The notes below the pieces were generated by a model. That model was not told where the DNA came from, searched no databases, and saw only the letters and a list, made by a program, of their open reading frames with translations. The position numbers were made by a program, and so were the translations under genes. From Methanosarcinaceae archaeon (GTDB lineage: Archaea > Halobacteriota > Methanosarcinia > Methanosarcinales > Methanosarcinaceae), in contig JAQUFK010000002.1 in the NCBI GenBank assembly GCA_028684695.1, positions 1-37,295 on the forward strand: 37,295 bases of DNA. The letters are read 5' to 3'. Shown in pieces: positions 1 to 37,295 of this stretch (position 1 is the first letter of the stretch; every line of letters starts with the position of its first letter).

Positions 1-1179
1 CCCGAGGACAGCGAGACTCTTGAAAAACTGGCCGCAACTGCTATTACAGGCAAAGGCGCTGAGGCTAACAAAGATCAGCTCTCAGCTCTGGCCGTAAAAG
101 CAGTCAGGGCGGTTGTAGAAGAAAATGAAGGGGAAATCACAGCCGATATCGGGGACGTTAAGATCGAGAAAAGAGCAGGAGGCAGCATTCAGGATTCCGA
201 GATTGTCGAAGGGGTAATCCTTGACAAAGAACGTGTTCATCCAAGTATGCCTGAGCTTGTTGAAAACGCAAAGATCCTCCTCTTAAGTGTCCCGATTGAA
301 CTTAAGAAAACCGAGACAAAAGCTGAGATTAAGATTTCAGCTCCGGATCAGATGCAGCTTTTCCTGGACCAGGAAGAAGCAATGCTCAAGGAAATGGTGG
401 ATAAGGTAATCAAAACTGGTGCAAACGCAGTCTTTTGCCAGAAAGGAATCGATGACCTTGCCCAATACTATCTGACAAAGGCAGGCATTTTTGCAATGCG
501 GAGGGTTAAAAAGAGTGATATGGACAAACTCTCCCGGGCAACCGGAGCAAAAGTTATTACAAGCCTTGACGAGATTGAGGAATCTGATCTTGGTTTTGCA
601 GGTCAGGTCGAAGAAAAGGATGTTACAGGCTCCAGAATGACCTTTGTTACGGGGTGCGAAAACAGCAAATCAACTTCCATTCTCCTCCGCGGCGGGACCG
701 AACACGTTGTAGAAGGGCTTGAAAGAGCGCTTGAAGATGCGCTTCGTGTTGTAGGAGTGGCCCTTGAAGACCAGAAGATTGTAGTAGGCGGGGGAGCTCC
801 TGAAATCGAGCTTGCCTTAAGGCTTAAGGAATACGCTGCAACCCTCAAAGGCAGGGAACAGCTTGCTGTTACAAAGTTTGCCGAATCGCTAGAAGTAATC
901 CCCTTAACTCTTGCAGAAAACGCTGGACTCGATCCTATCGACATGCTTGTTGAACTGCGTTCTCAGCACGAGAAAGGAAACAAACAGGCAGGCTTGAACG
1001 TCTATACCGGTAAAGTAGAAAATATGTTCGAAAACAACGTCCTCGAACCTCTCAGAATCAAGACCCAAGCTGTAAATGCAGCCACAGAGGTTGCAATTAT
1101 GATCCTTAGAATCGATGATGTAATTGCTTCTTCAGGAATGGGGCCCGATGGCGCTCCGATGCCTGAAATGGATATGTAA
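1..1179 (+). CDS. thsA: Thermosome (group II chaperonin) subunit, C-terminal part, 5' truncated by window edge
   Basis: Frame 1 is open from base 1 (PEDSETLEKLAATAITGKGAEANKDQLSALAVKAV...) through the listed ORF; contains VVGGGAPEIELALRL, GLDPIDMLVELR and a C-terminal GMGPDGAPMPEMDM tail typical of thermosomes; ends TAA. Confidence 0.95.
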   Translation, partial: PEDSETLEKLAATAITGKGAEANKDQLSALAVKAVRAVVEENEGEITADIGDVKIEKRAGGSIQDSEIVEGVILDKERVHPSMPELVENAKILLLSVPIELKKTETKAEIKISAPDQMQLFLDQEEAMLKEMVDKVIKTGANAVFCQKGIDDLAQYYLTKAGIFAMRRVKKSDMDKLSRATGAKVITSLDEIEESDLGFAGQVEEKDVTGSRMTFVTGCENSKSTSILLRGGTEHVVEGLERALEDALRVVGVALEDQKIVVGGGAPEIELALRLKEYAATLKGREQLAVTKFAESLEVIPLTLAENAGLDPIDMLVELRSQHEKGNKQAGLNVYTGKVENMFENNVLEPLRIKTQAVNAATEVAIMILRIDDVIASSGMGPDGAPMPEMDM

Positions 1180-1201
1180 TTTTAAAAAAACTCCTTGCTT
1201 T

Positions 1202-1232
1202 GGGCCGAAAACTTATCGGCCCTTCTTTTTTC
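1202..1232 (+). terminator. Hairpin plus T-tract after the thermosome gene
   Basis: gggccga...tcggccc stem followed by ttcttttttc. Confidence 0.6.
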
Positions 1233-1241
1233 AAGTTTTTT

Positions 1242-1631
1242 TTATCTAGCTTCATAGCAGGAGATTTCTCTTGCATCTACAAGCACGGGTTTTCCGATTT
1301 CGTTTGAGATTACAGTTTGAACCCTGGCCATACACCTGCATTTGAGCTGGATTTTGGCAGTTGCAGCTTCCCTTTCCTCAAGATAGAGCTCATTAGCCAT
1401 TAAAAGAGCATGGGTTGAGATCTGCTTTTGCACAACCCTTGCCACAAGGCCCATGGTTCCATTGCTTAAGTCTTGCAGTCGGGAGGGAGTAAGAAGAACT
1501 GAATCTCCTGGAGAAAGGTGAAGGGCACTAAAGAAATTTTGGGGACTTCGGAGTTCGAGCGTTCTTAAATTGTGATTTTTCAGAGTCTCTAGCACAGAAT
1601 CGGCTATTCCCGTAAAAGTGATATACTCCAT
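1242..1631 (-). CDS. DUF473 domain-containing protein
   Basis: ORF MEYITFTGIADSVLETLKNHNLRTLELRSPQNFF... resembles the archaeal DUF473 family; start moved to internal ATG at 1631, just after the PAC2 gene stop. Confidence 0.7.
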   Translation of the reverse strand: MEYITFTGIADSVLETLKNHNLRTLELRSPQNFFSALHLSPGDSVLLTPSRLQDLSNGTMGLVARVVQKQISTHALLMANELYLEEREAATAKIQLKCRCMARVQTVISNEIGKPVLVDAREISCYEAR

Positions 1632-1635
1632 AGAA

Positions 1636-2382
1636 TCACCCGTACATTGGGAATTCTTTCTTGATTTCACCTTTCTGTTCGGAGGTCTGAACATCCTCTG
1701 CAAGTTTATGTAGTTCAACTTCTATGCGCTCAGCCTGTTTAATGAGCCTTTCGGTGTCTACTGAGAAGCCGTAAAGTTCGTTTAAAACTTCCACTACCGC
1801 AGAAGCGGCTCTAGGATCCGGGTTTTGCGTCCGAGTTGCTCCAAGCAGGCTAAGGGCGGGCAGTTCTCGGAGTAGACATTCGGACATTACACTCCCTGAG
1901 ATTCCAGAAATTGTGCCCATCTGGAAAATCTCGACTTTCTCTTTAATTTTATCCAGCATTTCCTGGGTGGTTGCAGCTCCGAAAACCTTATGGGGCCCTT
2001 CAATTATCGCAATTCCTGCAATGGAGGCAATCTCCTTTACGTTAATTGACTGGGCCCAATCTACAAGCGCACTACTCACATCATAGGAAACAGAATGGCT
2101 GATAGGGATATCAGAAATTACTACAATAAGGTTGTGCTTCTCGCTTTCATAGATCCGGACAGGCATGTTGATAAGCCCTTCATAAAGGACGGCTATTGAA
2201 GGAAAATACCTTGAATCAATGGAACCTATGTACTCCATATCCATTTCTTCAATAAGATGCTGGCTTGCTATATTGCCTACAAGCCCTATCCCGGGAAACC
2301 CTTCGATCAATATTGGATTTTTGGATTTTACAGGTTTTGTAATGATCTTCACATCATTGTTATCATAGTCTGTCTCTGACAA
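1636..2382 (-). CDS. Proteasome assembly chaperone (PAC2) family protein
   Basis: 248 aa; PILIEGFPGIGLVGNIASQHLIEEMDMEYIGSI... is the classic archaeal PAC2 N-terminus. Confidence 0.85.
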   Translation of the reverse strand: MSETDYDNNDVKIITKPVKSKNPILIEGFPGIGLVGNIASQHLIEEMDMEYIGSIDSRYFPSIAVLYEGLINMPVRIYESEKHNLIVVISDIPISHSVSYDVSSALVDWAQSINVKEIASIAGIAIIEGPHKVFGAATTQEMLDKIKEKVEIFQMGTISGISGSVMSECLLRELPALSLLGATRTQNPDPRAASAVVEVLNELYGFSVDTERLIKQAERIEVELHKLAEDVQTSEQKGEIKKEFPMYG

Positions 2383-2679
2383 AAAACCACCTCACTGAAG
2401 TATAACCCCTATGAGTATATTTTAGCTCCTAGTACTTAAACGGTTAATAAACAACTTAAGCGCTTGATCCGGAGGGCTTCTTAGGAAAGAAAACCTCTAG
2501 AAAGGCAAAATCCAAGGAAAGTAACCTCTAAAAGGGCTTCTATTTTGAAAAATTCTCCCTTAAATTCAAAAAGAAGCTTCTTTATATATAGACTTTCTCA
2601 CAACAATTTACATAATTATACTGAGAATTAAGACTGAACTAATAAAGGAATAAAATTGAAAAAAATGGAGGAGATAGAC

Positions 2680-3267
2680 ATGGAAAAATTAATTCAATAT
2701 TTCGAGAATGTAGGGGAAGAAAACACCAATTCGGTTGTTGCAGCCGCTGCAAAAAGGGCGCTTGAGCTTGAGATTGGCCATATTGTCGTTGCAAGTACAA
2801 GTGGCAAAACCGCCCTTAAAATGGCAGAAGCCGTTCAGGAAAGTGATATCAAGGTAATTGGAGTCACCCACCAGTATGGGCAGAAGGAAAAAGGAAAATG
2901 GGAAGTTAAAGAAGAATACAAAACAAAACTCGAAGCCTTAGGAGCTGTTATTTGCACTCAGTCTCACATGTTTTCGGGCATAGAACGTGCAATTACTAAA
3001 AAATTTGGGGGATTTTCCAGGCAGGAGGTAATTTCAGATACCCTGCGCTCCCTTTTTGGAAAAGGTTTTAAAGTGGCAATTGAGTGTGCAATAATGGCTG
3101 CAGATTCGGGATGGATTCCGATTTCAGCCGAGACCGAAATTATAGCGCTCGGAGGCACTAGGCAGGGGGCAGATGTTGCTCTGGTGCTCAGACCTGCACA
3201 TAGTAATGACTTTTTTTCTCTTCAGGTAAGGGAAATTATTGCAATGCCAAGGGCAAAAGAAGTCTGA
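2680..3267 (+). CDS. Pyruvate kinase alpha/beta (C-terminal)-like domain protein
   Basis: NSVVAAAAKRALELEIGHIVVASTSGKTALKMAEAV...; ATG 2680 preceded by ggaggag at good spacing. Confidence 0.75.
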   Translation: MEKLIQYFENVGEENTNSVVAAAAKRALELEIGHIVVASTSGKTALKMAEAVQESDIKVIGVTHQYGQKEKGKWEVKEEYKTKLEALGAVICTQSHMFSGIERAITKKFGGFSRQEVISDTLRSLFGKGFKVAIECAIMAADSGWIPISAETEIIALGGTRQGADVALVLRPAHSNDFFSLQVREIIAMPRAKEV

Positions 3268-3494
3268 ATGTGGGAGTTTCTGGGATTTTTTAAAAAAAGA
3301 TCGAAAGTAGAATAATAAGAATAATTTAGGGAAGTATCTTAAAAAAAGTATATATATAGAATTAATTCAATAAGATATTTGGAGGTTTTTTCCGGTACAT
3401 ACCTATAAAAAATATGATATAGTATCGGTTAATTGTTAAAATTATTTTTCCAACCTCCAATCTATATGACATATAAATGTCAGGAGAATAAAAA

Positions 3495-3929
3495 ATGAAT
3501 TTCAAACTTTTTTTAAAAAACAAGAAGGCAGTATCCCCTGTCATTGGGGTGGTCCTTATGGTCGCAATCACAGTCATTCTTGCGGCTGCTATTGGCTCCT
3601 CTGTTTTTGGCAAGGGTACCTCCAATCCAGCGCCCCAGGCAAATCTCAAATTGACAGCTAACGGAATCGATACTAACAATAACGGAACCGTGCTAATTGA
3701 ACACCTTGGAGGAGACCCAATTAATTTTACCAGCTCTTCTGTTACAAAAGTAGTGGCATATAACGGGAGTGCTACGAGCAATCTCGAGGTTGGCGAGCTT
3801 AAAACTCTTGATGTTGGAGCAACCAAAACTTTCACCGTGGAAGCTGTTAATTTGGGGGATACCCTTAATATCAAGATCATTGATGTTGCTACCAATCAGC
3901 TGATCTGTGATCAGGACTTGAGGTTTTGA
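3495..3929 (+). CDS. Archaeal type IV pilin-like protein (pilin N-terminal domain)
   Basis: KKAVSPVIGVVLMVAITVILAAAIGSSVFG prepilin signal; internal EHLGGDPINFTSS motif. Confidence 0.85.
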   Translation: MNFKLFLKNKKAVSPVIGVVLMVAITVILAAAIGSSVFGKGTSNPAPQANLKLTANGIDTNNNGTVLIEHLGGDPINFTSSSVTKVVAYNGSATSNLEVGELKTLDVGATKTFTVEAVNLGDTLNIKIIDVATNQLICDQDLRF

Positions 3930-4000
3930 TATCCAGCTAAGCTTATAAGCTTTTATTTTCCGGCTTGTATTCTATACTTTCGGAAATAGGAGGCTAAAAA

Positions 4001-4465
4001 ATGAATGCCAAACTTTTTTTAAAAAATAAAAAAGCAGTATCCCCTGTCATTGGGGTGGTCCTTATGGTCGCAATCACAGTTATTCTTGCGGCTGCTATTG
4101 GCTCCTCTGTTTTTGGCAAGGGTACATCCGACCCCGCCCCTCAGGCAAATCTTAACATAAAGGCGCTAAGCCCTTATGAGGGTCCTAATGAGGCTGCGGT
4201 CATAAATTTTGAACACCTCGGAGGAGACCCAATTAATTTTACCAGCAATTCAACGACAAAGGTAATGGCTACTATTGGCTCGACATCTGCGGAAGTAAAC
4301 GCTAAAAGCTTGAGCTTGCTAGATGTAGGGGAGACAAAATCCATTTCTCTGAATTTTAGTAATAAAACTGCAATTAGCTCTGCCAAGGCAGGCACAACAG
4401 TAAATCTTAAGATCATTGACCTTGCAAGCAGCCAGCTTATCGTGGATAAGGATATAAGGTTCTAA
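4001..4465 (+). CDS. Archaeal type IV pilin-like protein
   Basis: Paralog of the 3495 ORF; near-identical nucleotide sequence across the signal-peptide region. Confidence 0.85.
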   Translation: MNAKLFLKNKKAVSPVIGVVLMVAITVILAAAIGSSVFGKGTSDPAPQANLNIKALSPYEGPNEAAVINFEHLGGDPINFTSNSTTKVMATIGSTSAEVNAKSLSLLDVGETKSISLNFSNKTAISSAKAGTTVNLKIIDLASSQLIVDKDIRF

Positions 4466-4504
4466 GGTTCTAATATTTTGAATTCATTGAACTATATAAA
4501 ATTC

Positions 4505-4536
4505 CTGACACCTTTTTAAGGTGTTCTTTTTTTCTA
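4505..4536 (+). terminator. Hairpin plus T-tract after second pilin
   Basis: gacacctttttaaggtgttcttttttt. Confidence 0.6.
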
Positions 4537-4763
4537 TGGCAGGAAAGAGCCTGCCCTTTTTGGACCCGGATTTTATCCCTGCCTGAATTTGCGGTTTTCT
4601 ATAAATAAAAGGTTTTTTGGAAGACTAGGAGCTCAGGAATACTTTTTGCAAAAAAGTATATATTAGAGAGTTAAAATGCAATTAAAAGCTTTATTAAGGT
4701 TTTTTGGAACATCCATTTCTTTTCAGGTGTGGATGCCATACTTTAAAAGTTGGAGACTAAAAT

Positions 4764-5285
4764 ATGAGTTTTAAAAATTTCCTTGAATACAAAAGCGCGG
4801 TTTCTTCTGTTATCGGAGTGGTTCTTATGGTTGCAATCACGGTCATTCTGGCAGCTGCTATTGGTTCATCCGTTTTCGGGCAGGGCACAATAGATTCAGC
4901 TCCTCAAGCGAATCTGCATTTAAGCGTAAATAGTAGCTATGGTAGTGCAGAGACCCCCGAATTCGCCTCAATACATCTCGAACATCTCGGAGGAGACCCA
5001 ATTAATTTTACCAGCAATTCAACAACAAAAATTATAGTGTACAGCCCTGGTTCTAAGAGCCAGGAAATTGCAGCAGGCTCGGCTCCTTCTTCTGAGAGGC
5101 TACATACAAATCTTAAATCTTTAGCTGTTGGAGAGACAAAAAGTCTGAAATTATATACTTATACATTAGATAATAATGATAAATGTTTGCCCTACAAATA
5201 CGCTCTCTCAGGCTCAACCGTAAATTTCAAAATCATCGATGTTGCGACCAACCAGCTGATCTGTGATCAAAACGTAAGGTTCTAA
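4764..5285 (+). CDS. Archaeal type IV pilin-like protein
   Basis: AVSSVIGVVLMVAITVILAAAIGSSVFG signal and HLEHLGGDPINFTSN motif. Confidence 0.85.
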   Translation: MSFKNFLEYKSAVSSVIGVVLMVAITVILAAAIGSSVFGQGTIDSAPQANLHLSVNSSYGSAETPEFASIHLEHLGGDPINFTSNSTTKIIVYSPGSKSQEIAAGSAPSSERLHTNLKSLAVGETKSLKLYTYTLDNNDKCLPYKYALSGSTVNFKIIDVATNQLICDQNVRF

Positions 5286-5444
5286 ATTTAAAAAAGCTCC
5301 CCTTTCCGGGTTAGCTTTTTATTCATATTTCTTAATTAGTGATTCATAACTCTTACTTATTATTCTTCTAACTGAGATAAAACCCGATTTTTTCTTTTTT
5401 TCAAAAACTTATTCGGAAAAAGGGAAATTTTCTGCTTTTCCAAG

Positions 5445-6344
5445 TTACTGAATTGTAGTCGCTATTTTTATCCAGGCACGGTAGAGGTTTACGTTTAATT
5501 TTTTTCCCGAGGAAGGGCGAAGTTCAAAATAGACCTCGGAATTGTTTTTCAAAAGAGCATAGTTTTCTGAAGGAAGGTTTGCATTCTCAATTGAAGTCTT
5601 GAGGTATGTTGCCCAAGCTTCGGGATTTTCCGTATAGATTTTAATGGCTATCGAGCTTACGTTAATTGCAGGTTCTGTAATATAAAGGGGATTTTGTTTT
5701 TCAGATATAAGCTTTATTTCCTCAATCGCATTGCTTGAAAGGACTCCTGAACTGCCTTTAAGAGAAATTGCATTCATAGAAAAATTTATGGAAGAAGGCC
5801 CGCGTTCCAGGAGAAGCTGAGGGGAGAGCTTCATAAGAGAGCGGGCGTTCTGGCAGAGAATCAAAGCCCCGTTTTCATAGCAGAAAGTCTGATCTATATA
5901 CTCACTATTATGGGATTGATAGCTTATAGCCCCGCAGTTAATTTGTTCCTGAAGCTGGGGTCCGTTTTCAGTTGTTATGTTTAGTTCCATTCCACATGCC
6001 TGGGTATTTATGGTTAATGTGCCCCCTGATTTCATTTGGCCCACAACAGGTAGCTCTCCTCCTCCCATGCGGATTGGCGTACTCATAGAAATTCTGGAAT
6101 CGGGATTGATTTGTAGTCCTGCCGCAAGGACATCAATATTGGATTTGAGCCTGGCCATATCTTCCCAGACTTCAGACATATGCTGGTACTCCGCATCTTC
6201 TTTCCACTCAGGAACGTAATTTACCTGGATATTTGTTAAAAAAGCAATCAAAATTCCAAGCAGCAAAGCTGCGGCAACGGCTGTGGCAACCGCGGTTTCT
6301 GAACTGAAAAATTGGCTTTTTGGTTTCTGGTTCTTTCGGCTCAT
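5445..6344 (-). CDS. Pilin-like / single-pass exported protein with N-terminal TM (DUF7289-like)
   Basis: SSETAVATAVAAALLLGILIAFLTNIQVNYVPEWKEDAEYQHMSEVWEDMARLKSNIDVLAAG: TM helix, then an ectodomain. Confidence 0.6.
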   Translation of the reverse strand: MSRKNQKPKSQFFSSETAVATAVAAALLLGILIAFLTNIQVNYVPEWKEDAEYQHMSEVWEDMARLKSNIDVLAAGLQINPDSRISMSTPIRMGGGELPVVGQMKSGGTLTINTQACGMELNITTENGPQLQEQINCGAISYQSHNSEYIDQTFCYENGALILCQNARSLMKLSPQLLLERGPSSINFSMNAISLKGSSGVLSSNAIEEIKLISEKQNPLYITEPAINVSSIAIKIYTENPEAWATYLKTSIENANLPSENYALLKNNSEVYFELRPSSGKKLNVNLYRAWIKIATTIQ

Positions 6345-6481
6345 AATATCCTTTCTCTTTTTTAGGGTTTAAGGCTCCAGAAACTTTCGCTCTGATGCAC
6401 TTTTAAATATTCATTTTTTAAGCCCCGTAAGTATCCCGAATAAATAAGTTCTCCTAATATTTCAGGAAATTGTTTAACTTT

Positions 6482-6949
6482 TTAATTAAAGATGAGAGGA
6501 GAAAGGCTTAACTTCTGAATTAGTTGTATTGACTCTTTATTTATTATATACACATTCAGACAATCTCCTTCCTTGACTTTTATTCCCCATTTTTTGGACA
6601 TATCAATTTCTACAAGCTCTCCTAGTTCCCAGTAGCCTTTCTTTTCCAAAACCTTGCTTATATTTTCCAAACTCTCCTTTCTTTTATCTTCATTTATAGT
6701 AATTACAATATCCACTTTTTCCACATCGATTTCTTCTCCTCCACAATGCCGGATGTACAGAGTACTTGAGGCGGGGTTTGCCCAACCTTCAACATCGAAA
6801 TTAAAAGTTTGCGGCGGGGGCTGAAGGTTTGAAAACACAAACAAACCAAGGGTTCCAAGCATAAGAACCACAATACATGTAAGCAGCGTTTCCCCTATTA
6901 TTCCTGAAACAGCCCTTGAATCTTCCATTAAGGCTTTTGAGAGCCGCAC
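6482..6949 (-). CDS. Divergent type IV pilin-like protein
   Basis: DSRAVSGIIGETLLTCIVVLMLGTLGLFVFS prepilin-like signal; YIRHCGGEEIDVEKVDI resembles the HxGGxxI motif of the other pilins. Confidence 0.7.
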   Translation of the reverse strand: MRLSKALMEDSRAVSGIIGETLLTCIVVLMLGTLGLFVFSNLQPPPQTFNFDVEGWANPASSTLYIRHCGGEEIDVEKVDIVITINEDKRKESLENISKVLEKKGYWELGELVEIDMSKKWGIKVKEGDCLNVYIINKESIQLIQKLSLSPLIFN

Positions 6950-7222
6950 AGTCTTTCTCCCCTTGATCCCAAATGGGCTTTATTCTGAGAAAACCCCCGT
7001 TTTTTTCCAGCTTGTTGGCTGGGACTTGCATTCTAAAAATATTTCGAGTTGACTCTTCTTTTAAAATCCCTTCTATTAGAAGCTTGGGGCTTAGAAAAGC
7101 AGGAAAAAGAGATATAAGAAAGGAGCTTGAAGAAAATAAGAATATATATTTATCTCATGACCTGTTTCTACTATGCGGTACCAAGATCCTACTTAAATTT
7201 ATTCTTTTTTTGAGGAGCTTTC

Positions 7223-7504
7223 ATGATCACGAAAGAAGACGTAGAACACATCGGCTGGCTTGCTAGGATCGAAATTAGCGAGCCGGAAAAGGCCGAATAT
7301 ATGGAAAAACTCAATTCTGTATTGGATTCCTTCGAGCAACTTGATGAAGTGGAAACCAAAGCTGTGCCTCCCACCTACCATGTGCTTGAGCTTTACAATG
7401 TATGGAGAGAGGACGAGCCCTTAGAATCCCTCCCACAGGCAGAAGTCCTTGCAAACACTGAACATAAGCAGGAAGGGGCTTTTAGAGTCCCAAGAATTGG
7501 GTGA
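7223..7504 (+). CDS. gatC: Asp-tRNA(Asn)/Glu-tRNA(Gln) amidotransferase subunit GatC
   Basis: [44 protein letters not shown]; directly upstream of gatA. Confidence 0.92.
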
Positions 7505-7517
7505 GGAGATACAAGAT

Positions 7518-8951
7518 ATGGCAGCAAAATGGATGAGTGTTGCGGAAGTAAAACAGCAGATTTTGGAAAGTTCGGCAGAAGAGCTCACAGCTAATTATCT
7601 TGAAACAATAAATAAAAGCAAAATTAACGGCTATATTACGGTTTCGGACAAGGCTCTTGAACAGGCGAAGAAAATCGATATAGAAGGCCTCAAAGGCCCG
7701 CTTGCAGGAGTTCCCATTGCAATCAAGGACAACATTTCTGTAAAAGGCCTTCCGAACAGCTGCGGCTCTAAAATGCTCAAAAACTATATTCCTCCCTTCA
7801 ATGCTCATGTTATTGAAAAACTACTTGAAGCCGGGGCTGTGATCCTTGGAAAAACCAATATGGACGAGTTTGCCATGGGCTCCTCGACCGAAAGTAGTTA
7901 CTTCGGACCCACCTTGAATCCCTGGGATCTTGAGAGGGTGCCAGGAGGATCTTCAGGAGGAAGTGCCGCAGTTGTTGCTGCAGGGGAAGCTCCTTTTGCC
8001 CTGGGTTCAGATACTGGAGGCTCAGTTCGCTGTCCTGCAGCTTTCTGTGGAGTTGTAGGGCTTAAGCCCACCTATGGAGCGGTTTCAAGATACGGAGCCG
8101 TAGCCTACGCAAATTCCCTTGAACAAATCGGCCCGCTTGCAAACAACGTAAGCGATATCGCCGTCTTGATGGACGTAATTGCTGGTCCTGATGCGCGAGA
8201 CTCAACTTCAGCTCCAAATGCCAAACCCGAGTATCAAGCAGCTCTGAAGGCCGATATCAAAGGCCTGAGAATAGGAGTTCCAAAAGAATATTTTGGAGAA
8301 GGAATAAATCCTGGGGTTGAAAAAGCGGTCTGGGCTGCAATCCAGCGCTGTGAGGAGCTTGGAGCTTTCTGGGAAGAGGTTTCAATGCCACACACAAAAT
8401 ACGCTCTTGCTTCTTACTATATCATTGCCATGAGTGAGGCCTCCTCAAACCTTGCTCGCTTTGACGGGACAAGGTACGGGTTCAGAGCGGAAGGAGAGAC
8501 TTGGCATTCTCTTATCTCAAAGACCAGAGCAGAAGGTTTCGGAGCTGAGGTTAAGCGCAGAATCCTTCTTGGAACCTATGCTCTTTCTGCAGGCTACCAC
8601 GACAAGTATTATTTAAAAGCTCTTAAGGTAAGAAGCCTTGTAAAACAGGACTTTGAAAAGGCATTGGGAAAGGTAGACGTGCTCATGGCCCCGACGATGC
8701 CAAATCCAGCTTTTAAGCTCGGAGAAAGGCTTGAAGATCCGCTCTCGCTTTATCTTTCGGATGTAAACACGGTCCCAATCAACTTGGCAGGCGTGCCTTC
8801 TCTTTCCCTACCCTGTGGCTTTACAGCCGGGCTTCCTGTGGGGCTTCAGATAATAGGAAAGCCTTTTGAGGAACCGACTCTGCTCCAAACTGCCTATACT
8901 TTCGAACAGAATACGGATTATCATAACAAAAGACCCCCGGAGGTGGTTTAA
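7518..8951 (+). CDS. gatA: Asp-tRNA(Asn)/Glu-tRNA(Gln) amidotransferase subunit GatA
   Basis: Amidase signature [36 protein letters not shown]; start placed at ATG 7518 (upstream ORF extension overlaps gatC). Confidence 0.95.
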
Positions 8952-10439
8952 ATGGCGTATGAAAACCCTGAAGGAGTTATGATAGGGCTTGAGATTCACA
9001 TTCAGCTCAATAAACTCAAAAGCAAGATGTTTTGCGGCTGCTCGACCGCTTATCATGATGCTGAGCCCAATACCCATACCTGTCCGGTCTGCCTTGGGCT
9101 GCCTGGTGCTCTTCCTGTTCTGAACAAAGAAGTAGTAAGAGCTGCAATTAAGGTAGGCCTTGCTCTTAAAGGGGAAATTGCGGAGGAGACGCAGTTTCAC
9201 AGGAAGAATTATTTTTATCCTGATCTGCCTCGAGGGTTTCAGATCACCCAGTACGATTATCCTATTGTAAGTAACGGAAAGGTGGTAATTGAAGGCGAAG
9301 ACGGAGAACATGAGGTAAAGATCTGGAGAGCACATATGGAAGATGATCCAGGTAGGCTGGTCCATATCGGAAGTATTGCAAAATCCAAAGGAGTTATGAT
9401 TAACTATAACAGGTCAGGGATTCCCCTGATTGAAACTGTTACGGCTCCTGATATGAGAAGTCCCAAAGAAGCCCGGCGTTTCCTGGACAAATTCAGAAAT
9501 ATCCTTGAGTATCTAGGCGTTTTTGATGGAAATTTGGAAGGAGCCATGCGGATGGATGCAAACGTCTCAATACGAGGCGGAACCAGGGTGGAGATTAAAA
9601 ATATTTCCTCGCATAAAGGGGTAGAAAAGGCTCTTCTCTACGAGATCATGCGCCAGAAAAACGTACTGCGAAGAGGTGGAGAAATCACACAGGAGACCCG
9701 CCATTTCGATGAGGCAAGAGGGGTTACTCTGTCTATGAGAACCAAGGAAGAGGCCGAAGACTATCGTTATTTCCGCGAACCAGATCTCGTTTCTATCCAT
9801 GTATCTCACTTGATCCCGGAAATCAAAGCAACTCTTCCTGAACTCCCGGATGCGAAAAGGGCTCGTTTCCTGGAAGAGTACGGAATTACAGATATGCATG
9901 CAAAAGCTCTTACCTCAAGCATCCTACTTGCTGACTTTTACGAAGGAGTTTGCAAAAAGGGTGCTGAGCCTAAGACCGCAGCCACCTGGATCGCTGATGT
10001 TTTGTTAGGAGAACTGAATTACCGAAATCTGGTCCTTGCCTCCTATGATGGAGTAAGCCTTGGTTGCATAAATGACAAGGAGCCTGAGCTTGGCAATTCC
10101 TTTAAGGCAGACGATATGGTTGAACTGATCACTCTTTTTACGGAGGGAAAGATAAGTGATAAGGCTGCTGTTGAAGTTCTCAGAACAAAGCTTGACTCCG
10201 AAGAGGAAAAAACCCCTTTGCAGCTTGTCAAAGAAAAAGGGCTTTTTAAAGCCGAAGCTGAACTGGTAGTAAAAGCGGTCTCAGAAGCAATTGCCGAAAA
10301 CGAAATTGCGGTTCAAGATTACCTTGGAGGGGCTGAAAAATCCCTGAATTTCCTTGTGGGGCAGGTTATGAAAAAGACAAAAGGCACAGCCGATGCAAAA
10401 ACGGCTAGGGAATTGCTTGTAAAGGAATTGAAAAGCTAA
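8952..10439 (+). CDS. gatB: Asp-tRNA(Asn)/Glu-tRNA(Gln) amidotransferase subunit GatB
   Basis: GLEIHIQLNKLKSKMFCGCSTAYHDAEPNTHTCPVCLGLPGALPVLN; YRYFREPDL. Confidence 0.96.
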   Translation: MAYENPEGVMIGLEIHIQLNKLKSKMFCGCSTAYHDAEPNTHTCPVCLGLPGALPVLNKEVVRAAIKVGLALKGEIAEETQFHRKNYFYPDLPRGFQITQYDYPIVSNGKVVIEGEDGEHEVKIWRAHMEDDPGRLVHIGSIAKSKGVMINYNRSGIPLIETVTAPDMRSPKEARRFLDKFRNILEYLGVFDGNLEGAMRMDANVSIRGGTRVEIKNISSHKGVEKALLYEIMRQKNVLRRGGEITQETRHFDEARGVTLSMRTKEEAEDYRYFREPDLVSIHVSHLIPEIKATLPELPDAKRARFLEEYGITDMHAKALTSSILLADFYEGVCKKGAEPKTAATWIADVLLGELNYRNLVLASYDGVSLGCINDKEPELGNSFKADDMVELITLFTEGKISDKAAVEVLRTKLDSEEEKTPLQLVKEKGLFKAEAELVVKAVSEAIAENEIAVQDYLGGAEKSLNFLVGQVMKKTKGTADAKTARELLVKELKS

Positions 10440-10449
10440 AAAGCTGAAA

Positions 10450-10484
10450 AAGGCTTAATCCGAATTCGATTAAGCTTTTTTTCC
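10450..10484. terminator. Intergenic hairpin between convergent gatB and nitrilase genes
   Basis: aaggcttaatc-cgaatt-cgattaagctttttttcc inverted repeat with T-tract. Confidence 0.6.
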
Positions 10485-10494
10485 TTCCTTTTTT

Positions 10495-11310
10495 TCAATA
10501 TAATTCCGGGCGCCTATCTCCAAAGATGGAACTGTTTTTCCGGAGTTTCCTTGCTCGTCTAAGGTCAATTTCTCCCAGAAGAATACCTTCTTTTTCTCCG
10601 GCAAAGGCTAGCTTTTTTCCCCAGGCATCGGCCATAAAGGATTTTCCAAAATAAGTTGAATAGCAATCTTTTCCGGTTCGGTTACAGGCAATGCAGGGAA
10701 GTTGATTTTCCATTGCTCGGGCAAGGGTGAGTGTTTGCCAAGGCTTTCCAAAAAAGGCTGGGATTTCAGAAACCGATATCAGAAGCTCGGCTCCTTCAAG
10801 GGCAAGTTTTCGGGCAATTTCAGGAAAACGAATCTCATAGCAGATAATGAGCCCGATTAAGAGTCCACGTTTTTCAAGTTTGATTGGAGAAATTTGGTTG
10901 CCTGCAACAAAATACTTTTTTTCCTGCCCATAGAGATGGGTTTTTCTATGAGTTCCGACCAGTTTTCCAGAATCAATGCAGAAACCGAGATTATAGTAGG
11001 CGGGAAATTGCTTTTTTTCAGAAGGATTAAGAGCCAAAGGCTCTTCCTTTTCTATTAAGGAGCCCACTAAAACACAGTTTTTTTCTTTTGAAAAATCAAG
11101 GAGAGCTTCAAAAATTGCGCCTGAGCGGGCTTCGGCAACTTCTTCAATATGGGCGTAGCAAAAGCCTGTTAAGAATACTTCCGGAAAAACGAGGATCTCA
11201 GCGCCTTTTAAGATTGCTTTTTTGGCCAGGGTAAAAGCTCGCTTCAAATTCTCCTCTTTTGAGCAAAGAGAGATTTCCATTTGGATGCAGGCAACTTTCA
11301 TAGGAGACAC
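10495..11310 (-). CDS. Carbon-nitrogen hydrolase (nitrilase superfamily)
   Basis: Glu/Lys/Cys triad context: LVFPEVFLTGF, HRKTHLYG, LIICYEIRFPEIAR. Confidence 0.9.
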   Translation of the reverse strand: MSPMKVACIQMEISLCSKEENLKRAFTLAKKAILKGAEILVFPEVFLTGFCYAHIEEVAEARSGAIFEALLDFSKEKNCVLVGSLIEKEEPLALNPSEKKQFPAYYNLGFCIDSGKLVGTHRKTHLYGQEKKYFVAGNQISPIKLEKRGLLIGLIICYEIRFPEIARKLALEGAELLISVSEIPAFFGKPWQTLTLARAMENQLPCIACNRTGKDCYSTYFGKSFMADAWGKKLAFAGEKEGILLGEIDLRRARKLRKNSSIFGDRRPELY

Positions 11311-11355
11311 TTTTCCAAAAAAAATTTAATTTTGGTTAAGCCCTTTGATCAGAGA

Positions 11356-11407
11356 GTGAACTACCCCTGAGCTAAAGACTCAGGGGGTTTACGCTGCGTT
11401 CTATAAA
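11356..11407 (-). repeat. ~52 bp dispersed hairpin repeat, copy 1 (IS200/IS605 right-end-like)
   Basis: gtgaactacccctgagctaaagactcagggggtttacgctgcgttctataaa; matches the copies at 16765 and 32204. Confidence 0.75.
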
Positions 11408-11711
11408 GATGCATTTTTTGTTTTTAGGCTTTTCTCCTTTTTCTAAGGGCTAATTCTCTTTTGATCGATAAGATAATCTTTAATGAAAGGGAAATATATC
11501 AAAGGGAAACATTTTGGAAAAAAACTCTGAATTTCATGTAGATTAAGGGAATAGATCAAGGAAAGAGACAAAAAGCAAATCTCAAGCCTTTACTTCAATT
11601 CGAGACTCTGAATCTTTTTAATAGGGAGGTAAAAAGGATAAAGAGTCAGGCTCAAGCGGCCACCTGCGCAAAACTTGCTAGATACTTTTATTTATATCCA
11701 AGCGTGATTTT

Positions 11712-13463
11712 ATGTATAATTTTGCGACTATCCGTTTTCGAAAATGCCTTTCTATTTTCTGTTTTTTACTGCTGTTGCTTAATCTAAAAACATTAAAGGC
11801 AGTCCAACCGATTGGATATGTAGTTGATATTTACTCTATGTTTCCTTTCAGTTTTTATTTTTTCTTGATCCTTTGTTATATGTTCAGTATATTTCTGATT
11901 TTCAATGGAGATAAAACCCTAGGAACGTTGATCTTGTTTCTCAATCATATCGAAATCCTAATAATTCCATATATGCTTGGCTATTATTCAATGGGGCGCG
12001 CAGATGATATGTCTTATATAGGAGAATATCTGCAAATTGCAACTTCAGGGCATTTTGCAGAATGGGATATCTATCCTGCAAGTCATATTATAGGGGCTTC
12101 GATCTCCCTTTTATCCAATTTAGAGGCTCATGAGACCTCTTTTCTAATTTCAGGGATTTTTTCATTAATGTTTATTGCGGGAATGCTTTTATTTTCCAGA
12201 CAATTAATAAAGAATTCCTGTATAAATTCAATAATCCTTCCTTCTGCTTTTATATTATATACAGGAACGTATAATTTCCTTAATGTTCCCCATGCATTAT
12301 TTTTTGCAATGATTCCTCTCTTTCTCTATTGTTTCATCAAGTATTTACAAAGTGAGGGGAAAGTCTCAGCCTCTATTATTTTTATATTACTTACCTTAAT
12401 CCTCCCTATTACCCATCCGTTTATCGCCTTTCTTTCTATATTCCTTTTTTTGTATCATATGGTATTAGAAAAATATTACAAAAGAAAACAAGGTTTGAAA
12501 ACAATAAGTCAAACAAGTTTTATGGTACTTGTTTTTGCTTTTGCGGGGTGGTTTATCTATAATAACACTTTGTTAGTAAAATTTAGAAGAAATTTTCAAG
12601 GCTTTATTCAAAAAATAACAGTGCCTGTTTATTATGAAACTACGGGCAAATTAGCTACAATAAATCTAGATGCTGCTGAACTTTTCAAACTCTGTACTGT
12701 TTATTATGGGAGATATATAATTCCCACCCTCTTTATTCTTATATCAGTTCCTCTTCTTCTAAAAAATAAACTTTACACTAAAAAGAAGGCTTTGAAGAAC
12801 TTACCTTATTTCATTTTATTGTATCTAGTCCTTTTATTTGTTCAAATGATATTACTCCTTAATCCGATTATTTCCCATCAATCCGATAGAATCACAAATT
12901 TGAATTTCATTGTTTATGCTCAAGTTCCATTGTTTGCTTATTCTCTTTATGTCCTATTTTTCCAAAATAAAAACAAGAGAAATGGAATTATTGTTGCAGG
13001 AATTTTGACATGTGTCTGGAGTTTAAGTTTATTTGGCTGTTTTGACTCTCCAAACGTTTATAAAACAAATGTAGCTCTAACACAAAATGAAGTCGATGGA
13101 ATGGATTGGTTCTTTAAAGTAAATGAAGATTTGAGTGTAAGTGTTCCTCTTAGTCAAATAAACCGATTTGATGATTTATTCAACAATCAAAAAAGAATCC
13201 CAAAAATCAAAAAATTACCGGATCATTTTGGATACACAAATAACACCGCAACTTTTACAAAGATAAATTTAAATCCAAATGAAGAGACATATGTAATTAT
13301 TCTTGCAATGGATGAATTCTTATACCAGAAAGTTCCGGGCTACTCAAACATTGGAAGATACAACAAAAATGATTTTCTCCGATTTAGAAAAGATATTTCA
13401 ATAAACAAAATCTATACTTCTTTAAATATTGAAATTTTCAAATCAAAAGAGGTTTTGCCTTAA
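11712..13463 (+). CDS. Large multi-pass membrane protein (possible glycosyltransferase-type integral membrane protein)
   Basis: 583 aa with many TM segments and C-terminal soluble domain; AT-rich codon usage. Confidence 0.6.
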   Translation: MYNFATIRFRKCLSIFCFLLLLLNLKTLKAVQPIGYVVDIYSMFPFSFYFFLILCYMFSIFLIFNGDKTLGTLILFLNHIEILIIPYMLGYYSMGRADDMSYIGEYLQIATSGHFAEWDIYPASHIIGASISLLSNLEAHETSFLISGIFSLMFIAGMLLFSRQLIKNSCINSIILPSAFILYTGTYNFLNVPHALFFAMIPLFLYCFIKYLQSEGKVSASIIFILLTLILPITHPFIAFLSIFLFLYHMVLEKYYKRKQGLKTISQTSFMVLVFAFAGWFIYNNTLLVKFRRNFQGFIQKITVPVYYETTGKLATINLDAAELFKLCTVYYGRYIIPTLFILISVPLLLKNKLYTKKKALKNLPYFILLYLVLLFVQMILLLNPIISHQSDRITNLNFIVYAQVPLFAYSLYVLFFQNKNKRNGIIVAGILTCVWSLSLFGCFDSPNVYKTNVALTQNEVDGMDWFFKVNEDLSVSVPLSQINRFDDLFNNQKRIPKIKKLPDHFGYTNNTATFTKINLNPNEETYVIILAMDEFLYQKVPGYSNIGRYNKNDFLRFRKDISINKIYTSLNIEIFKSKEVLP

Positions 13464-13527
13464 AAATCTAAACAACTTCTTATACTTTATCACTCTTTTA
13501 TCGCCTAAATCTAGGGGGATTGTTTTT

Positions 13528-14001
13528 ATGTTTTTGGAAAGAAAAGCCATAAAAAAAGAAGATTCTGAATTAATAAGTAAACAGGCACGCAAAAAATTGC
13601 TTTGGAGCCTCCGAAGTGAATTTGCTTGGACCGGAAAAAAAGTTCCGGGGATTGTAACCCTCAATGGAAAAGAGTACCGGCTTCAGGAGCTGCTTTTAAG
13701 TTTTGAGGAAAAAGAATCACTTGGACCCGAAGATACAGCCAAAATTCAGGCTCTGCTCCCTGCACTTAAAGCCGGAGCCGAAATAAACGAAAACCGACTT
13801 GAGACCGAAAAACTAACAAACGCCGAAGCCAATTTCCTTTATGAGGAAGCAGGAGGGCTTTTGCGGGCTGAAATTGAGTTTAAGGATCTCCTTGAAAAAA
13901 GATTTGGAAAAAAGGATAGAGACCTCAAAAAATTGCTGGAATCCCAAAAGGTAGCTGATGAGAAACGCTGGCAGCAGTTTATTAAAAACATTAAATACTA
14001 A
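13528..14001 (+). CDS. DUF5788-like hypothetical protein
   Basis: MFLERKAIKKEDSELISKQARKKLLWSLRSEFAWTGKKVPGIVTLNGKEY...; start moved to ATG 13528 downstream of the preceding gene. Confidence 0.55.
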   Translation: MFLERKAIKKEDSELISKQARKKLLWSLRSEFAWTGKKVPGIVTLNGKEYRLQELLLSFEEKESLGPEDTAKIQALLPALKAGAEINENRLETEKLTNAEANFLYEEAGGLLRAEIEFKDLLEKRFGKKDRDLKKLLESQKVADEKRWQQFIKNIKY

Positions 14002-14283
14002 AACATTAAGAAGCCTGGCTGAAAATTCTATGTGAAAGCCAGTCTGCAATCCAGTCTGTTAGCTCTGCAGCTTATTTCAGTTGCTATTTAATTAGTTCTA
14101 CAATTAATTAATAATTATTAATTATTTAGGTGTAATTTTTGTAATTATCTCTATTTTTAGAAGGGTTCTTCAACCTTTAAGAAAACACAATATTTATATA
14201 TTAATCTTTTTTATTATTGTATTTTACTTCATAAACCGTTTGAGCGAAACATATAAATATTTAGCTCATTTCATTATTTTCTG

Positions 14284-14547
14284 ATGACCCGAATTACACA
14301 GCAATTGCACAGAAATGTGTTTAGCGTTATAAGAGACATTTTAGAGATGGATCGCTTCCGTGAACCCGGTCAAGAAGAAGTGGAGCTTTTTCTAAAGAGT
14401 GCGGGAACTCACGGTTCTATCCTAGATGGAGACCCCCTTTATAGGGAGTGCGCCTTGCCTGGGCTTCAGATTCAAGAGGCTATCTTATTTGATTTTGAAG
14501 AAGAACTTGAAGAACCCGTTCGAAAGCCTACAAAAGCTAATCCCTAA
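14284..14547 (+). CDS. Small hypothetical protein (87 aa)
   Basis: Complete ORF with no antisense competitor and an acidic C-terminus. Confidence 0.5.
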   Translation: MTRITQQLHRNVFSVIRDILEMDRFREPGQEEVELFLKSAGTHGSILDGDPLYRECALPGLQIQEAILFDFEEELEEPVRKPTKANP

Positions 14548-14708
14548 ATAGTTTTCTCTCTATTTTTGAGAAAATTGGTATATGTTTATATAATTTTCTT
14601 CCAGGCAGGCTCTATTCTCCAAGAATTATTTTACTTCTGAATCTCAAGCCTCTCTTAACATCCTCTATAAAGAATAGAACCAAGACAAGCAAGAAAAAGT
14701 CTTGGGCT

Positions 14709-15704
14709 TTAAAAGTCCACAAAAGGCACTAGATCGCAGCCCCCGCAGCTAAGACACATACTTTTTGCAAAATCGGGGCGTAGCCCATATTTTTCAAGAA
14801 TCTCTTTTTCCATTTTAGCAAGCTTGAGCAGGCGTTTTGGAGTCGGTCTTTCCATAAAACAACTTCCGACGCGCAGAGGATGAGGGCTTATAGGCCGCAG
14901 GATTGGAATGATTCCTCTCTTAGCCAAAGCTTCAACCCCGGCCTTAACGCAAGCGTCACTTTCTCCAAGGCCAATTATGAAATTGGAATGAACCTTGTTT
15001 TTTCCGAAAATTTCTACGGCTTCTTCAAGTTTATCAAGGATATAGGTTCGGTCCAGATCTTTGCAAACTTTTTTAAAAATATCCGGCTCCATTGTTTCAA
15101 CGTTATACTTGACTTCGGTGGCTCCTGCTTCAAAAAACTTTTTGGAACAGCCTTCAGTAGGATAAACTGAAACCCCTATAGGAACTTCGTATTTTCTAAG
15201 TTCAGGAAGGAGTTTCAAGACGCGTTGGACCTCCGCTTCCACAGATTCTTCAACTCCGGAAGTCAGGGAAATGGCCTTTAGCTTTCCGGCTTTTGCAACC
15301 GCATCAACGATATCAAGAACTTCTTTGTCTGTTTTTATGCCGCCTTGGAGTTTAGGTACGGGACAGTAGCTGCAATTAAAAATGCAGCTTTCGCAGAGGG
15401 TCACAAAAGCCTGTTCTGGACAATGGGCAAGTGCTCTTTCCAGACGTCCGCAGACAAGTTGCACTCCATCTTTTAAGATTGCAAGCGTTCCATCCTCTCC
15501 TACTTTTTCTATTGAAAGAGGGGAGGCTTTGTTGATATTCAGTCGGACTCTCTGAGAGCCAGCCCGGAAGAAAACCGAACTTGTACCTGCCCCTGGGCCG
15601 GCTGTGGAGCCAAACGAGCCCGGGACAAGGGCAGGATCGACAGAGACTGAGCCTATGGAAATTAACTGGGCTTTTATTTCAGCGGTAATGGATCTGGATT
15701 GCAT
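14709..15704 (-). CDS. Radical SAM protein with C-terminal Cys cluster
   Basis: CESCIFNCSYCPVP (CxxxxxxCxxC-type cluster around CIFNCSYC), plus C-terminal MCLSCGGCDL. Confidence 0.85.
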   Translation of the reverse strand: MQSRSITAEIKAQLISIGSVSVDPALVPGSFGSTAGPGAGTSSVFFRAGSQRVRLNINKASPLSIEKVGEDGTLAILKDGVQLVCGRLERALAHCPEQAFVTLCESCIFNCSYCPVPKLQGGIKTDKEVLDIVDAVAKAGKLKAISLTSGVEESVEAEVQRVLKLLPELRKYEVPIGVSVYPTEGCSKKFFEAGATEVKYNVETMEPDIFKKVCKDLDRTYILDKLEEAVEIFGKNKVHSNFIIGLGESDACVKAGVEALAKRGIIPILRPISPHPLRVGSCFMERPTPKRLLKLAKMEKEILEKYGLRPDFAKSMCLSCGGCDLVPFVDF

Positions 15705-15880
15705 GAGAAAGACCTGTTTTCTGATGGAAAAAAACTGTGATACTGTTTTATGAACTCTCAGGCTGGTAGTATATAGTTTTTATCTTTTTTATAATATGGA
15801 GAACTTGGAAGTTTGCGAGGCTGAAAGGGTTTGGAACCATTTAAAAAAATATATAAATATCGGGAGTGAAAAGATCAGGC

Positions 15881-16306
15881 ATGGAAAATTTTGAAGAAAT
15901 TGAATGGGATATTTTTGAAACGACAGTTGCATGGTTTGCCTCAATTCAGGAAAACTCTGAAGTTGATCCAGGGGATGTGGACGATTTTTTAAGGCGGCTG
16001 GAAGTGGTTGCGACAAATCCCGTTTTTCATATGGAGCTTTCTGAAGCTGCAGGAAAAATAAATTATGAGAAACTAAAACCCCTTATTTCTAAGGATATAG
16101 TGGAAATAAAACAGGTAATGAAATCCTACGTCTGGATTTCAAAAAAGGGTCTAGCCGCAGAAGTTGAGAAGTATATCTTCTATCTAGAAAAGTATAATTC
16201 AAAAATCTCAACAGGAGAAACCAAAGGCTTGAAAGAAATGGAAAAAAGAATCAGGCAGGTCGCAGATGAATATACCACAATAATTAGCGATCTGAAACTT
16301 TATTGA
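15881..16306 (+). CDS. Hypothetical protein
   Basis: Complete ORF MENFEEIEWDIFETTVAWFASIQENSEVDPGDVDDFLRRLE... Confidence 0.6.
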   Translation: MENFEEIEWDIFETTVAWFASIQENSEVDPGDVDDFLRRLEVVATNPVFHMELSEAAGKINYEKLKPLISKDIVEIKQVMKSYVWISKKGLAAEVEKYIFYLEKYNSKISTGETKGLKEMEKRIRQVADEYTTIISDLKLY

Positions 16307-16363
16307 TATATTGGGATTAAAATAAAAAAATTCATTTATTATAATACGAAAGGAGGGTTAAAA

Positions 16364-16714
16364 GTGGAAGGAATGGAAGAAAAAAAGGTAAAAGAGGTAG
16401 AAGAGGCAAAAGAGACACAAGTGGATGAAATTGACCTTTTCTTTGATTCCCTTGAAAAAAGTGAAGAAGAAATCTTACAGGAAAAATGTGAAAAGACTTT
16501 TTATGCAGCTTCCAATCCCCTTCGCCGGGAGATTATCAAAAGTGTTTGTTTCCTTGGAAAAAGTAGGGCTGAACTTCTGGAAATTACTGGGCTTGATGAA
16601 CCCACTTTAAATTTCCATACTGAAGTTCTTATGAGGGCAGATTTTCTTTTTCAGGACAAAGACGGGATTTACAGGCTTACGGAAATCGGCATGGGGGTAC
16701 TTCCCAAACTCTAA
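16364..16714 (+). CDS. Winged-helix (ArsR-like) transcriptional regulator
   Basis: GTG start after aaaggaggg; ASNPLRREIIKSVCFLGKSRAELLEITGLDEPTLNFHTEVLMRADFLFQDKDGIYRLTEIG. Confidence 0.75.
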   Translation: MEGMEEKKVKEVEEAKETQVDEIDLFFDSLEKSEEEILQEKCEKTFYAASNPLRREIIKSVCFLGKSRAELLEITGLDEPTLNFHTEVLMRADFLFQDKDGIYRLTEIGMGVLPKL

Positions 16715-16764
16715 ACATATTAAATTTCTCAATATTCTAATTTTGTTCTGGGAAGCTCATTCCT

Positions 16765-16816
16765 TTTATAAAACGCAGCGTAAAATCCCTGAGGCTTTAG
16801 CCCTAGGGTAGTTCTT
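16765..16816 (+). repeat. ~52 bp dispersed hairpin repeat, copy 2
   Basis: tttataaaacgcagcgtaaaatccctgaggctttagccctagggtagttctt. Confidence 0.75.
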
Positions 16817-16861
16817 ATATTAGGAATAAAGTGCTATCTTAAAAATAAGGAGGGATAGTTT

Positions 16862-17167
16862 CTGCAGGATGAAGACGAGCTTGATGCTTTTATGGCTTCC
16901 AAAAAGCCTTCTTCTGAGGCTGAAGCCGTAAAAATGGATCATGTTTTGAGGGAAAAAGTTGCAATAAGTCCTGATAGGAGAAACCTGCTTCGGATTGTCG
17001 GAATTTTTGGAAAAAGCGAAGAGGAACTAAAAGAAAAAGCAGATCTTAGCGATTTTAAATATAAGTACCATATGGATTTTCTGCTCAAAGCCGGATTTCT
17101 TAAGTTCGAAAACGGAATATATCGGCTAACGGATTCGGGAATGAGTCTCCACGATTCCGTGTGTTGA
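16862..17167 (+). CDS. Winged-helix regulator paralog; probable CTG start
   Basis: ORF from ATG 16892 extends upstream in frame to CTG 16862, about 8 nt after aaggaggg; the added residues LQDEDELDAF match DEIDLFF in the neighbouring paralog. Confidence 0.65.
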   Translation: MQDEDELDAFMASKKPSSEAEAVKMDHVLREKVAISPDRRNLLRIVGIFGKSEEELKEKADLSDFKYKYHMDFLLKAGFLKFENGIYRLTDSGMSLHDSVC

Positions 17168-17318
17168 GTAGACTTTTGTCTTTCTATTAAAAAACGATAA
17201 GTTTTTATGTTTATTCGATCAATGCCGTATGTGTAAACTTTCGGAATTAGTACGGAAGTTCTTTAAAAACGGTTCCAATTTCCTGACATGCATAGAGAAA
17301 TAAAGGAGTGTAAAAAAT

Positions 17319-17501
17319 ATGCCAGCAATAGTCAATGCTGAGGAATGTTCCGGCTGTGGAACCTGTGTAGATGAATGCCCAAGCGAAGCGATTACCTTAG
17401 ATGAAGAGGCAAACCTTGCAGTGGTTGACCAGGATGAATGCGTAGAATGCGGGGAATGCGAAGAGGTATGCCCAAACGAGGCAATCACGGTAGAAGAGTA
17501 A
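17319..17501 (+). CDS. 2[4Fe-4S] ferredoxin
   Basis: [12 protein letters not shown] and [12 protein letters not shown] motifs; aaaggagtg SD. Confidence 0.95.
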
Positions 17502-17837
17502 AATTGTGTAAATTCCTTCAATACAGAGCAAATTAAATTTACTTCTACAGAAATAATGGAATAAAAGTTTTTATTCCATCTTTTCCTTTTTCGTTTTTAT
17601 TCTCAGCTTTATGCTCCTTTTTATTTTCGGTTTTATCTTTTCTTATTCCGCTTCCTATTCTTATTCTGATCTTTAGTTTACTCCACAAAAATTATGTAAA
17701 AATATATCCCCAATGAAAGATTTAAAGGCTTTAATTCCTTTAAATGACTTTTAAATTTTAAAATATTGAATCAATTTAAATACTTTCTATTATTTCAAAT
17801 ATTAACTAAATTTAATTACTAAAGTTTATTTTAAAGG

Positions 17838-17877
17838 AAAATTAAATTAAATTAAATTAAATTAAATTAAATTAAAT
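17838..17877 (+). repeat. Tandem pentanucleotide repeat (AATTA)n
   Basis: attaaattaaattaaattaaattaaattaaattaaat. Confidence 0.9.
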
Positions 17878-17897
17878 ATTTCCTCCTCAAATCTGAG

Positions 17898-17941
17898 GAG
17901 ACTTAAATGAGACTTAAATGAGACTTAAATGAGACTTAAAT
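17898..17941 (+). repeat. Four perfect tandem copies of the 11-mer gagacttaaat
   Basis: Direct reading of 17898-17941. Confidence 0.95.
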
Positions 17942-18012
17942 CATAGAAAACTATATTAGAAAAATATATCATTTGGTTTTAATTTTCTTTTCTTTTTGGA
18001 GGTTTTCTTTCG

Positions 18013-19041
18013 ATGGAAAAAATAAAAGCGGGAATCTTAGGCGCAACCGGTGCTGTCGGGCAGCGGTTTGTAGAAGCTTTGGCAAATCATCCTTGGTTTG
18101 AACTCACAAGCCTTGCGGCCTCTGAGAGAAGTGCCGGAAAAAAATATAAAAAGGCAGCAGATTGGAGGCTTGACACTCCTCTTCCCGAAAGTGTGGCTGA
18201 GCTTGAGGTGGTACCTGTGGCACCTTCAAAAGTTGAAGCGGACGTGGTCTTTTCGGCTCTTCCAACAGACCTTGCCAAAGAGGTTGAACCTGCCTTTGCA
18301 AAAGCCGGCTTTGCAGTTGCAAGCAATGCTTCAGCTTACAGGATGGAAAAGGACGTTCCTCTCGTAATTCCCGAGGTAAATCCTGAACACTTAAACTTGA
18401 TCGAAATTCAGCAAGAAAGAAGGGGCTGGGATGGGTATATCATCACCAACCCCAACTGCTCTACAATCGTTATGGCCACGACCCTCAAGCCCCTTATGAA
18501 CTTCGGACTTGAAACTGTGCAGGTTGCAACCATGCAAGCCATTTCCGGAGCCGGGTTCAGAGGCGTTTCTGGAATGGAAATTTACGACAATGTCATTCCT
18601 TTTATTGGAGGGGAAGAGCCGAAAATGGAAACTGAACCTCTGAAACTCCTGGGAAAATTTGAGGGGGCCGAAATTACGCCCGCAAATATAAAGGTCAGCG
18701 CCTCCTGCAACAGAGTTCCAGTAATTGATGGGCACACTGAAGCCATATGGGCTACAATGCGGGAGGCTCCCACTCCAGAAGAGGTAAAAAAAGCTTTCCT
18801 TAATTTTGATCCAAAACTTGGAAACCTACCTTCAGAGCCTGAAAAGGTTTTAGTTGTAAGGGAAGAGGAAAACAGACCTCAGCCTCGTCTGGACCGCAAC
18901 GTGGGAAAAGGCATGAGCATTTCCATAGGGCGGATCAGGGAAGGTATTCGCTATACTGCAATGGGCCATAATACCATCCGGGGAGCTGCCGGAGCAAGCG
19001 TTCTAAACGCTGAACTTCTGCACTCAAAAGGAAAACTCTGA
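18013..19041 (+). CDS. asd: Aspartate-semialdehyde dehydrogenase
   Basis: [17 protein letters not shown]; catalytic [20 protein letters not shown]. Confidence 0.95.
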
Positions 19042-19180
19042 ACTGGAAAACTTTGAATTCTGAATCCAGCCTATAAGGAAAAACCTTTTAAAACTGATCA
19101 GGCGGGAGCTTGCAATAGGGCTAAAGGGCCCCCAAAGAACCGCCTGATTTATTAAATAAGCGAATCTTAAAGAGCGCTTT

Positions 19181-19420
19181 ATGGAGAGCAAAATCAAGTT
19201 AAAAGATATCAAATTCTTTATTCTTTACAGCCTCAGCCTTCTGGCAGGCAACCTAGTAATTTATGGGATAGACAGAATTGCCGTCCTGAAAGGATACGAG
19301 GCAATGACCCGGCATGATTTTTTAGTGCATAATATAGTCATAATCAGCCTAGCAATTTTTGTGGCTCTGCTTATAGATAACAAAAGGGTTAATACCTTTC
19401 TTGAAAAAATTCTTTCATAA
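19181..19420 (+). CDS. Small membrane protein (79 aa)
   Basis: Two predicted TM helices in a complete ORF. Confidence 0.55.
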   Translation: MESKIKLKDIKFFILYSLSLLAGNLVIYGIDRIAVLKGYEAMTRHDFLVHNIVIISLAIFVALLIDNKRVNTFLEKILS

Positions 19421-19424
19421 TATC

Positions 19425-20615
19425 TTAGGAAAAACGGCTCCATCCTGCTTCTTCGACTCTTCTCAGCACCTCTTTTACAGGAAGTCCACATTTTTTGGCA
19501 ATCCTTTTACAATCCTCAAATTCGGCTGAGAGATTGAGCAAAACCCCTCCAGTATCCAGGGCAAGCTTAACAGCCGCCTCAAAACTTTCGCCTTTTACTT
19601 CTATCTTTATTTTCTCAAACCTGCGGGCTGCCATAAGGCGATGGCGAGTAGGCACCACCCTAATTCCAAGAGAGCCTGTCTCAGTAATGATTTTTCGGGC
19701 CAGCTTTGCGCTGTCCTCAGGTTTTGCTATGACCTTGATAATATGAGCAGGCCGGCCTTTTTTCATGGTTGCAGGAATAATTGCAACATCTCGGGCTCCC
19801 AGGGCAAGCAATTCCTCAAAAAGGTTTCCAAGAACTTCCCCGCTGACATCGTCTGCATTGGTCTCAAGAACTTCGATTCGATCCTGAATTAGCTCTTCGT
19901 CATATTCCAAAACAAGCCCCTGAAGCACGTTTGGTGTCTCAAGTTCAGCATCTCCTGCCCCATAGCCTATAGCCTTTACCTGTCCCTGAGGAAAACTTTC
20001 CATAGGCTTTGCAAAATGAGTGAGAAGGGCGGCTCCCGTAGGAGTCAAAAGTTCTTTTTTGACATTGCTGCCCTCAAAGAGAAGGCCTCCTGCCCGAAGA
20101 ATTTCAAGAGTTGCCGGAGCTGGCACCGGCACTATGCCATGGGCGCATTTCACAAAACCGCTTCCAACATTAATGGGCATACAGTATACAGCCTCACAAT
20201 CAAGAGCATAAAGAGCTGCAGCCGAGCCTATGACATCAGCTAGGGCATCGCTTTGCCCTACCTCATGGAAGTGGAGGGTTTCAAGCTCTGAGACCCCATG
20301 GACTCGGGCTTCAGCTTCGGCCAGGAGGGCAAAGGTTGCAAGAGCGCTTTTTTCTACTTTTGAAGGTAGCTTTGCAGCCTTTATCTGATCCACAAGCTCT
20401 GGATAATGCCTAACTTTTTCCCTCTCAGGCACTTTTATCTGGACATCAAGAGCCCTTATTCCTTTTTTCTTAACCTCCTCTACCTCCATGGAGACATCTA
20501 CGGAAGCTTCTACCAGTTCACAAACTTCTGTTCGGTCGACTCCAAGGTCCAGGGCGCATGCTAAAATCATATCCCCGGCTGCCCCTGAAAAGGGGTTGAA
20601 TACAAGTGCTTTCAT
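19425..20615 (-). CDS. larC: Nickel pincer cofactor biosynthesis protein LarC (nickel insertion)
   Basis: MKALVFNPFSGAAGDMILACALDLG; LHFHEVGQSDALADVIGSAAAL; LETNADDVSGEVLGNL. Confidence 0.92.
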   Translation of the reverse strand: MKALVFNPFSGAAGDMILACALDLGVDRTEVCELVEASVDVSMEVEEVKKKGIRALDVQIKVPEREKVRHYPELVDQIKAAKLPSKVEKSALATFALLAEAEARVHGVSELETLHFHEVGQSDALADVIGSAAALYALDCEAVYCMPINVGSGFVKCAHGIVPVPAPATLEILRAGGLLFEGSNVKKELLTPTGAALLTHFAKPMESFPQGQVKAIGYGAGDAELETPNVLQGLVLEYDEELIQDRIEVLETNADDVSGEVLGNLFEELLALGARDVAIIPATMKKGRPAHIIKVIAKPEDSAKLARKIITETGSLGIRVVPTRHRLMAARRFEKIKIEVKGESFEAAVKLALDTGGVLLNLSAEFEDCKRIAKKCGLPVKEVLRRVEEAGWSRFS

Positions 20616-20692
20616 AAAAACTCCTGCTTCTTCTAAGCTTTAGTCTTTTGCAGGCCTCTGTTTGTCTCTGTTTAATTCAGCCCAAACTCAAG

Positions 20693-21478
20693 TTATTCTA
20701 GTTTTTCCTTTCCTGCTCCAGCCGCAATTAGATTTGCAATCCTGGCTGCAAAAGCCCCGGCAACAAAGCCTGCATCAATGTTTACCACGGAAATGATCGA
20801 GCAGGATTGAAGCATGGAAAGAAGAGCAGCTTCCCCTTTGCCTCCTGCTCCATAGCCTGTTGAAACCGGAAGTCCTATTACTGGTACATCAACTAGCCCT
20901 GAAACTACGGTTGGAAGGGTGCCTTCCCGCCCTGCGGCAACAACCAGAGCCCCTGGGTTTTTCGCCTTAAGCTTCTGGAGTTCCGGAATCAAGCGGTGAA
21001 TTCCGGCAACGCCTACATCATAAATAGAAATGGTCTTACAGCCCATTTCCGAGGCTACGACCCTGGCTTCTTCTGCAACCGGTACATCTGCAGTTCCCGC
21101 TGAAATAATTCCCACAACCCCTCCACTCCTTGGGGCAGGCGTTCCGTCATGCACGACTGCTAAGCAAGCCCTAGCGTTCCATTCGAGTTCGGAAGAAGAA
21201 AAAGAAGTCTGAAGGGCTTTTAGGTGTTTTTCCGAAACCCGCGTAATAAGGGCTCGGCCCGTTTCTGCAACCTGGACCTTTACAATTTCCACAACATCAG
21301 CAGGTTCCTTGCCTTCGGCAAGCACGGCTTCCATAATCCCGGTCCGGCTCTGCCTGTGGGTGTCGATTTTCGCAATATTCGAATACGAGACAAAACCCAT
21401 TGACCTGATCTGGCCTTCTGCGGTTTCCAGATCTAGTTTTCCGTTTTTGATATCCTGTAAAATCTCATTTAGATCCAT
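20693..21478 (-). CDS. larB: Nickel pincer cofactor biosynthesis protein LarB
   Basis: GIISAGTADVPVAEEA; VGVAGIHRL; AGREGTLPTVVSGLVDVPVIGLPVSTGYG. Confidence 0.93.
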   Translation of the reverse strand: MDLNEILQDIKNGKLDLETAEGQIRSMGFVSYSNIAKIDTHRQSRTGIMEAVLAEGKEPADVVEIVKVQVAETGRALITRVSEKHLKALQTSFSSSELEWNARACLAVVHDGTPAPRSGGVVGIISAGTADVPVAEEARVVASEMGCKTISIYDVGVAGIHRLIPELQKLKAKNPGALVVAAGREGTLPTVVSGLVDVPVIGLPVSTGYGAGGKGEAALLSMLQSCSIISVVNIDAGFVAGAFAARIANLIAAGAGKEKLE

Positions 21479-21563
21479 TAGGGACCACCTATTAGCTGGA
21501 CACGGTTTAATGATAGCACATTTAAGAATAAAAATATTTCAGAAAAACTCTTTTTTATAATCT

Positions 21564-22070
21564 TTAAGCTTCCTTACATTCAAGCACAAAGTCCTTTATA
21601 CCTTTCAGGGCTTTTGCTTCGATTCCTTCTCTGAGCTCGTACATGGAAAGTTTGAGCCCAGCTTTTTGAAGCTTAGATGATAATTCTTTTAGTTCTTCAT
21701 ACTCAACTCGCGCTGAAAGGGGATTTGCGGTCCGACTTTTTACAATTTTAACACTAATTTTCCCTGCCCAGAGGCTCCGGCCCCTTTTGTCCCTGAATTC
21801 AAGCCGGATTTTTCGGATTTCATAATCAAAAGGGTAGTGTTCAGTTCTTATGAGTCTGACTCCAAGTGTGCCAGTCTCAAGGGCCATAAACTCAGAAAGG
21901 GTTTCCATATACCTTTCTTCGGTATCAATAAGAAAGATATATTCACTCCTTCCTTTTTTGGTAATAGCAGGAATCACATGTACGTTTTTAGCCCCAGAAT
22001 CCATTAGTTTTTCAATAAGGTAGGGGATCTGTTCGCAGCTGATATTATCAACATTGGTCATAAGGAGCAA
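21564..22070 (-). CDS. Stand-alone LarC C-terminal domain (LarC2)-like protein
   Basis: LLMTNVDNISCEQIPYLIEKLMDSGAKNVHVIPAITKKGRSEYIFLI...LETGTLGVRLIRTEHYPFDYEIRKIRLEF aligns by eye to the LarC C-terminal half (VLETNADDVSGEVLGNLFEELLALGARDVAIIPATMKKGRPAHIIKVI...TETGSLGIRVVPTRHRLMAARRFEKIKIEV). Start uncertain: TTG 22070 or TTG 22124. Confidence 0.75.
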   Translation of the reverse strand: MLLMTNVDNISCEQIPYLIEKLMDSGAKNVHVIPAITKKGRSEYIFLIDTEERYMETLSEFMALETGTLGVRLIRTEHYPFDYEIRKIRLEFRDKRGRSLWAGKISVKIVKSRTANPLSARVEYEELKELSSKLQKAGLKLSMYELREGIEAKALKGIKDFVLECKEA

Positions 22071-22196
22071 GGCCAGACCTTCCTGTTTTTGTTTAAAAGG
22101 AAAGAAAAAGGAAATGACAGGCAAAAGCCTAAAAAAGCAAAGAGAACCTCTGCTAATTTTCCTGTAAGCTCCCTGTCAAAACCCTTTTTAAGGTAT

Positions 22197-23990
22197 TTAT
22201 ATCTTGGCAGCATCCATTGAGTCTGCGATCCTGACCGCAAGCTTTGCAACTTCCAGAGCTTTTTCCCGGCCGCCCGGAATGGCTGCGGTTCCGGCTTTTG
22301 CACCTTTTTCCGCAAGTTTGGCGGCTTCTTTTGGCTCAAGCACTTTCATTGCAGCTGCAACTGCGGCAGGGACAGTGATGTTGATTATGGTATGTCCTGA
22401 AAGCTGAAGTTCGTCGATCGGAATGGCCGCAAAGGGTAGAATTTCCAAAAGCTCCTTTTTATCGTTGAAAACAGCGTCAGGAATTACCTTGTGTCCGAGT
22501 CCACGCAGTTCGAATTTGGTTCCATCCACAGTCACATCCACATCAGCATCCGTATCAAACCCATAGTAGGATTTGGTAAAAGGATGCTCCCTGCGAGCTC
22601 CTCCCACAAGTTTTTTGATCTCGATTTTAACATCATGCCCGGTCATGGCTCCGAGCATTGCCGCAGCTCTAGTCTCCACAATCCCCTTTCTTTCCAAATC
22701 GATTTCTCGCACAACTTCGTCAAGGCTTTTTCCAGCTTTCAAAGCGCTGTACGCCTGATTTGCTTTCCGGAAAATTGCAGCGGAGCGAACTCCTTCAGTC
22801 CCCAAGATCATGGTCTTTGTGACAGGGCCTCTTCTAACCTGTTCCGTCTTTCTTGCAATGGTATTCAGAGCCACGGCAGCAATTTCAGGGTCCAGCCATT
22901 CGTTCTTCTTGACCTCGGCAATTACTTCAGATGCTTTTTCTAAATCTCCCTCATACCGGATAAGTGCTCTAAGAGCAATAATTGCATCTGCTGTCATATG
23001 GCCGAGGGGAGGCATAATCGGACCACCGGAAAAGCCTGCTCCGATCTGAACCGATTCTTGAAAAGCACAGAGCATTTCTCCAAAGGACATCATTCCAACA
23101 ACAGTTGGAGCTCCGATATCCTTTATAATCACTCCAAGATCTCCTATAAAACGAGCAGAGTCATATTCTTCGTTTGTACCTCTTATATGGAGTTTTTCAG
23201 GAATTCCCGCAGCTTCACAGGCAGCCTTTCCTGCAAGATAGGCGCTGTTTACGTCAAAAAAACCTCCGTATTCTTCTCCTACAAAAGCGTCAGGATGTAC
23301 GATTTCAAGGGCAGCTGCAGTTCCGAAAATTGCTGAAATTACCGGACTTGCTGAAATGCCGCAGCCCCAATAAGCCTTCATCATGCCTTCAGTTCCGATT
23401 TTTGCGGCATTCATTGCAACTTCAGGAAATCCAATATCTTCCCCAAGAGTGTTGTGCCCGTAAAGGGGCCCTCCTGCAACCCCAAGAGGCAGTTTCCTCC
23501 CATCGATCCGGGTAAGTTTGCCTTCGGCCATTGCGTTGTAAATCGCCTGTACAGCCGCAAAGCCTGAGACCTTGTTGTTGGATTTTGGAGTTGGAACAGC
23601 AATGACTCCGGTTCTGTCAGCTCCTGCAATCATACGGGCCAGAGCTCCAATTTTCCGGTTGCCTGCAGGCACTCCAGCTTGAGCGTTGGAGCCTGCAAAG
23701 TAGCAGATTGTGGCTGCAAAAAGAGCTGCGTTTGCAGGGTTTGCTCCGGCTTCCTTTGCAGCTTCAATTCCCTTTTCAAGCACGTGATCGATTTCTAAAG
23801 TCCCACTATCTTCATCGGTAAGCTGGATATTGGCTCCGCGGAAAAGTTCAGTTGCAATTGCATTTGCAGCACACATGGCCCCGATATTTGTCATGCCGTG
23901 CCCTTTGGTTAAGGCTTCGATTCTGTCGTTTGTAAGGTTTTGGATGTCCGAAATTGCGGCCATCGCCGCAGCGTAAACTTCTTTACTCAA
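22197..23990 (-). CDS. Conserved uncharacterised 597-aa protein
   Basis: Long complete ORF, Gly/Ala-rich enzyme-like sequence (GSNAQAGVPAGNRKIGALARMIAG; SGGPIMPPLGHMTADAIIAL); no family recognised with confidence. Confidence 0.8.
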   Translation of the reverse strand: MSKEVYAAAMAAISDIQNLTNDRIEALTKGHGMTNIGAMCAANAIATELFRGANIQLTDEDSGTLEIDHVLEKGIEAAKEAGANPANAALFAATICYFAGSNAQAGVPAGNRKIGALARMIAGADRTGVIAVPTPKSNNKVSGFAAVQAIYNAMAEGKLTRIDGRKLPLGVAGGPLYGHNTLGEDIGFPEVAMNAAKIGTEGMMKAYWGCGISASPVISAIFGTAAALEIVHPDAFVGEEYGGFFDVNSAYLAGKAACEAAGIPEKLHIRGTNEEYDSARFIGDLGVIIKDIGAPTVVGMMSFGEMLCAFQESVQIGAGFSGGPIMPPLGHMTADAIIALRALIRYEGDLEKASEVIAEVKKNEWLDPEIAAVALNTIARKTEQVRRGPVTKTMILGTEGVRSAAIFRKANQAYSALKAGKSLDEVVREIDLERKGIVETRAAAMLGAMTGHDVKIEIKKLVGGARREHPFTKSYYGFDTDADVDVTVDGTKFELRGLGHKVIPDAVFNDKKELLEILPFAAIPIDELQLSGHTIINITVPAAVAAAMKVLEPKEAAKLAEKGAKAGTAAIPGGREKALEVAKLAVRIADSMDAAKI

Positions 23991-24256
23991 AAAAATTTGC
24001 CTCCAATAAATTATTTTTATAAAATAATATCCGTAAAATTGATCTAAGGATAATATGCTAAATAGTTATGCATTAACGCCGTTACAGGGATCTTTTTTTT
24101 ATTTGTAGTAAAAGAATAGCTTAGAACTCAAATAAACTTGATTTGTTTTTTTGTTTGTAGCTCTTTTCGAAGCTTTTTCCTTTTCAAAAAGAAGATGGAT
24201 AGCTCTGGAAAAGCGATAATTTTAAAAACAAGGTATCTTAATGCTTACAGATCACA

Positions 24257-24958
24257 ATGCTCATAGTATTATCCTTAGGCGGTTCAATTCTTGCTAAAAA
24301 CCTTAACCCGGAACGTTTCTTAAAATACGCCGAAGCTCTTCGGACCTTATCGAAAAAGCATAGCCTTCTTGTGGTAACAGGAGGCGGAGAAGCCGCCCGA
24401 AGTTATATCACTGCAGCCCGAGGAGTAGGGGCGGACGAGGTGACCTGTGACATGATAGGAATCGAAGTTACAAGGCTTAATGCAAGGCTTTTGATTTCAG
24501 CGCTTGGAAAGGCTGCCTAGCCCGGAATCCCAACCAATTATCTGGAAGCTTCAAAAGCTCTTTCTTCTGGAAAAGTGGTAGTTTTGGGCGAAGTCACCCC
24601 GGGCCAGACCACTGATGCAGTCTCAGCAATCCTAGCTGAATTTTTGCAGGCTGACTTGCTTTCGATTGCAACCTCTATTGATGGGGTTTACTCTGCAGAT
24701 CCGAATAAGGATCCGAAAGCTAAAAAATATGATCTCATCTCCCCGGCCGAACTTGTAAAAATTGTAATGTCGATTGAGATGAAGGCAGGCTCAAAATCAC
24801 CAGTTGATCCAGTTGCCGCAAAGATTATAGAACGTTGTGGGTTAGATGTGCTGGTTCTGGATGGCAGAGACGCTTCTCTTCTAAAAGAGGTGCTTGATTC
24901 CGAAACAGGAGAAATAACTCCTATTGCCTGCGGAACCCGGATTACAGCAAAGAACTGA
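24257..24958 (+). CDS. pyrH: UMP kinase with in-frame TAG (codon 88, bases 24518-24520), candidate pyrrolysine codon
   Basis: ORFs 24257-24520 and 24575-24958 are in the same frame and separated only by one TAG; joined sequence is a full-length archaeal UMP kinase: LSLGGSILAKNL...VTGGGEAARSYI...ALGKAA(TAG)PGIPTNYLEASKALSSGKVVVLGEVTPGQTTDAVSAIL...SIDGVYSADPNKDPKA. Confidence 0.85.
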
Positions 24959-25104
24959 AAAGGAGAAGTTAAAGAAGTTAAGTTTCAGGCTTAAAAATCA
25001 AAAAATAAACATACAGGTTCAAACATACACCCTTTATAAAAATAGCCTTAAGGAGCCCGGCTTAAAGCCGACAACCTTTTGGTTGTGAGAGGAGGGAATA
25101 AGGG

Positions 25105-26319
25105 CTGAATCTGCATAAAAAAGACGGGCTTATAAAAAGCGATTCAAAACCAAAGTTTTGCTTTATTGTTTTTCTTCTTTTATTTTGTTTTTTTAGTTTA
25201 TGTTGCTGTTTTTGCCTTCTATCAACTCCAGCTGCCGGAATTGCAATAGTTGGAAACTCGGAAAAAGACCAAAAGCTTGAAAAAGCTGTAATCACAGAAT
25301 TTTATTCAGATCATGAACTTTGTGATACGACAGTTTATTTTGCAAAAGCTTTTGATCAGGTTTTTTTAAATCTTAGTTTAAGTTCGGGAAAAGAAACCTT
25401 AAAAACAAAAAAGCTTTCTTTGGGTTCGGTCAAAGCCGGAGAAAAACTTACAAAAATACAGTTTTGGGAATTGGATGAAGCTTTAGGAGAGGAAAAAGAC
25501 TCTTATACGGCTCGGGTTTTCCTAGAAAGCGAAGCCCAGATCCTTGCAAGCGCAAAGCATTCTTTTTCTTACCGAAATCCTACCCTTTCAACTCTTAAAG
25601 TTGTGGATTTTGTTGCAGATTCTGAAAAAGCCTCAACCCTTCTGAGCCCAAGAGAACTTAGTTTTCTTCAAATGCCCCAGCCAGGGATTGTGGATCTGAA
25701 GTTTTTGCTGCTTTCAGACCAGGAAATTCTTTATTCCGAAACCCTTGAAAATCTGCCTGTCCTTGAGGCATCCTACCAGACACTATACTGGCCTTTCCTG
25801 CTCGAAAAAGGAAAGGATTATACAGCCCTTTTAAAAGTAAGAGAGCATTCTCCGGCCCTGATAACGGTCTACCGCTCGGATTTTTCTGCAGCTGAGGCCG
25901 TAAAAATCCTGGATAGGGATGTAGACGTAGATGAGTATGGGGCAAGTGTGAGCCTAATCGGACAATCCCAGGTTCCTTTTGACGGGATCGTAAGAGTTGT
26001 GCTAAAGCCTAAAGCCGGAGCTGAATTGGTTTTTGAAGAGCCTGCCGACCTTCTGCCCGCGGGAAGAGAAGACACTGTAGGGATAATCTGGCAGGGGATT
26101 CCGAAAGGAGACTACAAGGTCCAAATTCAGGTCCTAAACCGAGAAGGAAAAGTGCTTGATTCTCATGAAACCGTACTCAGGGTCTTTGAACCGGACTTGA
26201 CAAAAACCCCTGTAAAGGAAACTCCTAGCCTCGGAACTTTTGGAAATATTGGAATCTTTTTGGCTAGCTGGCTCGGCTTGAGCCGGGGTCTTTTTCCGGG
26301 GAGAAAAGCTCATGTTTGA
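25105..26319 (+). CDS. Exported protein of an ABC-transport gene set; probable CTG start
   Basis: The 25420 ORF extends upstream in frame to a signal-peptide-like stretch NLHKKDGLIKSDSKPKFCFIVFLLLFCFFSLCCCFCLLSTPAAGIAIVGNS; the only SD-spaced start is CTG 25105 after agaggaggga; overlaps the permease ATG. Confidence 0.65.
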   Translation: MNLHKKDGLIKSDSKPKFCFIVFLLLFCFFSLCCCFCLLSTPAAGIAIVGNSEKDQKLEKAVITEFYSDHELCDTTVYFAKAFDQVFLNLSLSSGKETLKTKKLSLGSVKAGEKLTKIQFWELDEALGEEKDSYTARVFLESEAQILASAKHSFSYRNPTLSTLKVVDFVADSEKASTLLSPRELSFLQMPQPGIVDLKFLLLSDQEILYSETLENLPVLEASYQTLYWPFLLEKGKDYTALLKVREHSPALITVYRSDFSAAEAVKILDRDVDVDEYGASVSLIGQSQVPFDGIVRVVLKPKAGAELVFEEPADLLPAGREDTVGIIWQGIPKGDYKVQIQVLNREGKVLDSHETVLRVFEPDLTKTPVKETPSLGTFGNIGIFLASWLGLSRGLFPGRKAHV

Positions 26320-27427
26320 CCTTATATTCCGCAACATTACAAGCCGGAAAATTCGGAGCGCTCTTACCATCTGCGGAATTGCGCTTGGAATTTTTGCAGT
26401 CATTGTCATGGGGGCCATGTCCGAAAATTTTCACCAGACTTTTGAGCGCTCTATGGGTGTTACAAGTGACAAAATCCGGATCTTTGCGGAAAGCGGGGTA
26501 TTTGGAGGCGGGCTTAGCAACAATAAGGTAAGTGATGTTTTAAGAGTGGCTGGAGTTAAAGATGCCTATGGGCTTTTGATGACCACTTTTGATGAAGACA
26601 AAATGGGCATGACCGGAAAACAGATCCTTGGAGTGCCCCCCGAAAAATCAGCTATAGCTCTATCACCGGTGGAGCTTAAAGCCGGCCGCTTTTTACACCC
26701 TGGGGATTCATATCAAGTTGTGGTTGGAAACAATATCAAGCGAGAGTATGAACTTGAGCTTGGGAGCCGCTTTGAAATCCATGAGAAATATTTTAATGTG
26801 GTAGGAATTCTGGATTATACAGGTTCAATCTTTGATAATGCAGTCATAATCCCCCTTGAAACTGCCCAGGAGCTGTACAATGTGGGCGATTCCCTTTCCT
26901 ATATTTTTGCTGTCCCCGCCGAAGGTCTGGATGCAGAGCGGCTTTCAAAAAGGATTGAATTGAGCGTGAAAGGAACAAGCACGCTTTCTCCAGGAGAGCT
27001 CCAAACTCAGGCTCGACAATCTTTTATGATTTTCAGCGTGATTACAATAAGTTCCGGGCTCCTTGCCGCAATTATTGGAGGGCTTTGCGTTATGAACACC
27101 ATGCTTATGTCTGTTTCTGAAAGGACCAGAGAGTTTGGAATTCTCAAAGCCATGGGTGCTGAAACAAAGGATATACTGCTTCTGACGCTTGGAGAAGCCT
27201 GTTTAATGGGGCTGCTTGGAGGAGTGCTTGGGCTTTTTGTAGGAATCGGAGCTGTGGCAATCATGAACGCTTGGCTTGCAAAAACCAGAATTGTACTTTT
27301 TTTAATAACTCCAAGGCTGCTTCTGATCGCATTACTTTTTTCCCTCTTCATAGGAGCCCTTTCCGGACTTTATCCTGCTTATCGGGCTTCGAAAATGAGT
27401 CCAATGGAGGCTTTGAAGCATGCCTGA
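26312..27427 (+). CDS. ABC transporter permease (MacB/FtsX family)
   Basis: MFDLIFRNITSRKIRSALTICGIALGIFAVI...; C-terminal LLGGVLGLFVGIG and LYPAYRASKMSPMEALKHA. Confidence 0.9.
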   Translation: MFDLIFRNITSRKIRSALTICGIALGIFAVIVMGAMSENFHQTFERSMGVTSDKIRIFAESGVFGGGLSNNKVSDVLRVAGVKDAYGLLMTTFDEDKMGMTGKQILGVPPEKSAIALSPVELKAGRFLHPGDSYQVVVGNNIKREYELELGSRFEIHEKYFNVVGILDYTGSIFDNAVIIPLETAQELYNVGDSLSYIFAVPAEGLDAERLSKRIELSVKGTSTLSPGELQTQARQSFMIFSVITISSGLLAAIIGGLCVMNTMLMSVSERTREFGILKAMGAETKDILLLTLGEACLMGLLGGVLGLFVGIGAVAIMNAWLAKTRIVLFLITPRLLLIALLFSLFIGALSGLYPAYRASKMSPMEALKHA

Positions 27428-28109
27428 GGAACTTATTTTAAATGTAAAAAACCTCTCTAAGACTTATATGCAGGGAAAGATTCAGGTCCAGGCACTGCGT
27501 TCGGCTAGCTTAAAGGTCCGAAAAGGAGAATTCCTTGCGATTATGGGGCCGAGTGGTTCCGGAAAATCAACCCTCCTTGCCCTCTTAGGTACGCTGGAAA
27601 AAGCCAGCGGAGGAAAGGCTATCCTTGAAGGAATTGAGCTTACTTCGCTTCCCGAAAAACTTTTGCCAAGCCTCAGGAGGGAGAAAATAGGTTTTGTTTT
27701 TCAGCACTACAACCTGATTCCCACGCTTTCAGCTCTGGAGAATGTGGAGCTTGCGCTGCGTTTTTCAGGTGTTTCGAAAAAAGAGAGAAAAGCAAGGGCC
27801 AAAACCCTGCTTGAGGAAATGGGACTTGGAGCTCGCTTGACTCATAAACCAGCCGAGCTTTCCGGAGGAGAACAGCAAAGGGTTTCAATTGCAAGGGCTC
27901 TCGCAAATCGTCCGGCTCTAATTTTGGCTGATGAACCAACAGGAGAAGTTGATACAAAAAACCGGGATTCTATTGTTCGGGTGTTTAAAAAGTTAAGTGA
28001 AAAGGGCCAAACGATAATAGTCGTAACCCATGACCCTGAGGTTGCAAAGGAGTGCTCAAGGGTGCTTAGGATTGTAGATGGGGTACTTTCTGACGGGGAA
28101 GAGGGCTGA
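27420..28109 (+). CDS. ABC transporter ATP-binding protein (LolD/MacB type)
   Basis: Walker A GPSGSGKST, signature LSGGEQQRVSIARAL, Walker B LILADEPT. Confidence 0.95.
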   Translation: MPEELILNVKNLSKTYMQGKIQVQALRSASLKVRKGEFLAIMGPSGSGKSTLLALLGTLEKASGGKAILEGIELTSLPEKLLPSLRREKIGFVFQHYNLIPTLSALENVELALRFSGVSKKERKARAKTLLEEMGLGARLTHKPAELSGGEQQRVSIARALANRPALILADEPTGEVDTKNRDSIVRVFKKLSEKGQTIIVVTHDPEVAKECSRVLRIVDGVLSDGEEG

Positions 28110-28138
28110 AAAAAAAAGCTTTTCTCTTCCAAGTTAAA

Positions 28139-29062
28139 TTAAATTTCTCCAAGCTCCCAACCCAGGTACTCTTTTATAACTGTGTAGGCCATTGCCGGAG
28201 GAAGGATTCCTACATCGGTTATGAGCATGTCAATATATTCAGCTGGCGTAAAGTCAAAAGCCGGATTTTTGACACTTACGTAAGGTAGTTTCTCTAATAA
28301 TTCAGGTTCGATTACTTCGGAGGCAGCTCTTTCTTCAATTTCGATCGGGTTTCCGATTATGGTGTTCGGGCTGAATTTGTAGGTTTCGGCTGCGACCATG
28401 AAATTTTTCCGGGCTTCGTAAGCGGCCAGGGCAAGTTGAGAAGTTCCTATTTTGTTTACGAGAGCTCCGTTTGCGGCAATGGCATCAGCTCCTACAATTA
28501 CTCGATCCACTTCTTTCATATAATTGCGAACAGCGGAATCTACTATAAGGGTAGTTGGAATTCCAAAAGCATTTAGATGTTTTAGGGTAAGAAGCCCCTG
28601 TTTTCTGGGACGACTTTCAGTAGCAAAGACTTTTATGCTTTTTCCTTCCTCAAAAGCCTTTGTGATAATTGCAAGAGCCGCGTTTGAGTTGCAGTGCGTC
28701 ATTATAATATCTCCATCTCTTATGCGTCTGGCTCCGATTTTTCCTATTCTCTCAAGGGCGAGATCTGCGTTTTTGATGAATAAGGTCGCATTTTCAATTA
28801 CTTCGGCTCGGGCTTTTTCCAGAGACTCGGAACTGTGTCGGGTTGAGACTTTAACGGCGTTTGGAAGGGAAACTGCAGTCGGCCGGGTGCTTATAAGAAT
28901 TTGGGATACGGTTTTTATTTTTTCATTAAATTCCTCAAGGCTTTCAACTTCCAACCTCTCTGCATAATCTTTGATTGCTTCAGCGGCAGCTTTTGCGATT
29001 CTGCCTGCTCCTCGGATCTGCATTGTCTGAATCTTTTCTGCGCTTTCCTGGACTTTTTTCAT
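28139..29062 (-). CDS. Ribose-1,5-bisphosphate isomerase (eIF2B alpha/beta/delta family)
   Basis: IRGAGRIAKAAAEAIKDYAE; IMTHCNSNAAL; VIVGADAIAANGALVNKIGTSQLAL; start moved to ATG 29062. Confidence 0.85.
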   Translation of the reverse strand: MKKVQESAEKIQTMQIRGAGRIAKAAAEAIKDYAERLEVESLEEFNEKIKTVSQILISTRPTAVSLPNAVKVSTRHSSESLEKARAEVIENATLFIKNADLALERIGKIGARRIRDGDIIMTHCNSNAALAIITKAFEEGKSIKVFATESRPRKQGLLTLKHLNAFGIPTTLIVDSAVRNYMKEVDRVIVGADAIAANGALVNKIGTSQLALAAYEARKNFMVAAETYKFSPNTIIGNPIEIEERAASEVIEPELLEKLPYVSVKNPAFDFTPAEYIDMLITDVGILPPAMAYTVIKEYLGWELGEI

Positions 29063-29151
29063 GAAATATGATTGAAAAGATTCCGATTTATAGCTATCCT
29101 TGGAAAGAGTAATGAAAAAAAAGAAAAAAAAGGGTTCTAATTTGGCAGAAT

Positions 29152-29598
29152 TCAGACGGTGTTGCAATCGACTTTTCCGCTGTTTGCCCCTATGACAATG
29201 TCATTTCCAAGGGTTGTTCGGATATGCCAGTAAGGTTCTGTACATTCCGGGGTCAAGGGCCAGGAAAGAGTCATGGCTACAAAAACATCTCCACAGTTAA
29301 TTGAATTCAGAATTTCAATTGCTTTTTTAAAGTCAATTTCATAGGAATCAAAAGGCTGGATTCCAAGGGGACAGGGCAAAGGCGAAGGCTGTGTCATACC
29401 AATTAAAGGGGCCTGAGCTGCATAGTAGCTATAGCAAACGCCTTTGTCAGTCCTGAATAGATAGTCCCAGCCCAAAATATCTTCAGGCATTTTTCCGGCC
29501 CCATTCTTGATTCTGGCTTCTTTTAACATAAGCCCTTTAAATTGGACTTCCCCTACTTTGGAAGCTACTTCTTCCATAACTTCTTTTAAAGAAATCAT
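29152..29598 (-). CDS. Hypothetical protein
   Basis: Complete 148-aa ORF between annotated genes. Confidence 0.6.
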   Translation of the reverse strand: MISLKEVMEEVASKVGEVQFKGLMLKEARIKNGAGKMPEDILGWDYLFRTDKGVCYSYYAAQAPLIGMTQPSPLPCPLGIQPFDSYEIDFKKAIEILNSINCGDVFVAMTLSWPLTPECTEPYWHIRTTLGNDIVIGANSGKVDCNTV

Positions 29599-29854
29599 AG
29601 TTTTATCCTCTTTTGTCCTCTTTTCTATTTTTCGTTTAACTTCTCAACATAAACCTTATTAAGCAGACATTTTAAAATATCCTTACTTCATCAAATAAAG
29701 GCTTGAAGAGTAATTTCAAATATGTATTATATACTATTTGTAGTTTCTTACTTTTTAATAAAATTAAATAATATATTAAGAATATCTTCTTTCTATACAC
29801 AAATCTAATGTGAATCCTGTGCAGGCTGTTTAAGATTCTCAAAAAGCAGGGGAT

Positions 29855-30643
29855 TTAGATTTTTGTAATCTCCTCTGAGAAGGAGCAAAAGTATTCAAAG
29901 AGTTTTGTTCCCCATTTAAGGCCTTCTGGCCCGGAACTGAGCACTTTATTTCTGTGGTCAAAGCTTCCGTTTGAGAAAAAAAGAGAAAGCGCAAGGAAGC
30001 GTTCTGTCTGGATTGCAGCAAGCTTTATTTCTTGCTCGCAGACGTAAAAGCGAGTGTTTTTGAGTTTGATAAATTTTTCAAGCTGAAGGAAGTATTCACT
30101 TTTTAGTCTTTCAAAAATAGCTGCAGTAACTATGAGGGAGACTTTGGCTCCTTTTTCTGCAAAATCGAGAAACATGTCTGGATAAAGGGGATGAAAAACT
30201 GGAGCCAGACCTTTTATCGATTGGGAATTGTCAAGTTCTGTTTTAATTTCTTCGATGGGTTCAAAAAACTGAACATTATCCAAGGTTTTCGAGAAAGAAC
30301 AGGGTTCAAGCTCCTGAATTTTTTCCAAGAGCTTTGCAGGAATCGCTTCGATTAAATGGCTTTTCCAGTAAACCGGATTCTTTGAAAAGAGGCGAATTGT
30401 AAGGATTAAGGCTTCCATTCTCCCAACCACAGCTTTTCCAAGAGGGGAAAGGCTGCAGAGCTCTCCTTCCCGTATCAGGAGCTTTTTATCCTTTAGTTTT
30501 TTTATATGGGGGAGAATAGCAACCTGATTAAGTTCAAGAGTATTCATAAGCTCTTCAACCTTTTTAGGTCCGGGCTTTAGAAGTAAAAGAAGCTCGGTTC
30601 TTTTTTCAGAAAGGAAAATCAATTCAAGCAGCGGCCTGTTCAT
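29855..30643 (-). CDS. Winged-helix transcriptional regulator (FilR1/DUF1724-type)
   Basis: N-terminal wHTH LIFLSEKRTELLLLLKPGPKKVEELMNTLELNQVAILPHIKKLKDKKLLIREG, architecture typical of methanogen DUF1724 regulators. Confidence 0.8.
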   Translation of the reverse strand: MNRPLLELIFLSEKRTELLLLLKPGPKKVEELMNTLELNQVAILPHIKKLKDKKLLIREGELCSLSPLGKAVVGRMEALILTIRLFSKNPVYWKSHLIEAIPAKLLEKIQELEPCSFSKTLDNVQFFEPIEEIKTELDNSQSIKGLAPVFHPLYPDMFLDFAEKGAKVSLIVTAAIFERLKSEYFLQLEKFIKLKNTRFYVCEQEIKLAAIQTERFLALSLFFSNGSFDHRNKVLSSGPEGLKWGTKLFEYFCSFSEEITKI

Positions 30644-30724
30644 CTTAAATTCATTTATTTGAGTTCATATTTATAAATAGTTTTCGAAGAAATTCCATTT
30701 TTATTTCTTTTTATCTCTTAAAGC

Positions 30725-31624
30725 TTACTCCAGTAAATCCAAAAGCCCTTCTTCTAATTCGATTTTTCCTCTCCACCAGCTTGATATTTTCGAAACATCT
30801 GCCTTTGAATCCCGCACATCTCCTGCTCTGGGTTTTGCATGGACAATTTTAGAAGCAGAATCAGTAGCCTCAATAATAAGTTCTGCAAGCTTTTGAATAG
30901 TCACGCTTTTTCCCATTGCAACATTGAAAAAGTCTCCATCTCCCTCTTCAAGAGCCTTGATATTTGCCTGGACCACATCCCGGACGTTTACGAAATCCCG
31001 AGTTTGTTTTCCATCTCCATAGATTATGAGATCTTTTCCTGCCTTTGCCTGTTCGCAAAAGATGGGGATTACGGCAGCATAAGGAGATTTAGGGTCCTGC
31101 CTTTGTCCGTAGACATTAAAATAACGCAGACATGTGGTTCGAAGCCCTTGCTCCTCGTAAAACATGCGGGCCAGATATTCAGTATCAAGTTTGGAAATCG
31201 CATAGGGAGAAACAGGTTCCGGGTACATACTCTCTTTTTTTGGAATAGTTGGATTCTTTCCATAAATCGCCGCCGAAGACGCGGTCACAAATTTTTCAAC
31301 CCCTGCCGTAACACTGGCTTGGAGCACGTTTAGAGTTCCAAGGGTGTTTATACGGAAAGCTTCGGCCGGATATTCACAGCTTAAGGGCACAGAGACTAAG
31401 GCAGCTTCGTGGAAGACATAGTCAATTCCCAAAAGCGCTTTTGAAACTGTTTGCTTGTCTCTGATATCTCCTTTAAAAAATTCAACATTCTTATGAGAGG
31501 GGATGTTTTTTAAAGAACCCGTTTCAAGGTTGTCCAGAATCCGGACTTTGTGTCCCTCGTTTGCAAAGTATTCAGCAATATGGGAGCCGATAAACCCAGC
31601 CCCTCCAGTAACCAGCACATTCAT
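30725..31624 (-). CDS. NAD-dependent sugar epimerase/dehydratase (UDP-glucose 4-epimerase-like, extended SDR)
   Basis: MNVLVTGGAGFIGSHIAEYF; YxxxK as YAISK; RYFNVYGQRQDP. Confidence 0.93.
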   Translation of the reverse strand: MNVLVTGGAGFIGSHIAEYFANEGHKVRILDNLETGSLKNIPSHKNVEFFKGDIRDKQTVSKALLGIDYVFHEAALVSVPLSCEYPAEAFRINTLGTLNVLQASVTAGVEKFVTASSAAIYGKNPTIPKKESMYPEPVSPYAISKLDTEYLARMFYEEQGLRTTCLRYFNVYGQRQDPKSPYAAVIPIFCEQAKAGKDLIIYGDGKQTRDFVNVRDVVQANIKALEEGDGDFFNVAMGKSVTIQKLAELIIEATDSASKIVHAKPRAGDVRDSKADVSKISSWWRGKIELEEGLLDLLE

Positions 31625-31664
31625 GTTTTGAAAAAAGAGCGGGAAGGAACATAATATTTTCCAT

Positions 31665-31812
31665 AGCTCCCTGGGAGGGAGGACTTCGTAAAGCGAAGCC
31701 TACAATTCCTTACCCTTCCCGTTAGGTTCTGAATTGTGACATCAGCTTCCTTTTGGGAATCGGATAGAGAAAGCTACGAAGGCTTTAGCTTAGTGAGAGT
31801 TCACTAGATATT
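31665..31812 (+). mobile_element. Candidate IS200/IS605-family remnant (right-end-like RNA hairpins, no tnpA/tnpB)
   Basis: Hairpin-rich non-coding stretch ending gctacgaaggctttagcttagtgagagttcac, resembling the GGCTTTAGCC..AGTTCAC right-end style of IS200/IS605 elements. Confidence 0.45.
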
Positions 31813-31823
31813 TCCTGCAAGCC

Positions 31824-32066
31824 TCAGAGAATTTCTGCAACCTTGAAAACAACGATTGCGCCAAAGGAAATTAATAAAGGTACAATTGCGATATTAAATG
31901 AGCTATTCAAATATCTATTCCAGATCTTAGAAGCTGAAAGGACTTCTTTAAGGGAAAGAAGCAAAATCAGCCCAATTATTGCCGTTGCCCCATATTCTGG
32001 CAGTCCTGGACTTGTGGCTGCAGACATGGTGCTTGATGAAATTATACTCATTATACTCATTAACAC
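31824..32066 (-). CDS. Small membrane protein (about 80 aa)
   Basis: SPGLPEYGATAIIGLILLLSLKEVLSASKIWNRYLNSSFNIAIVPLLISFGAIVVFKVAEIL: two TM helices; start uncertain. Confidence 0.6.
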   Translation of the reverse strand: MLMSIMSIISSSTMSAATSPGLPEYGATAIIGLILLLSLKEVLSASKIWNRYLNSSFNIAIVPLLISFGAIVVFKVAEIL

Positions 32067-32203
32067 AACACCCCACTATTTCCCTGTTTTTCCTAATTTG
32101 GCTCTGAGCTCAATTCAGGACCAAATTCTATTATAAACTAAGCCCACTCAAATTTCTAATAAAAAAATAGTCCTCGAGCTATATAAATATAACTGGAATA
32201 CTG

Positions 32204-32255
32204 GTAAACTACTCCTGAGCTAAAGTCTCAGGGGTTTTACGCTGCGTACTATAAA
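32204..32255 (-). repeat. ~52 bp dispersed hairpin repeat, copy 3
   Basis: gtaaactactcctgagctaaagtctcaggggttttacgctgcgtactataaa. Confidence 0.75.
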
Positions 32256-32292
32256 TCCTGAAGCTTGTCTTCTTTTTTTAATATTCAGAAGC

Positions 32293-33093
32293 TCAGAAAA
32301 AACTTGCTGTAGGCAGAAGGTGCGGAAGAATTCCAAACAGGAAAACGTTTATGAATCCATGTAAAAGCGTGATAAAAAAAAGGTTTCTTGTTTTCTGGAA
32401 GGTATACCCAATAATAAGTCCTACAAAAGCCGTATAGCACATTTCGTATGGAGTTCCGTAACCCGAGTGCATAAACCCGAATAAAAGGCTTGTTAAAATC
32501 AGACCTTTTTTTGCTCCTAAGCTTTCTTCTAGTCTGGTTTGGAGAATCGACCTGAAGATAATTTCTTCTATTAAGCCTACAAAAAGGACCATTATAATTG
32601 TGAGTTTGAGTATATTTATAATAGAAAGATTGGGAATGAGAGCAGCTGCATGAAGGATGGAATATTCGCCGTATCCGAGCAAAAAACCGAAAGGAATTGC
32701 TAGGATTGTAAGAGTACAATTTCTTTTTTTGTTGAAAATGAGTCCCATTTGCTCTCTGGATAAATGCTGAGCTCTTAAAACCAGAGCCACCGGGATTGCA
32801 AGTGTTCCGTAGATAAAGAGAAATGAATATAATGTAGCCTCAAAAAAAACAGGGATTGAAAGGTTTATTAGGCGCAGGAGAGGCAAGAGGGTCAGAGCTT
32901 GATGGATCCTGTTTATCTGTCTATTTTTGATAAAGGCTGTAGAAAAGGTAAGCGCAACTACTATCCCCACATGCATCCAAGTTGTAGCCCCAACCTCTCC
33001 AATAAAAAGCAGACTTTCGGCAAAGGCAATGAAAAAGATGGGAATTGCAATTAAGAGATTTTCATTTTGGAAGTCCAGCTTTTCAGGAGGCAT
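32293..33093 (-). CDS. CPBP family intramembrane metalloprotease
   Basis: EEIIFRSILQTRL, FGFMHSGYG, HGFINVF motifs; start moved to internal ATG 33093 next to the upstream gene stop. Confidence 0.82.
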   Translation of the reverse strand: MPPEKLDFQNENLLIAIPIFFIAFAESLLFIGEVGATTWMHVGIVVALTFSTAFIKNRQINRIHQALTLLPLLRLINLSIPVFFEATLYSFLFIYGTLAIPVALVLRAQHLSREQMGLIFNKKRNCTLTILAIPFGFLLGYGEYSILHAAALIPNLSIINILKLTIIMVLFVGLIEEIIFRSILQTRLEESLGAKKGLILTSLLFGFMHSGYGTPYEMCYTAFVGLIIGYTFQKTRNLFFITLLHGFINVFLFGILPHLLPTASFF

Positions 33094-34009
33094 TAATCCC
33101 CCTCGATTCGTTTTTTCTATCTCTAGCTTCCCCCACATTTATCCAAAGGTGTAAATCGCGATAGGGTTTGGTTTTTTCGGTCTCATTAAAGAGCAAAAAC
33201 TCAAGCTTCAGAGCTCTTCCCTCAAAAGGAGGATTAATCTTAAGGCTCCGCTCCCATGTCTCATTATGCCTAAGAGTTATAAAGGCCTGGTCTTCTGGAA
33301 TTTCGAGGGAGACGTTTTCAAGCCTTAAGTCCATTGTGTAATTAAGGGTTCTGTATTCGTGATTCACAATTCCTACTATAACGGTTCTGCTTTCTCCTAG
33401 TAGGTACTCTGTTGGATAGTTGTCCGCCATTCCTTCTGGGCCTAAGATGTAAAATTCCGTGAAATGCTCCCCTTCCTTAGGGGAGACTATGACATAAAAA
33501 AGGGTCACGCCTGAAGCTAGAATGGATAGGACCAAAAGAAGTGTAAGCATTTTGTCGATTTTTGATTCAGGCTTTTCCAAAACTTCAGCCTTAAGAGCCA
33601 GCCAGTATGTTTTGAAGGAAATTTCAAAAGCTTTTTTCCCTTCTGGGAGATTTTTCCTTCTCCAGCCTGCAATTGCGCACATGAGGAGGGTAAAACTCGA
33701 AAGGCAAAAGAGTATTGGAAAAAGCCTGATTCCCCAAGGCGTGTAGTTAAGCCCCAAGCCTATAAGGGGTACAATTGCTATGTTCAGCCCAAAAGAGAGC
33801 GCAACTCTCTCAATTCCATCCAATTCCTTTTCCGAAATAAACAGGGCTGCTGTTAGCGCATAACCAGGAAGAAAGAGGACTAGGGGCAGGCCAAGTGCTG
33901 TCCGTATAACTGTATCGTTTAGGCCCGGTACTAGCAAGAATAAATTTGTTAAAAGCACCAGGCATACAACGCCCAGTAGATCCGATGGAATTGTTCTGTT
34001 TCCTCTCAT
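33083..34009 (-). CDS. DUF1616 domain-containing membrane protein
   Basis: TM-rich N-terminus, then YVIVSPKEGEHFTEFYILGPEGMADNYPTEYLLGESRTVIVGIVNHEY. Confidence 0.82.
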   Translation of the reverse strand: MRGNRTIPSDLLGVVCLVLLTNLFLLVPGLNDTVIRTALGLPLVLFLPGYALTAALFISEKELDGIERVALSFGLNIAIVPLIGLGLNYTPWGIRLFPILFCLSSFTLLMCAIAGWRRKNLPEGKKAFEISFKTYWLALKAEVLEKPESKIDKMLTLLLVLSILASGVTLFYVIVSPKEGEHFTEFYILGPEGMADNYPTEYLLGESRTVIVGIVNHEYRTLNYTMDLRLENVSLEIPEDQAFITLRHNETWERSLKINPPFEGRALKLEFLLFNETEKTKPYRDLHLWINVGEARDRKNESRGINAS

Positions 34010-34627
34010 TTAGTGTCAACAGGGGTATATATTTTATACCGGTTCCTCTTTTTATAGGACAGTTTATAAAAAGGGGGTTTTCAATTAAAAAGGTTTTTGA
34101 TTCCCCTGAGAAGCTTTTTTATTTTTTTAATTTCTTCGTTTTTCTTTTATCTTTGTATCTTTTTGTCCTTAAACTTTTTTTTGTTTGGGAGGACAAAAGG
34201 GGCCTTAATTTTCCAGTTTTTCATCTCTTTTTAGCTCGATTGCAAAATGCCCTTTAAGGTTTTCCATTCTCGAAAAAGAAGGGGTACTATCGTATTTTTC
34301 TATCAAACTCCCTCCTCTAATTTATTCCAAATTGCTTTTGCTTGCCTTGGGAAGATCTTATAATTTTTAATAAGTATGTTTATATGCGATGCGCACCAAT
34401 TTATTTTAAATTGTGAGACGTATTATTAGCACGAATCATATATATTTATAATTATTATATAGATTGTGCATCTTTTGGGGAAAAGGGGGAGAGGCACTTG
34501 GACTTAGCTTCAAACCAGATACAGCTCACTTTAATTCTTAATATCATTGAGGAAAAAATAGCTCAGGATATTTAGGCCTCATAACCAAAAAATTCGCTTG
34601 GAAGAGGCTTTGAGTTGCGTGAGTATC

Positions 34628-35623
34628 ATGGATAACAATTTGTCCATTACAGTTGATATTGAAGACTGGTATCATATTCCTTCCGTTTGTGGGTCTACAT
34701 TTTCTGTATACAGAGATGTAGAGGATTTTTTTGAGAAATGGGAAGGCAGGTATGATTACCTTACAGACCCTACAAAAAGAGTGCTTGATCTGCTTGATGA
34801 GTTTAATGCAAAGGCTACATTTTTTATTGTTGCCGATATCGTTGAACACTATCCTGGCCTGCTCGAATCCATCGTATCTCGAGGGCATGAAATTGCCTGC
34901 CATGGGTTGCACCATGCTTGCGTAATTGATCCGAATACAAAAAAAGCTCTACTAAGTCCTGAGGAATTTGAAAAAAGAACCTTAAAAGCTAAGAGAATTC
35001 TTGAAAAGCTAAGCGGAGAAAAAATATTGGGTTATCGGGCTCCAAATGCCTTTGTTGGGGGCTGGATGCTAGATTCCCTTGAAAAAATCGGCTTTAAATA
35101 TGATTCTTCGGTTTGTGTAAATTCAATTTATAACAAAACTGATTCTTCGCTTAAAGGAGTGTCTACATTTCCTTATCATCCCGAACCAAACGGTTTAACG
35201 CCTGCTTGTGAAACTTCTCACAGACAGCTTGTAGAATTTCCTTGGGCTTACTATGATTTTTGCGGCTTTAAAATTCCCACCTCAGGAGGTCCAATGTTGA
35301 GATTTCTTGGAGCTAATATGATATTAAAAGGGCTTAAGCAGAGCTTAAAGAGAGGAAATACGGTTTTTTATTTTCATTCTATTGATCTTTCGCCTGAAGT
35401 CTTTCCCAATGTCGGAAATGGAAGGCCTATGTACTGGGCTATAAAAGGCAAGTTGATTGAAAATCGAATTCGACATATTTTAAGTAATTTAAATAATGTG
35501 AACTTTATTCCTCTTAATGCTTGCTCAGATTTACAGGGCACAGACTTTGAATTTTCAAAACTTATTCCACAGCGTTCTTACGTTGATTTGCCAAATATTG
35601 AGACAAAATATTCTGAAGAATGA
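34628..35623 (+). CDS. Polysaccharide deacetylase family protein
   Basis: NNLSITVDIEDWYHIP; AKATFFIVADIVEHYPGLLESIVSRGHEIACHGLHH; start ATG 34628 preferred over 34598. Confidence 0.88.
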   Translation: MDNNLSITVDIEDWYHIPSVCGSTFSVYRDVEDFFEKWEGRYDYLTDPTKRVLDLLDEFNAKATFFIVADIVEHYPGLLESIVSRGHEIACHGLHHACVIDPNTKKALLSPEEFEKRTLKAKRILEKLSGEKILGYRAPNAFVGGWMLDSLEKIGFKYDSSVCVNSIYNKTDSSLKGVSTFPYHPEPNGLTPACETSHRQLVEFPWAYYDFCGFKIPTSGGPMLRFLGANMILKGLKQSLKRGNTVFYFHSIDLSPEVFPNVGNGRPMYWAIKGKLIENRIRHILSNLNNVNFIPLNACSDLQGTDFEFSKLIPQRSYVDLPNIETKYSEE

Positions 35624-35761
35624 GGCCTCCCAATAAATATTCTCTGGAATGGGCAGCTTTCTAGAAAAAGCACAGTTCCTCTTCCTTTGATAAAATTAAA
35701 ACGCTTTCTAATAAAATATCCCTCATTATTGAAATGAAGCTGTTTAATTCTGGTTGGTACA

Positions 35762-36247
35762 ATGAATCTTTATAATATATTTCTCTACTTGTTTTATCTT
35801 ATTGCACGAAGTGCTCCCTCCAGTAAACTAAGATTATTTGGATTAAAGAGGGTTAGTTATGTTAAACTTGGTAAAAATTGTTATCTTGGGCCAAGCATCA
35901 CAATAAGTCCTTTTGGAGGCGGAAGAACTTATTCAAAGAAATTAAATAAAGTATTTCTTACTCTTGGAAATCGAGTCGCAATAAGCCCTAATGTATCTTT
36001 TTTATGTTCGATGCACCCTGAAGATTCAAGGCTATCTAAAATATACGGAAAAATAAAGCCTATAATCGTAGAAGATGATGTATGGATTGGAGCTGGAGCA
36101 ATAATTCTTGCAGGGGTGACACTTCACAGTTGTTCTGTTATAGGGGCCGGGGCAGTAGTTACAAAAGATGTGCCTGAAAAAACTGTGGTTGTAGGAGTTC
36201 CTGCAAAATACCTAAAAGATATCCCTGATTTAGGGGGGCAAGCATGA
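35762..36247 (+). CDS. Acyltransferase with left-handed beta-helix (hexapeptide repeats)
   Basis: VEDDVWIGAGAIILAGVTLHSCSVIGAGAVVTKDVPEKTVVVGVPAKYLKD. Confidence 0.88.
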   Translation: MNLYNIFLYLFYLIARSAPSSKLRLFGLKRVSYVKLGKNCYLGPSITISPFGGGRTYSKKLNKVFLTLGNRVAISPNVSFLCSMHPEDSRLSKIYGKIKPIIVEDDVWIGAGAIILAGVTLHSCSVIGAGAVVTKDVPEKTVVVGVPAKYLKDIPDLGGQA

Positions 36248-37295
36248 AAAAAATTTTTGTCACAGATGGGCGCTCCCTTGCAGCATTAGCAATTATACGT
36301 TCATTTGGCGAAAAAGGCTTTGAAGTTCATTGCGGGGAGGACTTTAAGCACAATTTGTCTTCCTATTCTCGCTATATAAAAAAAAGAATTGTGTATCCCT
36401 CCTCGGCAACTCAGCCTTCACAGTTTATAGAATATTTGCTTGATTTAACAAAAAAGGAAAAATATGAGATGATTATTCCAGTTAGAGATGAAACCACAAT
36501 CTTATTAGCTAAACATAAAAACGCTTTCTTAAAACTTACTAGGCTTTATCTTGCTGATTATAATACTATTTTAAAATTTAGGGATAAAGGAAAAACTGTC
36601 AAACTTGCTCAGCAATATGGCATCCCGACTCCAAAAACCTATTTTCCAGAATCTCAAGGGATTGAGGAAATAAAGGAATCTGTAAGTTATCCTATATTAA
36701 TAAGAGCTAGAATTAGTTCTGGATCTCGGGGCATAATATATGTCAATTCGACAGAAGAATTTGATGAAGCATATAATTCAATAAAAAAGGAATATGGAGA
36801 ACCGCTGATTCAAGAGTATATATACAAAACTGGTTACAGTACTGCATGTATATTACTTGATGATACTCAAAAAGAAATTGCTTCTTTTTCATACAGAAGA
36901 ATTAAAGAATATCCCATCACGGGTGGGCCTACTGTTGTTGGTATAAGTAGTGAAGATTCAGAGGTTATATCGTATTCCCTTAAACTATTGAAGAGGATGA
37001 ACTGGAAAGGAGCAGCTGAAATTGAATATATCTTGGACCGCAATGGAAATCCTCTTTTGCTTGAAGTAAATCCTAGGTTCTGGATGCCTCTTAACTTATC
37101 TATAAAAGCTGGGGTTGATTTTCCTTATTTGATGTATCAATTGGCAATAGGGGAAAAGATTGGCAAGGTTACATCCTATAAAACTGGCCTTAAGTATAGA
37201 TGGGTACTGCCAAACGAAATCTTATGGCTTACCCAGACTTCTGATAAAATCAAGGGTATTAAGGAATTTTTTGATTTTGGGGATAAAAATACTTG
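36244..37295 (+). CDS. ATP-grasp domain protein, 3' truncated by window edge
   Basis: Open frame from ATG 36244 (overlaps previous stop as ATGA): MKKIFVTDGRSLAALAIIRSFGEKGFEVHCGEDF...QQYGIPTPKTYFPES...LLLEVNPRFWMPLNLSI; absent from ORF track because no stop lies in the window. Confidence 0.85.
   Translation, partial: MKKIFVTDGRSLAALAIIRSFGEKGFEVHCGEDFKHNLSSYSRYIKKRIVYPSSATQPSQFIEYLLDLTKKEKYEMIIPVRDETTILLAKHKNAFLKLTRLYLADYNTILKFRDKGKTVKLAQQYGIPTPKTYFPESQGIEEIKESVSYPILIRARISSGSRGIIYVNSTEEFDEAYNSIKKEYGEPLIQEYIYKTGYSTACILLDDTQKEIASFSYRRIKEYPITGGPTVVGISSEDSEVISYSLKLLKRMNWKGAAEIEYILDRNGNPLLLEVNPRFWMPLNLSIKAGVDFPYLMYQLAIGEKIGKVTSYKTGLKYRWVLPNEILWLTQTSDKIKGIKEFFDFGDKNT

Follow-up and report, generated by a model that had tools for sequence, protein, structure and literature searches.

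Terminal-only 52-bp PATEs were described in Haloquadratum walsbyi, where they comprise a core-deleted form of HqIRS46 and a PATE derived from ISHwa23 (Dyall-Smith et al. 2011, PMC3119063). The Haloquadratum forms arise by repeat-mediated deletion between near-terminal palindromes, and whether they move later was posed as a question (PMC3119063). Insertion of IS200/IS605 elements occurs 3' of a short, fixed target sequence, which remains at the left flank (TTAC for IS608); in IS608, each hairpin is preceded on its 5' side by a guide that base-pairs with the cleavage site (PMC5934647).

The stretch of DNA analyzed here (the window, 37,295 nt) is contig C74 of a 1.97-Mb MAG (G000), which is 83.5% complete. 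Three 52-bp hairpin copies, hereafter minis, were located where the original prediction had placed them (Table 1). The architecture given for them was recovered in the three copies, except that the one at 16765 is decayed, with a broken stem and an altered right end. Copy 3 is found 37 nt past the stop codon of a CAAX-protease-like gene (32293-33138, minus strand), and a possible fourth, right-end-like relic was found at 31770. The gapped pattern ACGCAGCGTAAA-N3-7-CCTGAG-N0-2-CTTTAGC had three matches in the whole MAG, all in the window contig, and none in the reversed control; a looser search found approximately 40 related places genome-wide. The covariance model, built from 24 copies, gave 81 matches in the MAG and 91 in the sister genome, numbers that pool minis, left ends, and right ends. 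Copies outside the training set scored 50-65 bits.

Table 1. Coordinates of the minis, their parts, and the right-end variants. Positions are those of the window unless a contig is named; copies 1 to 3 were in the training set of the covariance model, so their E-values are optimistic.
Feature	Location	Strand	Model score	DNA-fold z
Copy 1, best preserved	11356-11407	-	81.6 bits (E 2e-20)	-3.8
Copy 1, TTTAT target/left cleavage site	11403-11407	-		
Copy 1, left-end stub AGAACGCAGCGTAAA	11388-11402	-		
Copy 1, shared hairpin CCCCTGAG-TCTTTAG-CTCAGGGG	11364-11386	-		
Copy 1, right-end tail TAGTTCAC	11356-11363	-		
Copy 2, decayed: mismatched hairpin arm, right end TTCTT not TTCAC	16765-16816	+	64.9 bits (E 1e-15)	-0.2
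Copy 3, single stem mismatch, right end TTTAC	32204-32255	-	75.2 bits (E 1e-18)	-2.1
Tentative member: weak, decayed right-end-only relic GCTACGAAGGCTTTAGCTTAGTGAGAGTTCAC	31770-31804	+	19.9 bits (E 0.0035)	
Right-end variant CTTTAG...GGGGTAGTTCAC	contig C60			
Right-end variant CTTCAG...GGGGTAGTTCAC	contig C96			
Right-end variant TTCGGGGCGAGTTCAC	contig C187			

The mini is a left-right fusion, consisting of a left stub, one hairpin, and a right tail. In the resident IS200/IS605 tnpA-tnpB elements, the left 20 bases of the mini (TTTAT followed by AGAACGCAGCGTAAAA) form the left end, the final 8 bases (TAGTTCAC) form the right end, and the hairpin is common to both. The full-length element at contig C60 of the MAG (4375-2668, minus strand) contains a left end (TTTATAGGACGCAGCGTAAAACCCCTGGGTCTTTAGCCCAGGGGATATAAGCGTC), tnpA on the opposite strand, tnpB, and a right end (GAAGCCCCTGAGTCTTTAGCTCAGGGGTAGTTCAC). 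The left end reads TTTATAGGACGCAGCGTAAAA-hairpin-ATATAAGCGTC and the right end GAAG-hairpin-TAGTTCAC, with tnpA and tnpB divergent in between, and the two 23-bp hairpins are near-identical direct repeats. The matches in the MAG fall into two classes by the sequence 3' of the hairpin. Members of the first class continue from GGGG into ATATAAGCGTC and represent left ends of longer elements; six matches to tnpA and several to tnpB adjoin these ends or lie nearby. In members of the second class, the minis (at least 44 read), TAGTTCAC or GAGTTCAC comes immediately after the hairpin, and the DNA beyond it is unrelated.

The 3' part, originally likened to an IS200/IS605 right end, is identical to the right end of the tnpA-tnpB element at C60, and the ends of the full-length or partial elements at C60, C96, and C187 match those of minis. 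Solo ends had been proposed as well. Solo right ends were ruled out, because the 5' part (the left 20 bp) matches the left end of the same full elements and the copies are thus left-right fusions. Neither tnpA nor tnpB was found in the window contig, in agreement with the original prediction, and the Y1 TnpA that marks an autonomous IS200/IS605 element is likewise missing there. The mini is too short for a transposase gene, and it has a palindrome near its termini and no terminal inverted repeats. Of the classes suggested at the outset, a MITE-like (PATE) derivative fits best: the termini match IS605-type ends, and there is neither target duplication nor a gene. The minis are very probably transposase-less, terminal-only, single-hairpin deletion derivatives of the resident IS200/IS605 (tnpA + tnpB) elements of approximately 1.7 kb, and the shared hairpins suggest that they would have originated by deletion of the core of the full element.

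Alignment of the copies gave a sharp start at TTTAT and a sharp stop at TTCAC, with unrelated flanks. The information content climbs from approximately 0.1 to 1.6-2.0 bits at TTTAT and is back to background right after TTCAC (n = 35). Segmental duplication was excluded, as common flanks were limited to one 17-bp chance match. Of 35 copies, 34 are located between genes, whereas ORFs cover 78% of the sequence.

Two empty sites were read at base level in Methanosarcina relatives. At the first, genome G062 reads GATTTAT/GTAGAGAA and genome G087 GATTTAT/47 bp/GTGGAGAA (slashes mark the joins); in the wider context, G062 has ...TTTGTTTGATTTAT/GTAGAGAAG and G087 ...TTTGTTTGATTTAT/ATGACG...GTTCAT/GTGGAGAAC. 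This G087 mini is missing at the orthologous place in both G062 and G064. At the second site, a G062 mini is absent from G064, where the join is equally exact and the target slightly diverged from TTTAT. Target duplication was seen at neither site. Insertion takes place, in the manner of IS200/IS605 elements, 3' of TTTAT or of a diverged form of it, and the target, which is not part of the mobile unit, is kept at the left flank without duplication. The join in a third Methanosarcina alignment (locus L218 vs G031) was too diverged for use. G001, the nearest genome and the only one of the same genus among the relatives covered (approximately 77-79% identical to the window in genes), has no copies at the two loci checked, 11356 and 16765, and the divergence of its intergenic DNA precludes reading a join at base level. 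At its locus orthologous to 16765 (L145, contig C61, 4197-5615), an extra gene is located between the two flanking genes; judged by eye, the product is GTP-binding metallochaperone-like with a long His/Pro/Glu repeat tail.

The stem showed covariation, with 18 cells changed on both sides vs 5.3 in shuffles (0 of 500 as high), and the signal falls when slid. It was weak in the first 24-copy set alone and strong only after other genera had been added; the compensatory stem pairs across genera are TGAG/CTCA, TAAG/CTTA, and CGAAG/CTTCG. The loop of the shared hairpin is CTTTA. The TAAA(A) found 5' of the mini hairpin is complementary to TTTA of TTTAT and is a putative left guide. The GGAAG that precedes the hairpin of full-length right ends is complementary to TTC of TTCAC and is probably the right guide. 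As far as can be judged from base complementarity, the mini would have kept the left guide and lost the right one, and it also lacks the pairing 3' of the left hairpin (the second left stem). Unusual hairpin arrangements were observed at a few places in the MAG. One mini (contig C5, 14477-14528, L095) has an inverted hairpin loop: a left stub of the usual form is followed by CCCCTGAGCTAAAGACTCAGGGG and then by TAGTTCAC, an order resembling the outcome of a palindrome flip during replication. Right-end-only palindromes (GTGAACTACCCC-hairpin-GGGGTAGTTCAC), in which the right-end tail flanks one hairpin on both sides and a left stub is missing, are present on contigs C186 (2255-2293, L113/L271) and C96 (right end at 6869, L106/L272).

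At least 44 minis were counted in the MAG vs approximately 15 recognised left ends of longer elements (about 3:1), although breaks of the MAG at repeats leave this left-end sample incomplete. In the part of G001 that was sampled, the relation was the opposite. At least three right-end variants (Table 1) are found both in minis and in elements that are full-length or partial, and one longer element (C69:38844) has at its left end the ACTCAGCG variant that is usual in CTTCAG minis. Therefore, at least three related parents gave rise to minis. Intact full-length TnpA was not found in the MAG (83.5% complete): among the tnpA loci on contigs C60, C98, C119, C162, and C166, the C60 locus is interrupted by two stop codons, and matches at the remaining four are confined to the first 71 of the 121 profile positions. 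Even so, this genome is rich in longer elements and minis. A parent element in Methanosarcina genome G068 encodes a TnpA of 134 aa (PF01797, E 2e-36) and a TnpB of 370 aa (PF01385/PF07282/PF12323) and is multi-copy, with three copies 98-99% identical over 1688 bp; with both proteins intact, it is apparently autonomous.

With the thresholds used, and with left and right ends included, model matches were obtained in 17 of 60 relatives and in 23 of 31 Methanosarcina genomes. Reading of the best matches revealed true minis in several Methanosarcinaceae genera. One mini is present with the same flanks in both G031 and G081; some minis have thus persisted long enough to be passed on by descent. Several minis or left ends (L218, L222) were located on contig C1 of the two-contig genomes G087 and G062, including three of the seven model matches listed for G087; contig C1 is possibly a plasmid in these genomes.

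For the origin of the minis, we infer the following route. An IS605 element would insert 3' of TTTAT through TnpA-mediated single-strand transposition, and repeat-mediated deletion or template switching between its two hairpins would then collapse it to 52 bp. Everything between the left-end and right-end hairpins would be lost, and the two 23-bp hairpins would become one. Some of the collapsed forms may move again, with TnpA acting in trans. No site was found with the full element in one genome and the 52-bp form in a close relative.

Two accounts differ in what follows the collapse. The minis may be scars only, each one collapsed independently in place by recombination or slippage between the hairpins and immobile afterwards, to which we assign slightly less than an even chance. 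The near-identical hairpins are a substrate for such deletion, the same event was seen between two Haloquadratum strains (PMC3119063), and minis derive from at least three parent end-types. What speaks against this account is that minis exceed longer forms in number in the MAG and that a subset of them has a derived base in common: an A to C change just 5' of the stem, present in approximately 8 minis at unrelated sites and not seen in the examined left ends of longer elements in G000 or the sampled G001, a change that probably arose after fusion.

Both observations point instead to a mini that is itself mobile, a REP-like minimal transposon in which TnpA in trans moves the 52-bp unit (47 bp mobile) and the single hairpin serves both ends. 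This account, which we hold as plausible yet tentative, is also in line with the empty sites, which indicate recent insertion, with the strong model matches read in G062 and G061, which are minis, with a stem pairing that is still covarying, and with six strain-specific ISHwa23 insertions in Haloquadratum, all of 52 bp (PMC3119063). However, re-mobilisation is mechanistically awkward, because the right guide (GGAAG) and the second left stem have apparently been lost, and the known TnpA is a dimer on two hairpins (PMC5934647). Moreover, full-length insertion followed by collapse yields an identical empty-site picture. The shared derived base and the mini excess in G000 suggest that some minis spread after fusion and are hints that the mini-form itself has moved; mobility is graded with caution, because the right guide is lost and the left-end sample incomplete. 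If the fused 47-bp unit were mobile, TnpA in trans would need no more than a single hairpin, one left guide, and two cleavage sites; the unit would then rank with the smallest mobile DNAs known and would be an archaeal equivalent of REP sequences.

Adoption by the host, with the hairpin retained close to gene ends as a terminator or regulatory RNA, is improbable. Nearly all copies are intergenic and many are <100 bp from a gene end, but they vary in orientation and in placement relative to genes, and conservation extends beyond the hairpin to span both cleavage sites. Least probable are free-standing, omega-RNA-like scaffolds programming TnpB in trans, a reading raised by the original prediction and left unsupported. 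The final hairpin and TAGTTCAC do agree with the 3' end of the right end next to tnpB. However, no copy has the omega-RNA scaffold upstream of it (approximately 100 nt or more expected; a tnpB 3'/omega-RNA region of approximately 110 nt in the full-length right end), and the DNA on the 5' side of TTTAT shows no relation from one copy to the next. The abrupt start at TTTAT is the signature of a DNA insertion, and one window copy has a broken stem. A known RNA family was rejected as well, as the window gave no Rfam match.

The window elements are thus ordinary but well-defined terminal-only IS605 remnants. Their identification as fused ends accounts for dozens of puzzling 52-bp hairpins in Methanosarcinaceae genomes, removes guide RNAs as a false lead, and extends terminal-only PATEs beyond haloarchaea. 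The minis are also a clean, high-copy system for the question of 2011, i.e., whether a single-hairpin IS605 remnant is still able to transpose.

Among known systems, full-length IS200/IS605 (tnpA-tnpB) and IS1341-type (tnpB-only) elements of Methanosarcinaceae share with the mini the left end, hairpin, right end, TTTAT target, and TTCAC boundary, whereas tnpA, tnpB, the omega-RNA region, the right guide, and the second left stem are missing from the mini. TnpB omega-RNA has the terminal hairpin and 3' end in common with it, but not the upstream scaffold. Bacterial REP sequences mobilised by TnpA-REP are similar in being single small hairpins, dispersed, intergenic, and linked to a Y1 transposase (PMC8266576). 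In contrast to REP, the 5' foot of the mini hairpin has no GTAG and is preceded by TAAA(A), no dedicated single-copy TnpA-REP is known for minis, and both IS605 cleavage sites are kept. The resemblance to the Haloquadratum PATEs comprises the 52-bp length, IS605-type left and right termini fused at a shared palindrome (19-22 bp there), and the lack of terminal inverted repeats, target duplication, and genes. The host order and the sequences differ, in-place collapse was observed directly in Haloquadratum (PMC3119063) and not here, and the minis occur in dozens of copies, with at least three end variants, in several genera. While the kind itself has been known since 2011 from salt-loving archaea, terminal-only PATEs in Methanosarcinaceae, with at least three end variants and at high copy, are new.
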